Shown here one piece after another: positions 1 through 64,000 of a stretch of 64,000 nt of DNA (its first letter is position 1; every line of letters starts with the position of its first letter). A model generated the notes under the pieces. It worked only from the letters and a program-made list of their open reading frames with translations, had not been told where the DNA came from and ran no database searches. The position numbers and the translations under genes are program-made. This DNA comes from Bacteroidota bacterium (lineage in GTDB: Bacteria > Bacteroidota > Ignavibacteria > SZUA-365). The stretch is taken from the NCBI GenBank assembly GCA_003246455.1, contig QKAF01000055.1, positions 62,001-126,000 of the forward strand. The letters run 5' to 3'.

Positions 1-63
1 AAAGTAAGGATTTTCAGGTATGGAACAAATCAGATATCCTCGATCATCATTGGGGATAGCGCA

Positions 64-1188
64 TCAGGCGGACTCCCGTCCGGCCCGGGTCGCGGCATGC
101 TTGACCGCGAGCTGGCCGCAGGCGGCATCGATGTCCCTGCCGGAGCTGGACCGCAGCATGACCGTGACTCGCAGAGCGCGCAGCTGCCGCGCGAATTCCT
201 CGATGTGTTCGCGTGGCGGCGAGCGGAGTTCCAGCGGCAGTCCTTCCGGATATGCGGATGCGATGGGATGAAAAGGAATGATGTTGACCTTGCTCGGGAC
301 GCGGCGCGAAAGCCTGGCCAGCCGGCGTGCGTCGATCTCCTGGTCATTCAGACCGTCGAACAGGATATACTCCCACGTGACCCTGCGGCGCGTCTTCTGG
401 TAATAGTATTCGGCTGCGGCGAGGATGTCCGCCAGCGGGAATTTCTTGTTGATGGGCATGAGCCGGCGGCGCAGATCGTCGGTCGTTGCGTGAAGCGAGA
501 CGGCGAGTTTGATCTTTCGGTCTTCGTCGGCCAGACGCCGGATGCCGTCGACGAGCCCCGCAGTCGACACGGTGATGTGGCTGGCGGCGATACCCCCGGA
601 CTTTTCATGCGTGAGAATCTCGACCGACCGCATCACGTTCTCGTAATTGAGCATCGGTTCACCCATCCCCATGAATACCAGGTTTGTGATGCGCTGGTCG
701 CTTCGCTGCTGCACGGCCAGGTACTGCCCGAGGATTTCCCCCGGGGTCAGGTTGCGTTTCAGCTTCATCGACGCTGTCGCGCAGAATTTGCAGTCCAGCG
801 GACAGCCCACCTGCGTCGAGACGCAGATCGTGAGCCGTCGGGGCTGGCCTTCGTCCTCGCTTTCGGAGGGAATCAGCACGGTTTCGATTTCGCGTCCGTC
901 CGCGAGACGCAGAAGGAACTTCCGCGTTCCGTCGATGCTGTGCTGTTCCCGCAGCACCTCCGGATGCACGATGGCGAAGCGACGCGCGAGTTCTTCGCGA
1001 AGCGCGACGGGAAGGTTGGCGCATTCGTCGAACGCATCCACGCCGGCGCGATACAGCCAGTGGAAAAGCTGATCTCCGCGATAGCGCGGCAGCTGCGCGG
1101 CAGCGCAGGTTTCCCGCAGCTCTTCGAGCGTCTGTCCGAAAAGGTTGGGGAGGGGCGTCGCGGTTCCGGCGGTTTTTTCCTGATCCAT
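64..1188 (-). CDS. rlmN: 23S rRNA (adenine-2503-C2)-methyltransferase, radical SAM
   Basis: RlmN methylates C2 of A2503 in 23S rRNA, and of A37 in some tRNAs, using an iron-sulfur cluster, SAM and a methyl-cysteine intermediate in the cytoplasm. The 374-residue product has the cluster motif C129-x3-C133-x2-C136 (GCPLDCKFC). It also has the two further family cysteines: C122 in CVSTQVGC, and C357 in the C-terminal RDIDAACGQL block, which corresponds to the residue methylated in E. coli. Length is normal for the family. The frame stays open 44 codons upstream, but those residues resemble nothing, so I start at the ATG whose complement lies at 1186-1188. No good Shine-Dalgarno is visible there. 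It is divergent from the DUF2279 gene. Confidence 0.95.
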   Translation of the reverse strand: MDQEKTAGTATPLPNLFGQTLEELRETCAAAQLPRYRGDQLFHWLYRAGVDAFDECANLPVALREELARRFAIVHPEVLREQHSIDGTRKFLLRLADGREIETVLIPSESEDEGQPRRLTICVSTQVGCPLDCKFCATASMKLKRNLTPGEILGQYLAVQQRSDQRITNLVFMGMGEPMLNYENVMRSVEILTHEKSGGIAASHITVSTAGLVDGIRRLADEDRKIKLAVSLHATTDDLRRRLMPINKKFPLADILAAAEYYYQKTRRRVTWEYILFDGLNDQEIDARRLARLSRRVPSKVNIIPFHPIASAYPEGLPLELRSPPREHIEEFARQLRALRVTVMLRSSSGRDIDAACGQLAVKHAATRAGRESA

Positions 1189-1297
1189 GACGGAATGTAG
1201 TAAATTCGAGTGGAAAATCGACTTGTACACCGTGAAGCACCATGCTACATTACATGGAATATGCTGAAACCGCTTTATCATTCTGATTCTACACACC

Positions 1298-2371
1298 GTG
1301 CATCGCATCACAATCCCCACGCTTCTTCTCTTCGCTCTCTGCAGCGCTCATACGCTTACCGCCCAGGAATCTTCAGGCATCGCACCGCTTCCCGCAGCTC
1401 TCTCCGGCCCGGGCATCGCCACGGCATTCCGTGCGGATGCGACTGATGCCGCGGGAGAGGCCGTTCGGACGCCCGGTTTTTCGGAGAATGTCGTGTCGGG
1501 AAACCCGGAAGTGCGAGGCGCGGAATCCGACAGCGTGAAGGAGGCGGTGCCGTTCGACGGGTACGATCCGGAGGTGACGCACTGGCAGTGGGGGCATGCC
1601 GCGATCGTCGGCGGCGTTCTCGGCGCGGCCGTGACCGGCATTCACATCTACCAGCAGAATGCCTGGTGGAAGGACCAGCGTACGAGTTTCCATTTCCAGA
1701 ACGACGCGGATTACGCGCTCAACGTCGACAAGGCCGGACATTTCTTCGGCGGCGCCTTCGGTTCCTTTCTCGGACGCAAGTCTCTCGAATGGTCCGGGGC
1801 TTCGAAGACCACCGCTGTCTGGGGCGGTTTCGCCCTGGGTGCGCTGTTCGAGCTGTACGTGGAATTCGAGGACGGTTTCGCCCGTGACTGGGGATTCAGC
1901 CCCGGCGACGCGACCGCCGACGTCATCGGTGCCGCATGGCCTCTTGCACAGCATTACGTGCCCGGAATGGAGTTCGTGCAGCCCAAGTTCTCGTATTTCC
2001 CCTCGCAGGCGCTGCTCGACGGAAATCACGACGGGAACATGATCGACGATTACGAAGGCCAGACCTTCTGGATGGGAATCCACGTGCACGGACTGCTTCC
2101 GCGCTCGTGGAAACCGTACTGGCCCGAATGGCTGGGAATCGCTGTGGGCGTGTCCGTACGGAACATGCCCATCCGCGTCAACGGGACGGTCACGTACGGG
2201 AATCCCCTGGAACGGAATATCATTCTTGCGCTCGATTACGACGTGACGAAGATCATTCCCGGGGACACCTGGCTTCTCGTCGCCCTCAAGGAAGCTCTCA
2301 ACTTCATCCATTTTCCTTCTCCGGCGATTCGGATCTCCCCGAATTTCGTGAGCTACGGGCTGTATTTCTGA
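1298..2371 (+). CDS. DUF2279 (YfiM-like) secreted protein
   Basis: The 357-residue protein begins at a GTG that gives a clear signal peptide (MHRITIPTLLLFALC...LTAQ, cleavage near residue 22). The recognisable core is DKAGHFFGG near residue 144, followed by a Gly/Ala-rich stretch with probable membrane helices and the block DWGFSPGDATADVIGA. This is the pattern of DUF2279 (YfiM) proteins found across Bacteroidota and relatives, whose function is unknown. The N-terminal ~120 residues before the core are low complexity and family-specific. The glycosyltransferase gene follows 14 bp later, so the two may be co-transcribed. The family call rests on the core motif; biochemical function cannot be inferred. 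Confidence 0.75.
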   Translation: MHRITIPTLLLFALCSAHTLTAQESSGIAPLPAALSGPGIATAFRADATDAAGEAVRTPGFSENVVSGNPEVRGAESDSVKEAVPFDGYDPEVTHWQWGHAAIVGGVLGAAVTGIHIYQQNAWWKDQRTSFHFQNDADYALNVDKAGHFFGGAFGSFLGRKSLEWSGASKTTAVWGGFALGALFELYVEFEDGFARDWGFSPGDATADVIGAAWPLAQHYVPGMEFVQPKFSYFPSQALLDGNHDGNMIDDYEGQTFWMGIHVHGLLPRSWKPYWPEWLGIAVGVSVRNMPIRVNGTVTYGNPLERNIILALDYDVTKIIPGDTWLLVALKEALNFIHFPSPAIRISPNFVSYGLYF

Positions 2372-2385
2372 GAGGGATCCCCGCG

Positions 2386-3108
2386 TTGATCAGTATCATC
2401 ATACCCGCCTATAATGAAGAAAAACTCCTGCCGCAGATCCTTGCGCAGTTTCCGCCCGCGCTGCGGTCGCGAAAAAACGCGGAGATAATCGTCAGCGACG
2501 GCGGCAGCACGGACGGGACGGTGGAGATCGCCGAGCGCGAAGGAGCCGTGGTCGTGCAGCACAGGGAAGACCGCCGCCAGACGATCGCGGAGGGCAGAAA
2601 CCAGGGCGCTGCGGCAGCGCGGGGAGAGATCCTGGTTTTCATCAATGCGGATGTGCGTATCAGCGACGCGGACCTCTTCCTCGCCGAAGCCGAACGGCTT
2701 GCCGCGGACACGCGGGTGGCGGGTGTCACCAGCGTGGTGCATGTTTTTCCGGAAGAGGAAATATTCGCGGACCGGCTGTTCCACCTCTGGCACAACAGCT
2801 ATGTGCGTTTTCTGAATTTCATCGGGGAGGGGATGGGACGAGGGGAGTGTCAGATCCTCAAGGCGGAGATGTTCCGCCGGGTGGGCGGCTACAATGCCGC
2901 GATGGTGGCGGGGGAGGACTACGATCTGTTCCGGCGGGTGCGGAAGAACGGCCGCATCGTGATGATGTCCGGCGTCACGGTCTTCGAGTCCCCGCGGCGT
3001 TTTCGCAAGTACGGTTATCTCCATATTCTCTGGGGATGGACGCGCAACGCGCTCGCCGTCATCTTCCGTAACGCGTCTTCAAGCGAGGAATGGGAGGCCG
3101 TCCGTTGA
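2386..3108 (+). CDS. Family 2 glycosyltransferase
   Basis: A GT-A fold transferase of about 240 residues that likely moves a sugar from a nucleotide sugar to a cell-surface acceptor on the cytoplasmic face. It opens with ISIIIPAYNEEK, has the nucleotide-binding SDGGSTDGT motif and a metal site FINADV in the DxD position, and carries GEDYDLFRRV as the ED catalytic block. Length fits the short, single-domain GT2 group (TIGR04283-like). I chose the TTG at 2386 because it sits exactly before the conserved first strand and is preceded by GAGAGG at good spacing. The frame is open further upstream but overlaps the DUF2279 gene. Donor and acceptor cannot be read from sequence. Confidence 0.85.
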   Translation: MISIIIPAYNEEKLLPQILAQFPPALRSRKNAEIIVSDGGSTDGTVEIAEREGAVVVQHREDRRQTIAEGRNQGAAAARGEILVFINADVRISDADLFLAEAERLAADTRVAGVTSVVHVFPEEEIFADRLFHLWHNSYVRFLNFIGEGMGRGECQILKAEMFRRVGGYNAAMVAGEDYDLFRRVRKNGRIVMMSGVTVFESPRRFRKYGYLHILWGWTRNALAVIFRNASSSEEWEAVR

Positions 3109-3165
3109 TTTCTTTATATTACCCGACGGCCCGTCGATGATGTTTGTGAATTTCGGAGGCTTAAA

Positions 3166-3996
3166 ATGAAATATCAGATTCTGCGTATAACCGTTTTTCT
3201 GCTTGCCGTTTCCGTGTCCGGCAGTTTCCTCACCGCCTGCAGCGACGACGATGGGGACCCGCCCGCGAACGCCGATGTCCCCATGGTGCTCATCCCGGCG
3301 GGGAGCTTCACGATGGGGGATCAGCATGGCGACGGGCAGCCGAATGAGAAGCCCGCCCGGACGGTCGCACTCGACGGCTTCTACATGAGCAAATACGAAA
3401 TCACGCAGAAGGCGTACCAGTCTGTCATGGGAGGCAACCCGAGTATCAACCGGGGCGACAACAAGCCGGTCGACAATGTGACCTGGTTCAATGCGCTGGA
3501 ATTCTGCAACGCGCTTTCGCAGAGGGACGGTTTCGAACCGTGCTATACCGATATCAGCGGCAGCCTGTCGCTCGACGTGAATGCCAACGGCTACCGCCTT
3601 CCCACGGAAGCGGAGTGGGAGTATGCCTGCAAGGCCGGCACTGCGACTTCGTACTATAACGGCAACGGTCAGGCGGATCTCTCCCGAGCAGGATGGTATT
3701 CCGGGAACGCGGGCGGCGGGACGCATGACGTGGGCCAGCGCGAAGCCAACAGCTTCGGTCTCTGCGACATGCACGGAAACGTTTTCGAGTGGTGCTGGGA
3801 CTGGTATCTCCCCGATTACTACAGCAAGGGAGAAAACCTGAATCCTCTCGGTCCTCAGGGCGGCACCGAGCGCGTGTGCCGCGGAGGTTCGTATTTCGTC
3901 TTCGAATACGGATGCCGTTCCACCTTTCGTTCGACACTCAAACCGACGATTCCGAGCCGCGATATCGGCTTCAGGGTCGTACGGAAGGCGTCCTAG
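3166..3996 (+). CDS. SUMF1/formylglycine-generating-enzyme-fold lipoprotein
   Basis: The 276-residue product has a lipoprotein signal with lipobox LTAC near residue 25, followed by an acidic linker. The rest is one SUMF1/FGE-sulfatase domain: MVLIPAGSFTMGD, the FYMSKYEITQ strand, RLPTEAEWEYA, and NVFEWCWDWY, ending in CRGGSYF...DIGFRVVRKA. True formylglycine-generating enzymes use two cysteines after the RGGS motif. Here the first position is Val (RGGSYFVFEYGCRS), so sulfatase activation is unlikely, and a binding or structural role at the membrane surface is more plausible. No sulfatase gene is nearby. AGGCTTAAA precedes the ATG. The 232 bp after it contain short direct repeats. Confidence 0.86.
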   Translation: MKYQILRITVFLLAVSVSGSFLTACSDDDGDPPANADVPMVLIPAGSFTMGDQHGDGQPNEKPARTVALDGFYMSKYEITQKAYQSVMGGNPSINRGDNKPVDNVTWFNALEFCNALSQRDGFEPCYTDISGSLSLDVNANGYRLPTEAEWEYACKAGTATSYYNGNGQADLSRAGWYSGNAGGGTHDVGQREANSFGLCDMHGNVFEWCWDWYLPDYYSKGENLNPLGPQGGTERVCRGGSYFVFEYGCRSTFRSTLKPTIPSRDIGFRVVRKAS

Positions 3997-4118
3997 CAAA
4001 TCCCCCGGGCAGGAGCGGCGGCGCCGTCCGCCATCGGGGGGAATCCGCGGAAGGGCCAAGGAACCTATTCCGCGGCTCCCGGGTTCGGATCAGTGTAGCC
4101 CGGACGGATCTATGAACG

Positions 4119-4147
4119 GATAAGCACATATGCACTGATAAGCACAT
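4119..4147. repeat. Two 11-bp direct repeats upstream of the S41 protease gene
   Basis: GATAAGCACAT occurs at 4119-4129 and again at 4137-4147, an 18-bp period, inside the 232-bp gap between the SUMF1 lipoprotein and the S41 protease gene. The surrounding stretch is much richer in A and T than the flanking genes. The repeats could be binding sites for a regulator or could be chance. No regulator can be named. Confidence 0.6.
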
Positions 4148-4228
4148 TGATTTGCAGCGCTTCATTGCGTACACTGCACATATCTTGTTGACTTGATTAT
4201 ACGATAATCTGCGATAGAGGCTGACCAT

Positions 4229-5830
4229 ATGTTCAAGCAGAAATTCTCGGTGGTAAGTGTTTTCATACTGCTTGTTTTCGGAATCTTCATGGGTACACAG
4301 ATCCGTGCGATTTCCGAAGACAACATTTATGAACAGTTTGCCAAGTTCAAGGATGTCCTGAACTACACACAGAAGTATTACGTCGACGAAGTGAAGGTCG
4401 GCGACCTGGTGACGCATGCCATCGAAGGGATGCTCAAATCGCTGGATCCGCATTCCGTCTACATCAGTCCCAAGCAGCTGGAGAAGGTCCAGGAGGATTT
4501 CAAGGGCAGCTTCGAAGGCATCGGCATCGAGTTCCGCATCGTCAACGATACGATCACGGTGGCCAACGTCATCTTCGGCGGACCGTCTGAAAAGGTGGGT
4601 ATGCTCGCAGGTGACAAAATCGTCGTCATCGACGGCGAATCGGCCGTGAAGATCGAGAATGAAGACGTGCAGAAGAAGCTGCGCGGTGAGAAGGGGACGA
4701 AGGTCACCGTCGGCGTGATGCGTCCCGGTATCTCCAAGCCCATCGACATCACGATCACGCGCGACAAGATTCCTCTCTACAGCGTGACGGCCTCGTTCAT
4801 GCTCGAAGACGGTGTCGGCTATCTGAGCATCAACCGCTTCGCCGCGAACACCTATGATGAATTCCTCAACGGCCTCCGTGAGCTCAAGGCGAAGGGGATG
4901 ACGAAGCTGGTGCTCGATCTGCGCGGGAATCCCGGCGGCTACCTCGAGCAGAGTTTCCGCATGGCGAACGAGTTCCTCAAAAACGGTCAGAAGATCGTTT
5001 ATACCAAGGGACGCCGGGCAGACTTCGATGAGAATTTCAATGCGACCGGCAGCGGAGAATTCCAGGAACTCCCGCTTATCGTCCTCCTGAGCAATGGCAG
5101 CGCATCCGCGAGCGAAATCGTCGCCGGTGCCGTGCAGGATCACGACCGCGGCCTCATCGTCGGTGAGACGTCATTCGGCAAGGGCCTGGTCCAGCGCCAG
5201 TTCGAGCTGTCCGACGGTTCGGCCTTCCGCCTGACGACGGCGCGCTATTACACGCCCAGCGGGCGTATCATCCAGCGTCCGTACGACGGGAGCGACGAAG
5301 ATTACTACAAGGGCGCGTATGACCGCGACGAAGTTTCCGGCGACAACATCCAGCATACGGAAGAAGCCGACAGCAGCCGTCCGCAGTTCAAGACGGATGC
5401 CGGTCGCGTGGTGTACGGCGGCGGCGGAATCACACCGGACTACATCGTTCGCTACGATCCGCTGAAATCCTACGCGGTGCACATGCGTCTGCACATCTTT
5501 GAATTCACGACATCGTATCTCGACAAGGCCGGCGCGAAACTGCGGGCAAAGTATGAAACCGCCGACGCTCAGCAGTTCGCGGGAGAATTCAAGGTCAGTG
5601 ACGGCATGATGCAGGACTTCATCGAATTCGGAAAAGCGCGCGGCGTCGAATTCAATAAAGAAGAATACAACACGGACAAGGAATGGCTGCGCGCTTCGAT
5701 CGAAGCCCAGGTCGCCCGCACTCTCTTCGGGAACGAGGGGCAGTTCCGCGTACTGCTCAAACTGGATCCGCAGTTCCAGAAAGCGCTGACGCTTTTCCCC
5801 GAAGCAAAGAAAATTGCAGGACTTCGCTGA
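4229..5830 (+). CDS. S41 family C-terminal processing peptidase (CtpA/Tsp-like)
   Basis: A periplasmic serine protease that trims the C termini of target proteins. The 533-residue protein has an N-terminal signal or anchor segment (KFSVVSVFILLVFGIFMG). This is followed by a Tsp-type helical region, a PDZ domain around residues 90-175 with GIGIEF and GDKIVVIDG, and the S41 domain. The catalytic pair is visible: Ser293 in NGSASASEI and Lys318 in TSFGKGLVQ, 25 residues apart as in E. coli Tsp, with D304 at the third conserved position. About 130 residues follow the catalytic core, longer than the minimal CtpA, as often seen in Bacteroidota. The gene ends just before a strong terminator hairpin and has a long AT-rich leader, so it is probably its own transcription unit. 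Confidence 0.94.
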   Translation: MFKQKFSVVSVFILLVFGIFMGTQIRAISEDNIYEQFAKFKDVLNYTQKYYVDEVKVGDLVTHAIEGMLKSLDPHSVYISPKQLEKVQEDFKGSFEGIGIEFRIVNDTITVANVIFGGPSEKVGMLAGDKIVVIDGESAVKIENEDVQKKLRGEKGTKVTVGVMRPGISKPIDITITRDKIPLYSVTASFMLEDGVGYLSINRFAANTYDEFLNGLRELKAKGMTKLVLDLRGNPGGYLEQSFRMANEFLKNGQKIVYTKGRRADFDENFNATGSGEFQELPLIVLLSNGSASASEIVAGAVQDHDRGLIVGETSFGKGLVQRQFELSDGSAFRLTTARYYTPSGRIIQRPYDGSDEDYYKGAYDRDEVSGDNIQHTEEADSSRPQFKTDAGRVVYGGGGITPDYIVRYDPLKSYAVHMRLHIFEFTTSYLDKAGAKLRAKYETADAQQFAGEFKVSDGMMQDFIEFGKARGVEFNKEEYNTDKEWLRASIEAQVARTLFGNEGQFRVLLKLDPQFQKALTLFPEAKKIAGLR

Positions 5831-5861
5831 TCACAATCCCGTGAAGCTGAACGATCATCGT

Positions 5862-6758
5862 ATGAAACGTGGTTTCCAAAGGAACCACGTTTCCTTTTTC
5901 AGGTCACCGCGCCTGGCCGGATCCGTCATGATTCTGGCAGCGGTGCTTCTGTGGATTCCTGTGCCCGATTCGGCTGCGCACGCGCAGTCCGGTACGCGCA
6001 CGGGGGGCTGTCCGGTTTCTTCTGCGAATCTCCATGTCTTCCAGGAGGGGGAGGAGCTCCTGTACGAAGTGAGCTATCTCGGGATGGGGCTTGGGAGCAT
6101 CAGAACCAGGGTGACCGCGGTCGATACCACGAAAGGCAGACGCCGCTTCGCTGCGGAGTGTCTGATCCGCACGTACCACGGCGTCCCGTTCATCACCCTC
6201 AATACCCTGTTCCAATCCGTCATGGGCGATTCGCTCGAGTCGGTATTCTTCCGGAATAAGGAGTATTTCCCCGAGGAGTCCGCATACAAGTACATCGAAT
6301 ACACCTTTCCGAAGCAGCAGAACCGCGTTTTCATTACGGAAACGTTCGACAACAACCCGGACTGGCGCAAACAGGACACGCTGCAGCTCGAGGGGAAACG
6401 CTGGCAGGATGGCCTCTCCCTGTTTTTTTTCGCACGCGCCCTCTCGCACACGTCGTCGCTCTGCCATGTCCCGGTACTGATGTACTTTACCAAGGCGACG
6501 ACGACCGTGCACTTCGGCGTCGAAAAGGAGGAAGAGGATATCGATGCGGTCGATTACGATATCCGGTGCCGCAAGCTGGAGGGCGAAACGGGATTCACCG
6601 GGATTTTCGGACTGACAGGCGGCTTCGAGGGCTGGTTCAGCGATGACGCCGCCGCGATTCCGATCCGGGCGAAGATGCATGTGCTCATCGGCAGCGTGCA
6701 TATCGAATTGATCAAGTGGAAGCGCAAAGGCTGGAGTCCGCCGCGCGCATCAGACTAA
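5862..6758 (+). CDS. DUF3108 domain-containing secreted protein
   Basis: A protein of about 298 residues with a hydrophobic signal segment (MILAAVLLWIPVPDSAAHAQ) and a DUF3108 domain: EELLYEVSYLGMGLGSIRTRV near the start and repeated beta strands such as DGLSLFFFARAL. It ends in a basic, Trp-containing tail. DUF3108 proteins are predicted envelope beta-barrel or lipid-binding-like proteins of unknown function. The start is uncertain. The ATG at 5862 gives a positively charged region before the hydrophobic core but lies at the foot of a terminator hairpin. The ATG at 5928 avoids the hairpin but leaves no charged n-region. The carbonic anhydrase gene follows after 17 bp, so this gene probably opens the group running to the Nudix gene. 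Confidence 0.8.
   Translation: MKRGFQRNHVSFFRSPRLAGSVMILAAVLLWIPVPDSAAHAQSGTRTGGCPVSSANLHVFQEGEELLYEVSYLGMGLGSIRTRVTAVDTTKGRRRFAAECLIRTYHGVPFITLNTLFQSVMGDSLESVFFRNKEYFPEESAYKYIEYTFPKQQNRVFITETFDNNPDWRKQDTLQLEGKRWQDGLSLFFFARALSHTSSLCHVPVLMYFTKATTTVHFGVEKEEEDIDAVDYDIRCRKLEGETGFTGIFGLTGGFEGWFSDDAAAIPIRAKMHVLIGSVHIELIKWKRKGWSPPRASD
5864..5899 (+). terminator. Rho-independent terminator after the S41 protease gene
   Basis: GAAACGTGGTT (5864-5874) pairs perfectly with AACCACGTTTC (5883-5893). Two more C-G pairs can form inside the 8-nt loop, and a run of five T follows at 5895-5899. It lies 34 bp after the protease stop codon and overlaps the most likely start codon of the next gene (5862), which is unusual. 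Confidence 0.8.
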
Positions 6759-6775
6759 ACACGTTTGAGGAATGC

Positions 6776-7348
6776 ATGATTTATCCGTACGAGGGGAAGT
6801 ACCCCGAAATTCATCCCAGTGTGTTCATGACCGAGGACGTCATCGTCATCGGCGACGTCCACATCGCGGAAGACGCGAGTATCTGGTTCGGCACCGTCAT
6901 ACGAGGGGATGTCCATCGTGTGACCATCGGTGCACGCACAAACATCCAGGACAACTGTACGCTGCACGAGACCTGGCAGAAGTATCCGCTGACCATCGGG
7001 GCCGATGTGACCGTCGGCCACGGAGCGGTGCTTCATGCATGCACCATCGAGGACGGGTGCCTGATCGGCATGGGCGCGAAAGTTCTCGATAACGCCGTGG
7101 TCGGTGCTGAATCGCTCGTGGCTGCCGGGTCCGTCGTGCTGGAAAATTCCGTGATCCCGCCGGGTTCTCTTGTCGCGGGTGTGCCCGCACGTGTCCTGCG
7201 CCCCCTGCCGGAGCAGCGGCGGAATGGTTTGAAATTGTACTCGCAAAACTACCAGCACTATGTCGCGCAGTACCGGAAACACCGTGACCTCGACAGAGGG
7301 CTGGATTTCCATTCCTATCTCGAATACAAGCGCACGGGGCGTATATGA
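6776..7348 (+). CDS. Gamma-class carbonic anhydrase family protein
   Basis: A 190-residue left-handed parallel beta-helix protein built from hexapeptide repeats (VIVIGDVHI, ASIWFGTVI, LTIGADVTV). The three histidines expected to bind metal are present: H64 in CTLHET, and H82 and H87 in GHGAVLHAC. Family members hydrate CO2 or act as scaffold or acyltransferase-like proteins (YrdA, PaaY types), so true carbonic anhydrase activity is not certain. GAGG lies 6 nt before the ATG at 6776, and this decides the start against the frame-open extension. Its stop overlaps the nadC start by 4 bp (ATGA), indicating translational coupling. Confidence 0.9.
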   Translation: MIYPYEGKYPEIHPSVFMTEDVIVIGDVHIAEDASIWFGTVIRGDVHRVTIGARTNIQDNCTLHETWQKYPLTIGADVTVGHGAVLHACTIEDGCLIGMGAKVLDNAVVGAESLVAAGSVVLENSVIPPGSLVAGVPARVLRPLPEQRRNGLKLYSQNYQHYVAQYRKHRDLDRGLDFHSYLEYKRTGRI

Positions 7349-8220
7349 GACTCTCGATTCTTCACGACAGCACCATGCTTCAGCGCCTGGAGACGGCACT
7401 GCGGGAGGATGTCGGAACGGGCGACATCACCACCGAATGCACGGTTCCGAACGATCTGCCGGGCGAAGGCATCTTTACCGCGAAGGCGAACGGGATTCTC
7501 TCCGGCATCGAGGTCGCCGCGACGGTCTTTCATCTTGTCGACCAGGACCTGGTGATTGACGCGCGGTATTCCGACGGAATGCCCGTGCTTCGCGGCGCCG
7601 AGATCGCGGCGGTTCGAGGCAACCTCGCCTCGATGCTGACCGCGGAACGTGTCGCGCTGAATTTCCTGCAGCGCATGTCCGGCATCGCCACGGCTGCGGC
7701 TTCCTTCATGAAATTGGTGGAGGGGACGAATGTCCAGATTCTGGATACGAGGAAGACCGTTCCGGGTCTGCGCATTTTCGACAAGCTTGCGGTAAAGCAC
7801 GGCCGCGGGACCAATCACCGTTTCGGACTCGACGACATGGTCCTGATCAAGGACAATCATATCGCCGCCGCCGGCGGTTTGACCGCCGCCGTGGAACTGG
7901 TGACCGGCCGTCTCGGTCCCGATCGGAAAATCAAGGTCGAAGTCGAGGTAACGAGCCTGAATCAGGTCATCGAGGCTATTTCCTGCACCGGAGTCGATAT
8001 CATCATGCTCGATAATTTCTCGATCGATGAGATGGCGACCGCCGTCAAGCTCATTCGCTCGCGAAAGCCGGACGTCAAAATCGAGGCGTCGGGGAATGTC
8101 AGCGAGCAGACCGTCCGTTCCATCGCGGAAACCGGCGTCGACATGATATCCGTCGGCGCGCTGACGCATTCGGTGCGCGCCCTGGATATTTCCTTCAATA
8201 TCACAGAGAAAAAGGATTGA
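7345..8220 (+). CDS. nadC: Nicotinate-nucleotide pyrophosphorylase (carboxylating)
   Basis: NadC (quinolinate phosphoribosyltransferase) converts quinolinate and PRPP to nicotinate mononucleotide, CO2 and pyrophosphate in de novo NAD synthesis. The 291-residue protein has the family blocks in order: ALREDVGTGDITTE near the N terminus, ALNFLQRMSGIAT, the substrate-binding DTRKTVPGLR, GRGTNHRFGLDDMVLIKDNH, and the C-terminal IMLDNF and IEASGNVSE strands. The ATG at 7345 overlaps the stop of the carbonic anhydrase gene. A second ATG at 7375 would also give an intact enzyme. nadA and nadB are not in this window. Confidence 0.96.
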   Translation: MRLSILHDSTMLQRLETALREDVGTGDITTECTVPNDLPGEGIFTAKANGILSGIEVAATVFHLVDQDLVIDARYSDGMPVLRGAEIAAVRGNLASMLTAERVALNFLQRMSGIATAAASFMKLVEGTNVQILDTRKTVPGLRIFDKLAVKHGRGTNHRFGLDDMVLIKDNHIAAAGGLTAAVELVTGRLGPDRKIKVEVEVTSLNQVIEAISCTGVDIIMLDNFSIDEMATAVKLIRSRKPDVKIEASGNVSEQTVRSIAETGVDMISVGALTHSVRALDISFNITEKKD

Positions 8221-8222
8221 TT

Positions 8223-8822
8223 GTGCCTGCTGCTCCGGTACCACCGGTCGAGATCATCCGCACGCGGCTTGCCTCTGTCGAACGAAAACACCAGCAGCGG
8301 GAGGGCTACCGCCGCGCCGCTGTGCTGCTGCCCCTGATTCCCGCTGCCGGAGACTGGCAGATCCTGCTGACGCGGCGGAACAGTGACCTGCCGCATCACC
8401 GTGGTCAGATCGCGCTGCCGGGCGGGAGCGTCGAGGACGGAGAGACCTGTGCGCAGACAGCCCTTCGTGAGGCGCAGGAGGAAATCGGTCTGCCGCCCGT
8501 CGAGGTGGAAGTGCTCGGATGCCACGACGACATCTGGACACCGTCAGGTTTCATCATCTCGCCGGTGGTGGGCGTCATCAAGGGAACCGAAGGGCTGAAG
8601 CCGAACCCGGCGGAGGTGGCCCGCATGTTTACCGCTCCGCTTTCCTTCTTCGCGGATGAAACCGCCGTGCAGAGGCAGTCGCTGACGCACGAGGGGATTG
8701 AACGGGAGGTCTATTTCTATCAGTACGACGGGGAAACGATCTGGGGGGCGACGGCGCTCATGATACGAAATTTCCTGGCGCTTCTGGGGATGATCGAGGA
8801 TGCGTCGGCTCCTCTGGCATGA
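8223..8822 (+). CDS. Nudix hydrolase, CoA pyrophosphatase-like
   Basis: A 199-residue Nudix enzyme. The Nudix box is complete (GSVEDGE, then seven residues, REAQEEIGL), and just before it stands the RNSDLPHHRGQIALPGG block. Hydrophilic RxxxLxxHxGQxxxPGG patterns of this kind are typical of NudL/CoAse enzymes, which cut coenzyme A to 3',5'-ADP and phosphopantetheine. Function at that level is inferred from the motif. I take GTG at 8223 because AGG lies 7 nt upstream. TTG at 8217, overlapping the nadC stop, is the alternative. It is the last gene of the plus-strand group and converges on a small minus-strand gene. Confidence 0.88.
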   Translation: MPAAPVPPVEIIRTRLASVERKHQQREGYRRAAVLLPLIPAAGDWQILLTRRNSDLPHHRGQIALPGGSVEDGETCAQTALREAQEEIGLPPVEVEVLGCHDDIWTPSGFIISPVVGVIKGTEGLKPNPAEVARMFTAPLSFFADETAVQRQSLTHEGIEREVYFYQYDGETIWGATALMIRNFLALLGMIEDASAPLA

Positions 8823-8845
8823 CCAGTCGGGAATTTGATAATCGT

Positions 8846-8881
8846 AAAAAAAAAGAGGCTGCCTGATTCGGGCAGCCTCTT
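8846..8881 (-). terminator. Rho-independent terminator for the minus-strand gene at 8934-9395
   Basis: An 11-bp perfect stem, AAGAGGCTGCC (8853-8863) and GGCAGCCTCTT (8871-8881) with a 7-nt loop. It is bordered by nine A at 8846-8854, which read as a T run on the minus strand. It fits intrinsic termination of the leftward gene. It may also slow rightward transcription from the Nudix gene, but there is no T run in that direction. Confidence 0.85.
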
Positions 8882-8933
8882 CGATTGAAGTGCGTTGTGT
8901 TCCGGATTGGAATCCCGGGAGTCGTCTGTCCAC

Positions 8934-9395
8934 TCAGAAGGGATACACGACCTGCGCGGTGTACTCTGCCCGCTCGCCGCGGTTTTCCCACTTGCGGATC
9001 AGGGTCTTGCAGAACCGTGCCAGACGCTCGTCACCGCAGTGGAAGATCGTCTGCTTGACGGCAAAGCGGCTCATTCCGGAATCTTCGAATTCATAGAGCG
9101 CCAGTGCGGCGAGGATGCGCATGCCGCAGCTCTTCTCGTTTTTCAGCTTGCCCATGATGGGGATGATCGCATAGTCGAAATCGTACTGGGGATAGGCGCG
9201 CTTGAGGTCGATCACGAGCTGGACATAATCGGCCTGGACTTCAGCGGACGAATGCTCGAGTCCGGCGAGCACGTTCGTCTTGATCTGCTCCTGCCGTTCG
9301 GGGGTCAGCGGCGGGTTCACCGTTCCTGCGAAAATGGTACTCGGAACTGCGCAAACGACGAGCATCGCAATCAGTGTATACATGAGCTTTTTCAT
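8934..9395 (-). CDS. Small secreted alpha-helical protein, function unknown
   Basis: A 153-residue protein with a clean signal peptide (MKKLMYTLIAMLVVC...IFAG). I do not recognise the family. The mature part is mostly helical and shows a pattern like two or three HEAT-type helical pairs (EQIKTNVLAGLEHSSAEVQ, MRILAALALYEFED). Three Cys remain in the mature chain. The start is the ATG at 9395, preceded by GGAG with a 6-nt spacer. The TTG four codons upstream is less likely. It has its own terminator on the left and is divergent from the large surface-protein gene, so it looks monocistronic. Confidence 0.75.
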   Translation of the reverse strand: MKKLMYTLIAMLVVCAVPSTIFAGTVNPPLTPERQEQIKTNVLAGLEHSSAEVQADYVQLVIDLKRAYPQYDFDYAIIPIMGKLKNEKSCGMRILAALALYEFEDSGMSRFAVKQTIFHCGDERLARFCKTLIRKWENRGERAEYTAQVVYPF

Positions 9396-9709
9396 GGCAG
9401 TCTCCAATCGAATGTATGAGGCAGGTTGTTTTTTCGTGATTAACAGCTCCGTATACGGGGGTGGTGTGAGAGGGTTTCACTCCGGGTGGGATTTTTTTCA
9501 GGTCATTATTTTATACCCTTCGACGATCGATGGAATTCGGAAACTTCCGCATTCGAGCATGCGCGCGCGTGATCCGTCACGGTCTCGGGTGTCCATACAA
9601 ATGACAGATTTCAGAGGTGATTCTCAGCGGATTTTTCCTTATCTATCGTGTATCGGACGCGCGTGTTGTCCCCGGAGTCCCAGGATGGACAATCCACAGT
9701 AAACGGTCA
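9396..9709. other. Intergenic region between divergent genes
   Basis: About 314 bp separate the small secreted protein gene (leftward) from the choice-of-anchor-L gene (rightward), so promoters for both should lie here. AT-rich patches occur near 9490-9515. I could not assign a convincing -35/-10 pair, operator, RNA gene or repeat. Confidence 0.5.
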
Positions 9710-12700
9710 ATGAAATTGCTGAAACGCACTCCCATCCCATTCCTTGTCGCACTGTTCGCACTGCTTCTGGTGTCGCTCGGGCAGCCAGTGCAGGCGCAGC
9801 TGTACGTCCGGGAAGACATCCCGCTCGAGCAGCTGATCCGAAACTATTTTATCGGCGGCGGGGCGCAGGTCAGCAATATCGACTACCGGGGTTTTCCACG
9901 GGCGATCGGGTACTTCGACGGGACCAAGAGCAACATCGGTATCAGCGAAGGAGTGCTTCTGACGACGGGATGGGTCGGTTTTGCCGTCGGTCCGAATACA
10001 AAGGACGATATCAGTTTTGCCGCGCTGGCCGCCGGAGATCCCGACCTCCAGCAGCTGGTGAACGCGCTGACTTTCGACGCGGCCGTGCTCCAGTTCGATT
10101 TCGTCCCTTACCAGGATTCGGTGACTTTTGAATATGTATTCGGTTCCGATGAGTACACCGAATACGTGGGTTCTCCGTACAATGACGTCTTCGCGTTCTT
10201 TATCAGCGGTCCGGGGATTGCGGGGAAACAGAACATCGCCCTCATTCCGGGCACATCGACGCCGGTATCCATCAACAACGTCAATCACATTTTCAATACG
10301 CAGTATTACGTCAATAATTACGGCGGAATGACTGTCGAGTACGACGGCTTCACGAAGGTTTTCAAGGCGAAGGCACTGGTGACTCCCTGTGAGACGTACC
10401 GGCTGAAACTTGCCATAACGGATGTCTCCGATCTTTTTCTCGATTCCGGCGTATTCCTCAAGTCGGGCAGTTTTGACGCGGGAGATGCGCTGACCGTGAC
10501 GGGGGTACGCGATGCGCCCGAAGGGGGATGTCAGCCGGGCCTGATTGAAATTCTGAGAGGGGGGAATCTCGAAAAGTCGCTTACGATCAGCTACGAGATC
10601 CGCGGGTCGGCGACCAATGGTTCGGATTACACCGCGATCGGAAACACGATAACGTTCCTCCCCGGCCAGGATACTTACGTCATCGCCATCGACGCGCTCG
10701 ACGACGGCATCCCGGATAACGGAGAGTGGGTGACGATTTACATCGACGATCTCTGCAAGACCGGCCTGGTCCGCGATTCCATTCGGATATTCGAAGCGCC
10801 GGATCTGCAGTTACAGATGCCGGATGATGTCATCCTCTGCCAGGGAGACGAAGTGGACCTGACCGCAGTCGTTACCGGCGGATCAGGTGACCTGCGCTAT
10901 CGCTGGGATGACCCGCAGTCCTCAGAGAACCTTTCGATCAGGGTGAGCCCGTCCGCGACGCGTACGTACATTTTCTCCGTCCGCGATTCCCTGACGGGAT
11001 GCATCCTGTCGGACAGCGTGACGGTGATATGCGACACCCTCCCTGATATCGAAGCCGGAAGCGATCCACTGATCTGTCCCAACGGTTCCGCCGTCATCGG
11101 CACCCCCGTGATCGGCGCCGTGAGCCCGTATACGGTCCACTGGGCGCCTGAAATCGGACTGGACGATCCGAATAGAGAAATGCCGACTGCCTCGCCTGCC
11201 GTCACCACGACCTACGTGCTGACACTGCAGACGGAAGCCGGATGCATTACGAGGGATACGGTGACCGTGATCGTCTCCGATATCCGTTTCGACGCGGGGC
11301 CTGATACTACGATCTGCCGCGGCGCGTCGGTCACGATCGGCGATGTCGCGCGGGATGGAAGGCCGCCGTACATCTATGACTGGGCACCGAAAACCGGCAT
11401 CGATGATCCGTCACTCGCCACGCCCACAGTGACGCCCTCCGTAACGACGACCTATCATGTCATCATGCGCAGCGACGAAGGCTGTGAAATAGAGGACAGC
11501 GTCACGGTATTTGTTAACGCAATCAGCATCGACGCCGGACCCGACAAACGCATCTGCCGTGGATCGTCGGTCATGATAGGCGACACCGCGACCAGTCCGT
11601 CGCCGCCGGTGCGGTATTCCTGGTCTCCGTCGACATGGCTCGATGATCCTTCGAGTCCCACGCCGATCGCGTCGCCCGCGAACCCGACGATGTACATCCT
11701 GGAAGTGACTGATGCGCGGGGCTGCGTGGAGTACGACACCGTGATCGTGAACGTCAGCGACGTCGCGATCGATGCCGGCGCAAACCTGGCGATCTGTCCG
11801 GGTGACAGCATCCAGTTGCAGGGGAATGTCTTTCGTGGGAAGAACCCGTTCATCTGGCGGTGGTCTCCGACCGCGTCGCTGAGCGACTCCACGGTGCCCG
11901 ATCCGGTCGCGCGTCCGTCGACGAGCACCTGGTACACCCTGACGGTCATAGACGGCAACGGCTGTGTCGACCGCGATTCCATGCTCGTTACCGTGTGGCC
12001 GCGGCTCCAGGTTGAAATCGATGTGGAGGGCAGTGCGGTGCTCTGTGAGGGCGACAGTGTCATACTCGATGCAGGGAGCGGATACAGGGGGTACACCTGG
12101 TCGACCGGCGAGACGACGCAGCGTATCGTCGTTCACGACGCGGGATTGTACTTCGTCGAAGTGGAAACCGTTGATGGATGCGGTGCCGGAGGCGATACGC
12201 TTCTCGTTACGGTGACGGACCGTCCGGTACCGGCGATCAGCGGTCCTCTGACCGTCTGTGCCGGGGATTCGGTTCGGTTCTCCGTTACCGAGGTGCCGGG
12301 TGCGGTGTATCAGTGGCAGGTCTTCGGCGGGTTCATCATCGATGGACATGACACCCATTCCATCGCGGTGCGCTGGGATGCCGCCGGGACGTACCAGGTC
12401 GGCATCACGGAACTCTTCGGTTCCGCAAGCTGCCGGGGCGACACCGCCCTGACCGTCACGGTGCTTGCAGCGCCGCAGCCGGTAATCATGGAATCGGGAC
12501 CGACGAATTTCTGCGAAGGAGGCAGCGTCCGTCTCGAAGCTCCTCCCGGATTCGCGTCCTACCTCTGGTCGACCGGCGATACGACGCGCACGATTGACGT
12601 TGCGACTCCCGGGAGCTATGCGGTGACCGTCGGCAATTCCATCGGCTGCAGCGGCACGAGCGCGCCGGTGCGCGTCACGGTCTATCCCTTGCCCGCACCG

Positions 12701-14017
12701 GAGATTGTCGCGCTGACCGCAGTGCCGGTCTGCGAAGGTGACAGCGTCGTCCTGGGTCTCAACGGATCCTACGCGTTCTCTGAATGGTCGACCGGGGAAA
12801 ACGGGCCATCGATCGTGGTTCATTCCAGGGGAGTGTACAGCGTGCGTGTGCGAACCGTGGATGGCTGCGACGGCATGTCGGAACCGTTCCAGGTGGATTT
12901 TCTCCCTCTGCCCGCACCGGTGATCATCGGCGACGGTCCGCTGGAATTCTGTGAAGGCGACAGTGTGCGTCTGCGGACGACGATGACGTACGCGGCGTAT
13001 GAATGGTCGTCGGGAGAAACCGGCGCGTCGATCATCGTCAGAAAAAGCGGGTCGTACTCTGTTCGCGTGAGAAACGGGGACGGCTGTGACGCCGGCGCGC
13101 TGCCGGTCACGGTGGTCGTCAATCCGCTGCCGGTTCCTCCGGTCATCACGCGACCGGGCGCGGAACTGGAATCCTCGGCGGCTTTCTCCTACCAGTGGTA
13201 CACCGAGGAAAACGGCGTGCTGCAGGAGATTCCCGGTGCGAACGGCCGGACCTATCCCGGACAGCCGCAGATCTGGTACCGCGTGCGCATCCAGGATGAA
13301 AGCGGCTGTGCGGCGCTGTCACTGCCATTCCGATACCAGGAGAGCCTGGTATCGACATCGACGGTCGCCCTGCCGGATATTCACGTCAATCCCGGTGACG
13401 CGGTCAGAATCCCTTTGACGCTGCCCGAGCAGAGCAATCTCGCGCTTGCCGGGGTCTCACGCTTCGATGCGACCATCAGTTTCAATGAGAGCATGCTTGT
13501 ACCGGTGGGATCGACGCCGCCGGGAGACGTCGTCGACGGGAAACGCATCATCCCGGTTTCGGGGTCGTTCACGGACGCCACGCAGGTGCTTGCGGAACTG
13601 CAGTTCGTGGCGACGCTGGGAACCGCCTACGAAACCCCGCTGGTGATCGAATATTTTTCCTGGGATCAGCCGGATGTCCGCGTGGTCCGCGTCGACGGTC
13701 TGCTGCGCATGGACATCTGCAGGGAAGGCGGGGAGAGGCTGTTCGATGCGACGGGGCGCATCAGCCTGGAGCCCAATCATCCGAACCCTTTCAACAGCAT
13801 CACCCAACTGACTTACGAAACCATTGAAAAGGGGCGCACGGAACTCTATATCCTGGATATGCTCGGACGCCGCGTGGCGACACTCGTCGATACCGACAGA
13901 GAGCCCGGCCGTTACCGCGTGTATTTCGATGCGGGAGCGCTGCCATCCGGCGTCTACATCGCCGTGCTGCGGACACCCTCGCAGTGGAGGGTGCAGAGGA
14001 TGAAGCTGATCAAGTAA
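9710..14017 (+). CDS. Giant choice-of-anchor-L surface protein with Ig/PKD-like repeats, cohesin-like and T9SS sorting domains
   Basis: A 1435-residue exported protein. Domains in order: signal peptide (to ~residue 30); choice-of-anchor L domain at ~43-257, including FDFVPYQDSVTFEYVFGSDEYTEYVGS in part; a Calx-beta-like domain at ~260-365; and four ~79-residue repeats at ~444-763, each with a DAG...ICxGxS start, a W(A/S)P core and a CxxxDxxxV end. Next come about five shorter repeats (CEGDSVxL...YxWSTGET...DGC) to ~1140. A cohesin-like domain follows at ~1217-1327 (VNPGDAVRIPLTLPEQ), and a T9SS type A sorting domain closes the protein (NHPNPFNSITQLTY...LGRRVATLV...GVYIAVL). It is expected to leave through T9SS and stay on the surface as an adhesin or matrix protein. 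The start is the ATG that opens the signal peptide. Confidence 0.9.
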   Translation: MKLLKRTPIPFLVALFALLLVSLGQPVQAQLYVREDIPLEQLIRNYFIGGGAQVSNIDYRGFPRAIGYFDGTKSNIGISEGVLLTTGWVGFAVGPNTKDDISFAALAAGDPDLQQLVNALTFDAAVLQFDFVPYQDSVTFEYVFGSDEYTEYVGSPYNDVFAFFISGPGIAGKQNIALIPGTSTPVSINNVNHIFNTQYYVNNYGGMTVEYDGFTKVFKAKALVTPCETYRLKLAITDVSDLFLDSGVFLKSGSFDAGDALTVTGVRDAPEGGCQPGLIEILRGGNLEKSLTISYEIRGSATNGSDYTAIGNTITFLPGQDTYVIAIDALDDGIPDNGEWVTIYIDDLCKTGLVRDSIRIFEAPDLQLQMPDDVILCQGDEVDLTAVVTGGSGDLRYRWDDPQSSENLSIRVSPSATRTYIFSVRDSLTGCILSDSVTVICDTLPDIEAGSDPLICPNGSAVIGTPVIGAVSPYTVHWAPEIGLDDPNREMPTASPAVTTTYVLTLQTEAGCITRDTVTVIVSDIRFDAGPDTTICRGASVTIGDVARDGRPPYIYDWAPKTGIDDPSLATPTVTPSVTTTYHVIMRSDEGCEIEDSVTVFVNAISIDAGPDKRICRGSSVMIGDTATSPSPPVRYSWSPSTWLDDPSSPTPIASPANPTMYILEVTDARGCVEYDTVIVNVSDVAIDAGANLAICPGDSIQLQGNVFRGKNPFIWRWSPTASLSDSTVPDPVARPSTSTWYTLTVIDGNGCVDRDSMLVTVWPRLQVEIDVEGSAVLCEGDSVILDAGSGYRGYTWSTGETTQRIVVHDAGLYFVEVETVDGCGAGGDTLLVTVTDRPVPAISGPLTVCAGDSVRFSVTEVPGAVYQWQVFGGFIIDGHDTHSIAVRWDAAGTYQVGITELFGSASCRGDTALTVTVLAAPQPVIMESGPTNFCEGGSVRLEAPPGFASYLWSTGDTTRTIDVATPGSYAVTVGNSIGCSGTSAPVRVTVYPLPAPEIVALTAVPVCEGDSVVLGLNGSYAFSEWSTGENGPSIVVHSRGVYSVRVRTVDGCDGMSEPFQVDFLPLPAPVIIGDGPLEFCEGDSVRLRTTMTYAAYEWSSGETGASIIVRKSGSYSVRVRNGDGCDAGALPVTVVVNPLPVPPVITRPGAELESSAAFSYQWYTEENGVLQEIPGANGRTYPGQPQIWYRVRIQDESGCAALSLPFRYQESLVSTSTVALPDIHVNPGDAVRIPLTLPEQSNLALAGVSRFDATISFNESMLVPVGSTPPGDVVDGKRIIPVSGSFTDATQVLAELQFVATLGTAYETPLVIEYFSWDQPDVRVVRVDGLLRMDICREGGERLFDATGRISLEPNHPNPFNSITQLTYETIEKGRTELYILDMLGRRVATLVDTDREPGRYRVYFDAGALPSGVYIAVLRTPSQWRVQRMKLIK

Positions 14018-14053
14018 AGGACGGGCAGCCGGCAGCGCTGGGGAAGGGGAGGA

Positions 14054-14521
14054 TCATTTCCTCGCCAGCCGAAGCACCGCATCCCATTCCTTCTTCGTCA
14101 CCGGTTGCACAGACAGGCGGCTGCCGGTACGCAGAAGTTCCATCTCCGCCAGGGCCGCGACGTCACGCAGGTCTTCCAGCGGAAGCGGCCGGGTGAATTC
14201 CTCCTCGAACGCGATGTCCACCATGTACCAGCGCGGATTGTCGGCACGGGCCTTCGGATCAAATTTCCGATGTCCCTGCTCGAACTGCGTGTGGTCGGGG
14301 TAGCCGCCGCGGACGACGCGGGCCACGCCCACGATCGCCGGAGGTGCGGCGTTGCTGTGATAGAAGAGAACTCCGTCACCTTCCCGGATGTCATCGCGCA
14401 GAAAATTTCTCGCCTGATAATTCCTGACTCCGTCCCAGAATGTCTGCGCATCCCGTTTCAGGTCGGCGATACTGTAGGATGTCGGCTCGGTCTTGAAAAG
14501 CCAGTAGCGTCTGTCCGCCAT
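14054..14521 (-). CDS. EVE domain-containing protein
   Basis: A 155-residue single-domain EVE (PUA-like) protein. It begins MADRRYWLFKTEPTSYSI, has FWDGVRNYQARNFLRDDI and DGVLFYHSN, and ends with the SVQPVTKKEWDAVLRLA helix. EVE domains resemble the YTH and ASCH folds and are thought to read modified bases in DNA or RNA. Free-standing bacterial versions, related to human THYN1, are common and their ligand is unknown. The frame stays open about 90 codons upstream, but the ATG at 14521 opens directly on the conserved WLFKTEP strand. No restriction or defence genes are adjacent, so nothing here suggests a defence role. Confidence 0.9.
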   Translation of the reverse strand: MADRRYWLFKTEPTSYSIADLKRDAQTFWDGVRNYQARNFLRDDIREGDGVLFYHSNAAPPAIVGVARVVRGGYPDHTQFEQGHRKFDPKARADNPRWYMVDIAFEEEFTRPLPLEDLRDVAALAEMELLRTGSRLSVQPVTKKEWDAVLRLARK

Positions 14522-14862
14522 CGGTGCTCCAGTTGTGCGTGAAACCCGGAATCCTTCGTTATGCCCGGGAATTCCCATAATATGGGGAACCGGGACTTCA
14601 GGTGAAAGGTAGAAGTCCTCTGACATTTCACGGGCCTGCGCACAGCAAAATATTGTTTCAGGACAGCGGGTTCCGTATTTTGCCGTATTGCATTGCCGTA
14701 ACGGCTTGTATTCATGCATCGAACAAAAACGCTGACGTCTGATTTCATCATTACCCATCCCGCCGGAGATTCGGTTACGCCGACCAGTATCCATCCCGAA
14801 AACATGCCAATTGAATCACCGGCTGCTGACGCATTCGCACCCGATCATTCGGACCTGGTGAA
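14522..14862. other. Intergenic region, no gene recognised
   Basis: 341 bp between the divergent EVE and HAD genes. Open frames through it have no recognisable protein. The part from about 14640 to 14720 is AT-rich with short CCGTATT repeats and may hold the two promoters. I see no RNA gene, no strong hairpin and no conserved operator. Confidence 0.45.
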
Positions 14863-15474
14863 ATGATAAAAGCAGTCATAAGCGATCTCGGGAATGTCCT
14901 GCTTCATTTCGATCACCGTATCATCGTGGAGCGGATCGCCCGGCACCTTCCCGGGGCGCGGTGGAGCGACGAACAGGAACGCCACTTCTGGCCGCTGATG
15001 ACGCAGTTCGAAACCGGTGAGATCAGCGAACGCGAATTTCTCGAAAAGGCCGGGGTAGTGCTGGACGCGGCGCACGCGCTCAGCGAAGAAGAGTTTCGGA
15101 CCATATGGACCGATATATTCTGGCCGAACACCGCGTTCATCGAACTGCTTGCGGAAGTCCGCGGCCGGGTGGCCCTGGTCATGCTCTCGAACACGAACCC
15201 GATGCATATCGCATTCGCGCGCGAGCGCTACCCGGATCTGTTCGCCCTCTTTGACGCAGCGGTGCTTTCGTACGAAGCCGGAAAACGGAAACCGGACGAA
15301 GCGCTGTTTCACGAGGCCCTCGCCGCGGCGGGATGCGCCCCGGGTGAAGCGATTTATTTCGACGATATCGCCGCGTACGCCGACGCTGCTTCGGCAGTCG
15401 GGCTGCACGGCTACCAGTATATTTCCATGGAAGGCGCGCGCGACATACTGCGCATGTACAACGTCCTTCCCTGA
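14863..15474 (+). CDS. HAD-superfamily phosphatase (YihX/epoxide-hydrolase-like subgroup)
   Basis: A 203-residue cytoplasmic HAD enzyme with an alpha-helical cap. Motif I is SDLGNVLLHFD (nucleophile D8). The second acidic residue of the usual DxD is Gly, as is normal in the YihX-like branch. Motif II is MLSNTNP, the motif III lysine lies in GKRKPDEALF, and motif IV is IYFDDIAAYADAA. YihX dephosphorylates alpha-D-glucose-1-phosphate, but substrates in this branch vary and cannot be predicted here. The thioredoxin-like gene starts 47 bp downstream on the same strand. Confidence 0.88.
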   Translation: MIKAVISDLGNVLLHFDHRIIVERIARHLPGARWSDEQERHFWPLMTQFETGEISEREFLEKAGVVLDAAHALSEEEFRTIWTDIFWPNTAFIELLAEVRGRVALVMLSNTNPMHIAFARERYPDLFALFDAAVLSYEAGKRKPDEALFHEALAAAGCAPGEAIYFDDIAAYADAASAVGLHGYQYISMEGARDILRMYNVLP

Positions 15475-15521
15475 ACAGGTCACCAACCAGAATTCCATAA
15501 GAAGAGCAAGGAATCTCTGTT

Positions 15522-16031
15522 ATGAAAAAGTTTGTACTGTTCGCCGTCTTGATACTGACCATGATCGGTCAGCTGGCGGCCCAGGACCTCACTTCGGTCG
15601 ATTTCCGTCTGCGCGATGTGGACGGAAATGATTTCTCCTTTCAGAAATATCTCGAAAACGTGCGCAACGATGGCGCGAAGGGGGCTGTGCTGATCAGCTT
15701 CTGGGCCATGTGGTGCGAACCCTGCAAGCAGGAAATGAAATCGCTTGTCCAGGTGTACGAGAAGTACAAGGACAGGAACTTTCATTATCTGGCGGTCAAT
15801 CTCGACAATCCGCGCAGTCTTGCGAAGGTGAAAGCGTACGTGCGTGCGCAGAAGCTGCCGTATGATTTCCTTCTCGATCCGAACAGTGAGGTATTCAAGA
15901 AACTGAACGGCCAGAGCATGCCGTATTCCCTCATCATCAGCCAGGACGGGAAGCTCGTCGCGAAACGCACCGGGTACATCGCGGGAGATGAGAACGAGAT
16001 CGAGGAAGACATCAAAAAGCTGCTGGAGTAA
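15522..16031 (+). CDS. TlpA-like periplasmic thioredoxin-fold protein
   Basis: A 169-residue exported protein with a signal peptide (MKKFVLFAVLILTMIGQLAAQ). It contains a TlpA/AhpC-TSA thioredoxin fold with active-site WCEPC (C65, C68). A cis-proline region, GQSMPYSLII, follows, and the tail is ...EDIKKLLE. The fold is used for extracytoplasmic thiol-disulfide reduction, for example in cytochrome maturation or protein repair. The next gene, a DUF6029 barrel, starts 3 bp after the stop, so the two are surely one transcript. That pairing suggests a role tied to the barrel or its substrates rather than general redox housekeeping; this is inference. Confidence 0.9.
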   Translation: MKKFVLFAVLILTMIGQLAAQDLTSVDFRLRDVDGNDFSFQKYLENVRNDGAKGAVLISFWAMWCEPCKQEMKSLVQVYEKYKDRNFHYLAVNLDNPRSLAKVKAYVRAQKLPYDFLLDPNSEVFKKLNGQSMPYSLIISQDGKLVAKRTGYIAGDENEIEEDIKKLLE

Positions 16032-16034
16032 AAC

Positions 16035-17663
16035 ATGAAAAAATGGTTCCTGTTTTGCGTGCTCGTCCTTCTTGGCGGGGCGGCTCCGGCACTGGCACAG
16101 GTTGAGTACTCGGTCGGAAACTTCATGCGTTACGGTAACGGCGATCAGGTCGTCGGCGGCGAGACGCGCGCGAAAGAGTACATCGAAAACCAGACAAACG
16201 TCCGTCTGTTCTGGGATAATTTCACGATGGGATTCGAATATCTCTATGACGATCCCCCCGAATTCGGTCCGAACTTCAACGGCATCCGCAAGCGCTTCAT
16301 CGAGTTTTCCCGCCAGGGCCTCGAACTCCGCGCCGGTGATTTCTATACGCTTTTCGGCAAGGGCCTCGCGATGAATCTGTTCGAGAATCGCGGGATCAAT
16401 TACGATACGCGGCTCGACGGACTTCGCGGCAGCTACCGCAACGATTACGTCAACGCGATCTTCGCGATGGGAAAGATGCGCTATTATGACCTGCTGAATC
16501 CGGAGCGCATCGAGACGTATTCGGTCAAGAGCGGACATCTCGAAGTGACGCCGCTCGATTTCTTCCGCGTTGGCGGGAGCATCGTCGGGGCGAACGGAGA
16601 ACTCCCCGTTGCCTTCGGCGTCGACCAGGTGCACGCGGATATCCCCGAACTCATGGCTTCGCTGCGCGGTCTCGGCTTCGAACTGTTCGTTCAACAGGCA
16701 TGGAAACGTACGACGTTCCTGCGGCCCACCGCGGACGGAAGCTTCACCTCCGGCAGCAGCGACGGCGACGCCATGTACGGAAGCCTCTCCTATACCGCGG
16801 ACTTTGGACTCGGCGTGACGGTCGAGTACAAGGATTACAATTTCGACGCGGTCGAGGAAGAGGAACGCGATCCGAATCGTCCTTCGCGCATGCTTCCCAT
16901 GCAGAATCCGCCGATCGTTCACAAGGAACATTACTTCACGCTGCTCTCGCGCAACCCGCACATCGTCGATTTCAACGACGAGGTCGGCATGCAGGTCGAT
17001 GTTTTCTATTCCCTCACGCCGGAGATCACGCTGAATCTCAACGGTGCCGCGGCCAGCCGCCACTTCGGGTATACCACCAGCAACGGGTACCGCGTGACCT
17101 ACGAACGGGACAATTCCTTCATGCCGGTGATGGACGAAAAGTTCAGCCCGTTCTGGGAATTGTACGGCGAGGTGGAATGGTATTACGACGGGCAGTCGTA
17201 TGTCCGCGCCGCGTTCAACCGCCGCTACGACGCGCCCTACGAGGGGAACCTCGCGCATGAGCAGTCGAGCACGACCATCCCCATTCGCATCGAGCACATG
17301 CTCAACGATGAGTACAGCGTCGGGGTGAGTCTCGAATCACAGTTTTATCATGACAGCTTCAGCCGGGTGTCGCCGGAGTACTTCAACGAGTACGTCTCCG
17401 TTACTCTTGCCCGCGCAGCCCAGTGGTCGACCACGGTGCGCCTGGAGTACACGACGGACGAATCCGACGTAGGTCCCGATGCCGGACTTGTCTCAGGAAA
17501 AAATTTCTGGCGGACAATCGAATTTGCCTACCGTCTTGGCAATGATCACATTGCAACCATAAGTTATGGTACCGAGCGCGGCGGCCTTGTCTGCACCAGC
17601 GGCATCTGCCGCGAAATTCTGCCCTTCAACGGGGTGCGTATTTCGCTGCTGTCGCAGTTATAA
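16035..17663 (+). CDS. DUF6029-family outer-membrane beta-barrel protein
   Basis: A 542-residue protein with a signal peptide (MKKWFLFCVLVLLGGAAPALAQ). Throughout it has the alternating aromatic and polar strands of an outer-membrane barrel. The early block NFMRYGNGDQV and the region ELRAGDFYTLFGKGLAMNLFENR match the DUF6029 family seen in Bacteroidota and Ignavibacteria, where members are often genetically linked to TlpA-like proteins. The last strand ends on LSQL, compatible with Bam-dependent insertion. Function and any transported substrate are unknown. It is translationally close to the upstream thioredoxin-like gene. Confidence 0.85.
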   Translation: MKKWFLFCVLVLLGGAAPALAQVEYSVGNFMRYGNGDQVVGGETRAKEYIENQTNVRLFWDNFTMGFEYLYDDPPEFGPNFNGIRKRFIEFSRQGLELRAGDFYTLFGKGLAMNLFENRGINYDTRLDGLRGSYRNDYVNAIFAMGKMRYYDLLNPERIETYSVKSGHLEVTPLDFFRVGGSIVGANGELPVAFGVDQVHADIPELMASLRGLGFELFVQQAWKRTTFLRPTADGSFTSGSSDGDAMYGSLSYTADFGLGVTVEYKDYNFDAVEEEERDPNRPSRMLPMQNPPIVHKEHYFTLLSRNPHIVDFNDEVGMQVDVFYSLTPEITLNLNGAAASRHFGYTTSNGYRVTYERDNSFMPVMDEKFSPFWELYGEVEWYYDGQSYVRAAFNRRYDAPYEGNLAHEQSSTTIPIRIEHMLNDEYSVGVSLESQFYHDSFSRVSPEYFNEYVSVTLARAAQWSTTVRLEYTTDESDVGPDAGLVSGKNFWRTIEFAYRLGNDHIATISYGTERGGLVCTSGICREILPFNGVRISLLSQL

Positions 17664-17708
17664 GAATTTGAGAAAAATAAGAATGCATGAACCGGATCCG
17701 AACGGGAT

Positions 17709-17734
17709 TGCCGGGCACAACAGCGTGCCCGGCA
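17709..17734 (+). promoter_or_regulatory. Perfect 10-bp stem-loop in the leader of the RNase E/G gene
   Basis: TGCCGGGCAC (17709-17718) and GTGCCCGGCA (17725-17734) pair perfectly around a 6-nt loop, 35 nt before the RNase start codon and 45 nt after the DUF6029 stop. No T run follows in either direction, so it is not a standard intrinsic terminator. It may be a leader element or processing site, or a 3'-end stabiliser for the upstream message. Confidence 0.6.
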
Positions 17735-17769
17735 GTTGCGCGTTTCCGGCATGACCATATGGAAAGAAT

Positions 17770-19371
17770 ATGCAGAAAGAAATTATCATCAATGCTTCCG
17801 ACAACGCGCAGCGCATAGCCATCGTCGAGGACGGGCGTCTTGCCGAGCTGTTTGTCGAGAGCGAAGAAAAAGAGCGCATGGTCGGAGATATCTATCTCGG
17901 TACCGTCGCGAAAGTCATGATGGGCATTCAGGCCTCATTCATCGACATCGGACTGGGCCAGGATGCATTTCTCCACTACTCCGACGTGGGCGACGCCTTC
18001 CGCGAGTATGCGGCGATCACAGGCGACGATGACGAGATCGAAAATGTCAGCGACGACGATGATGAGGAAAACGGCGAGAAACCCGACGGGAAACGCCGAC
18101 CGCGGACGGCCGGCCGTCCACCCAGGCGGCGCAGGCCTCCTTCCCAGGTCCAGCTGACCCGCGGGCAGGAAATCGTCGTTCAGATTTTCAAGGAACCGGT
18201 GGGGAACAAGGGCGTCCGTGTCACCACCGAGGTTGCGCTCCCCGGCCGTTTCGTCGTCTTGATGCCGTTCGACAACAAGATCGGTGTCTCGCGGAAGATC
18301 GCGAACTTCAAGGAGAAGCGGCGTCTGCGCAGACTGGTACGCGGGATTCTCCCGTCGGGCTACGGCATCATCATCCGTACCGTGGCGGAAGGGAAGCCCG
18401 AGGATGTCCTGCGCGCCGACCTCGAAGCGCTGATCCAGACCTGGCGCGAAATCGAGCGCAACCTTCGCAAGTCGCGTCCCCCGTCGCTGTTGTACAAGGA
18501 CATGAATACCTCGTCGAGCACGATGCGGGATCTCTTTTCCGAAGACGTGACCCGCGTCGCCGTGGATTCCCGCCGCATGTACCGTGAGATCCGGGCGTAC
18601 CTGAATCTCGTCGCACCGCATAAAGTGGATGTCCTGACCTATCATGCCGACCGGGCGCCGATCTTCGATGCGTTCGATATCGAAAAGCAGATCCAGCAGT
18701 CGATGAGCCGCAAAGTGTGGCTGAAGAGCGGCGGGTACCTGATCATCGAGCATACGGAAGCGATGAAAGTCATCGACGTCAACAGCGGACGGTACGCGGC
18801 GAAGCGTGAGCAGGAGCTGAACTCGCTGCGCACGAACCTCGAAGCCGCACGGGAGATCGTACGGCAGATCCGTCTCCGCGACCTGGGTGGAATCATCGTC
18901 ATCGATTTCATCGACATGGATCATGAGGAAAACAAGCGCAAGCTCGTCGATGAGGTGCGCCGCGAGATGCGTCACGATCGGGCGAAGTATACCATTCTGC
19001 CGCTCTCGGATTTCGGCCTCATGCAGATCACGCGTCAGCGGGTTCGCGAAAGCGTGCAGATGTCCGTCAGCGAAACCTGTCCCACCTGTCAGGGCACGGG
19101 CCGCGTGCTATCGAAGTCCTCCATGCTGACGCAGATCGAACGCTGGCTCCGGCGCTTCCGTGCGGGCAGCAAGGACCTTCGTATTGCCCTCGTGGTGCAT
19201 CCCACCATGGCCGAATTCCTCACGGAAGGTACGCTGTCTCATATCGGCCGGATGATGCTCAAATACTTCGTCCGCATCCGGGTGGATCAGGATCACACTC
19301 TCGCCGTGGACGAATTCCGCGTCATATCGCGTCGGCGCAACCGGGATATCACGAAAGAGTTCGTCGTGTAA
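17770..19371 (+). CDS. rng: Ribonuclease E/G family endoribonuclease
   Basis: A 533-residue single-strand-specific endonuclease for mRNA decay and rRNA/tRNA processing. The S1 RNA-binding domain starts near residue 38 (GDIYLGTVAKVMMGIQASFIDIG in part). It is interrupted by an acidic then Arg/Pro-rich insert at ~77-128 before resuming at LTRGQEIVVQ. The DNase I-like catalytic subdomain has the two metal-binding aspartates, D336 (VIDVNSGRY) and D379 (IVIDFIDM). The Zn-link CPTC (C437, C440) lies in CPTCQGTG. There is no long degradosome scaffold tail, so it is RNase G-like in layout, though one enzyme may serve both roles here. A strong terminator follows. Confidence 0.94.
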   Translation: MQKEIIINASDNAQRIAIVEDGRLAELFVESEEKERMVGDIYLGTVAKVMMGIQASFIDIGLGQDAFLHYSDVGDAFREYAAITGDDDEIENVSDDDDEENGEKPDGKRRPRTAGRPPRRRRPPSQVQLTRGQEIVVQIFKEPVGNKGVRVTTEVALPGRFVVLMPFDNKIGVSRKIANFKEKRRLRRLVRGILPSGYGIIIRTVAEGKPEDVLRADLEALIQTWREIERNLRKSRPPSLLYKDMNTSSSTMRDLFSEDVTRVAVDSRRMYREIRAYLNLVAPHKVDVLTYHADRAPIFDAFDIEKQIQQSMSRKVWLKSGGYLIIEHTEAMKVIDVNSGRYAAKREQELNSLRTNLEAAREIVRQIRLRDLGGIIVIDFIDMDHEENKRKLVDEVRREMRHDRAKYTILPLSDFGLMQITRQRVRESVQMSVSETCPTCQGTGRVLSKSSMLTQIERWLRRFRAGSKDLRIALVVHPTMAEFLTEGTLSHIGRMMLKYFVRIRVDQDHTLAVDEFRVISRRRNRDITKEFVV

Positions 19372-19438
19372 CCGGCCGCGATCCACTGTCACGGCAGTGT
19401 GGCTGTAACTCGCTGAAAACAAAGAATTTCCGGTTAAC

Positions 19439-19468
19439 AAACGGGGTGGCTTCGCACCCCGTTTTTTT
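19439..19468 (+). terminator. Rho-independent terminator after the RNase E/G gene
   Basis: ACGGGGTG (19441-19448) pairs with CACCCCGT (19455-19462) around loop GCTTCG, and A-T pairs can extend the stem. T runs from 19462 to 19468. It separates the RNase gene from the dnaN block. A weaker 7-bp inverted repeat (19530-19536 and 19548-19554) lies further on in the dnaN leader. Confidence 0.92.
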
Positions 19469-19604
19469 GTATATTTCAGGGTTATGACAGCAGCGCACAT
19501 CCGGGGTCTCCAGCTGTGTCCGCCCTCCGCGGCGACAAGCGTCCCTGGTCGCCGTGACAGCGAAATTTTCCGCATCCCACAATAGATTGCCACCGGAGGA
19601 CTTC

Positions 19605-20732
19605 ATGAAATTTACCGCAGTGAGCAGCGATCTGCAGAAGGCGCTATCGAAAATCATCAGCGTCGTTCCAGCCAAGTCGACTCTGCCCATTCTCGAAAAT
19701 GTTCTGTTCGAGCTTACCGGGAATGACCTGCGCATGACAGCGAGCGACCTTGAAATATCGATGACTGTCGTCGTCCCTGTCAGCGGCGAAGGCGATGGCA
19801 AGGTTGCGGTCCCTGCGAAAAAATTCAACGAAACACTGCGCGCGCTGCCCAATGTCGACCTCGCGTTCGCATCCGACGATGCGTCGAATCGTCTGACGAT
19901 CAAGACCGATCTGGGCGAATACAAGATGGCGGGAGAGAACGCCGGGAATTTCCCGGAAGCCGAAGGGATACAGGAGGAGTTCTCTCTTCAGATCGACACC
20001 GACATTCTCAAGGGAATCATCGCGCGTACGGTGTACGCCGTCAGCACCGACGATCTGCGTCCGTCGATGATGGGAGTCCTGTTCCAGTGGAAGGGCGAAG
20101 AGTTCTATGCGGTCGCGACCGACGGGCACCGTCTCGTGCGCATCAAGCACGGCGGGGCGCTCGCCGAAGCAAACACGGAAGGCAACCGCGATGTCATCAT
20201 TCCCGCGAAGGCGCTGCATATCGTCTCGAAGTCGCTGGGTGACGGACAGGTCAGCGTGCAGTTCGGCCGTTCGCACGTGCGATTCACCTTCAACGAAATG
20301 ATGTGCACGAGCCGCATCATCGACGAGCGCTATCCGAACTACGAAAGCGTCATCCCTCTCGAAAACGACAAGCAGCTTACCGTGAACCGTCCGGCGCTGA
20401 TCGCCGCGGTCCAGCGCTGCTCGATCTTCTCGAACGCGATCACGAATCAGATCCGCTTTTCGGTGGCGAAAGAGGAGCTGCGCGTGTCGGCGGAGGATAT
20501 GGACATCGGCGGTGAAGCCCGCGAGATCGTGCGTGGCGCATTCTCCGTAGATGAGGATCTTGAAATCGGATTCAATGCCCGGTATATCACCGAAGCGCTG
20601 CAGCATCTCGACAGCTCCGAGGTCAACTTTTTCTTCAGCGCCCCGACGCGCGCCGGTCTGATTCAGCCGAAGGAGCAGGAGGAGGACCAGGAAGTACTGA
20701 TGCTGGTGATGCCGCTTCGACTCAACGCATAA
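19605..20732 (+). CDS. dnaN: DNA polymerase III beta subunit (sliding clamp)
   Basis: The 375-residue clamp that tethers DNA polymerase III and other partners to DNA. The protein opens MKFTAVSSDLQKALSKIISVVP, has the typical KSTLPILENVLFE strand, the domain 2 TVYAVSTDDLRPSMMGVLFQ and ATDGHRLVRIK, and ends MLVMPLRLNA, close to the family's usual MPMRL. GGAGG at 19595-19599 with a 5-nt spacer fixes the start. It heads a tightly spaced plus-strand block with recF, a DUF721 gene, mnmE and gyrB. dnaA is not upstream (RNase E/G is), and I saw no DnaA-box cluster, so this is not obviously the replication origin. Confidence 0.97.
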   Translation: MKFTAVSSDLQKALSKIISVVPAKSTLPILENVLFELTGNDLRMTASDLEISMTVVVPVSGEGDGKVAVPAKKFNETLRALPNVDLAFASDDASNRLTIKTDLGEYKMAGENAGNFPEAEGIQEEFSLQIDTDILKGIIARTVYAVSTDDLRPSMMGVLFQWKGEEFYAVATDGHRLVRIKHGGALAEANTEGNRDVIIPAKALHIVSKSLGDGQVSVQFGRSHVRFTFNEMMCTSRIIDERYPNYESVIPLENDKQLTVNRPALIAAVQRCSIFSNAITNQIRFSVAKEELRVSAEDMDIGGEAREIVRGAFSVDEDLEIGFNARYITEALQHLDSSEVNFFFSAPTRAGLIQPKEQEEDQEVLMLVMPLRLNA

Positions 20733-20734
20733 TC

Positions 20735-21871
20735 ATGATTCTGAACCGCCTGCGCATCTCCAATCTCCGGAATCACGGACATACCGAGATAGAATGTCCG
20801 GAAGGGACACTCCTTCTCCTCGGAGAGAACGGTGCGGGGAAAACAACCGTGCTCGAGGCGATTTCGCTGTTGTGTACCTCCCGGAGCTTCGTCACGCATC
20901 AGGACAGAAGCCTGCTGCGTCGGGAAGCGGACCGCTATCAAATCGAGGGCTGGTTTACCAGCACCACCTCATCCCGGCGGAGCGTATCTCTCGTGTACGA
21001 CACGGATCCCGGAAGGAAACAGATCGAGATGGACAACGCCCTGCTTCCGGCAGCAGCCGACCTAATCGGGGCATTTCCGCTTGTCGCGCTTTCTCCGCAG
21101 CATCGTCCGATCACTGCCGGCGGTCCGGGCGAACGGCGGTCGTTCATGGATTTCATCATCTCCCAGCTCCATCATGTTTACCTGATGGACCTGATCGCGT
21201 ATCGCCGCGCGCTGCGACAGCGCAACGCGCTTCTTGCCGACAGCGATCGGAGGCCGGCCGACGTTCGAAGCACCCTCGAAGTGTGGGACGCATCGCTCGC
21301 GGAATCCGCGGTGAGAATCCTGCGGCGGCGACATCGCTTCGTCGAGGAGTTCGTTCCGTATCTGCTCGAGGCGATGCGCTCGGTTATCGTCCAGCGCGAA
21401 GAGGTAGCCCTTCGCTACATCTCTTCGATGGAGATCGATCCGTTCGCCGAAACCGCGACCGACCTGTACCGCGAGCGTCTCGCGCTGCGCATGGACACGG
21501 ATATCCGGCGCGGGACGACGACCTCGGGTCCGCATCGAGATGAACTCGAGATCCTGCTCAACGGTCTCGATGTGCGCGCGCAGGCCTCGCAGGGGCAGCA
21601 CAAAACCGTGCTGATATCGCTGAAGCTGGCCGAATACCGCTATCTCCACACGCATCTTGATGAGCCGCCGATTCTCCTGCTCGACGATGTCTTCAGCGAA
21701 CTTGACGACGAACGTCTCGCGAATGTGCTGCAGCTCGTTGACGGACTCGGACAGACGTTCATCACTTCCGCGAATCACGCCACCCTCCGGTTTTTTCCGC
21801 AGGGGAAGGCACAGAACATGACGCTGCGTCTTGAAAACGGCGTCGTGCGGGAGCTTGCTGAAGTTGCATGA
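20735..21871 (+). CDS. recF: DNA replication/repair ATPase RecF
   Basis: RecF loads RecOR and RecA at gaps and stalled forks. The 378-residue SMC-like ATPase has Walker A GENGAGKTT near residue 30, starting from the classic LRISNLRNH opening. The lid region includes LSPQHRPITAGGPGERRSFMD in part, the signature-like block is TSGPHRDEL with SQGQHKT, and Walker B is ILLLDDVFSELDDERL. It starts 2 bp after the dnaN stop and overlaps the DUF721 gene by 4 bp, so the three are translated from one message. Length is normal. Confidence 0.96.
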   Translation: MILNRLRISNLRNHGHTEIECPEGTLLLLGENGAGKTTVLEAISLLCTSRSFVTHQDRSLLRREADRYQIEGWFTSTTSSRRSVSLVYDTDPGRKQIEMDNALLPAAADLIGAFPLVALSPQHRPITAGGPGERRSFMDFIISQLHHVYLMDLIAYRRALRQRNALLADSDRRPADVRSTLEVWDASLAESAVRILRRRHRFVEEFVPYLLEAMRSVIVQREEVALRYISSMEIDPFAETATDLYRERLALRMDTDIRRGTTTSGPHRDELEILLNGLDVRAQASQGQHKTVLISLKLAEYRYLHTHLDEPPILLLDDVFSELDDERLANVLQLVDGLGQTFITSANHATLRFFPQGKAQNMTLRLENGVVRELAEVA

Positions 21872-22161
21872 ATCGTTTCTGGAAAACCACCGCCTTCGGA
21901 TCGGCCCTGAAAAATGCCATTGCGCAGCAGGGACTCGAGCGGGGCATACGGGAACAGGATCTTTTCATTCGATGGGAAGAAATCGTGGGTGTTGCCATCG
22001 CCAGACAGGCAAAGCCCCATCGGCTGCGAAACGGCGTGCTCTGGCTCCAGGTGGTTGATGCCGTATGGCGCCAGGAATTGAGTCTCATGCGTCGAGAGCT
22101 TATCGCGAAGATCAACGCGGCGCTCGGCGAAGATCTGGTCAAGGAGATACGTCTGCGGTGA
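21868..22161 (+). CDS. DUF721 (DciA-like) protein
   Basis: A 97-residue DUF721 domain: ALKNAIAQQGLERGI, then WEEIVGVAIARQAKPHRLRNGVLWLQV in part, then WRQELSLMRRELIAKINAALGEDLVKEI. In many bacteria lacking DnaC or DnaI helicase loaders, the DUF721 protein DciA loads the replicative helicase, and it is frequently encoded near dnaN-recF-gyrB. This is a short form with little beyond the KH-like core. The ATG overlaps the recF stop (ATGA), and its own stop overlaps the mnmE GTG, pointing to tight coupling. A role in helicase loading is inference from family and context. Confidence 0.88.
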   Translation: MNRFWKTTAFGSALKNAIAQQGLERGIREQDLFIRWEEIVGVAIARQAKPHRLRNGVLWLQVVDAVWRQELSLMRRELIAKINAALGEDLVKEIRLR

Positions 22162-23552
22162 GCGGCGCGACAAATACGGCTACCTCCGGCATGGCGACCA
22201 TCGCCGCGCTCGCGACGCCCCCGGGCACGGCCGGACTCGCGGTGATCCGGATCTCGGGCGACGATGCACTGCGCTGCACAGCTGCCGTGTTTCATGGCAA
22301 GGACCTCGCTTCCGTTCCGACGCACACGGCGCATTACGGGAGCGTCAGGGATGCTGCCGGCACGCTGATCGATGAAGTGATCGCTACGGTTTTTCGTGCG
22401 CCCCGGTCCTATACCGGCGAAGACAGCGTCGAGATCAGCTGCCACGGCGGTTCGGCCGTCACGCGCGGTGTCCTGGCGGCACTGCTCGAAACGGGTGCGC
22501 GGCATGCGGAGCCCGGCGAATTCACGCGGCGCGCCTTCCTCAATGGCCGCATGGATCTCGTCCAGGCTGAAGCCGTTGCGGACCTCATCCATGCGCAATC
22601 GCGTGACGCGCATCGGGCCTCGATGGAGCAGCTCGAAGGCGCGCTCTCCGCGCATGTGCGCGAGATCCGCGAGAAACTGATGCATGCCGCGTCCATGCTC
22701 GAACTGAGCCTCGACTTCGTGGAGGAGGATGTATCCTTCCTCTCAGCGGAAGAACTTCTTGAGCTCGTGCGCGAGGCGGATCGGAGCATCGGCACCGCAC
22801 TGGACTCCTTCGGCACCGGCCGCCTCGTTCGCGAAGGGGTGCGTGTCGCGCTGATGGGACTTCCGAATGTCGGGAAATCGAGTCTGCTCAATGCGCTGCT
22901 CGAAACTGACCGGGCCATCGTGACAGACATCCCCGGCACGACCCGGGATTTCATCGAGGAGCCGCTGCTTCTGCGCGGCCAGCTCTTCCGCTTTATCGAT
23001 ACCGCGGGTCTTCGCAGCACCGGCGACATCGTAGAACGCGAGGGCATCGCCCGAACGCATGCCATCATGCGCGAAGCGGATATCGTCTGCATGCTCAGCG
23101 AGGCGACCGAAGGGCAGCGCGGCCATGATGCGCTTTCCGAGCTTTTTCCGGCCTTCCGGCCGGAGCAGGAAGTGCTGCGGCTCTACACGAAAAGCGATCT
23201 GATCGACGCCGGTCTGCGAGACGTTCTGCCCGGTGCGGGAATCCCGGTATCGGTTCGGGACAAGGTCCTGCTCGATCAGCTGCGTGACCGTCTGTCCGAA
23301 ATCGGGCGGGATATGTGCCGGCCGACGGAGCGGGCGCGGATACTGGTGACGAACGCGCGTCATGCGGATTGCCTGCGCAAAGGTCGTGCGGCACTGCAGC
23401 GGGCCGTCGCCGCGCTGGGAGCGGGAAGGACGGAAGAGTTTGTCGCGATCGACGTCCGTGAAGCGATCGAAGCTCTCGGCGAAATGATCGGCGAAGTGAC
23501 ATCGGACGATGTACTCAACGGCATCTTCTCCCGATTCTGTATTGGTAAATAA
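22158..23552 (+). CDS. mnmE: tRNA uridine-5-carboxymethylaminomethyl modification GTPase
   Basis: MnmE works with MnmG to install cmnm5U at the tRNA wobble position, using tetrahydrofolate and GTP. The protein is about 464 residues. The N-terminal folate domain has ATPPGTAGLAVIRISG and YTGEDSVEISCHGG, and a helical domain is interrupted by the G domain. G1 is GLPNVGKSS, the G2 region includes IPGTTRDF, G3 is DTAG, and G4 is TKSD. The C terminus is FCIGK, carrying the universal catalytic cysteine. The GTG at 22158 overlaps the previous stop by 4 bp; the ATG at 22191 is the main alternative and matches the E. coli start better. Its place between the DUF721 gene and gyrB is not the usual one. 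Confidence 0.96.
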   Translation: MSGATNTATSGMATIAALATPPGTAGLAVIRISGDDALRCTAAVFHGKDLASVPTHTAHYGSVRDAAGTLIDEVIATVFRAPRSYTGEDSVEISCHGGSAVTRGVLAALLETGARHAEPGEFTRRAFLNGRMDLVQAEAVADLIHAQSRDAHRASMEQLEGALSAHVREIREKLMHAASMLELSLDFVEEDVSFLSAEELLELVREADRSIGTALDSFGTGRLVREGVRVALMGLPNVGKSSLLNALLETDRAIVTDIPGTTRDFIEEPLLLRGQLFRFIDTAGLRSTGDIVEREGIARTHAIMREADIVCMLSEATEGQRGHDALSELFPAFRPEQEVLRLYTKSDLIDAGLRDVLPGAGIPVSVRDKVLLDQLRDRLSEIGRDMCRPTERARILVTNARHADCLRKGRAALQRAVAALGAGRTEEFVAIDVREAIEALGEMIGEVTSDDVLNGIFSRFCIGK

Positions 23553-23574
23553 TCTCTCTTTCACATTCTCATAG

Positions 23575-25572
<1,998 letters not shown>

Positions 25573-25597
25573 CCGTGTTCGAAATATCGGAGTACAA

Positions 25598-26917
25598 ATG
25601 CAAAAGAGCATTGCCTTCCTGCTGCTGCTTCTGATCGTACCAGTCCTGCTTTCGGGACAGGGACGGCAGGATCCGCGGCTCCAATACGGAGATCTGATTT
25701 ACGCGGAGGCAGCCGCCCTGCCGTCGGATTCCGCCGGCGTGGCGCGTGTCGATGTGTTCGTGCGGATCTCCTATGACTTCATGATTTTCACGCGATCGAA
25801 GAGCGCGCACCCCGATTCCCTCTACTCCGCCGGCGTCGAGGTCAGCTACCTTCTTCGTCAGAAAGGGAGAACCGTGCGCTCCGGCAACCATTTCGCACGC
25901 GTATCCGCGGGCGACTACGATTCGACGAACATGCGCGATCATTACGTGCTGCTTCGCCAGACCTTCTATCTGTCACCCGGCGAGTACGATGCGGACATTC
26001 AGATCGCGGACAGAGGCTCCACCCGTCAGAGCACGATCAGTCAGGGGATAGAGGCCTTGCCGTTCACCGCGGATGATCGGCGGATCGGTCAGCCCATCCC
26101 ACTCAAACAGAATCCCGAACTTGGTGAAAACACGTACAGCGTGTTATCGTACAGCAGATCGCTGCCGTTTGCCCAGGATGCGGTCATCGGAATCCCCGTC
26201 CCCGAGCACTATGCAGCCACTTGGTCCGTGCGGCTCGCGCGGATCGATGACGAAGACAGCGAGTCTGTCTTCGACGATACGGTCCAGCCGGAAGCCATGC
26301 TCCAGCGCGTGGAACCGGACGGTCGCCCGGGTGTCGTCAGCGATTTTCAGCTTCGACCCCGCGAGCATGCGGCGGGTGATCTCGCCGTGCTCAAATTGCC
26401 GTTCGCGCGATTTGATGTCGGCCGCTACCGTCTGACCGTAACGGCAACGACGGGTGCCGGCGCCGATTCCGTCAGTATCCCTGTCGAGATTTTATGGCGT
26501 GACATGCCCTTTTCCATGCGTGATATCGAATTTGCGATCGATGCGATGCGCTTCATTCTCACCGACGAAGAATACAAGGACATGAAGCGCGGGGATGAGC
26601 GGGATATGCAGAAGGCGTTCCGCCGCTTCTGGAAACAGCGCGACACCACGCCCGACACAGAATACAATGAGATGATGGCGGAGTATTTCCGCCGCGTCGA
26701 TCAGGCGTACTACAAGTTCCAGACCCTGTTCGAACGGAACGGTGCACAGACCGACCGCGGAAAGGTGTATGTCCTGTTCGGTCCGCCGGAGAACGTCCAC
26801 CGCACGATGAACCGTGACGAGCCGATGATGGAGATCTGGGAATACCCCTCCCTCGGCAAAACGTTCCGCTTTGTCGACAGGGACAGCAACGGTAATTTCA
26901 GGCTGATGGAGGAATAG
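25598..26917 (+). CDS. GWxTD domain-containing secreted protein
   Basis: A 439-residue exported protein (signal MQKSIAFLLLLLIVPVLLSG) of the GWxTD family. The C-terminal domain is recognisable by FWKQRDTTPDTEYNEMMAEY in part, RVDQAYYKF, and TDRGKVYVLFGPPENV, ending with EIWEYPSLGKTFRFVDRDSNG in part. The motif that names the family is degenerate here (NGAQTD instead of GWxTD). The N-terminal ~300 residues form beta-rich domains, as in other members. The function is unknown; the family is characteristic of Ignavibacteria, Calditrichota and related FCB lineages. GGAG lies 5 nt before the ATG. pdxA follows after 4 bp, but a shared function is not evident. Confidence 0.85.
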   Translation: MQKSIAFLLLLLIVPVLLSGQGRQDPRLQYGDLIYAEAAALPSDSAGVARVDVFVRISYDFMIFTRSKSAHPDSLYSAGVEVSYLLRQKGRTVRSGNHFARVSAGDYDSTNMRDHYVLLRQTFYLSPGEYDADIQIADRGSTRQSTISQGIEALPFTADDRRIGQPIPLKQNPELGENTYSVLSYSRSLPFAQDAVIGIPVPEHYAATWSVRLARIDDEDSESVFDDTVQPEAMLQRVEPDGRPGVVSDFQLRPREHAAGDLAVLKLPFARFDVGRYRLTVTATTGAGADSVSIPVEILWRDMPFSMRDIEFAIDAMRFILTDEEYKDMKRGDERDMQKAFRRFWKQRDTTPDTEYNEMMAEYFRRVDQAYYKFQTLFERNGAQTDRGKVYVLFGPPENVHRTMNRDEPMMEIWEYPSLGKTFRFVDRDSNGNFRLMEE

Positions 26918-26921
26918 AACC

Positions 26922-27914
26922 ATGCTTCCGATCATCGCGATCAGCATCGGCGACGTCAACGGCATAAGCCCGGAGATCATACTCAAATCCTTCGATCGCT
27001 CCGAGCTGTTTGAATTCTGCCGCCCGGTCGTCTACGGACCGTCTGTCCCGCTCGAGTACTATCGGCAGCTGCTTGGCGTGGCGGTGGAGATCAGCGAAAT
27101 CGCGCATCCCGCCGACGCAGTTGAAGGGGTGCTGAGTATCATGCCCATTCCCGGCACATTCGATCCGACGGATATCGGCCGGCCGACCGCGGAGAGCGGA
27201 CGGATCAGCATCGCTGCAATCGAGGCGGGATTCGCGGCAGTGAAGAGCGGCGCGGCCAGCGCCCTCGTCACGGCGCCGATTTCGAAGGAAGCCATCGCGC
27301 TGGCGGGCAGTCCGTTCCGCGGGCACACAGACATGCTCGCCGCACTCAGCGGCAGCGGGGAAGAGGTGCTGATGATACTCAGCAGCAACACGATGAACGT
27401 CGGCCTCGTCACCATCCACGTTCCGCTCGCGGAGGTCACTCCGCTGATCACGCGCGAACGCGTCGAACGCACTATCCGGCTCGGCCATCGTTCGATGGAT
27501 CTCGATTTCGGGATTGAAGATCCTAAAATCGCAGTTCTCGCGCTCAACCCGCACGGCGGCGACGGCGGACTCATGGGCGGCGAAGAGCAGGCCGTGCTGG
27601 CCCCTGCGATTGCAGCGATGCAGGCGGACGGGATAGATGTCGAAGGGCCGTTCCCCGCGGACGGCTTCTTCTCCGCGCACAGCAAGCAGATGTACGACCT
27701 CATCATCGCCATGTACCACGATCAGGGACTGATCCCGTTCAAGCTGCAGGCGAAGGGGCGCGGGGTCAATGTCAGTGCGGGCCTGCCCATCGTTCGTACG
27801 TCGCCCGATCACGGAACCGCGTACAACATCGCTTCCCATGGCATCGCGAGCGCGGAGAGCATGAAGGAAGCCGTCTACTACGCGCGTACCATCGCTCTGA
27901 ACCGCCTGCAGTGA
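26922..27914 (+). CDS. pdxA: 4-hydroxythreonine-4-phosphate dehydrogenase
   Basis: PdxA oxidises 4-phosphohydroxy-L-threonine in the DXP-dependent pathway to pyridoxal 5'-phosphate. The 330-residue sequence starts PIIAISIGDVNGISPEI, and the family's metal-binding histidines are present in FRGHTDMLA, MYHDQGLIPFK and TSPDHGTAYNIA. TAPISKEA is the typical NAD-site strand. Length is as expected. The gene starts 4 bp after the GWxTD gene. pdxJ is not in the window. Paralogous PdxA2 enzymes act on other acids, but nothing here indicates such a specialised context. Confidence 0.94.
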   Translation: MLPIIAISIGDVNGISPEIILKSFDRSELFEFCRPVVYGPSVPLEYYRQLLGVAVEISEIAHPADAVEGVLSIMPIPGTFDPTDIGRPTAESGRISIAAIEAGFAAVKSGAASALVTAPISKEAIALAGSPFRGHTDMLAALSGSGEEVLMILSSNTMNVGLVTIHVPLAEVTPLITRERVERTIRLGHRSMDLDFGIEDPKIAVLALNPHGGDGGLMGGEEQAVLAPAIAAMQADGIDVEGPFPADGFFSAHSKQMYDLIIAMYHDQGLIPFKLQAKGRGVNVSAGLPIVRTSPDHGTAYNIASHGIASAESMKEAVYYARTIALNRLQ

Positions 27915-27939
27915 TCACCCGCCACTCCGGAGTGTTTTC

Positions 27940-28596
27940 ATGATCGAATTCCATAACGTCCGTCTCACCTTTGCATCGCAGGACATCTTCGATCACGCCA
28001 ACCTTGTGATCTCCGAGGGTGAATTCGTGTACGTCATCGGTGAAACCGGGATCGGGAAAAGTTCCTTTCTGCGGCTGCTGTATATGGATACGCTTCCGAC
28101 GTTCGGACGTGTACGCATTGGCGGGTACGATTCCTCGACCATCACACGGCACCAGATTCCGTTTCTGCGGCGGACCATCGGGATTGTTTTCCAGGACTAC
28201 CGTCTGCTCGAAGATCGAAATGTCTTCGAGAATGTCGCGTTCGCACTGCACGTTACCGGTGCGCGCCATCAGATCATTGCATCGAAGGTGCATCGGCTTC
28301 TGGCGGAGGTCGGACTTTCATCAAAGGAATTTGCCATGCCGGACGACCTTTCGGGAGGGGAGAAGCAGCGCGTTGCCATTGCGCGGGCGCTGGTGAACGA
28401 CCCGGTCATCCTTCTCGCCGACGAGCCGACGGGGAATCTGGATCCCGCCGCCTCGCGCGACATCCTCGCCATTTTCGATCGCATCAACAAACGCGGAACC
28501 GCGGTTATCATGGCGACGCATGATTACAGCCTGCTCGCGCAGCGTCCCGGACGCGTTATCAAGATCCAGAACTGCAACTTCTACGACGTCGTCTGA
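27940..28596 (+). CDS. ftsE: FtsE-like ABC transporter ATP-binding protein
   Basis: A 218-residue cytoplasmic ABC ATPase. Walker A is GETGIGKSS near residue 35, the Q-loop is FQDYRLLEDRNVFENV, the signature is LSGGEKQRVAIARAL, Walker B is VILLADEPTG, and the H-loop is MATHDYSL. The Q-loop sequence and the small size match FtsE, which with membrane partner FtsX links the divisome to peptidoglycan hydrolases. ftsX is not adjacent, a separation common in Bacteroidota, so the symbol is by similarity. A LolD-type ATPase is the main alternative. GGAG stands 7 nt before the ATG. Confidence 0.87.
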   Translation: MIEFHNVRLTFASQDIFDHANLVISEGEFVYVIGETGIGKSSFLRLLYMDTLPTFGRVRIGGYDSSTITRHQIPFLRRTIGIVFQDYRLLEDRNVFENVAFALHVTGARHQIIASKVHRLLAEVGLSSKEFAMPDDLSGGEKQRVAIARALVNDPVILLADEPTGNLDPAASRDILAIFDRINKRGTAVIMATHDYSLLAQRPGRVIKIQNCNFYDVV

Positions 28597-28606
28597 TCAA
28601 AAACGG

Positions 28607-30361
28607 ATGAAAGCTGCCAGCGTGGACGACTATACCTTCAAACACAGCCTCCAGATTGCCGACACGGATTTCGTCGTCTGCGACGTGGAAACGACCGGCC
28701 TCAATCCGGAGCGCAATCGGCTGACGGAGGTCGCCCTGCTGCGCGTGCGGGGAGGTACGGTCATTGACCGGTACAGTTCCCTCATCAATCCGCGGCAGTT
28801 CATTCCCGACGAGGTCCAGCGGCTCACGGGCATCACGAACGAAATGGTCTATACGGCGCCGGATGCAATCCAGGTGCTGCCGGAAGTGCGGCGATTCATC
28901 GGCGACGCCGTTTTTGTCGGCCATAACGTGCGCTTCGACCGGTCATTCATTGACGCGGCGCTTCGCCGCTGCGGCATCGAGGCCCTGCAGGTACCGAATC
29001 TCTGCACGGCGCGTCTCGCCCGAAGGCTGATTCCTCAGAAAAGCCGCTCCTCGCTCGGCGCGATCGCCGCGCACTACAACGTTCGGATCAAGAACCGCCA
29101 CCGCGCGATGGGGGATGCGGAAGCCACGACGCAGGTCTTTCTCAAGTTTCTCCAGATACTGGATGAGGAATTCGACATTCACGAATCCGGAGAACTCCTG
29201 ACGTTCCAGAACCGTCAGATTTACCGCATCACCGGAGCTCCGAGGTACTTCACCCGTCTGCAGGAAAACCTGGCGGAACTGCCGCACCGGCCCGGCGTCT
29301 ACTTCTTTCACGACAAGCGCGGCGAGATCCTCTATATCGGGAAAGCACGGGATCTGAAGGAGCGCGTCAGCTCCTATTTCTACCACAACATCGGTCATAC
29401 CGAGAAGATCCGGCGTCTCGTGCGTGGCGTGCATGGCATTACGTGGAAACCCCTCGAAACAGAACTGTCGGCGCTGCTCACCGAGTCGCGGATGATCAAG
29501 CAGCACCAGCCGCCGTACAATACGCAGCTGAAGCGGTACAGGAAGTATCCGTTCATCCGCATCGATGTCACGGATCCCTGGCCCACGATCAGCTGGTGTT
29601 ACGACCTCGTCGACGACGGCGCGGAGTACTTCGGACCGTTCCGCTCCCGTTTCGCCGTGGAGGACGCGCTGGACAGTATCAACAAGCTTTTCCTTCTGCG
29701 GGAATGTGAGGGGACAATCAAACCCTCTGCCGACAATGCGCCGTGTCTGTATCACGAGATCAAGCGATGCGGTGCGCCGTGTGCGATGCTCGCGAGCGCG
29801 GAAGAATATCAACGCGAAGTGGATGACATCGTGCTCTTCCTCCAGGGGGAACAGGACGGCGTGCTGGACCGCCTGCGGGCGCGCATGCATCGTCGGGCGG
29901 AAAACCTGGATTTCGAAGGCGCCGCGGTCCTGCGTGATCGGCTCGCCGCGGTGGAGCGCATCATCCGGCAGCAGCAACTTATGGTGCACTCCGTACGGAA
30001 ACAGAACCTGATCATCATCACGTTCGCGAGGAGAAGCAGCGTGGAAATTCACTTCATCAAATCCGGGATGCTCGCATCCCAGCTTCTCGTCGACCAGCGA
30101 AATCTTCCCCTCGCCGCATTGTACGCACAGATCGAGGATGTGTATTTCTCCCGGCAGGAAGAGCTGTTCATCGGCGGCAAGGAAGATATCGATGAAATGC
30201 GCATCATCGCGTCATGGTGTCTGACGCGGAGGGATGACTCGATGGTACTGGAAGTGGACGGAGGGGATTCGGCCGAGGCCGTGCTGGAACAGCTGAAAGA
30301 GACTGTGGGAGAGATGGGAGGAGGCGCCGCCGCATCGAACGACGGCGCCGTCCGCGCATAG
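28607..30361 (+). CDS. DnaQ-like 3'-5' exonuclease fused to UvrC-type GIY-YIG nuclease
   Basis: A 584-residue two-nuclease fusion. The N-terminal DEDDh exonuclease (~17-180) has CDVETTGLNPERN, GHNVRFDRSFI and HRAMGDAEATTQVF, all key acidic residues in place. The GIY-YIG domain follows at ~215-300, with the signature GVYFF and ILYIGKARDLKERVSSYF. A UvrC-like cysteine-containing region comes next (NAPCLYHEIKRCGAPC), and a UVR helix pair is present at ~425-450 (RAENLDFEGAAVLRDRLAAV). The UvrC RNase H-like and HhH domains are absent. Similar fusions occur in mycobacteria and Bacteroidota and are usually labelled DNA polymerase III epsilon; a repair nuclease akin to Cho is more likely. It ends 1 bp from a convergent gene. 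Confidence 0.9.
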   Translation: MKAASVDDYTFKHSLQIADTDFVVCDVETTGLNPERNRLTEVALLRVRGGTVIDRYSSLINPRQFIPDEVQRLTGITNEMVYTAPDAIQVLPEVRRFIGDAVFVGHNVRFDRSFIDAALRRCGIEALQVPNLCTARLARRLIPQKSRSSLGAIAAHYNVRIKNRHRAMGDAEATTQVFLKFLQILDEEFDIHESGELLTFQNRQIYRITGAPRYFTRLQENLAELPHRPGVYFFHDKRGEILYIGKARDLKERVSSYFYHNIGHTEKIRRLVRGVHGITWKPLETELSALLTESRMIKQHQPPYNTQLKRYRKYPFIRIDVTDPWPTISWCYDLVDDGAEYFGPFRSRFAVEDALDSINKLFLLRECEGTIKPSADNAPCLYHEIKRCGAPCAMLASAEEYQREVDDIVLFLQGEQDGVLDRLRARMHRRAENLDFEGAAVLRDRLAAVERIIRQQQLMVHSVRKQNLIIITFARRSSVEIHFIKSGMLASQLLVDQRNLPLAALYAQIEDVYFSRQEELFIGGKEDIDEMRIIASWCLTRRDDSMVLEVDGGDSAEAVLEQLKETVGEMGGGAAASNDGAVRA

Positions 30362-30362
30362 G

Positions 30363-31967
30363 TCAGAAGGGACGGGAGAAACGAAGGACAAGCGTCGGGG
30401 ACTCTGACCGATCGAGCCGCCAGGCCGCGCCGACACGGAAATCGCCGTTCGCGCTTCCGATCGCCACACCGACATCCGATTTCCAGTTATCCGTGAACGT
30501 GTTTCCGAACTCGGCCTGCAGGGCACCGTTCGTCACATCCCGCGTTACCTGCGGTGCGATGCTGTTGGTCGAGCCGGCATCGGCAAAGAAAATCAGGTTG
30601 GTGTTGCTCAGGAGGTTGCGGGCCCAGCCGCGTGCATTGCCTGCGATGGAACTGCGAATGATGAATTCCGCATTCAGAAGGGCGACGCTGCTGCCGGCGA
30701 ATTCCTTGAAGCGATAACCCGGCAGCGTACCCGGTCCGCCCAGTTCGAACGCCCGCTGCTGCGGCAGAAGTCCGTCGCTCATCCCGCCTCGGACGCGCAG
30801 GTTGAAGTTGAGATGGTCGCCGAGCGGCTGATACCGGCGAATATCGACGAGAACCTGCGAGAATGCGAAGTCCCCGGCGGCAAAGTCACCGGCTTTCTCG
30901 TACTGTACCTGTGCGTCCCATCCGTGATCCCGCGAATCGAGGCTGGCAAGGGTTGTCACTCCAGCAGAAAACACCATGCTGTTCACGTTCCCGTCGTTGA
31001 TAAGCGGATTCACGCGGAATACCTTATCGCCTCCGAATATCGACCAGTTGGTCGCACGGTTCATGTTGGCGTAGGTGTCGTGGGCATACCCGACGCTCGC
31101 GCGAAGACTCAGATCATTTTCCCCTTTGAAATACCATGCCGCCGAGGCGGTGAATCCACGCCGCTCGAAGTAGTCGAGGAAATCCTCGCGCGCGAGAATC
31201 GCCGTGAACGTGTTTTCATCCCGATCGAAAGACCACTGATCCTTCGAGTCGGTAAGGCTGTGTCCTTCGGCCCCGATTTCCACGATCTGATTCTCGAAGT
31301 AGATCGGCAGGTACAGGCCCAGACTGTAGCGCCAGGTGTGATTTGCGAATCCGTAGCCCAGAGACCCCGTGCTGACGAGCCACGGCTTGCTGTGCCAGTA
31401 CAGCCGCTTCGGCTGCGCGAGACCGAGGTAAAGTCCTTCGACGCGGTTGTAGCGGAGAAACGTTTCATGAAGTCTCGTGGTCATCGGGAAAAGCCATGGG
31501 AAGTTGCCGGGATACTTCTTGAAGAAACTGTCGCCGACGTTGAACTGATCGTCGTCGTCGTCTCCCGACCACCACTGCCATTCTTCCGGGAAGGCGGCAC
31601 TGTCATCGGAATCCCAGTCCTCCTCCCATTCCGTATCCCAGTTGTCCCAGTCATCCGCGTCACCGGATTTCAGACTGCGTTCTATCGCATCGAGCCGGAG
31701 TTCGAGGTCGGAAATGCGGCCCTCGATTTCCTTCATGCGGCTGTCTCTGACATCTTCGTCAGACTCTTTTTTCGCCTGTTCGAGTTCAGTGCGCAGCTGC
31801 TGCAGCTCCAGGGTGAGCCGACTCTGCTCCGCCCTGATCTCTTCAAGAGCCCGCGCGCTGTCTTTTTTCGCGGCGTCCGCCTGTGCGAAGAGGGCGCTTC
31901 CCGGCAGCAGAAGCAGGATCCCGAGGAGGAGGGCATACCGGAGAGACCGGGTAAAGAACGAATTCAT
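30363..31967 (-). CDS. BamA/TamA-type outer-membrane barrel protein with coiled coil and acidic Trp-rich linker
   Basis: A 534-residue protein. After a signal peptide (to ~residue 29) comes a coiled coil at ~32-95 rich in Glu, Lys and Leu. An unusual Asp/Glu/Trp-rich linker follows at ~96-140, with repeated DW and EW units. The rest, from ~150 to the end, is a beta barrel whose last part resembles the Omp85 surface-antigen domain: ELGGPGTLPGYRFKEF, LLNAEFIIRS, FFADAGS and the final RFSRPF. No POTRA domain is visible, which argues against BamA itself. Its task is unknown; the coiled coil could reach into the periplasm and contact peptidoglycan or a partner. GAGG precedes the ATG with a 9-nt spacer. 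Confidence 0.8.
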   Translation of the reverse strand: MNSFFTRSLRYALLLGILLLLPGSALFAQADAAKKDSARALEEIRAEQSRLTLELQQLRTELEQAKKESDEDVRDSRMKEIEGRISDLELRLDAIERSLKSGDADDWDNWDTEWEEDWDSDDSAAFPEEWQWWSGDDDDDQFNVGDSFFKKYPGNFPWLFPMTTRLHETFLRYNRVEGLYLGLAQPKRLYWHSKPWLVSTGSLGYGFANHTWRYSLGLYLPIYFENQIVEIGAEGHSLTDSKDQWSFDRDENTFTAILAREDFLDYFERRGFTASAAWYFKGENDLSLRASVGYAHDTYANMNRATNWSIFGGDKVFRVNPLINDGNVNSMVFSAGVTTLASLDSRDHGWDAQVQYEKAGDFAAGDFAFSQVLVDIRRYQPLGDHLNFNLRVRGGMSDGLLPQQRAFELGGPGTLPGYRFKEFAGSSVALLNAEFIIRSSIAGNARGWARNLLSNTNLIFFADAGSTNSIAPQVTRDVTNGALQAEFGNTFTDNWKSDVGVAIGSANGDFRVGAAWRLDRSESPTLVLRFSRPF

Positions 31968-32061
31968 GTGAAAATACCTCTCTTGTGGTGTTGGCATATC
32001 GTGGCTTATACGCCGAGGAAGAGAAATTGTTCTCAATCGGACCGCATTTTTGTATGAAAAT

Positions 32062-32095
32062 AAAAAATCCCGCTGCATGAAACACGCAGCGGGAT
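32062..32095 (-). terminator. Rho-independent terminator for the minus-strand pair ending at 32113
   Basis: ATCCCGCTGC (32067-32076) and GCAGCGGGAT (32086-32095) form a perfect 10-bp stem with a 9-nt loop. A at 32062-32067 reads as a T run on the minus strand. It lies 17 bp beyond the stop codon of the secreted-protein gene and separates the pair from the barrel gene downstream. Confidence 0.92.
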
Positions 32096-32112
32096 GTTCA
32101 AAACCGGGTTCG

Positions 32113-32928
32113 TCAGTTGGCGACGAGTTCGACTTTCGCATTCTGTGTCGCGGTGACCGGGATGCGGGTGTTGTTCGCAGTGAGCACGATGATCTGATCC
32201 AGGTTCATTTCCGCATCGAAGGAAACGATCGTACCCGCGGCGGGTGCGTAGAGGATGGTGCCCTTGCCGTTCCGTGTGCCGTTCACCATCAGCTCCTGTT
32301 CGCCGTTAATCATCTTTCCGTCACGATCGGATTCGGAGGAGAGCTTGATTTCAAAGCAGTCGAGACCGTTGACGGTCTTCTTCCCGCTGATCTGGTATTC
32401 ACGTTCGGTTTCCTCAACGATGATGCCCTCGCCCTTGCCGGTCGTGTCCGCTTCGGAGGTGGTCCAGGAGTTTCCGTCGGTGATTTTCGATCCGTCAAGC
32501 CGGGGGAAAATCTGTGTGGCACCGATCAGCAGGCCGACGCCTTCACTGTCGATTTCGCGGATGCTGCTGTCGATATCAACCACCTGTCCGTCGCCCGTCA
32601 TTTCAAAAATGGCACTTTTGCCCGCCATGTCGCCACCGAACGTCTGCGTGCCGTTCGGCGTCTCATTGATCATCAGTGCGCTGACGATGGTGGCTTTCAG
32701 TTTGAGATTTCCGCTGTCCATCTTTTCGAGCAGGGTGTAGGTCGCTTTCATCGTGAGTTCCCCGTTGACCGTGATGGTCTGGCCGGGAAGTTCCTGCATC
32801 TGCATGCTCGTCTGTTCGATCAGGTAGGTGTATTCCTTGTCCTTCTCGAAGCGATATGCGGCATCCTGGGCACTGACGGTGCTCACCGCGAGAGCCGAGC
32901 AGAGAAGGAGTGCGAATAAATGTTTCAT
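32113..32928 (-). CDS. Secreted beta-rich protein, function unknown (DUF6263-like)
   Basis: A 271-residue exported protein with signal peptide MKHLFALLLCSALAVSTVSAQ. The mature chain is almost entirely beta strand: YRFEKDKEYTYLIEQ, ITVNGELTMKATYTL, GNSWTTSEADTTGKG, and a late GKGTILYAPAAGTIVSFDAEM in part. The overall pattern resembles DUF6263-type proteins, but I hold that loosely. It lies 17 bp after the related secreted gene at 32946-33830. Both share a layout in which an early KxYxYxxxQ-like strand is followed by a LTDGNSW or KPGMTW motif, so they may be ancient paralogs. GGAG with a 5-nt spacer fixes the start. An intrinsic terminator follows. Confidence 0.75.
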   Translation of the reverse strand: MKHLFALLLCSALAVSTVSAQDAAYRFEKDKEYTYLIEQTSMQMQELPGQTITVNGELTMKATYTLLEKMDSGNLKLKATIVSALMINETPNGTQTFGGDMAGKSAIFEMTGDGQVVDIDSSIREIDSEGVGLLIGATQIFPRLDGSKITDGNSWTTSEADTTGKGEGIIVEETEREYQISGKKTVNGLDCFEIKLSSESDRDGKMINGEQELMVNGTRNGKGTILYAPAAGTIVSFDAEMNLDQIIVLTANNTRIPVTATQNAKVELVAN

Positions 32929-32945
32929 TTGAACTCCGGTATTCG

Positions 32946-33830
32946 TTAATGAGAGAAAAGTTCGAGCGTTGTATGGGTGCGGATCGAGGAGGGAATGACG
33001 TTGCTCTGCTCTCCGAACAGCGCACGCGTGTTTTCCTGATCCGTGTAGATGTCGAGTTTCACCGGAAGTCCGTTCTCGATCGCGATGAACAGATCCCCGC
33101 TGGTCTGCGTTTTGTCTTCGGTGAATTCTTCGAGGTTGCCGTACAGGATTTTCTCTTCCATTCCCGCATTGCCTTTCCAGGAAATTTTCAGGCAGAGAAA
33201 ATGATCCTTCTCCTCCGTACCGCCGACGGTGTATTCCGTCGTGTGCGCCAGAAAACGTACACCGGACCCGCGTCCGATCCGTGGCAGCTCCTTGGAAGGA
33301 TACAGCGTATCGCGCGTGGTCTCGGTCCATGTCATGCCCGGCTTGATTTCATCGGTCGGCAGAGCCGGGAGAATGGCAGCCTGCTGTGTGAACATCGCAT
33401 CCGTGGCACCGGGACCGAGCAGTTTTTCAATGTTCAGAGGCTCGAGCGCGATGGTGCTCAGTATCTTTCCGCTCGGTGACTGACGCACGCGGATCGGTTT
33501 CCTGGTGATGATATTCTGGAAATCGAGATACTGTCGCTGTACCGCGGCATCTTCGCTGCTCTCGCCGACGATCGCCGTATCCTGAACGAAGACGTACTGT
33601 ACGCCTTCAGGGCCGGCTTCCTCGATGGAGAGGGTGAAATACCGCGTGGTCTTTCTCTCGATCTGCGTTCCGCGGCCGTCACTGGTCTGCGCGAGGGCGG
33701 TTGTTTCTTCCACCTGCTTGAAGCGAAGCTGGCTGTTCTTTTCAAACTGATATCGAAGCAGGTACGGCTGCGCGCGGAGACCGCCGGCGAGCAGGACGAA
33801 AAAGGTGATGAGAAGCGTGATGCGAGTCAT
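32946..33830 (-). CDS. Secreted beta-rich protein, function unknown
   Basis: A 294-residue exported protein with signal peptide MTRITLLITFFVLLAGGLRAQ. I cannot place it in a named family with confidence. It is beta-rich (YLLRYQFEKNSQLRFKQVE, KTTRYFTLSIEEAG) with a conserved-looking IKPGMTWTETTRDTLY segment, and lacks lipobox, membrane helices or catalytic motifs. It is the first gene of a two-gene unit with the similar protein at 32113-32928, and the two may form one envelope complex. The ATG at 33830 was chosen because the residues further upstream in frame do not form a signal peptide. Confidence 0.72.
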   Translation of the reverse strand: MTRITLLITFFVLLAGGLRAQPYLLRYQFEKNSQLRFKQVEETTALAQTSDGRGTQIERKTTRYFTLSIEEAGPEGVQYVFVQDTAIVGESSEDAAVQRQYLDFQNIITRKPIRVRQSPSGKILSTIALEPLNIEKLLGPGATDAMFTQQAAILPALPTDEIKPGMTWTETTRDTLYPSKELPRIGRGSGVRFLAHTTEYTVGGTEEKDHFLCLKISWKGNAGMEEKILYGNLEEFTEDKTQTSGDLFIAIENGLPVKLDIYTDQENTRALFGEQSNVIPSSIRTHTTLELFSH

Positions 33831-33999
33831 GGACACTGGGATGGTGGATGATTGGCCGCAATTTTCAAGCTCGTAAGATACAAAAGATCTGAGCGCAAAC
33901 GAATGCCGGAATTCGTACCCGGAAACAAGGAAGCTCATACCCCGTCAGCGAAGCAAAAGTTTCTTCTAAGTCACGTCTCTGCGCGTTTGAGATAGCCGC

Positions 34000-35730
34000 T
34001 CAGCTGCCGGAGGAGTACGCCTCGCGACCCGCCACCCATGTTGCGATCACCCGGGTGTCGAGGAACCGCGTCTGCGGCACCGTGAGCAGATCTTCTGAGA
34101 GTATGACAAAATCGGCCCATTTGCCTGGTTCCATAGAACCTCTGTCCCTATCCAGTCCTGCGGCGCGCGCCGCCCAGATCGTGAACGCGCGGACGGCATC
34201 CTCACGCGACATTCGCTGCTCGCCGAACCATCCGTTGCTCCATCGGGCCGGGAGGAGGGGCACATCCGGGTCGATCTGGAAATGAGCGGCGATGTCTTCC
34301 TGCGAGGAGGGGCGGCCCTTGGCGTCCATTCGAAACGCGGCAGCGTAGATTCCGGCGATCGGTTCGGGGCGCTCGACCGGGAAATCGCTTCCGCCGGGGA
34401 TGTATGCTCCCGTTTTAATGAGCGAAGCCCATGCATACGCACTCTGAACGCGGCGTGATCCGAGCCGGGCTTCTGCCCAGTACATGTCGCTGGTGCAATG
34501 CGTCGGCTGCATGCTCGGCACAACGCCGAGCGCGGCGAAGCGCGGCATGTCGTCGATGTCGATGACCTGCGCGTGTTCGATCCGCAGGGGATACATGGCT
34601 GCGGGTGCGCCGGTGAGCGCCGCTTCGTAGGCGTCGAGGGTCCTTCGTACGGCAGCGTCTCCGATGGCATGCACACAGACCTGCAGACCCGCTCGCAGGG
34701 CCCTGTCCGCCTGCGCCCGAATGATCGCTTCCGACTGAATGGGAATGCCGCGATTACCCGGATCGTCCGCGTAATCCTCGAGCAGCCACGCCCCTCGCGA
34801 TCCGAGTGCTCCATCGGCGTACAGCTTGAGGCCGGCAAGGATAAGTTGTTGGCTCCCAACGGTTTGCCTGCCGGTCTTCAAGAGGGATTCCCATGTATTC
34901 GGATCCTCGTCGTCGATGTAACCCACGACATGGAACGGAAACTCGTTCCGCGCGATCAGGCTGCGTATCGCCTCGATTCCTGTGGCTGTCAGTCCCATGT
35001 CGTGCATCCCCGTCATACCGCTTGCGAGACAACGCTGGACCGCGCTCATGTAGGCCGCCGACATTTCCTGGACTGTCGCACGGGGGATATTGCTTCTCAC
35101 CAACTCGATCGCCTGGTCGAGCAGAACGCCCGTCGGCTCACCGTCTGAACCGCGCAAAATGCGTCCCCCTTCCGGATCCGGGGTGTCGCGCGTGATTCCG
35201 CTGAGTTCCAACGCACGAGAATTCACCCAGGCGGCATGACCGTCGACGCGGGAGAGAAAGACCGGGTGACCGGCCGAAACGGCGTCGAGGATGCCCTTTC
35301 CCGGAAACTCCTTCCTGATCCAGTCGTTCTGGTCCCAGCCGCGCCCGCGGATCCACGTTCCGGCAGGTGACTCCTTCGCCCGGGCCGAAACAAGTTCCGC
35401 GACGGCATCCGGAGATCCCGTCCCGAGCAGCTGAAGGATGACAGTCTCCTCGCCGAGTCCGAACAGGTGTGCATGCGCATCTATGAAGCCGGGGAAAACC
35501 TGCTGTTCCTTCAGATCGACCACGCGTGGCGAGGTCCACTGCGAAAGGACGTCTTCGTTGTTGCCGGCAGCCACGATACGTCCGTCGCGCACGGCGAAGG
35601 CCTCGACAACGGACGCGCTGTCATCCATCGTATGGACGATGCCATTGAAGAAGAGGGCGTCACAGGATTGTTTTTCTGCACAGGAACTCATGATCAATCC
35701 GAGGAGAAGAAGGGGAAGGGTTCGCAGCAT
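34000..35730 (-). CDS. YtcJ-like metal-dependent amidohydrolase, lipoprotein
   Basis: A 576-residue member of the amidohydrolase superfamily (amidohydrolase_3, YtcJ type). The N terminus is a lipoprotein signal with lipobox MSSC, so it should sit in the periplasm or outer membrane rather than the cytoplasm. The metal-site motif DAHAHLFGLG follows the first strands, with DGHAAWVNSRAL, VCVHAIGDAAVRRTLDAYE and GGSDFPVERPEP later, all in family order. Substrates in this group are mostly unknown N-acyl or cyclic amide compounds. It is divergent from the large protease/barrel gene, with about 180 bp between them. Confidence 0.88.
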   Translation of the reverse strand: MLRTLPLLLLGLIMSSCAEKQSCDALFFNGIVHTMDDSASVVEAFAVRDGRIVAAGNNEDVLSQWTSPRVVDLKEQQVFPGFIDAHAHLFGLGEETVILQLLGTGSPDAVAELVSARAKESPAGTWIRGRGWDQNDWIRKEFPGKGILDAVSAGHPVFLSRVDGHAAWVNSRALELSGITRDTPDPEGGRILRGSDGEPTGVLLDQAIELVRSNIPRATVQEMSAAYMSAVQRCLASGMTGMHDMGLTATGIEAIRSLIARNEFPFHVVGYIDDEDPNTWESLLKTGRQTVGSQQLILAGLKLYADGALGSRGAWLLEDYADDPGNRGIPIQSEAIIRAQADRALRAGLQVCVHAIGDAAVRRTLDAYEAALTGAPAAMYPLRIEHAQVIDIDDMPRFAALGVVPSMQPTHCTSDMYWAEARLGSRRVQSAYAWASLIKTGAYIPGGSDFPVERPEPIAGIYAAAFRMDAKGRPSSQEDIAAHFQIDPDVPLLPARWSNGWFGEQRMSREDAVRAFTIWAARAAGLDRDRGSMEPGKWADFVILSEDLLTVPQTRFLDTRVIATWVAGREAYSSGS

Positions 35731-35831
35731 GGTATTGTGCCCATGATCTGGTGTGTTCGATGAGGGACGTAACCCAATATATCAAAACGGTGTCTTTTGT
35801 GACAGGAGCGTGCGGACACTGGTTTTGTCCC

Positions 35832-35860
35832 TTGACACGCCTCGGAAGTCAGCGTATTAT
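35832..35860 (+). promoter_or_regulatory. Strong sigma-70-type promoter for the protease/propeller/barrel gene
   Basis: TTGACA at 35832-35837 and TATTAT at 35855-35860 are separated by exactly 17 bp, giving six of six and five of six matches to the general bacterial consensus. Transcription would begin near 35867, about 46 nt before the ATG at 35914. The site fits the housekeeping consensus of most bacteria better than the Bacteroides-type -33/-7 pattern. Confidence 0.72.
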
Positions 35861-35913
35861 TGATAACTGTAGTTCAAGACGCATTTCATCGATCGGATCC
35901 CGCAGGTACATAT

Positions 35914-38900
35914 ATGATTCGCATTTCTCTTTTCACACTGCTCTTCGCAGTGCTCGGCATCGGTCTTGTTCACGCACCCGCTTCGGCACAGTATTTCGGT
36001 AAAAACAAGGTTCAGTACACGGATTTCGACTGGTACTACATTCAGTCGGAGCATTTCGATGTATACTACTCCAATGACGGGTATGACCTTGCCGCTTTCA
36101 CCGCACGGGTCGCGGAAGATGCGCTCGAGAAGGTACAGGAGAGCTTCGGATATCAGATCACCGCACGCATCCCTTTCATCATCTACAATTCGCACAACGA
36201 TTTTCAGCAGACGAATGTCGTCGGCAGCTATCTCGAAGAGGGGATCGGGGGTGTGACCGAGATGTTCAAGAACCGCGTGGTTCTGCCGTTTGAGGGGTCA
36301 TACAGCCAGTTTCGCCGTGTGATCCACCACGAACTCGTGCACGCCGTGATCAACGACATGTTCTACGGCGGGTCTCTGCAGGCCGCGGTGACGAACCGGA
36401 TTCGCCTGGTGCTTCCCCTGTGGATGAACGAGGGAATGGCGGAGTACCAGGCCCTCGACGGCTGGGACACGAACTCCGACATGTTCCTGCGCGATGCGGC
36501 CACGAGCAACTACCTTCCGCCGATTCCCTACCTGAGCGGCTATTTCGCCTACCGCGGGGGGCAGTCGGTGTGGTGGTATATCGCGGAGAAATACGGCAAG
36601 AAGAAAGTCGGCGATGTCCTCAACAGCGTGCGCGCCTCGCGCAGCATCGACGCCGGCCTGAAGAAATCCCTCGGCCTGACGCTGGAGGAGCTTTCCGACA
36701 GATGGATGAAAGAGCAGAAGAAACTGTACTATCCGGACGTTGCGCTGCGCGAATCGCCGACGGATTACGCAAAACGACTGACGGATCATACGAAAACCGG
36801 CGGGTTCTATAACACGAGCCCGGCGATTTCTCCTTCCGGCGACCGCATCGCCTATATCTCCAACCAGGATGATTATTTCTCCGTGTACGTGATGTCGGCG
36901 ATCGACGGCAGCGATGTGCGCAAACTCGTCGAGGGAACCAATACGAATGATTTCGAGGAACTCCACCTCCTGACTCCGGGACTGTCCTGGTCTCCGGACG
37001 GGAAGTTCATCGCGCTCTCCTCGAAATCGGGGGCGAATGACGCGATCAGCATCATCAATGTGGAGACGGGGGATTACGAGCGACTGCCCGTGGTGCAGGA
37101 CGGGATCTATTCCGTGCAGTGGTCGCCCGATGGGAAAAAACTCGCGTACGTCGGAAATACGGCAGTGCAGTCCGATATCTGGGTCTATGATTTCGAGACG
37201 CGCACGACACGGAATCTGACTGCGGATGTTTTCTCCGATGCCCAGCCGGCCTGGTCGCCCGACAGCAAGACGGTGTACTTCATCAGCGACAGAAAGGGCA
37301 TACTCGACGGTACCGCGCTTCCGCCGAACTTCGACATTTATGAGCACGATTTCGATCACATGGATATTTATTCGGTTGACGCCACAAGTGGCGTCGTTAC
37401 CCGAATAACGGACACCCCGACGGCTGAGGAATCCTACCCGGTCATCGGACCGCAGAACAAGCTGCTTTTCATTTCCGACCGCAACGGAATCAACAATCTG
37501 TACGTGCATGACTTCGAGTCCGGTGCCGAATACCCGGTGACCAATTCTCTTTCGGGAATCTATCAGATTTCCATGACGGCGGACGGCAACAAGCTGGCAT
37601 TCGCTTCGATGTACGAGGCAGGGTTCGATATTTTCCTGATGAAATCTCCGTTCGACCGGGAAAGCGTCACTGATCTTCCGCTCACGGTATTTCTTGAAAG
37701 ACGTGCACGCGATGAGAGCATCTTCGCGGATCATGACGACGAGGTAGTCGAAGACTCCGCCGAGATCAGCCAGCCCGGCAGCAGCACGAGCGAGCAGCGA
37801 ACGCACAGCGAGGAAGTGGTGATATCGCTCGGGCAGCAGAACAGCGGTGCGGCTGACGATTCTGTCTCCGCGGGAACCGGCAGCCGGATGCTTTTTGCGG
37901 ACGAGGACGCCGCCCGGAAAGAAAAGGATGTGAAACGGCCCTTCTCGCTCAGCAATAACATGACTCCGGATGGCGAGTTCATCATCAACAAGTACAAGCT
38001 CAGCTTTTCGGCAGATCTCGTCTATGGGAACGCGGGGTACAGCACGTTCTACGGGGTTCTGGGCACGACGCAGATGGCGTTCAGCGATATGCTGGGGAAC
38101 CATCAGATCCTGTTTCTGACAAACCTGATCGGCGATCTGAAAAACAGCGACTATGCGCTGGCGTATTCCTATCTGCCCGACCGGATCGACTGGGGCATTC
38201 AGGGATTTCACAGCGCGCGCTTCCTGCTGCAGTACAACGGCGGACAGTATGACGACCTCGTCCGGTACCGCCAGTTCGGTTTCGGCATTTCGGCATCCTA
38301 TCCCTTCGACAAGTTCAACCGTCTCGAGGGAAGTCTCACCTGGATGAACGTTTCGCAGGAAAACCTCGACAGGGTGGATGTGCCCATGACGGAGAAGTCC
38401 CTCGTCATCCCGAACATCGGGTACGTGCATGACAACTCGTTATGGGGGATGTGGTCGCCCGTCCGCGGTTCGCGCTACGAGGTGCGGACCTTCGGGAGTC
38501 CCGGTTTCGGCAGCTCATCTCTGACCTTCGCTTCGGTGACCTTCGATTACCGGAAGTACGCGCGCTTCTGGAACGATTTCTCCTTCGTGTTCCGCGGTTC
38601 CGGCGGCGGCAGCTTCGGTGCGAATCCGCAGCGATTCTTCATCGGCGGAACGGACAACTGGATCAACCGCACGTTCGAAAACGGGCGTATCCCCATCAAC
38701 AGCGCAGAAGATTTCGCCTTCCTCGCGGCGGCGCTGCCGTTGCGCGGATACAATTACAACGCACGCATCGCCACGCGGTACGGCCTCGGCAATCTCGAAC
38801 TGCGCTTCCCGGTCGTGAAGTACTTCCTTGGCGGTATCCTGCCGTACATCCTTCAGTCGGTGAACGGGGTAATGTTCCTCGATGTCGGTGCCGCTTTCGA

Positions 38901-39096
38901 CGAGTTCGAGAGCTTCAAATCCTTCACGCGCGATGAGAACGGGAATTTCATGAACAAGGATCTTCTCATCGGTACCGGTGTCGGGGCGCGCATGTGGTTC
39001 CTCGGCTTCCCGCTGAAGTTCGATATCGGGTGGTCGTATAACGGCGGCGGATTTTCGCGTCCGATCTTCTATTTTTCGCTCGGACCCGATTTCTGA
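35914..39096 (+). CDS. Gluzincin-like metalloprotease - PD40 propeller - Omp85-like barrel fusion
   Basis: A 1060-residue exported protein with three parts. After the signal peptide (to ~27), a peptidase-MA-like domain carries HEXXH at 139-143 (HHELVHAVI) and a downstream NEGMAEY near 172-178, as in gluzincins. Next come TolB/PD40 propeller blades from ~310 to 600 (ISPSGDRIAYIS, WSPDGKFIALSS, WSPDGKKLAYVG, WSPDSKTVYFIS). A Ser/Glu/Asp-rich linker follows at ~605-690. The last ~370 residues are a beta barrel with surface-antigen features (FFIGGTDNWINRTF, LPLRGYNYNARIATRYG, FLDVGAAFDEF, and a final FSLGPDF). Proteins of this plan are found in FCB bacteria and are unstudied as far as I know. The first ATG used is the one that opens the signal peptide. 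Confidence 0.87.
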   Translation: MIRISLFTLLFAVLGIGLVHAPASAQYFGKNKVQYTDFDWYYIQSEHFDVYYSNDGYDLAAFTARVAEDALEKVQESFGYQITARIPFIIYNSHNDFQQTNVVGSYLEEGIGGVTEMFKNRVVLPFEGSYSQFRRVIHHELVHAVINDMFYGGSLQAAVTNRIRLVLPLWMNEGMAEYQALDGWDTNSDMFLRDAATSNYLPPIPYLSGYFAYRGGQSVWWYIAEKYGKKKVGDVLNSVRASRSIDAGLKKSLGLTLEELSDRWMKEQKKLYYPDVALRESPTDYAKRLTDHTKTGGFYNTSPAISPSGDRIAYISNQDDYFSVYVMSAIDGSDVRKLVEGTNTNDFEELHLLTPGLSWSPDGKFIALSSKSGANDAISIINVETGDYERLPVVQDGIYSVQWSPDGKKLAYVGNTAVQSDIWVYDFETRTTRNLTADVFSDAQPAWSPDSKTVYFISDRKGILDGTALPPNFDIYEHDFDHMDIYSVDATSGVVTRITDTPTAEESYPVIGPQNKLLFISDRNGINNLYVHDFESGAEYPVTNSLSGIYQISMTADGNKLAFASMYEAGFDIFLMKSPFDRESVTDLPLTVFLERRARDESIFADHDDEVVEDSAEISQPGSSTSEQRTHSEEVVISLGQQNSGAADDSVSAGTGSRMLFADEDAARKEKDVKRPFSLSNNMTPDGEFIINKYKLSFSADLVYGNAGYSTFYGVLGTTQMAFSDMLGNHQILFLTNLIGDLKNSDYALAYSYLPDRIDWGIQGFHSARFLLQYNGGQYDDLVRYRQFGFGISASYPFDKFNRLEGSLTWMNVSQENLDRVDVPMTEKSLVIPNIGYVHDNSLWGMWSPVRGSRYEVRTFGSPGFGSSSLTFASVTFDYRKYARFWNDFSFVFRGSGGGSFGANPQRFFIGGTDNWINRTFENGRIPINSAEDFAFLAAALPLRGYNYNARIATRYGLGNLELRFPVVKYFLGGILPYILQSVNGVMFLDVGAAFDEFESFKSFTRDENGNFMNKDLLIGTGVGARMWFLGFPLKFDIGWSYNGGGFSRPIFYFSLGPDF

Positions 39097-39146
39097 TCCA
39101 GGGAAACGAGTCAGGGCGGAACTCATAACGCGAATCAGAGGAGAAA

Positions 39147-40172
39147 ATGGCAGGCTATACGGTGGCGGTTGTCGGGGCGACGGGACTCGTGGGACGTACC
39201 ATGCTCCAGGTGCTGGAGGAACGGGCATTTCCCACGGGAGAACTGCGGGCGATCGCGTCCGCTCGTTCGGCGGGTCAGGACGTTCCGTTCCAGGGACGCC
39301 TGCACCGGGTGAGAGAAATCTCCGCCGACGCATTTTCAGGAGTTGATGTCGCACTGTTTTCCGCGGGCGGGGGCACCGCCAGGGAATGGGCGCCGGTAGC
39401 CGCGGCGGCAGGTGCCGTGGTCATCGATAACAGCAGTGCCTTTCGCATGGAGGCCGACGTTCCTCTCATCGTTCCCGAAGTGAATGCGCATGCGCTTGTC
39501 GATGCGGCACCACGGATCATCGCAAACCCGAACTGCAGCACGATCCAGATGGTGGTCGCCCTGCAGCCGCTGCACGCGCGCTACGGCATTCGGCGTATCG
39601 TCGTGTGCACCTACCAGGCTGTGAGCGGAGCGGGCAAGAAGGGGGTGGATCAGCTGCATGCGGAGCGGGAAGGGAAAAATGCCGCGGTCCGCGCGTTTCC
39701 GCATCCCATCGCGGGGAACGTTCTTCCGCATATTGCCGCGTTCGATGATGACGGTTTCACCACCGAGGAAAGAAAAATGATCGAGGAAACGCGGAAGATT
39801 TTTGAAGACCCCCGTATCCTCGTTTCACCGACCTGTGTGCGCGTTCCGGTGGATACCAGCCACAGCGAAGCCGTGCACGTGGAGCTGGCGGCCCCCTACG
39901 ATCTTGCCGATGTCAGGAGTATGCTGGAGGATGCCCCCGGCGTGATCGTGATCGATGATCCGGAATCCACGGCGTATCCGCTGGCGATGAACGCCGCGGG
40001 CCGTGATGAGGTGTTCGTGGGGAGACTCCGGCGTGATCCCTCGGCGGAAAACGGTCTGATCATGTGGGTCGTGTCCGACAATCTTCGGAAAGGCGCGGCA
40101 ACCAACGCGGTGCAGATCGCGGAGGTCTGGAAGGCAAGGCGGGAACAGGAGAATGGGGCGAGCCCCGCATAA
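39147..40172 (+). CDS. asd: Aspartate-semialdehyde dehydrogenase
   Basis: Asd reduces aspartyl-4-phosphate to the semialdehyde with NADPH, feeding lysine/diaminopimelate, threonine and methionine synthesis. The 341-residue protein has the NADP-binding VVGATGLVGRTMLQVLEE, the catalytic cysteine C130 in NPNCSTIQ, the YQAVSGAGKKGVDQL segment, and PTCVRVPVDTSHSEAVHVE with substrate-binding Arg and His. GAGGAGA lies just before the ATG. It converges with the minus-strand mazG-folE pair, with 36 bp between stops and no obvious terminator. Confidence 0.96.
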   Translation: MAGYTVAVVGATGLVGRTMLQVLEERAFPTGELRAIASARSAGQDVPFQGRLHRVREISADAFSGVDVALFSAGGGTAREWAPVAAAAGAVVIDNSSAFRMEADVPLIVPEVNAHALVDAAPRIIANPNCSTIQMVVALQPLHARYGIRRIVVCTYQAVSGAGKKGVDQLHAEREGKNAAVRAFPHPIAGNVLPHIAAFDDDGFTTEERKMIEETRKIFEDPRILVSPTCVRVPVDTSHSEAVHVELAAPYDLADVRSMLEDAPGVIVIDDPESTAYPLAMNAAGRDEVFVGRLRRDPSAENGLIMWVVSDNLRKGAATNAVQIAEVWKARREQENGASPA

Positions 40173-40208
40173 GAGGGAAGGAAGCGGAGACTGATCGGGG
40201 ATACCCGC

Positions 40209-40535
40209 TCAGCGTAATTTCGGATTATCCCGGTGTCGATTCGCGTCGCGCCGGGTTTTCTTTTCGATGTTTTTCTTCAGCGCTTCGGTCAGATCGACGC
40301 CGGTCTGGTTTGCCAGACAGAGGAGCACGAAGAGCACATCCGCGAACTCATCCGCGAGATCGGATTCGTCTTCGGTGCTTTTGAACGACTGATCGCCGTA
40401 GCGCCGTGCCATGATCCGGGCCACCTCGCCGACTTCCTCAACCAGCACCGCCATGTTTGTCAGCTCGCTGAAGTACCGGACTCCTACGGTTGAAATCCAG
40501 GTATCAACCGCGCGCTGCGCCTCTTCGATGGTCAT
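40209..40535 (-). CDS. MazG-like nucleotide pyrophosphohydrolase
   Basis: A 108-residue all-alpha NTP pyrophosphohydrolase. The MazG metal site is present as LVEEVGEVARIMARRYGD in part, then LADEFADVLFVLLCLANQTG in part, giving the E-x2-E ... E-x2-D arrangement. Such short proteins hydrolyse (d)NTPs, often noncanonical ones, to monophosphates. The gene lies 27 bp downstream of folE on the same strand. A pyrophosphohydrolase next to GTP cyclohydrolase I could remove pyrophosphate from dihydroneopterin triphosphate in the folate pathway, a step with differing enzymes among bacteria. That role is inference. Confidence 0.9.
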   Translation of the reverse strand: MTIEEAQRAVDTWISTVGVRYFSELTNMAVLVEEVGEVARIMARRYGDQSFKSTEDESDLADEFADVLFVLLCLANQTGVDLTEALKKNIEKKTRRDANRHRDNPKLR

Positions 40536-40562
40536 TCCATACCTCCGGACGATGCGATGGGA

Positions 40563-41363
40563 TCAGTGTGCTGCCGGGAGCTGCAGATACTGCAGGAATT
40601 CCTTCCGCAGGGTGTTTTCCATGAACCGGCCGCTGAATTCAGAAGTGACGGTGCTGCTGTCCGTGTCCTGGATTCCGCGGGCTGCGACGCAGAAATGCTT
40701 GGCGTCGATCAGCACGGCGACATCCTCGGTGTTCAGCGCACGCTTGATTTCTTCCGCGATCTGCTTCGTCAGACGTTCCTGGACCTGCGGACGGCGCGCG
40801 TAATAATCGACGATGCGATTGATCTTCGACAGGCCGATGACGGTTCCCGTTGAAATATATGCCACATGCGCCTTCCCCACGATGGGAAGGAAGTGATGCT
40901 CACACGTGGTATGCAGCGAAATGTTTTTTTCCACGAGCATCTCGCCGTACTGAAACTTGTTCTCGAAGACCTTCGCATTCGGCTTCTTCTGGGGATCGAG
41001 ACCGTAGAAGATCTCGCGGACGAACATTTTCGCGACACGATGCGGCGTGCCGCTCAGACTGTCATCCGAGAGATCGAGGCCGAGCGTACGCATGATCTGC
41101 TCGAAGTGTCGCTCGATGATGTCCATTTTCTGTTCTTCGCTGAGTGCGAACGCGTCATCCCGCAGGGGCGTATCGATGGACGTTGCAGCGTGGTGCTCTC
41201 CGCGTGCGATGATTTCCGCGAGGTCCCGGATGTGCGCCGGTGCATCTGCGCTGCTGCTGAGGTGACTGCTCCCGGAAGTGTGTGCGTGGTCGTTCGAGGG
41301 AATCCCGTTGAGATTGGTGCCGTGTCCGTTCGCGTGGATTGAAGCGATGCCGTTTTCTTTCAT
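40563..41363 (-). CDS. folE: GTP cyclohydrolase I with His-rich N-terminal extension
   Basis: FolE converts GTP to 7,8-dihydroneopterin triphosphate, the entry to folate and related pterins, using zinc. The C-terminal ~190 residues are the standard enzyme: GTPHRVAKMF, the zinc ligands in HTTCEHHFLPI and KHFCVAARG, and QVQERLTKQIA. The first ~72 residues are an extension not normal for the family. They are low-complexity and contain eight histidines before residue 59 (IHANGH, NDHAH, GEHH). An internal start at M80 would give a truncated core, so the long form is more likely. It is transcribed away from a ZnuD-like receptor locus, and mazG follows it. Confidence 0.94.
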   Translation of the reverse strand: MKENGIASIHANGHGTNLNGIPSNDHAHTSGSSHLSSSADAPAHIRDLAEIIARGEHHAATSIDTPLRDDAFALSEEQKMDIIERHFEQIMRTLGLDLSDDSLSGTPHRVAKMFVREIFYGLDPQKKPNAKVFENKFQYGEMLVEKNISLHTTCEHHFLPIVGKAHVAYISTGTVIGLSKINRIVDYYARRPQVQERLTKQIAEEIKRALNTEDVAVLIDAKHFCVAARGIQDTDSSTVTSEFSGRFMENTLRKEFLQYLQLPAAH

Positions 41364-41554
41364 AAATGAAATCCAATCTATATGAATGGCGTGATCGCCA
41401 GTGGTACCGTGATACTGTGAACACTAGCACAACGGGAGAGCGGCGATACGAGTTCCCCGCAGGAAACGAATTTCGGAAATGGCTTCTTTCATTGCCCGGG
41501 CTGGAACTAAAACCGTCCATTTGTGATTTTACTGAGGAACAGAACAGGATCATC

Positions 41555-41908
41555 GTGCAGGCATTCAGGAGTATCACCGCGCGCTTCCAGCAGAGGACTG
41601 CCTCGCTGCTGCTGTTCGCGTACGCGGTACTCGTTTTCGTGCTCGCATTCCATTTTCATGAGCACGCTGATGCGGAGGCGCACGAAGTTCTGAAAGAGCC
41701 CGCCTCGGCCCATGGGCAGCATGGGCATGTCATGGCCACCTGTCCGCTGCAGTATCTCCTGCTGTTCGGTTTTCAGGCCGAGCCCGCGACGCAGCCTGTT
41801 CAGCCTCTGCATGCGCCGTCTCGCCTCCTCGCTGATTCTGAATTCGTGTTCGGCAAGTTTTTCCCCGGTTCTCTGCTTTCCTCTCGCGCCCCTCCTTCGA
41901 ACGTTTAA
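41555..41908 (+). CDS. Small His-rich single-pass membrane protein, function unknown
   Basis: A protein of about 117 residues with one hydrophobic segment (TASLLLFAYAVLVFVLAF) immediately followed by the metal-ligand-rich stretch HFHEHADAEAHE, then HGQHGH and a lone cysteine in MATCPLQY. I do not recognise a named family. Small His-rich membrane proteins like this are often encoded directly upstream of TonB receptors for zinc or copper. The GTG start at 41555 has AGGA 5 nt upstream. The frame is open back to an ATG at 41366, but that stretch has intergenic-like composition. The lipoprotein gene follows after 170 bp. Confidence 0.5.
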   Translation: MQAFRSITARFQQRTASLLLFAYAVLVFVLAFHFHEHADAEAHEVLKEPASAHGQHGHVMATCPLQYLLLFGFQAEPATQPVQPLHAPSRLLADSEFVFGKFFPGSLLSSRAPPSNV

Positions 41909-42078
41909 CTCCCGCATTTCCTCTCCGACGGCGTTGACGCCGCGGCCGCTGACACCAATCCCGACTGCGCAGCTTTCGGCTGCGGCCGGGGACGCATACC
42001 AATGCAGCGTCGTGAATGCCACGCGTACAGGGGCGAGTCAATCATTTCAACCGAACATTCATCAATCAGGATAGAATT

Positions 42079-42531
42079 ATGCGAAGCAAGCAGACCTTTT
42101 CGATTCTCATCATCAGCCTGTTCCTCCTGTTCGCGGGATGCGGCGAAGACGATCCCGTGACGCCGCAGGAAGATCATGAGGAAGCGATCGGCATGGCGAT
42201 TTTTCGGGCGGATACGCTGGTTGCCGCGATTCTCCGCGGCGTCCCCACCGATACCCTGCGGATTCCCGCGGGGAGTGTGTCCGAGGATTACCACGTTCAG
42301 TTCTACGACAACGATGAGAAACTGTTCGAGGCGCACGACGACGGAAAGACCTTGACATGGGAAATCGACCATCCTTCCATTCTCGCCGTTCTGCAGGATT
42401 CGGGCGATGAAGGGAAGTTCGAATTCAGGTTCCAGGGTCTTCAGGCCGGGACGACAGAGATAGAGTTTTTCATCCTTCATCAGGGACATGCGGATTTCCG
42501 TACCGGGAAATGGCCTGTCCGCGTCCGCTGA
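42079..42531 (+). CDS. Lipoprotein upstream of TonB receptor, function unknown
   Basis: A 150-residue lipoprotein: signal MRSKQTFSILIISLFLLF with lipobox FAGC near residue 20, then an acidic mature chain. It has a beta-sandwich feel (DTLRIPAGSVSEDYHVQFYD, KFEFRFQGLQAGTTEIEFFI in part) and ends with a His-containing segment HQGHADF before a basic tail. I cannot name a family. The receptor gene begins within 50 bp, so this is probably an accessory component on the cell surface or periplasmic side that helps capture the receptor's substrate. The role is inferred from position only. Confidence 0.75.
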   Translation: MRSKQTFSILIISLFLLFAGCGEDDPVTPQEDHEEAIGMAIFRADTLVAAILRGVPTDTLRIPAGSVSEDYHVQFYDNDEKLFEAHDDGKTLTWEIDHPSILAVLQDSGDEGKFEFRFQGLQAGTTEIEFFILHQGHADFRTGKWPVRVR

Positions 42532-42577
42532 TCCCATGAGACGCACAGCGAACCGCGTTTCCGGAAACTGCCGACGC

Positions 42578-44824
42578 ATGAAGCTGCCTGCCCGGACATC
42601 CCGGGCGTTCGCCGTCGCCGTCCTTGTCGGAATGATCCTCACGCAAGCCGTGAGCGCGCAGCAGGGATCCGCCCTGCGAGGCATGGTTCTTGACGGAGAA
42701 AACGGGGCACCGGTACACGACACGTACCTGTTTCTGCATCCGCAGGGTGCGCCGGGGAAGGGTACGGACGCGTCTGCCGGGGCCGATGGGGCATTCTATT
42801 TCGGGGATCTGCAGGCGGGAGGGTACGTCCTCAACGTGAACCGTGCCGGATACAAGGTGCAGATTCTCGCTGTCGACATTCCCGCCGACGATGAACGCAA
42901 CATGATCGTGTACCTGCAGCCCCGTGCTTACGAGACCGATCCGGTGATCGTGACCGGATCGCACATGCACTCGCGCATCGATCCGACAGAGGAGCTTTCC
43001 TCCGTGCTCAGCGGACACAAACTCGACAGGGAACTCGGTCTGACACTCGCTGCCACGCTGAAGAATGAAACCGGAATGGCGATGCGTGCGATGGGGCCCG
43101 CACCGGCGCGCCCGGTGATTCGCGGACTGGGAGGGGACAGGGTCGTCATGAGCGAGGATGGGACGAATACGACGGATCTCTCCGCGACTTCACCGGATCA
43201 CGCGGTGACGATTGAGCCGTTTTCCGTCGAGCGCATCGAGGTCCTCCGCGGACCGATGGTGCTGACGCAGTCTCCGACGACGCTCGGGGGGATCGTCAAT
43301 GTCGTGCGGCATGAAGTGCCGCGGGACGGGCATGAGAATATCCTCGGAACCGTCGGCATGTACGGGGAGTCCGCCAACGCGGGGATTCTCGGTTCCTTCA
43401 CCACGGAGGTGCCGCTTCGGCCGCTGATGTTCCGTGCGGAAGCCACGGGCCGCCGCAGCGGCGACATTCGGACCCCTGAAGGACGACTGAACAATTCGTA
43501 CGCGCACTCCGTGGATTACAGCGCGGGGGTCAGTCACATCTATGATGCGGGTTTCGGCGGCGCGTCCTTTCGCGACTATACGCTCTCGTACGGCGTCCCC
43601 GGCGGATTTGTCGGGGCGCATCCGAACGGTGTCGATATCGAGCTGGAACGCCGGCAGGCCAATCTTCGGGGAATGCATGTGTTCGACGCGCAGCTTCTCC
43701 ACGACGTCAGTTTCCAATTCTCGCGCGCGTATTACCGCCACCGGGAGTTCGAAGCGCAGGGCCTCATCGGTTCGGAATTTCGGATCGTGAACTATGCGGG
43801 CGATGTCCGTGCGACACACCATTCCATCGGTCCCGTCACGGAGGGGATACTCGGCATCTCCCTTGATCAGCGGGATTTCAGCGTCGGCGGATTCGTCTTC
43901 ACCATGCCGTCGATATCGACGAATATCGCTCCCTTTCTCTTCGAACGCGCTCGTTTCGGCAGCACGAGTGTCGAGGCGGCCGTCCGTTATACCTGGAATC
44001 GCGTGACACCGCAGATGGAGAAACCGGATGCCCGGATCGGCGCCATCAGGGAACGACAGTTTTCCGCCGTATCATATTCGGCCACGATCCTGTATGAATT
44101 CTCCGACATCGTGCACATCGGCGCGAATGTCAGCCGGTCGAACAGGATGCCGACAATCGAGGAGCTGTTCTCGGAAGGTCCCCACCTGGCCGCGTATTCC
44201 TATGAAGTCGGAAATCCGGATCTCGGCGTCGAGCGCGGCACGGGCATGGAGCTCTTTCTCTATCATCAGTGGGACGGTTTCTCGTTCAATCTCAATTTCT
44301 TCCGGAACGATCTCGCCTCATTCATCGTCCCCCGCAACACCGGCACAGTCAATTACGCGACGTTTCTCCCCGTGTACGCCACCGAAGGTGTGGCGGCGCG
44401 GCTCACGGGATTCGAGGCGCAGACGACCCTGCAGGTGCTGACAGCCCTCCGCCTGCATGCCTCGATGAGCTATACGAAGGGGTCGTTTACGGAGACAGGC
44501 GCGCCCCTGCCGCAGATCCCCCCATTGAAAGGGACAATAGGCTCGGAATTAACGGTCGATACGTGGAGACTGGGGCTCGAAACCGCGTTCGCGGCCGCGC
44601 AGGATCGTGTCGACCAGTTCGAGGAACCCACGGCGGGGTATGTTATCGTGAATGCTTCCGTGCAGAAGTCGATCCCGAGCGGGAGACAGATCCACAACAT
44701 CTCGCTGGTGGTGGAGAATCTTCTTGACCAGCCGTATCGGAATCATCTCTCACGCGTCAAGGCGATTCTGCCTGAGGCGGGAGTGAACGCACGACTGACC
44801 TACAAACTGTACTTCGATATCTGA
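42578..44824 (+). CDS. TonB-dependent outer-membrane receptor, ZnuD-like
   Basis: A receptor of about 748 residues that imports a ligand across the outer membrane using TonB energy. It has a signal peptide (MKLPARTSRAFAVAVLVGMIL...VSAQ), a carboxypeptidase-regulatory-like domain to ~110, a plug at ~115-235 and a 22-strand-type barrel ending in YKLYFDI. The plug carries PVIRGLGGDRVVMSEDG, TSPDHAVTIEPFSVERIEVLRGP in part, and SPTTLGGIVNVV, closely following the plug of the zinc receptor ZnuD (SPDHA and VEILRGP blocks). With the His-rich small protein upstream this suggests zinc or another metal; that is inference. An ATG at 42536 is an alternative start. It converges with the next gene, 3 bp apart. 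Confidence 0.9.
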   Translation: MKLPARTSRAFAVAVLVGMILTQAVSAQQGSALRGMVLDGENGAPVHDTYLFLHPQGAPGKGTDASAGADGAFYFGDLQAGGYVLNVNRAGYKVQILAVDIPADDERNMIVYLQPRAYETDPVIVTGSHMHSRIDPTEELSSVLSGHKLDRELGLTLAATLKNETGMAMRAMGPAPARPVIRGLGGDRVVMSEDGTNTTDLSATSPDHAVTIEPFSVERIEVLRGPMVLTQSPTTLGGIVNVVRHEVPRDGHENILGTVGMYGESANAGILGSFTTEVPLRPLMFRAEATGRRSGDIRTPEGRLNNSYAHSVDYSAGVSHIYDAGFGGASFRDYTLSYGVPGGFVGAHPNGVDIELERRQANLRGMHVFDAQLLHDVSFQFSRAYYRHREFEAQGLIGSEFRIVNYAGDVRATHHSIGPVTEGILGISLDQRDFSVGGFVFTMPSISTNIAPFLFERARFGSTSVEAAVRYTWNRVTPQMEKPDARIGAIRERQFSAVSYSATILYEFSDIVHIGANVSRSNRMPTIEELFSEGPHLAAYSYEVGNPDLGVERGTGMELFLYHQWDGFSFNLNFFRNDLASFIVPRNTGTVNYATFLPVYATEGVAARLTGFEAQTTLQVLTALRLHASMSYTKGSFTETGAPLPQIPPLKGTIGSELTVDTWRLGLETAFAAAQDRVDQFEEPTAGYVIVNASVQKSIPSGRQIHNISLVVENLLDQPYRNHLSRVKAILPEAGVNARLTYKLYFDI

Positions 44825-44827
44825 CGT

Positions 44828-47461
44828 TCAGAAGGCGAATCCCGCGGCGACGTCGACGCGCGTGTTTTCGGCGGAATGGCCGATGGAGGCGCTGATGGTG
44901 AACTCGCGGTCCACGGGAGCGATCCAGATCCCTCCGCCCCAGGAAGGGTGCCAGCGTTCCGAGATCTCTCCTTCGACGAAGACCCTTCCGGTCTCGCCGA
45001 AGGCAAGGAGGCCGATCTCCGTCGGGAAAATGATCTGCAAGTCCGTCAGGGGCATACGAAGCTCGAGGCCGGAGTACAGCATCGCATCTCCCGCGTACCG
45101 GTTGACCTCGTAGCCGCGTGCGGAGGCGAGACCGCCGAGAAAGGCCGCTTCAAAAAACGGGTAGCCGCGTGAGAGCTGTTGTCCGCCGCCGCGGATTGCG
45201 ATCGTTGCCGGGAAGGGGAAGCTCGTCGAAAAATAGCCGGCTGCTTCGGCGCGTGTGCTCGAGAATCCCGTTTTCAGATCGAGCATGCCTGGGAAGTACT
45301 TTCCGGAAATCATGGCATAAAATCCGCAGGAAGGCCACGCACGGCTGTCCCGCGTATCCCAGGATACGGATGTTTCGACATTGAGCAGCGTGGTCTGTTT
45401 GTACCCGAACGGTCTGAGTTCGTTGAGGTACAATCGGCCGTCGTCCAGATCGTTGGTGACGAGGCGCAGGGATGCGCCGACGCTGGCATGAAGGGCAGGC
45501 AGGATATGAATCCGCATGGAGGGGGAGAAAAAGACCTGCGTCTGCTTCACGGCATAGCGATACCCGGCATGGTTCCTTCCGGCGGTCTCGTTTCCGGAGC
45601 CGAAGAAATGAATGACCTCGAAGCCGCTGATGCCGACGTCCGCGTGCAGTTCCGCACCGGGCAGCGCGTTTCTGAAATCGAAATCCACCACGGCTTTCCC
45701 CAGCATTTCGAGCGGCGCCAAACCGGCGTTCATCCTGATCCTGTACGCGTACGGATCGCATCGGAAGCCGTAGCGGGTGTACACCGCACCGCCGCCGAAG
45801 AGGATGCCGAGATCCGCATCCCAGGCCCCCATGAGTCCGGGAAGCCATTCGGCACCCCAATCCCGCAGCGCCGGTTCATACCGCTCCTGCGGCGTCCGTG
45901 GCTTCGGACTGGCGGTACGGTCCACCACCGTGCTGACGCCGCGGCGCAGCTCGGTGCCGTCTCCGGCGTCGTAAACGAGATTGGCCTTGGAAGGAACATC
46001 GAACGGCAGAAATCCGAGCAGCGGGGACTCGACAAGGGAACTGTCGATGATGCGATCCTCTCCCTTTCCTCCAACCACGCGGATGACGATGCCTTCGGGA
46101 GAGGTCCCTTGAAGAATACAGACATCGTCACCGCCCTCGAGGTAGATGCGAATCTCCCGCGTTTCATCGCGATGGAATGTGCGTTCGAAGAAGACCGCTT
46201 CGGTTTCACTGTGCTTTCCGGGTTGGAGACTCCGGGCGGTCACGCTGACATCGCCGTTCATATCCCGCCGCACGATCACCTGTTCGTCTTCATCGCTGCA
46301 GTGTATGTCCGTTTCCTCCGTCAGGACGTCATAATATGCGTGTGCCGCGTCGGTGAGTCGGTCTCTTCGGGATTTCAGCACCGAGAGCAGTTCGTCCCCG
46401 GCCGCGAGGAGGATCCGGTTGCCGTCCGGAGTGGCTCCGCCGGGGAGACGCGTGACGGCGGAGGCTAGCAGGGAATCGTTCAGGACGGGAAGAAGAACGT
46501 TCAGGAGAGAGTCGTACACGGGCCAGGGGAGGCAGCTGAGAATGCGGCGGTCGAGATGCCGGCCGCTGTAGGTGAGATACTGAAGCTGCGGATACGAGGC
46601 ATCGCAGCTTTCGATCTGCGGCACCGCGAATGTCGCCAGCCAGGGAATCAGGCCGTCATAGCGGCAGAATGCCTGATCGCGATCACGCGGAATGGGATAC
46701 CACCAGTCGATCGCGCCATCCTCGTATCGCGCCCATCGCCACTGGTCGGTGTGGCGGTCCCAGTCGCCCATGAATATATCGAGGAGCCGCGCTTTCAGAT
46801 ATGAGACCGCATGCACGCGGTCGTCCGTGTGTTTCTGCAGTTTGTCGAGCAGTGAGAACGTCCCGACGACCTTGTCGGATCCCGCGAAGGCGGCGTCTTC
46901 ATCATCCGATTCGTTCGGATGTATTTCGATCATCCCGAGGCTGTTTGCGAATTCCGCTCGATAATCGCCGAGCAGAGGACTGTCCGGCATGATCACCAGC
47001 CGCGGCTCTGCCTGCAGGATTTCCGCCGCCTCGAGAATGGGAGCGGTGACGAGCGCACCGTAGGGATTGGCCGTGCTGATGAGGTCCTGCAGCACATCGG
47101 CGACAAAGGTGTTCCGCAGTTCCGGGGCAAGGACTTTGGAAGGGTCCTTCTCTATCGAACGGAATTTATACTCCCGTCCGTCGCCGCCGCGCAGGCGCAG
47201 CGAATTCGTCTGGAATCCTCCCCCGCGGCGGAGCGGCGTCAGTCCTCCGGCGTCATGCTCGAGGTCGAGCACGGGAACCCGGACCGGGGCCGTCCAGGTG
47301 TCGCGCCAGAGACTGCCGAAAAACAGGCGATGGACAGCACCGGCGTCATACTGCGTTCCTGCGGTGACCGTCCGCTCCTCGGCAGACTGCCCGGGGGCAT
47401 CCGTCGCCGCAAGCGAAAGAAAACAGACGAGAGCAATGGCGGCGATGCAGCGGCATTGCAT
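44828..47461 (-). CDS. Kinase-like (FAM20/HipA-type core) domain fused to Omp85-type barrel
   Basis: An exported protein of 877 residues with an unusual plan. After a signal peptide (to ~27) comes a region of ~350 residues whose motifs resemble atypical secreted kinases: a lysine strand YKFRSIEKD (K99), the catalytic-loop-like MGDWDRHTDQW (D233-W241), and PIPRDRDQAF (acidic residues near 259-261) in the metal-binding position. FAM20C has similar GNxDRHxxE and DNGRGF motifs, and HipA-fold kinases a comparable spacing. A middle beta domain (450-560) follows, then a barrel from ~590 with Omp85 surface-antigen traits, ending VDVAAGFAF. I know this architecture from other FCB genomes only as uncharacterised proteins. 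Kinase activity is an inference from motifs. It is divergent from the PAP2 gene. Confidence 0.8.
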   Translation of the reverse strand: MQCRCIAAIALVCFLSLAATDAPGQSAEERTVTAGTQYDAGAVHRLFFGSLWRDTWTAPVRVPVLDLEHDAGGLTPLRRGGGFQTNSLRLRGGDGREYKFRSIEKDPSKVLAPELRNTFVADVLQDLISTANPYGALVTAPILEAAEILQAEPRLVIMPDSPLLGDYRAEFANSLGMIEIHPNESDDEDAAFAGSDKVVGTFSLLDKLQKHTDDRVHAVSYLKARLLDIFMGDWDRHTDQWRWARYEDGAIDWWYPIPRDRDQAFCRYDGLIPWLATFAVPQIESCDASYPQLQYLTYSGRHLDRRILSCLPWPVYDSLLNVLLPVLNDSLLASAVTRLPGGATPDGNRILLAAGDELLSVLKSRRDRLTDAAHAYYDVLTEETDIHCSDEDEQVIVRRDMNGDVSVTARSLQPGKHSETEAVFFERTFHRDETREIRIYLEGGDDVCILQGTSPEGIVIRVVGGKGEDRIIDSSLVESPLLGFLPFDVPSKANLVYDAGDGTELRRGVSTVVDRTASPKPRTPQERYEPALRDWGAEWLPGLMGAWDADLGILFGGGAVYTRYGFRCDPYAYRIRMNAGLAPLEMLGKAVVDFDFRNALPGAELHADVGISGFEVIHFFGSGNETAGRNHAGYRYAVKQTQVFFSPSMRIHILPALHASVGASLRLVTNDLDDGRLYLNELRPFGYKQTTLLNVETSVSWDTRDSRAWPSCGFYAMISGKYFPGMLDLKTGFSSTRAEAAGYFSTSFPFPATIAIRGGGQQLSRGYPFFEAAFLGGLASARGYEVNRYAGDAMLYSGLELRMPLTDLQIIFPTEIGLLAFGETGRVFVEGEISERWHPSWGGGIWIAPVDREFTISASIGHSAENTRVDVAAGFAF

Positions 47462-47650
47462 GCGATTGCCGCGGAAGCTTCCCGCGGTGAAACAGGCGAC
47501 GCGGTCATCGGACCATGCCGGTGATCCGGATGCAGATATAACGGTGTGATTCTCGAGCATACGCAACGCACAATATACGTGCTGCCGGGCGAAATGGCCA
47601 CGCATGCGGTGGGGTTTGGAATGGAAGCACTTTGCGTGCTACTTTTCCGC

Positions 47651-48493
47651 ATGTCGAAATTGATGTGTGTCCGCACAGCGGTCATGGTTCTGCACCTTCT
47701 CTTTGCCGCCTTTCCGTCTGCAGCATCTCAGCCGGGGGATGGGGACAGTACACGTACGATCCTCGGCACGGTTCTGGACGATGTGACGGTGGTCGGGGAG
47801 GATGGACTGGCGTTTCTGCTCGCGCCGCTGTCGTTCGGGAAAACGGACTTCCTTCGGCTCGGAGCCGTCGTTGCCGGCACGGGCGGGCTGATGATTTTCG
47901 ACGAGGATCTGCAGACACTGCCGCGGCGAAATCAGACCCCCACGCTGCAGTCTCTGAGCAACGCGTTCAATTACGGCGGACACCTGCCTTCCGCCGAGAT
48001 CGCGACCGCGGCGATATACCTTGCGGGGCTCGTCAGCGGAGATGAGGAGATACGCGTTACGGGCCGCATGCTCGCGCAGTCACTCATCTATTCGGGCTCG
48101 ATCTATCTGATTCTTCGAACGCTTGCCGGCCGTCATCGCCCGTTTTCTCATGATGGCGCCTACACGTTCGATACCGGAGAGACGGATAATACATACCAGT
48201 CGTTTCCCTCGGGTCACACGACAGTTGCGTTTTCTCTTGCGAGTGTTCTGTCGGCGCGCATCGACCACCCGGTGGCCTCGGTGCTCCTGTACGGCGCCGC
48301 GGCGATGACCGGCCTGAGCCGGATCTACCAGGATAATCACTGGACCTCGGATGTATTTTTCGGCGCCGTGCTCGGTACCGTTTCCGGTCTTTTCGTGCAA
48401 AAGCGGGAGAAGCATCGGGCGGACGGAAGCATGGATGAACGCTGGTCGCTCACTCCGACCGGAAACGGACTTACTCTTACCGTGCGCCTTTAA
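47651..48493 (+). CDS. PAP2-family phosphatase
   Basis: A membrane or periplasmic acid phosphatase of about 280 residues, probably acting on a lipid phosphate such as undecaprenyl diphosphate, phosphatidate or a lipid A phosphate. Motif 2 is FPSGHT and motif 3 is SRIYQDNHWTSDVFFG. Motif 1 is RTLAGRHRPF, where the usual first Lys is Arg, a conservative change. The N terminus has a signal-like segment (MSKLMCVRTAVMVLHLLFAAFPSAAS), and several hydrophobic helices surround the motifs. The start at 47651 gives that segment directly. The sixA-like gene starts 13 bp later, so they are one unit. Confidence 0.9.
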   Translation: MSKLMCVRTAVMVLHLLFAAFPSAASQPGDGDSTRTILGTVLDDVTVVGEDGLAFLLAPLSFGKTDFLRLGAVVAGTGGLMIFDEDLQTLPRRNQTPTLQSLSNAFNYGGHLPSAEIATAAIYLAGLVSGDEEIRVTGRMLAQSLIYSGSIYLILRTLAGRHRPFSHDGAYTFDTGETDNTYQSFPSGHTTVAFSLASVLSARIDHPVASVLLYGAAAMTGLSRIYQDNHWTSDVFFGAVLGTVSGLFVQKREKHRADGSMDERWSLTPTGNGLTLTVRL

Positions 48494-48506
48494 CGCGGGA
48501 GCAGGC

Positions 48507-49001
48507 ATGAAGACACTTTATATCGTACGACACGCGAAGTCGAGCTGGAGCCATGCGGATCTGACGGATTTCGAAAGACCCCTGAATGCCCGCGGGCACG
48601 CGGATGCACCTCGGATGGGGAGCACGCTGAACAATCTCGGCGCGAAGCCGACGATCATTCGAACGAGTGCGGCAAACCGTGCCGTGACCACCGCCAGGCT
48701 TCTGGCCGGTGCGCTGCAGTTTCCCGTCGAAGCGATCGACGTGGATGCATCGATGTACGGCGCGGGACCCGTGGAGATCATCGCCCTGATACGCGAACTC
48801 CCGGATACGGCGACGGAAGTCATGTTCGTCGGGCACAATCCCACCATGCATATCCTGGCACACCGCCTCGCGGGTTTTCAGGGAGACAACATCCCGACGT
48901 GCGGTGTCGTCTGCGTCGATTTCGACGTCGAGCATTGGAAGGATGCGGCTGCGGAGCAGGGTGTGCTCCGGTATTTCGAGTACCCGAAAAAGAACCACTG
49001 A
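48507..49001 (+). CDS. SixA-like histidine phosphatase
   Basis: A 164-residue histidine-phosphatase-superfamily enzyme in the short SixA branch. The catalytic motif is IVRHAKSSW with the phospho-accepting His at residue 9, RPLNARG follows, and the second active-site histidine lies in VMFVGHNPTMHILAH. SixA removes phosphate from phosphohistidine, for example on Npr-type phosphotransfer proteins, but other SixA-like proteins have different targets. No phosphotransferase genes are nearby. It sits between the PAP2 gene (13 bp) and ppk1 (36 bp), so the three are probably co-transcribed. Confidence 0.9.
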   Translation: MKTLYIVRHAKSSWSHADLTDFERPLNARGHADAPRMGSTLNNLGAKPTIIRTSAANRAVTTARLLAGALQFPVEAIDVDASMYGAGPVEIIALIRELPDTATEVMFVGHNPTMHILAHRLAGFQGDNIPTCGVVCVDFDVEHWKDAAAEQGVLRYFEYPKKNH

Positions 49002-49037
49002 ACGGCGACGAGAACGAAGGAAAGGAGGAATCTCGGC

Positions 49038-51116
49038 ATGGCCAGACAGGATCCGTTATTTGACCGTGAACTCAGCTGGACCGCTTTCAACGGACGCGTG
49101 CTGCAGGAAGCGGCTGATCCGCGCGTCCCGCTGTACGAGCGGCTGAAATTTCTTGCGATTTACTCGTCGAACCTGGATGAGTTCTTTCGTGTCCGCGTTG
49201 CCGGCCTTCGCAGTCTCATGTCACTGGCGCCGAAACGCCGCAGGGATCTCGAACTCGATCCTGCCGCCCTGCTCGAGCAGATCTATGCGGCAGTCGATGT
49301 GCAGCAATCCGCATTCGGAAAAATCTTCGCCGCGTGCCGAGAGGAACTCCGCGCGCGCGGGATTGATCTGCTCGAGGATACCGATCTCAGCGAATCCCGG
49401 CTCCTGTTCATCCATACGTTTTTCCGCGAGTACGTCCAGCCGTTCATTCAACCGGCGCGGCTGAAGCGAAAATCCGCGGATACCTTTCTGCGGAACCGGG
49501 CGCTGTATCTCATCGCCGAACTGCGGCCGCTTCAGCCGGGAGGGCGGTGTTCGCTTGGACGCGTAACGATTCCGACGGATGAACTGCCGCGCTTCATCAC
49601 ACTGCCGGAAGAGGACGGGCGGATCGGTGTAATGTTTCTCGACGATGTGGTGCGCATGCACCTGCAGCTGGTGTTCGAGGACTGTGAAGTGCTGCATGCC
49701 TTCGCCGTGAAACTCAATCGCGACGCGGACCTCCGCATTGAAGACGAATTCTCCGGTGACCTCGTGAAAAAAATCCGCCAGGCGCTGAATTCCCGTGAAA
49801 CCGGTGTGCCCGCACGCTTTCTTTACGATCCCGCCATGCCTCCGTCGATGCTCAAGCGCGTGCGGCGTTTCTACCACCTGGAGAAAGCGGATCTGTTTCC
49901 CGGCGGTCGGTATCACAATTTCCATGATCTTTTTTCCTTCCCGGATCCCGTCGGTCCGGATGTACATGATCCGTCTCTCTCGCCGCTGATCTACGGACCC
50001 TTCGCCGAGGCTCCGTCGATGTTCGCCGCGGTGGCCGACCGGGATCACCTTCTCCACTTCCCGTATCAGCAGTATGATCCGGTGATCCGCATGCTTGAGG
50101 AAGCCGCGGTCGATCCGGACGTGGACCGCATCGCGATCACCCTGTATCGCATCGCCGCGCATTCGCGTATCGCGGAGGCACTGATTACCGCGGCGCGTTC
50201 GGGCAAGCGCGTTCGCGTGTTCATGGAGATCAAGGCCCGTTTTGACGAGGAGGCAAACATTGAATGGGCGGAGCGGCTGAAAGATGCCGGCGCGGAAGTG
50301 CTCTACAGCATCCCGGGACTGAAGGTTCACGCGAAACTGTACCTCATCGTCCGCCGGGAGCGCGGGAAAGAGCGGCTCTACGCATATCTCGGGACGGGAA
50401 ATTTCAACGAAAAAACTGCGGGACTGTACGCCGATCACGGCTACTTCACCGCCGAGTCGAAAATCACGAGGGAGGTAGCCGCGATTTTCGAGATTCTGTC
50501 AAAGCAGCGCATCGGCTTCGAATTCGAACACCTTGCCGTCGCACAGTTCAATCTCCGGTCGGAGATCAACCGCATGATCGACCGCGAGATCGCGCATGCC
50601 CGTGCAGGTCGGGAAGCGCGGATATTCATGAAAATGAACAGTCTCGAAGATCCGAAGATCATCCGTCGCCTGTATCGTGCATCGCGCGCGGGTGTGCAGG
50701 TCCGACTGATTATCCGCGGCATATGCTGCCTCGTACCGGGCATTGCCGGTGTAAGTGAAAACATCCGTGCCACTTCCGTCATCGACCGATATCTCGAGCA
50801 CGCGCGGATCTATGTCTTCCACAACGACGGTGCGGATGATATGTACCTCGCTTCCGCCGATATGATGCGGCGCAATCTCAACCGCAGGATCGAAGTGATG
50901 TTTCCGCTTCGGGACGAGGCCCTGCGCCGCGAACTTTCGGACATCGTCGACCTTCAAAAGGGCGATTCGGTAAAGGCGCGGATTATCAACGCCGCACAAG
51001 ACAATCCCTATGACGACTGTGCATCGGGTCCTGCATCCCAGTCCGCGATCTGGCAGTACCTTGCGTCTCTCGGGCACAATACCATACCGAGCGATGCAGA
51101 AGACACCGCCGTTTGA
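49038..51116 (+). CDS. ppk1: Polyphosphate kinase 1
   Basis: Ppk1 reversibly makes inorganic polyphosphate from ATP and is tied to stress survival and motility. The 692-residue protein starts with the FDRELSWTAFNGRVLQEA block. The tunnel-forming and phospholipase D-like domains follow with TLYRIAAHSRIAEALI, GLKVHAKLYLIVRR (autophosphorylated His431), YLGTGNFNEKTAGLYADHG in part, RIYVFHNDGADDMYLASADMM in part (the EH before it is H588), and the final NRRIEVMFPL. Size and motif order are normal. GGAGG lies shortly upstream of the ATG. Its 3' end is followed by a candidate promoter for the HD-domain gene. Confidence 0.97.
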   Translation: MARQDPLFDRELSWTAFNGRVLQEAADPRVPLYERLKFLAIYSSNLDEFFRVRVAGLRSLMSLAPKRRRDLELDPAALLEQIYAAVDVQQSAFGKIFAACREELRARGIDLLEDTDLSESRLLFIHTFFREYVQPFIQPARLKRKSADTFLRNRALYLIAELRPLQPGGRCSLGRVTIPTDELPRFITLPEEDGRIGVMFLDDVVRMHLQLVFEDCEVLHAFAVKLNRDADLRIEDEFSGDLVKKIRQALNSRETGVPARFLYDPAMPPSMLKRVRRFYHLEKADLFPGGRYHNFHDLFSFPDPVGPDVHDPSLSPLIYGPFAEAPSMFAAVADRDHLLHFPYQQYDPVIRMLEEAAVDPDVDRIAITLYRIAAHSRIAEALITAARSGKRVRVFMEIKARFDEEANIEWAERLKDAGAEVLYSIPGLKVHAKLYLIVRRERGKERLYAYLGTGNFNEKTAGLYADHGYFTAESKITREVAAIFEILSKQRIGFEFEHLAVAQFNLRSEINRMIDREIAHARAGREARIFMKMNSLEDPKIIRRLYRASRAGVQVRLIIRGICCLVPGIAGVSENIRATSVIDRYLEHARIYVFHNDGADDMYLASADMMRRNLNRRIEVMFPLRDEALRRELSDIVDLQKGDSVKARIINAAQDNPYDDCASGPASQSAIWQYLASLGHNTIPSDAEDTAV

Positions 51117-51145
51117 TTGCGATAACGTGCCGAACGTCCTATTTT
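51117..51145 (+). promoter_or_regulatory. Candidate sigma-70-type promoter for the HD/PycTM gene
   Basis: TTGCGA at 51117-51122 and TATTTT at 51140-51145 are 17 bp apart, each matching four of six consensus positions. The predicted start would be about 51152, leaving a short leader of roughly 23 nt to the ATG at 51175. It begins directly after the ppk1 stop, so the HD/PycTM gene could be transcribed both with ppk1 and independently. Confidence 0.38.
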
Positions 51146-51174
51146 TCAGAATACTTGAACCAACGAGTTTTGTC

Positions 51175-52437
51175 ATGGCCGAAAATCGCGAATCCATCGT
51201 CGAGCTTGCCGCAGCGTATGTGACAGACCTCTTCCGCGACCGTCTCGACGACCGCTACACCTATCACAATACCACGCACACCCGTGAGGTGGCCGAAGCC
51301 GCCGAGGAAATCGGAAGAGCTTCCGGACTCGACAGTGAGGAAATCGAAACGGTGCTCCTGGCCGCATGGTTTCATGACTGCGGGATCACCCGCGCCTATA
51401 AACCGCATGAACCGCACAGCGTGGATATCGCAACGGAGTTCCTGACGGCTCACGATGCTGCTCCGGAGCGCATCGAGGCTGTTCGACGATACATCCTTGC
51501 AACCGATCTGCATGTGAACCCGGCAACACTTTCTGAACAGGTGCTTTGTGACGCGGATCTTCTGCATACCGGGACGAAGCGATTCTGGGAGCATTCCACG
51601 GCCTTGCGCGACGAATGGGGATACATGATCGGGGAGCATTTTACGGACGAGCAGTGGTATCGAAAACAGATCAAGTTTCTGACGGGACGTAGATTTCATA
51701 CCGCGTACGCACAGGAACAGTACCAGGAAGGTCTGGAGCGCAACCTGGAAAAACTGCACAGGAGATTGAGAAAACTCGAGGAGTCCGCAGACGTGCAAGA
51801 GAAATCATCAGGGAAGAAGGGGAAGGGGAAAGCGAAAGGCGACCGGCAGGAGAAGCAGGATGAGGGGATTCTCGGAAAAGGGGACAGAGGGGTCGAAACC
51901 ATGTTTCGCATCACTTCCCGGAATCATGTCGAGTTCAGCAACATGGTGGACAGCAAGGCCAACATCATGATCAGCATCAACACGCTGGTGATCTCGGTGG
52001 TGATCAGCGTCCTGTTCCGCAAGCTCGATACGAATACGTACATGACGATTCCCACCTTCGTATTTCTTGCGGTCTGTCTGCTGACGATCGTCTACGCGGT
52101 GCTCGCCTCGCGCCCGAAAGTCACGACAGGCGTATTCACGCGGGAGGATATCACCAGCAAGCGCGCCAATCTCCTGTTCTTCGGAAATTTCTACCGCGTG
52201 CCGGTGGAGGAGTTTGAGTGGGGAATGCGCGAGATGCTCAAGGACAAGGACTACCTGTACGACAGCATGATCCGCGACTTTTATTTTCTCGGGCAGGTAC
52301 TCGGAAAAAAATACCAGTATCTCCGGATATCCTACAACATCTTCATGTATGGATTCGTGTTCTCTATCCTGCTGTACGTGGTGATGTTCCTCGTGTTCGC
52401 GGAAAACCCGGTCGACATCCTTCCTCTCGTCCCCTAG
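51175..52437 (+). CDS. HD-domain phosphohydrolase fused to Pycsar-effector-type membrane domain (DUF5706)
   Basis: A 420-residue membrane protein. Residues 1-190 are an HD domain: YHNTTHTREV (H31, H35), WFHDCG (H67, D68), then CDADLLH (D126, D128), a full metal-binding set, so it should hydrolyse a nucleotide or phosphoester. A highly charged Lys/Glu/Gly linker spans ~195-238. The C-terminal part (241-409) is the DUF5706/PycTM module used by Pycsar anti-phage effectors. It has NHVEFSNMVDSKANIMISIN in part, two helices (~262-283 and 290-312), GNFYRVPVEEFEWGMREML in part, DYLYDSMIRDFYFLG, and a third helix (386-409). No adenylate or uridylate cyclase is adjacent. HD-PycTM fusions recur in Bacteroidota and their signal is unknown. 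Confidence 0.88.
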   Translation: MAENRESIVELAAAYVTDLFRDRLDDRYTYHNTTHTREVAEAAEEIGRASGLDSEEIETVLLAAWFHDCGITRAYKPHEPHSVDIATEFLTAHDAAPERIEAVRRYILATDLHVNPATLSEQVLCDADLLHTGTKRFWEHSTALRDEWGYMIGEHFTDEQWYRKQIKFLTGRRFHTAYAQEQYQEGLERNLEKLHRRLRKLEESADVQEKSSGKKGKGKAKGDRQEKQDEGILGKGDRGVETMFRITSRNHVEFSNMVDSKANIMISINTLVISVVISVLFRKLDTNTYMTIPTFVFLAVCLLTIVYAVLASRPKVTTGVFTREDITSKRANLLFFGNFYRVPVEEFEWGMREMLKDKDYLYDSMIRDFYFLGQVLGKKYQYLRISYNIFMYGFVFSILLYVVMFLVFAENPVDILPLVP

Positions 52438-52472
52438 TAAGGAAGCGTTCCTCCGCCAGCGGGCTTGAACGA

Positions 52473-53555
52473 CTACTGCAGGTCCGTCGACAGCACGAAA
52501 CGCAGGATGCGGTTGTTTCCGGTATCCGCGATATAGAGCGTGCGATCGAAGTACGCGACCCCCTCGGGATGGAAGAACTGCTGTATCCCGCCGAAAGCCT
52601 GCGTAATCAATCCCGAGGGATTGAACTGGAACAGGCTGTCCCGCCCCGCATCAATGACGTAGATATTCCCGGCCGCGTCGATGGTGACATCCTCCGGTCT
52701 GTCAAAGAGGGAGACTCGGAGAAAATCCAGGTCTCCGTCCCGCGCAGGTGTGTAGTAGGATTCCCACTGTGTGACGTCACCGGTGGTCCGCTGCGTGATC
52801 CACTGCGTCCGGAAAAGAGATTTCGGGCCCGACTGGGTGAAGACGAAATCGTTCGTCGGTCTCTGGAAGGTCGCGATTCCCGTGGGCTGCGTGATTGCGG
52901 TGAGTCCGGTGCCGTCTACGCTCAGTCCCGGCCATTCGACACGCGGACGCAGTCCATCGTTTGCGTCGAATAGCATGACGGCTTCGTCCGGATCGACCGG
53001 GCTGGTGTTCGACGGTCCTGTCCGGGTCACGTAATAGCTGTTATCGGGGAGAACCGCGATGCCGGTATACCGCCGGTTCGGATTAAGCGGATCGAAGTAG
53101 ATTCGGCGTACTCGTGCCGCCGCAATGTTGTGCATTGCCTCAACGAGGTCGATGCGATAAAGCGCACCGAAACTGACCATGCGGCCGTCAATCGTCGTAT
53201 CGAATTCGCCGCAGACCAGGAGATCCAGCCGATGGTCCTGCGAGATCGCATCGGGACGTCGGATGGACGCAGAGCTGCCTATGATGCGTCCGGAAAGGTC
53301 GAGCATTGTGATACGGTCGGCGCCGCGTTCGCTCACGTAGATAAAGGGTTCGAAACCGACATGCACATCGGCGGGCTCGCTGAAGCCTGTCCATATCGGC
53401 TGTTTGAGAACGTAGCTCGTATCGCCGTATGTGTCAGGAGGAGCGGTGGTGCCGAGATCCTTCGCGTCGAAGGTGTCTCCGCAGGCCGCGGCGAGCAGCA
53501 GAAGGACGAACGCTGGAAGGATGGCGGCATATCGGAATTGCATGGTGGCGCTCAT
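52473..53555 (-). CDS. NHL-repeat lipoprotein
   Basis: A 360-residue lipoprotein (lipobox LAAAC near residue 25) carrying a beta-propeller of NHL/SMP-30-like repeats. Blades are visible as SEPADVHVGFEPFIYVSERG in part, PTGIATFQRPTNDFVFTQ, RPEDVTIDAAGNIYVIDAGRD in part, and FHPEGVAYFDRTLYIADTGNN in part. Propellers of this kind bind proteins or ligands and can be enzymatic, but nothing specifies which. It is the last gene of a minus-strand operon, 2 bp after the PorV-like gene. The preceding receptor suggests a surface-exposed role with it; that is inference. Confidence 0.85.
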   Translation of the reverse strand: MSATMQFRYAAILPAFVLLLLAAACGDTFDAKDLGTTAPPDTYGDTSYVLKQPIWTGFSEPADVHVGFEPFIYVSERGADRITMLDLSGRIIGSSASIRRPDAISQDHRLDLLVCGEFDTTIDGRMVSFGALYRIDLVEAMHNIAAARVRRIYFDPLNPNRRYTGIAVLPDNSYYVTRTGPSNTSPVDPDEAVMLFDANDGLRPRVEWPGLSVDGTGLTAITQPTGIATFQRPTNDFVFTQSGPKSLFRTQWITQRTTGDVTQWESYYTPARDGDLDFLRVSLFDRPEDVTIDAAGNIYVIDAGRDSLFQFNPSGLITQAFGGIQQFFHPEGVAYFDRTLYIADTGNNRILRFVLSTDLQ

Positions 53556-53557
53556 GG

Positions 53558-54556
53558 TTACAGTCCCATTCGAACAGTGATGCGATGCACACCGCCGAGT
53601 CGGTCAAAATCGGCGAAAGCGTAATCCACCCCCACCCGTGCGAATCCGAGCGGTGCGTTGATACCCGCACCGACGGTGAGACCTTCTTCATCGACGTTCA
53701 GCTTGTATCCCGCGCGGACGAAAAACAGGTGGTTCCAGGCGTATTCCGCACCCAGCGCAAGATTCTCGCTGTTGTCGTTCGGGTGGTTCAGCTGAATGCT
53801 GGTGGTGATTCGATTGTAATCATCTTTGACGGGTTCGAAGGCGAACCCGATGCGAAACGTCGTCGGCGGTGAGAACTCCTGAAAGGATGACACACTTTCT
53901 CCGTGCGCCAGATCGACCGTGCCTTCGGGAGACACATTGTTCCCGAAATTGCTCACGGCGACGGAGAATCGGGTGCTGCCCAGTCCGGTCCAGTAATATG
54001 TGCCCAGGTCCACCATGAACGCGCGGGTTTTCAGCACGTCAATGGTTTCTTCAACGTACCGTACGGTCGCGCCGAAGCTGAACTGCGCAGTGAGCTGCCG
54101 CGCGTAGGAGAGTCCGATCGCCACGTCGCCATAGCTGAAGTAGCGCCCGGTCCCGAACGGCTGCGTTTCCGTGCGTATTTCCATGTCCTCGGTGTGCAGG
54201 GACGTAAAGGAGAGCCCGACAGCGTCTTCCGGTGTAAGGCGGTACACCGCACCGACAAATTCGTGCTGGAGATCCACGAGCCAGGAGGTATGGGTAAAGA
54301 TCGCCTCATGTCCGTCGAACTGCACCATGCCCGCGGGATTGTACTGGAGCGCGGAGGCGTCGTCGGCGACCGCGATAAAGCTTTCTCCCATCCCTGCGGC
54401 GCGGGACGATCCGCCGATCTTCAGGAACTGCAGTGACGAGATCCCGGCGCGCTGTCCGCCCAGCAGCGGAATGAGCTGTGCCTCTGCCCGGGGGGCAGTG
54501 GACAGCAGGAGCAGAGCGGCGATCGGTATCAGGTATTTCAGGTTCATGCGCTTCAT
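53558..54556 (-). CDS. PorV/PorQ-family outer-membrane protein
   Basis: A 332-residue outer-membrane protein of the PorV/PorQ (UPF0164) family, FadL-like barrels used by the type IX system. After the signal peptide come the family hallmarks: LKIGGSSRAAGMGESFIAVADDASALQYNPAG (first 20 residues of which are the most typical), then TSWLVDLQHEFVG and DVAIGLSYARQL. PorV passes T9SS cargo to the attachment complex, but paralogs near receptors may act locally as barrel partners. Its start overlaps the TonB receptor stop by 4 bp, showing coupling. Core T9SS genes (porK, L, M, N, sprA) are not in the window. Confidence 0.9.
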   Translation of the reverse strand: MKRMNLKYLIPIAALLLLSTAPRAEAQLIPLLGGQRAGISSLQFLKIGGSSRAAGMGESFIAVADDASALQYNPAGMVQFDGHEAIFTHTSWLVDLQHEFVGAVYRLTPEDAVGLSFTSLHTEDMEIRTETQPFGTGRYFSYGDVAIGLSYARQLTAQFSFGATVRYVEETIDVLKTRAFMVDLGTYYWTGLGSTRFSVAVSNFGNNVSPEGTVDLAHGESVSSFQEFSPPTTFRIGFAFEPVKDDYNRITTSIQLNHPNDNSENLALGAEYAWNHLFFVRAGYKLNVDEEGLTVGAGINAPLGFARVGVDYAFADFDRLGGVHRITVRMGL

Positions 54557-57396
54557 ATTTTCACCGAAAGTCCCGCACGGATATTTCTCGGGGCCAGATA
54601 GCGGGCAGGATTGTACGGGTAGGGATTGAGGGGAGCCTGGAGATCGGGGTACAGCGGATCGTTGTAGCCGCCCGGCGTGGGATCTCCGTATTCGTACGCG
54701 CGTCCCGTCACGGGATTGATGATCGCGGAATTCAGTCCGTCGAGCAGGTTGGTGATCTCGACAAGAATCCCGATATCAAGACCCGCAAATCGGACATGCT
54801 TTTCGATATTCACGTCGATGTAGAACCAGTCGTCGCCCGTTGCACCATAGAGGTTGCTGCGGTCGCTGTCGTAGATCGGTCTGCCGGTCAGCGGGTCCGC
54901 GCCGACGAGGATCTGCGGGGTGTAGCGTTTTCCGGACTGGAAAAATCCGCGGATGTAGAAATTCAGGTCATCGAGAATGCCTGTCCCGAACGGATCGTCG
55001 CCTGGAGGAATGTAGAAACTTGCGCTGAGCGAGGCCTGCAGGGGACGATCCCAGATGAGGTAGTTTTCCTTGATCGCCTCCTCGAGGTCTCCGCGCTGAA
55101 CCAGCGCCCCTTCATCGGGTGATGAGCTCTTTCCTGTCGCAATACTGTAGGAGAAGCTCGCCGTTCCGCGGAACCACCGGCCGATGCGTTTCTTGTACTC
55201 CAGTTCGACGCCGCGGGTACGCGCATAGTCCTGGTTGACGTAGGTGATGAATGAACCGCCCGAAAAACGGGAGCTGGAAATCTTCGCGGACTTGGTGCTG
55301 ACGTAGTCGAAAATGTCCTTGTAGTACGCCGTGACAGTCAGGACGTCATTCTCACTGAACTGATTGCGCAGTCCGAGTTCGTACGCGACCGTGGTCTCGG
55401 GATCAAGATCGGGGTTGCCGAATTTCTGGAACGTCGACTTTGCGCTCACCGGGTTCAGTTTTGCGTAAACGAACTGCGGTCTCGGACGCTTGGTGAAATG
55501 GCCGTAGGAGAAAAACAGGGTCTGGTTGTCGGAGATCGGATGGGAAATGCCGATGCGGGGGCTCAGCCGGGCTTTGAAACGCCGGCCGAACAGTCCAAAT
55601 GTGTTCTCCATGTACGATGCACGGACATCATCCGGAATCGTGATCACTTCAGAATTGGCCACGGCATCGTCGACGAATTTCCCGGGCATCCACCAGTCGA
55701 AGCGCAGGCCGAAATTCAGGATCATGCCGCTGAAATTGATGTTGTCCTGCGCGTACATCGCGCCGTTCCCCGGATGAACCTTGTAGATGTCATTGTTCAG
55801 GCCGAGTTCACCGAGCCACGGCTTGTAAATGTCGATGACCTGCATTTCGCCGAAGGTCGCCTCGAAACCGGCTTTGAACTTGCTCTTCTCGGAGAGGTTG
55901 CTCGTGAGATCCCCCTTCAGCGTATAGTTCACCACGTAGTGATCATGCCAGGTGAAGCCGTTGCCGATATCCCAGAATCCGTCGCCCGGGATGACTCCCA
56001 CGTAATCCGAATTCTCGTTGTAGTACTCGACGGGGAAGGTGATCAGATCCTTGGGCTCTTCGTACTCCGTCCAGTTCTTCCCGTTCGCGTCAGCGCGAAG
56101 GTTCGTATAGAAGCGGCTGAACTTGAGTTCGTAGAACGAAGCGTTGTTGAGGGTATGCGTCCAGCTCAGCGTATGGAAAATCGTGTTGTGCGTGTACGTG
56201 TTCGCGCCGTCGAGAATATTCTGGAACTCGTACTGGTATCCGGGACTCGGCTCGACGTACTCCAGGTTCGTCTGCAGTGACTGCGAGTTCTGATTGATGC
56301 TCACAGACTGGTTGTAGGAATAACGCAGCTTCATGGTGGGGGAGAATGCCCAGGTGATTTTTCCGAGCCAGAACCAGTTGTTGTCCTGGCGCGGGGCGAA
56401 GCTGGTGCCGCCGAACGTGCTCGAATACAGCTGATTCGCCTTGACTTCGCGATGGTCGCCTGTCGGCTTTCCTCCGCTGATGATCGGCGTCAGACGTGTG
56501 AAGCCGTCGGTGAAACCGGCGTACATGTTGCCGAAGACGCTGAGCTTGCCCGGCAGCGTTATTCCCATCGATGGGAGCAGATAGGTGGTGATCGGTTCCG
56601 GTCCTCCGAGCGAGGCCTCGCTGATGTCGGTATTCCAGCTCGAACGGGAGTCGCTGTTGAATCCGAGATCGTCACGCTTGTGGGAAAGGTAGAGGCTGTA
56701 CTGCTCGTCGGCTTCCTTCGTCGTCACATTGACGACACCCGATGTCGCCTGTCCGTACTCGGCGTTGAAGCCCCCGGTGATGACTTCCAGTTCCTGGATC
56801 GAGGCCGCGCTGAGCTGCAGTCCGAAGCCCGTTCCCGCAAGCGGGTCCTGCACCGATATGCCGTCGAGCAGGAACGCATTCTCATAGGCGCGGCCGCCGC
56901 GGATGTGGATCCCTTCATCGGATTTGACGACGCCCGTCTGCTGCGAAACCACGTCCGTCACATTTTCGATGACCGCGACCTCGATGTCCTCGGCAGTGAC
57001 CGTTCGCGAACTCGCGGTTTCCTCGATGTCGAGAAGCGGCTTCTGTCCGATGATCACGACCTCTTCGCCGAGCGAGAGGATCGTCTCCTCCATTTTGAAA
57101 TTCAGCTCGAGACGCTGATCCGGTCCGACATCGACACCGGTCTTCTGGATCTTCTTGTAGCCGATAAGGGACAGCTCGAGCGTGTATTCCCCGGGATTCA
57201 CGTCCCGGATGGTGAAGCGCCCGTTTACGTCGCTGGCCGCACCGTAGTAGGTGCCTTTGACGAGGACGTTGACGCCGATCAGCGTTTCTCCGTTCGCGGC
57301 ATCCGTTATCACTCCGGTAATCGTTGCCTTCTGTGCGTAGAGCGGCGCAGAAAGCAGGATCAGGAGAAGGAGGACGGGGGTGCTACAGTGCTTCAT
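54553..57396 (-). CDS. TonB-dependent receptor with carboxypeptidase-regulatory domain
   Basis: A 947-residue outer-membrane receptor. Signal peptide MKHCSTPVLLLLILLSAPLYAQ, then the CarboxypepD_reg-like domain (ATITGVITDAANGETLIGVNV in part, GYKKIQKTGVDVGPDQRLELN in part) to ~115. The plug follows with TSSRTVTAEDIE-like sequence, VVSQQTGVVKSDEGIHIRGGR in part, and GFNAEYGQATSGVVNVTTKE in part. The barrel takes the remaining ~700 residues, ending RAGLSVKI. Neither the plug nor the domain order is SusC-like, so it is not a typical glycan receptor. Substrate is unknown. The lipoprotein gene upstream abuts it and the PorV gene overlaps its end, so all four downstream genes of this operon are coupled. 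Confidence 0.94.
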   Translation of the reverse strand: MKHCSTPVLLLLILLSAPLYAQKATITGVITDAANGETLIGVNVLVKGTYYGAASDVNGRFTIRDVNPGEYTLELSLIGYKKIQKTGVDVGPDQRLELNFKMEETILSLGEEVVIIGQKPLLDIEETASSRTVTAEDIEVAVIENVTDVVSQQTGVVKSDEGIHIRGGRAYENAFLLDGISVQDPLAGTGFGLQLSAASIQELEVITGGFNAEYGQATSGVVNVTTKEADEQYSLYLSHKRDDLGFNSDSRSSWNTDISEASLGGPEPITTYLLPSMGITLPGKLSVFGNMYAGFTDGFTRLTPIISGGKPTGDHREVKANQLYSSTFGGTSFAPRQDNNWFWLGKITWAFSPTMKLRYSYNQSVSINQNSQSLQTNLEYVEPSPGYQYEFQNILDGANTYTHNTIFHTLSWTHTLNNASFYELKFSRFYTNLRADANGKNWTEYEEPKDLITFPVEYYNENSDYVGVIPGDGFWDIGNGFTWHDHYVVNYTLKGDLTSNLSEKSKFKAGFEATFGEMQVIDIYKPWLGELGLNNDIYKVHPGNGAMYAQDNINFSGMILNFGLRFDWWMPGKFVDDAVANSEVITIPDDVRASYMENTFGLFGRRFKARLSPRIGISHPISDNQTLFFSYGHFTKRPRPQFVYAKLNPVSAKSTFQKFGNPDLDPETTVAYELGLRNQFSENDVLTVTAYYKDIFDYVSTKSAKISSSRFSGGSFITYVNQDYARTRGVELEYKKRIGRWFRGTASFSYSIATGKSSSPDEGALVQRGDLEEAIKENYLIWDRPLQASLSASFYIPPGDDPFGTGILDDLNFYIRGFFQSGKRYTPQILVGADPLTGRPIYDSDRSNLYGATGDDWFYIDVNIEKHVRFAGLDIGILVEITNLLDGLNSAIINPVTGRAYEYGDPTPGGYNDPLYPDLQAPLNPYPYNPARYLAPRNIRAGLSVKI

Positions 57397-58869
57397 TTAC
57401 TGCACGCCGAATTCGTTGCGGAAAATAAGGTGGATGAGCTCACCGACGGTGCCCCCGCCGTTGAAGCGATGCAGGGGAATGCCGAAGAGAATGAAACGGC
57501 TGTCGCCGCTGCGCACGGCGACCACGGGCTGACCGGTCCAGCGGGTACTCTCCTGGAAGCGGTACAGGTTGCGCGCGTTGATCTTGCGATACATGTCCCT
57601 GATGAAGGCGACGGGAACACCTTCGTTGTCGCGAACGAGCGTCGGGTAGCCCGGACTTTCGCTCGCCGCTTCGGCGAGGGTGCCGGAGGGAACGAAACGA
57701 ATGGGCTCCGGACTGAGACTGTCCACGGGGGCGTAATCGGTGATTCCGCCGCGCGGGTCGATGGCGCTTTCAGGGAAAGCTGCCGTATACAGGATCTTCC
57801 CGCCGCTCCGCTGATATTCCGGCAGCGCCACCTGCGCGACATCGATCGTCGGATCGTTGTCGGTGTACCAGAGTACGTATTTGAAGAGCTTCAGCGTCTC
57901 GATGAACGTGGGATTGGTGTACGGAGGCAGGTATTTCCCGCGTGCGGTCGAAGATGCGCCGGTCTTGATATCGAACGCATCGGCCCCGGCGAATTTCCCT
58001 CCGAACAGTGTGTCGAGAATCGATGAATAAAAGGCTGCGGAGGCGTCAAGGGGACCGTAATCATCGACGATGAGCAGTTCCGTCTTCGGCTCTTTCACAT
58101 ACCAGGTACGCGAGGTGTCGGGCATGCGTATGATGCGGCTCTGCGCGCCGGCGATGTCGATCGCACGAAGGTAGAACGCGTTTTCTCCTTCACGCAGACC
58201 ATCCGCGGCATGGAGCGTCATGAAGGTGGTGCTTCGCGGCAGCGATTTCCATGACGCGGGATCGAGCGTGTCGTTGAGCGCATACTGATACTCGCGGATC
58301 GTCTCGTCTCCGTCAAGATCCGTACCGATCCATGAGAACGTGGCGACGGTGAAGGTGATCTCCGGGACATCCGAGCCCTGGGAGAAACGGACGACCGGCG
58401 GAGAATTCTGAATCGGATACTGCAGTTCCGCCGGTGAGGGATCGGCGAGACCGAGATCCGTGAATGATTCACCGGCATCGTAGCGCGCGTTGCCGTTGGC
58501 GTCGACAAAGGGTTCGGCGCCATACGGTCCATCGCTGTCCCAGACCCCGTTCCCCTGGTCATCGACGGCGCGGACGTAGAAGGCGTAGGTGGTATCGCTG
58601 CCGGAAAGTGAGAGCGCGAACACGCTGTCGTTCCGCGTGGTGAACGTCCATTCGACATTGTCGAAACTGATCAGGTACCCCGCGATGAAACCGTCCGGAT
58701 CGTCGCCCCACCAGTGGATGTGCTGCCGACTCGTCGTCGTGCGGAGATCCCCGTCGGGCGAAAGCGACAGGTAGGTTTCCGGCGCGATGTTGTCGCGCGG
58801 ATCGTTGGGGGTTTCAGTGCACGCCGCGAGCAGCGCGACACCCAGAACTGCGAGCAGGAGGATTCTCAT
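57397..58869 (-). CDS. Lipoprotein with Ig-like domains and a GATase-like (ThuA-type) C-terminal domain
   Basis: A 490-residue lipoprotein (lipobox LAAC near residue 17). The first half has two or three fibronectin/Ig-like beta domains with WWGDDPDGFIAGYLISFDN in part, YAFYVRAVDDQGNGVWDS in part, and FSWIGTDLDGDETIREYQYAL in part. The second half, from ~270, starts ELLIVDDYGPLDASAAFYSSI in part and continues KYVLWYTDNDPTIDVAQVALPEYQRSGGKILYTAAF in part. This resembles the ThuA/GATase-1-like Rossmann fold, with no clear catalytic cysteine. Proteins like this sit beside TonB receptors in FCB genomes. The stop directly abuts the receptor start, so expression is coupled. Confidence 0.75.
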   Translation of the reverse strand: MRILLLAVLGVALLAACTETPNDPRDNIAPETYLSLSPDGDLRTTTSRQHIHWWGDDPDGFIAGYLISFDNVEWTFTTRNDSVFALSLSGSDTTYAFYVRAVDDQGNGVWDSDGPYGAEPFVDANGNARYDAGESFTDLGLADPSPAELQYPIQNSPPVVRFSQGSDVPEITFTVATFSWIGTDLDGDETIREYQYALNDTLDPASWKSLPRSTTFMTLHAADGLREGENAFYLRAIDIAGAQSRIIRMPDTSRTWYVKEPKTELLIVDDYGPLDASAAFYSSILDTLFGGKFAGADAFDIKTGASSTARGKYLPPYTNPTFIETLKLFKYVLWYTDNDPTIDVAQVALPEYQRSGGKILYTAAFPESAIDPRGGITDYAPVDSLSPEPIRFVPSGTLAEAASESPGYPTLVRDNEGVPVAFIRDMYRKINARNLYRFQESTRWTGQPVVAVRSGDSRFILFGIPLHRFNGGGTVGELIHLIFRNEFGVQ

Positions 58870-58878
58870 GAGAGTCCG

Positions 58879-61800
58879 TTATTTCAAGAGCAACATATGA
58901 CGGGAAACCGTGGCGCCGTTCGCGATAAGCGTCGCGGTGTAGACGCCCGATGCGAGCGGGACACCGGCCTCGCTGCGGCCGTTCCAGGCGGCACGATGAC
59001 TTCCCGCTTCCTGCGGTCCATCGTACAGGGTGGCGACGCGGCGGCCAAGGGCATCGTACACCGCGAGGGAAACGGCTCCCGCCTCCTGCAGCGAATAGTG
59101 CAGCGTGGTCGAAGGATTGAACGGGTTGGGATAATTCTGATCGAGTTCGACCGCCGCAGGCGTTGGAAGCGCGTCGACGGCGGTGGGGCGCTCACCTGAG
59201 CGGAACCACAGAGGCCAGGTCGCGGCGGCGATGAAACCGCCGGGAGATCCGGCGGCGGTGATCCCGTCTGCCTGCATGGAAACGTTGTACACGACGTCGA
59301 GTCCCTGATCGCTGATGACGAAGGACAAGGTGCCGTCGTTCCCTGAATAATTCGGATACCCGTAGGTGTTGAACGGGATCGCGGCCACGGTCTTCGGTTC
59401 AGGATCCAGCACGTCCATCGCCATGACGAAGCTCGTGCCGTCGACATCGAATTGAGCGTCGAATGCGATGACGGTCGGCTTGGTCTTGGCGAAGGTCGGA
59501 TTCCCGAGATTCATCGAGGGATCCGGCGGGAAGATGCGATCGATCCGTCCGTCACCATACGTATCCGCGACGGGATTCCAGACATTCATCGCGTTGATGT
59601 CCCAGAACCCGTAATTGAATCCGCCGATCGACACCTCGTTGTATGTATCGAAAAGCAGGACCTCGTCATCGAGACTGAATTCCATCGCGTCGACGAACTG
59701 GGCGGTGTTCGGCACGGATTCACCGGAATAGGTGGGGGTGTACACGGAGAATTTCTTTGCGACGGGAGTCGGACCGGAAACATCGATCAGAAAGAGCTCC
59801 GGGTTCAGGAGGATCGTCGTCACGGCGATGCGGTTCAGGTCACGGCTCAGCGCGATCGAATTCCAGATCTGCGAGTTGTCCAGTATCTGCTCGTTCGGAT
59901 TGCCGACGAGGGAGACCGCATGGATATTGAATTCATCGCTCACGAAGACGGCGACACTGCCGTTATCGGAAATGCTCGGACGGCTCCAGATATTCGTGAA
60001 TGAAACGGAGGTGAAGTCCTGATCGCCGGTGGCAGGGGGTACGGCGATCCACAGCGGCGCCTGGAGGAATGGATCGGTGTTCGTGAAGAGCATCCGGTCA
60101 ATTCCATCGACTGCAGGATAATCGTCAGGTCGGTCGGTTCCCTTGCCGTCGAGAATGCCCACCTGGTCGCATGCATCGGCACAGGCCTGCGCCTCGGTGG
60201 CGGAGTAGAGTTCCTCCGCCGCGCGGATGATCGCAAGGCGGTAGTCGATGAACCGGGACTGCCGGGTCAGCTTTGTTGTCAGCGCGTTGTAGAAGACCTT
60301 CTCGGCCTTCTCCCGTCCGATTTGCTGCGCGAGGAGGTAGGCGCTGTGGTTGACGATACCGCTGTTGACGTGCACGCCGCCGTTGTCCTGCGATTCCGGC
60401 AGGTTCTGGTATTCGTTCATATGCTTCGGCTGCCAGCCCCAGGCGCCCTGGGCGGCACCGTTATGCGGATCTTCGAGACTGCGCATCGTGCCGTCCGGGA
60501 AATTCGACGATACCCTGGTGATATCCTCCCCGATTGTCCAGTCGTCGCGATCCACCATCGCGGCGAAAATGTCACTGAAGGCTTCGTTGAGCGCGCCGGA
60601 CTGGTTCAGGTATTCGAGCCCCGCACTGTGCTCGGTCACGCCGTGCGTGAGTTCATGCGCTGCGATGTCCATGGATTTGGCGAATGGTTCGAAATCTGTT
60701 CCGCCGTTGCCGTACGCGATGATCCTGCCGTTCCAGAAAGCGTTCTCCATGGAGGCACCGCCTTCGGTCACATTGACCACCGAAATGATGCTTCCACCGT
60801 TGTCGTCGAGGGAGTTCCTGCCATGGGTGGCGCGGTAGTATTCGTAGATCAGGGACGACAGGTAGTGCGCGGAAACCGAGGATTTGTCGCCCCAGGTGTT
60901 GTCTGCGGAAGTGAGATGTGTCACGTTCTGCAGGTCGCTGTTGTTGGCGGAAAGCGTGACAATCGTTCCGATCGTCTGATTCGGGAAGACGGAATTCGTC
61001 GCGTCATACATCGGACGCGTCGCGTCGATCAGGTAATAGGATCCCGAATGGAGATATGTGTCGATGGTGCGGCTCTGATCGTGCAGATCCGCAGCGGTCG
61101 CTTTTTCCGGTCCGTCGGTGCAGACGGCGTTGAACGAACGGATGATGCTCCCATCGTCCGCGGAGACGATGATCTGCCAGCGTTCCAGGAGCGTCGAATG
61201 CAGCTGCACCGCGTACGCGGCACGCAGGGCCTTGCCGTCATCGAACCAGCATTTCTCTACCGCGGCTTCGCCGCCGTTGGTCAGAAACGGGTTGGCCTCA
61301 GCACCGGCGCTTTTCACCCCGGCGTGCGCGCGGGCGGTGAGCACTGCGGCGTCGGGCGTAAGGCGGAAGCTTCCTGCCGATGCACGGGAGGAAGGAGAGT
61401 AGCGACCCATGAAGAGATCGAGGTCGCCATTGGGGGTGATTCCGCAGACGATCTCTTTCCCGTACACCGGGATGCCCGCGCGGAGCTGGGTGAAACGGAG
61501 ATGGGTACGCCCGGTTTCATCCTGTCGTGCGAGCGCTGGGATGAACGTCTCCGATGCATCGGAAATGCCGAGCAGTGCCGAGAAATTCTGGAAGAAGGCA
61601 CGGGCCGTGGCCTCATGAATACTCCCGCCGGTTGCGGTGCTTCTCGAGCGCTGCAGCGGACTCCCGCTGAGGTAAATCAGGTCGCCGTTCTCTGGGTCCC
61701 ATTGCATATCGAGAGAGGGAACCGTTCCGGCGAGCCGGTCATAAGCGAGAATCTGCGCGGTTTTGAAACCGGTCAGATGTCTGAGTTCGCGGTATTTCCT

Positions 61801-61995
61801 GAGCACGGCGTTTGACTGCTGCCAGTCCCTGAACGCATTGCCGATCCGATCAGGCGACACCATCGTCCCGGCCGGCCGATGCGCGTCGATAACGTGATGT
61901 TTGAATGCCTGTCCCTGTGCCAGCGTCGACGGCACGAGGACGCAGCAGAATGTCATGGCTGCGAGAATGGGGCGCAAGGCACGGAGGGTAATCAT
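58879..61995 (-). CDS. M4 (thermolysin-family) metalloprotease with T9SS sorting domain
   Basis: A 1038-residue secreted zinc endopeptidase. Order: signal peptide to ~27; an FTP/PepSY-type prodomain to ~290; the M4 catalytic domain with HELTH at 447-451 and the third ligand E471 in GALNEAFSD, exactly 24 residues from the first His as in thermolysin; and GVHVNSGIVNHSAY with the catalytic His. Then a ~300-residue beta-rich region follows (~650-940), and a C-terminal T9SS sorting domain from ~955 (NYPNPFNPSTTLHYSL, LGRRVATLYDG, GVYTATLI). GGAG lies 6 nt before the ATG. It heads a packed run into the TonB receptor operon and follows an emfourin-like gene. Confidence 0.96.
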   Translation of the reverse strand: MITLRALRPILAAMTFCCVLVPSTLAQGQAFKHHVIDAHRPAGTMVSPDRIGNAFRDWQQSNAVLRKYRELRHLTGFKTAQILAYDRLAGTVPSLDMQWDPENGDLIYLSGSPLQRSRSTATGGSIHEATARAFFQNFSALLGISDASETFIPALARQDETGRTHLRFTQLRAGIPVYGKEIVCGITPNGDLDLFMGRYSPSSRASAGSFRLTPDAAVLTARAHAGVKSAGAEANPFLTNGGEAAVEKCWFDDGKALRAAYAVQLHSTLLERWQIIVSADDGSIIRSFNAVCTDGPEKATAADLHDQSRTIDTYLHSGSYYLIDATRPMYDATNSVFPNQTIGTIVTLSANNSDLQNVTHLTSADNTWGDKSSVSAHYLSSLIYEYYRATHGRNSLDDNGGSIISVVNVTEGGASMENAFWNGRIIAYGNGGTDFEPFAKSMDIAAHELTHGVTEHSAGLEYLNQSGALNEAFSDIFAAMVDRDDWTIGEDITRVSSNFPDGTMRSLEDPHNGAAQGAWGWQPKHMNEYQNLPESQDNGGVHVNSGIVNHSAYLLAQQIGREKAEKVFYNALTTKLTRQSRFIDYRLAIIRAAEELYSATEAQACADACDQVGILDGKGTDRPDDYPAVDGIDRMLFTNTDPFLQAPLWIAVPPATGDQDFTSVSFTNIWSRPSISDNGSVAVFVSDEFNIHAVSLVGNPNEQILDNSQIWNSIALSRDLNRIAVTTILLNPELFLIDVSGPTPVAKKFSVYTPTYSGESVPNTAQFVDAMEFSLDDEVLLFDTYNEVSIGGFNYGFWDINAMNVWNPVADTYGDGRIDRIFPPDPSMNLGNPTFAKTKPTVIAFDAQFDVDGTSFVMAMDVLDPEPKTVAAIPFNTYGYPNYSGNDGTLSFVISDQGLDVVYNVSMQADGITAAGSPGGFIAAATWPLWFRSGERPTAVDALPTPAAVELDQNYPNPFNPSTTLHYSLQEAGAVSLAVYDALGRRVATLYDGPQEAGSHRAAWNGRSEAGVPLASGVYTATLIANGATVSRHMLLLK

Positions 61996-62060
61996 GGTAA
62001 TCTCCTGCAATCAAACGGTATATGTGATGGTGTCAGGACAGCGGGCACCTCGGGGGTGCG

Positions 62061-62528
62061 TCAGTCATCCAATGCGGTCTGGATGCTTTTCCAGACCAGG
62101 TCTCGGAGCGCTTTCAGCTCCCCGGGCACGGCGTCATCGTCTCCCGCCATCCCCGGCCATGTGTAGGTGTATACCACGTCATCGGAAACAATCCTCAATG
62201 CGGTGGTCATGTTGCCGGTTTCCTGGTGGTTCAGGGATTCGGGTTTCAGCGCGTAGATTCCGGCGATCAGCGCTTCGTACTCTTCATCGCCGATCCTGCC
62301 GACGTTTTCCGATTTGTCGTGCTGGTCGGCGCGGCCTGACCACTTCAGAACGGAGCCGTCGCCGAGAATGGTATATCCGGAAGACATGCCGGTCACGCCG
62401 CCGCCGGATGAATAGTGAATCTCGGTGGCGGGGAAGCGGGGACTTTCAGCGGCATCGCGACAGGAACAGCAGCCTGAGGATAAGACAACCGTCGCGGCGA
62501 GTATCAGTGCAATGAGTGTTTTCTGCAT
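62061..62528 (-). CDS. Emfourin-like lipoprotein, predicted M4-protease inhibitor
   Basis: A 155-residue lipoprotein: signal MQKTLIALILAATVVLSSGC with the lipobox SSGC, and two more Cys just after it (CCSCRD). The mature ~110 residues resemble the emfourin fold: an early SSGGGVTGMSSGYTILGDG strand pair, an acidic middle (RIGDEEYEALIAGIYALK), and a late YTYTWPGM followed by a Lys/Arg helix GELKALRDLVW. Emfourins are small inhibitors encoded next to M4 proteases such as protealysin. Here the neighbour 65 bp downstream is an M4 protease gene. The inhibitor role is inferred from fold pattern and position, and family members are usually not lipoproteins, so I keep moderate confidence. Confidence 0.62.
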   Translation of the reverse strand: MQKTLIALILAATVVLSSGCCSCRDAAESPRFPATEIHYSSGGGVTGMSSGYTILGDGSVLKWSGRADQHDKSENVGRIGDEEYEALIAGIYALKPESLNHQETGNMTTALRIVSDDVVYTYTWPGMAGDDDAVPGELKALRDLVWKSIQTALDD

Positions 62529-62578
62529 GGGATTTCATTGAGGGCAGGCGGACAGAGTGTCCGCCTGCCTTCTCGGTA

Positions 62579-64000
62579 TTATCGGGTGATGATCATGCGA
62601 GCGGTATGGCGGACGCCATCCACCGCGAGGCTGTACAGGTACACACCTGCGGGCAGTGTCGGAACGGCGAACCGCACCGTGTAGCTGCCGGCCTGCTGCG
62701 TGCCTTCCATGAGAGTCGCGACCATGCGGCCGGTCATGTCATACATGCGCAGGGAAACCTGGGCCTGTGCGGGAAGATCGAAGCGTACGCTTGTCCCGGA
62801 CTCTGCGTTGAACGGGTTGGGATAGTTCTGATGCAGGGTGACGGAGTTGGCCACGGCAGGCGTGAATTCGACGGACGTGGTCACGTTGTTGAAGTCATCT
62901 TCATCGCGGGGCTCCAGCTTCCAGTTGTCGAAGCTGTAGTACATGATGCCTGTCAGACCATCGATCGCGGTGCCGACTTTCAGATAAATCAGGCCCGTGT
63001 CCGAGGAGTCCGTGGTGTAGACATCGTCCCACGTTCCGGCATCATCGACGCGCATGTCGCCGCTGCCGTCGGTGACGAGGAACTCGCCGAAGTTGCTTCC
63101 GGCGGCCGCATCCGCGTTGGTGGACGTGACCGTCAGGTTTTCAAAGGTGACGAGCATTCCTTCGAACGGTTCCGCGGAGGGATCGCCGTCGGGGATGGTC
63201 TCGGTCTGATACATGCCGGTCTGCAGCAGTATCGCATCGGGGATCGCCACGCTGCCGTGGTTCTCGTTGATGACGACATCCTTCAGCTGCGTGATGCCGT
63301 AGCGTTCATCGACCGTGCCCGTGACAGTGATATCGTCACCCGGCGCAAGACCTTCGTTCTTGATGCTGCTGGAGTAGATCTGGATTCCGCTCCAGGGATT
63401 CGTATCGTCCTGGATGAAGTACATCCCGATGTTCGGACCCGCGGTGAGGACTCCGCGCGTGGTGATGTTCTTGAACCCGGCGCTTCCAGACCGGCCGTCA
63501 CTGTACGGCGTGTACTGGATATCACGGATGCGGATGTCGCCGTCACGGACGATGAAGAAGGGAAGCGGTCCGGTGACGTCGGCAGGATAGACGGCGACAT
63601 CATTGTCGTTGTCGGTTGCTTCGACATAATACCAGACCACGTCACCGTCCGCCATTGCGGGGATGATACCGGTTGCGGTATTCGTCGTTTCGTCATAGCT
63701 CATGCTGATGGTCAGCGCGTTGCCGCCTTCCGTTCCGTAATAGAGATCGACTTTGGCGATCGTTCCGCCTTCGTTCGAATCGACGACCTCGCAGGTAACC
63801 GTGACCTGGTCGCTGCTCGTCGGAATGCCCTTGTCGCGCGCCAGCTTGCTGATCACCGGGGGATTGACTGCTTCGCCGACGTTGACCAGATCGGCTTCCG
63901 TGCGCGGCTCGAGCTTGTAGTAACTGAAGCTGAAATACATGACGCCCGTGACGGATTCGATGGTCGTTCCCACGGCCAGGAAGGTCTTTCCCGTCGCCGT
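62579..64000 (-). CDS. T9SS-sorted secreted protein with OB-fold-like repeats (5'-truncated by window edge)
   Basis: The visible 473 residues are the C-terminal part of a gene that enters from beyond 64000, as the frame is open to the edge. It has two copies of a repeat ending YLKVGTAIDGLTGIMYYSFDNWKLEPR in part and AVGTTIESVTGVMYFSFSYYKLEPR in part. Each copy is the end of a nuclease-associated OB-fold/lamin-tail-like module, and a further VKDVVINENHG-type strand set lies between them. The C terminus is a T9SS sorting domain (NYPNPFNAESGTSVRFDL, TGRMVATLM, GVYLYSLAV). The complete protein may carry an endonuclease or other catalytic domain further upstream, which cannot be seen here. It is separated from the emfourin-like gene by 50 bp. 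Confidence 0.85.
   Translation of the reverse strand, partial: TATGKTFLAVGTTIESVTGVMYFSFSYYKLEPRTEADLVNVGEAVNPPVISKLARDKGIPTSSDQVTVTCEVVDSNEGGTIAKVDLYYGTEGGNALTISMSYDETTNTATGIIPAMADGDVVWYYVEATDNDNDVAVYPADVTGPLPFFIVRDGDIRIRDIQYTPYSDGRSGSAGFKNITTRGVLTAGPNIGMYFIQDDTNPWSGIQIYSSSIKNEGLAPGDDITVTGTVDERYGITQLKDVVINENHGSVAIPDAILLQTGMYQTETIPDGDPSAEPFEGMLVTFENLTVTSTNADAAAGSNFGEFLVTDGSGDMRVDDAGTWDDVYTTDSSDTGLIYLKVGTAIDGLTGIMYYSFDNWKLEPRDEDDFNNVTTSVEFTPAVANSVTLHQNYPNPFNAESGTSVRFDLPAQAQVSLRMYDMTGRMVATLMEGTQQAGSYTVRFAVPTLPAGVYLYSLAVDGVRHTARMIITR

Follow-up and report, generated by a model that had tools for sequence, protein, structure and literature searches.

The gene P0001 (positions 44828–47461, minus strand), which lies in the 64,000-nucleotide stretch of DNA analysed here (the window), probably encodes an exported, outer membrane (OM)-tethered and periplasm-facing enzyme of the atypical kinase superfamily, engaged in an envelope phosphotransfer that is tied to polyphosphate or phosphate. 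Our computations give a predicted kinase fold, invariant active-site residues, an Omp85 barrel, linkage to the polyphosphate kinase PPK1 and fusion or adjacency to a metallophosphoesterase, while the transfer, its donor and its substrate are inferred.

Domain organisation of P0001

The 877-residue open reading frame of the original prediction is borne out, and an alternative upstream ATG would lengthen it to position 47605. Antisense ORFs opposite the gene (e.g., 45179–46468 on the plus strand) were taken as chance frames without a homology search. All features of P0001 given below lie on the minus strand. Residues 1–24 (MQCRCIAAIALVCFLSLAATDAPG; 47390–47461) form a probable Sec signal peptide, with a basic residue, a hydrophobic core and small residues, as read by eye without a predictor. 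A kinase-fold domain (residues 29–382; 46316–47377), for which the top Foldseek matches are all kinases, is followed by an all-β linker domain (residues 383–505; 45947–46315), delimited from the secondary structure of the model and without the POTRA-like β-α-α-β-β pattern, and then by a 16-stranded Omp85 barrel (residues 537–877; 44831–45853), assigned from the Pfam Omp85 match, the model strands and fold matches. Searches of P0001 against Pfam and NCBIfam returned no named family in residues 1–630, and Pfam searches of 84 relatives gave no consistent match over the kinase-fold region. Among the weak Pfam matches of single members in that set, DUF4135 (E = 0.05) was the sole family of the PKinase clan, its clan membership being taken from PMC9758233. 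The kinase-fold domain was also unmatched in PADLOC, so that a role in defence is unsupported.

A predicted kinase fold

The AlphaFold2 model of residues 29–510, built from an alignment of 84 sequences, reaches a pLDDT of 93.0 and a pTM of 0.93. It starts, in the order of a kinase, with two strands joined via a glycine loop, a third strand running to R101-S102 and the helix bearing D126, and continues with two strands, a helix with R225 and D228, the GDWDRHTDQ loop, two further strands, the RDRDQAF segment and a helical lobe. All 12 matches in the PDB at E ≤ 0.001 by Foldseek are kinase folds, mostly atypical ones, comprising six chains of CtkA, three of the Fam20 Golgi casein kinase, PI4KII-alpha, CotH and RIO2, and a phage PI3/4-kinase ranks first in the viral library. 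The atypical kinase-like core that had been proposed from the letters alone is thereby upheld, and a fold unrelated to kinases, which would have refuted it, was not found.

The best structural match is CtkA, the proinflammatory kinase of Helicobacter pylori (PDB 3akj, 3akk and 3akl; E = 1e-5), with TM-scores on CtkA of 0.51–0.57, modest values of the kind that a distant relation would give. CtkA is also the best profile match in the PDB, at a non-significant E of 0.23, with its D155-R156-H157 placed under the P0001 motif. The two proteins share a G-x-x-D-R-H-x-x-N/Q-W catalytic loop at about 12–14% identity, but P0001 has G-D before the DRH where CtkA has G-N, and DRD where CtkA has D-C-G, and CtkA carries no barrel. 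The FAM20 Golgi kinases (4kqa/4kqb and 5yh2; best chain E = 1.5e-4) and CotH (5jd9; best chain E = 2.6e-4) match in fold and are, as P0001 is inferred to be, kinases of exported compartments, although neither has a barrel; the FAM20C motif has the DRH and D-x-x-x-x-F spacing of P0001. Type II PI4-kinases (4hnd and 8a5x) match in fold as well, and HipA homologues share with P0001 a D-x-H-x-x-N/Q loop and a Pro-then-Asp metal motif.

At the level of sequence these likenesses fade. The profile–profile search suggested as a check gave no significant support, neither with CtkA nor with the HipA homologues, for which hhalign returned E = 0.42, no better than reversed controls. In Pfam, none of the 84 members matched HipA_C (PF07804) at E ≤ 0.1, nor did any match Fam20C (PF06702), CotH (PF08757) or PI3_PI4, so that the FAM20 and CotH likenesses are structural only. 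Membership of the HipA, FAM20 or CotH families by sequence was accordingly rejected. A search for the Fam20C family in 99 genomes of the phylum found no match and is uninformative, the control genomes being blank too. With no significant homology to kinases in sequence, the case for a kinase rests on predicted structure. Two features of the protein kinase-like (PKL) superfamily are fulfilled, namely a two-lobe kinase fold, as seen in the model and its PDB matches, and a conserved catalytic-loop acid with a downstream metal-binding Asp, for which D233 and D260/D262 (85/85) and D235 (79/85) qualify.

Conservation of the active site

Across 85 sequences from several phyla (P0001 numbering), R101, K105, E179, D228, D233, D260 and D262 are invariant. 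The glycine-rich β1–β2 loop GGGFQT (residues 80–85; 47207–47224) lies between two model strands, with G80–G82 kept in 82–83 of the 85. R101, on β3, and K105, just past it (47147–47161), are the candidates for the ATP-binding lysine; K99, which the original prediction had put forward, is present but conserved in only 13/85 and was rejected as the catalytic lysine. The in-strand β3 position seems to be Arg (R101) and not Lys. The acid of the αC-position helix (model residues 91–102) is D126 (47084–47086), which is Asp in 83 sequences and Glu in two. For a β3 Lys paired with an αC acid, a further PKL feature, the alignment shows invariant R101 and K105 and an acid throughout at position 126, without saying which residues pair.

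Both motifs highlighted in the original prediction stand where it placed them, MGDWDRHTDQW at residues 231–241, within the catalytic loop MGDWDRHTDQWRW (residues 231–243; 46733–46771), and PIPRDRDQAF at residues 256–265 (46667–46696), after model strand β8. The metal-site aspartates had been numbered one position too low, residues 259 and 261 both being arginine and the true aspartates D260 and D262. Poor conservation of the catalytic residues, the other result named in advance as refuting, did not occur overall: H237 is kept in 83/85 (Ser in the other two) and D235, which aligns with the catalytic Asp in both CtkA and HipA, in 79/85, while position 240 is Gln in 76 and Asn in nine. The motifs exceed what chance would give, with four invariant aspartates (D228, D233, D260 and D262) and a nearly invariant H237 over several phyla. 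In the remaining six sequences, five from Hymenobacter and one from Flavisolibacter, D235 is replaced by Gly, whereas D233, the histidine and an Asn or Gln at position 240 are retained. These loci (L055, L062, L066, L077 and L091 in Hymenobacter, L105 in Flavisolibacter) show motifs such as ADFGKH and GDWGRH. They could be pseudokinases, or their catalytic Asp could have moved to another position.

These counts carry a selection bias, because the 80 loci retrieved by pattern were each chosen on one of two motifs (DWDRHxDQ or P[RM]DRDQ[AV]F). As an unselected check we used 21 relatives found via whole-protein similarity: in the 13 closest, K105, D233, D235, H237, D260 and D262 are all invariant, and the most distant paralogues (e.g., L015, L016, L029 and L030) differ at several catalytic positions, so that a divergent, possibly inactive subgroup exists. 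Paralogues L015, L016, L028, L029 and L030 come from the window's own class and have barrels, with loops such as GDWNRGAEQW and GDWEEGMDAW; in some genomes divergent paralogues co-occur with an intact copy. A further comparison is offered by 46 fusions to a metallophosphoesterase, in which the GNHD motif of the calcineurin-like phosphoesterase is lost in about a third (L096, L102 and others), whereas K105, D233, H237, D260 and D262 of the kinase-fold part never vary. The latter is therefore more strictly kept than its fused phosphoesterase, subject to the same bias.

The barrel and its orientation

The C-terminal Omp85 barrel of the original prediction is well supported, with a match to PF01103 at residues 637–828 (E = 6.9e-14; 52.5 bits against a cut-off of 24) and 16 barrel strands in the full-length model (pLDDT 91.6, pTM 0.89), whose barrel finds its best solved matches in BamA, SAM50 and TamA. 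P0001 thus shares a C-terminal, 16-stranded Omp85 barrel with BamA, TamA, SAM50 and the patatin–Omp85 protein PlpD, but where BamA, TamA and PlpD carry N-terminal POTRA domains it has a kinase-fold domain. No POTRA was matched by Pfam in P0001, and the model places the all-β linker between kinase and barrel; POTRA domains are not present in every member of the Omp85 superfamily. Both ends of the 16-stranded barrel are periplasmic in Omp85 proteins, and the kinase-fold domain, sitting N-terminal to such a barrel, would most likely face the periplasm, an orientation that relies on the predicted topology. Surface display in the manner of PlpD is not excluded.

Family size and architectures

Scanning public genomes with the two motif patterns returned at least 583 coding relatives, mostly in Bacteroidota, Ignavibacteria and Gemmatimonadota and in many cases joined to a metallophosphoesterase. 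The 80 loci kept for analysis come from Ignavibacteria, Gemmatimonadota, Calditrichaceae, Chlorobiaceae, many Bacteroidota and one record labelled Deltaproteobacteria. Sixty related genomes yielded 20 further places covering the kinase-fold region, in 17 genomes and mostly at full length, and the family is present in 48 of 138 genomes of a phylum-wide sample.

Four architectures recur. The kinase-fold domain may be joined to the barrel alone (about 880 residues) or preceded by a metallophosphoesterase in a single chain of about 1250 residues, as in the 46 kept fusions; a separate metallophosphoesterase gene may adjoin the kinase–barrel gene (L032 and L033); or the barrel may be absent (L067 and L082 minus strand, and L093). 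Barrel-less copies in the phylum sample span 426–586 residues. At one locus (G119:C27:62203-67015) three barrel-less kinase-fold genes follow one another, with open frames of 531, 550 and 586 residues, and at another (L148, G035:C7:152000-163000) a kinase-fold part, a phosphoesterase-like part and a barrel stand in line, with kinase and barrel in separate frames. A Riemerella anatipestifer metallophosphoesterase was considered as a possible family member, on the basis of its citation in PMC10281475 only.

Genomic linkage to PPK1

P0001 has as its divergent neighbour a PAP2-superfamily phosphatase (47546–48493; PF01569, E = 4.8e-20), followed, also on the plus strand, by a homologue of SixA-like histidine phosphatases (48507–48992; 38% identity to a cluster member by tblastn, the name coming from sequence reading), PPK1 (49038–51116; four PP_kinase Pfam domains, best E = 5.1e-67) and a membrane protein with HD and PycTM domains (51010–52437; PF18967, E = 9.9e-35, and PF01966, E = 1.4e-07), the true start of which is probably further in. 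The last of these combines an HD phosphohydrolase with a Pycsar effector domain and lies outside any obvious defence context. Over the 80 loci, neighbours include PPK1 at 21, HD-PycTM at 33, an SdiA-regulated-type protein at 32, SixA-like proteins at ten, PAP2 at six and Ppx at five, counts that are lower bounds because several contigs are short. The labels SixA, Ppx and SdiA-regulated were assigned by reading the sequences, with no family search behind them.

The kinase gene lies near PPK1 far more often than chance would have it, an association that is newly described here. The two are at most 2.1 kb apart in ten of 61 related genomes, that of the window included, with some of the close pairs head to head and others tail to tail. 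Both genes are present in 14 of the 61, one alone in five and in one, and neither in 41 (Fisher p = 7e-9, uncorrected for relatedness). Within the phylum sample, the pair occurs within 10 kb in five genomes (0.48 pairs expected) and within 20 kb in 15 (0.87 expected), ten of the 15 belonging to one family with identical spacing. A single inherited synteny is unlikely to account for the association, since a tree of PPK1 needs three or more label changes to explain the linked copies and sets the Gemmatimonadota and Hymenobacter lineages apart. Many members of the family lie away from PPK1. The source genome has two PPK1 genes of different clades (that of the window and G000:C123:3846-5783), and the copy beside the kinase gene falls in the clade most often linked to the kinase-fold/Omp85 family.

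Discussion

Kinase folds and Omp85 barrels are each known, and we found no description of their combination. In the literature searched, from which most subscription papers were outside scope, no architecture joins a kinase domain, PPK1 or a phosphoesterase with Omp85; the words kinase and metallophosph- are absent from the main text of the 2014 survey of the Omp85 superfamily (PMC4104836). The model would place the domain on the branch of the superfamily that holds CtkA/HipA, PI3/4-kinases and FAM20/CotH. We consider an active envelope phosphotransferase linked to polyphosphate or phosphate metabolism the most likely function, with catalysis inferred in the absence of activity data.

We tentatively propose the following mechanism. 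The 16-stranded barrel would anchor the protein in the OM, and the kinase domain may then pass a phosphoryl group, or with lower probability AMP, to a protein, glycan or lipid of the envelope, in a reaction that could depend on polyphosphate or phosphate status and that the metallophosphoesterase might reverse or balance. Periplasmic ATP being scarce, the donor could be polyphosphate or another non-ATP compound; polyphosphate is the attractive version, inferred while a periplasmic supply of either ATP or polyphosphate has not been shown. A bolder form, in which a large, unrecognised family of OM-tethered periplasmic kinases phosphorylates envelope targets from polyphosphate, or from a different non-ATP donor, that the linked PPK1 system would supply and is opposed by the fused phosphoesterase, brings these inferences together, and we put it forward as a conjecture with long odds.

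Against an active kinase stand the D235G and H237S replacements (six and two of the 85), the β3 Arg, the weak sequence homology, the modest TM-scores, the members that lie away from PPK1 and the lack of activity data. The main alternatives are a pseudokinase and an AMPylating enzyme, and the β3 Arg and the D235G sequences count in favour of both. The first three of the points above speak for a pseudokinase, whose kinase fold would act as a sensor or scaffold, with a nucleotide, polyphosphate or some phosphorylated ligand bound but no phosphate transferred. We regard this as unlikely while keeping it in play, as such a protein need not have held D233, D260, D262, R101 and K105 invariant over 85 divergent sequences, nor have kept its kinase residues where a third of the fused phosphoesterases have lost their catalytic motif. 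Another chemistry on the same fold has precedent in kinase-fold enzymes such as SelO, which performs AMPylation, and an AMP transfer from ATP could be read into a DRD motif that is unusual beside DFG or D-x-G; with no SelO-specific feature found and ordinary kinases ranking first in Foldseek, there is only a slim chance that it applies here. That the motif resemblance arose by chance on an unrelated fold is barely conceivable: the missing Pfam kinase match and the non-significant HipA comparison would allow it, but the model is of high confidence, its secondary structure follows the kinase order and the atypical kinases are precisely the solved structures that it matches best.

A different question, compatible with any catalytic reading, is whether the barrel exports the kinase domain onto the cell surface in the manner of a type Vd autotransporter. 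PlpD moves its patatin passenger to the surface in this way, P0001 has the same order of passenger then Omp85 barrel, and many Bacteroidota members bear a phosphoesterase passenger as well. Even so, a β domain follows the kinase in place of a POTRA, the full-length pTM of 0.89 fits a fixed arrangement of kinase and barrel, and standalone members without a barrel exist, all of which leave surface export improbable in our judgement.

Because the bacterial periplasm is considered poor in ATP, very little is known of protein or glycan phosphorylation on that side. A kinase fold with invariant active-site residues on an OM barrel, found at hundreds of loci across Bacteroidota and their sister groups and repeatedly linked to polyphosphate synthesis, makes the question of periplasmic phosphorylation testable. 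If the proposed activity is real, it would provide a function for one class of Omp85 proteins that lack POTRA domains, and for the phosphoesterase–kinase–barrel proteins of Bacteroidota, whose kinase part lies outside every Pfam family, and the P0001 family may thus represent an unrecognised envelope kinase.
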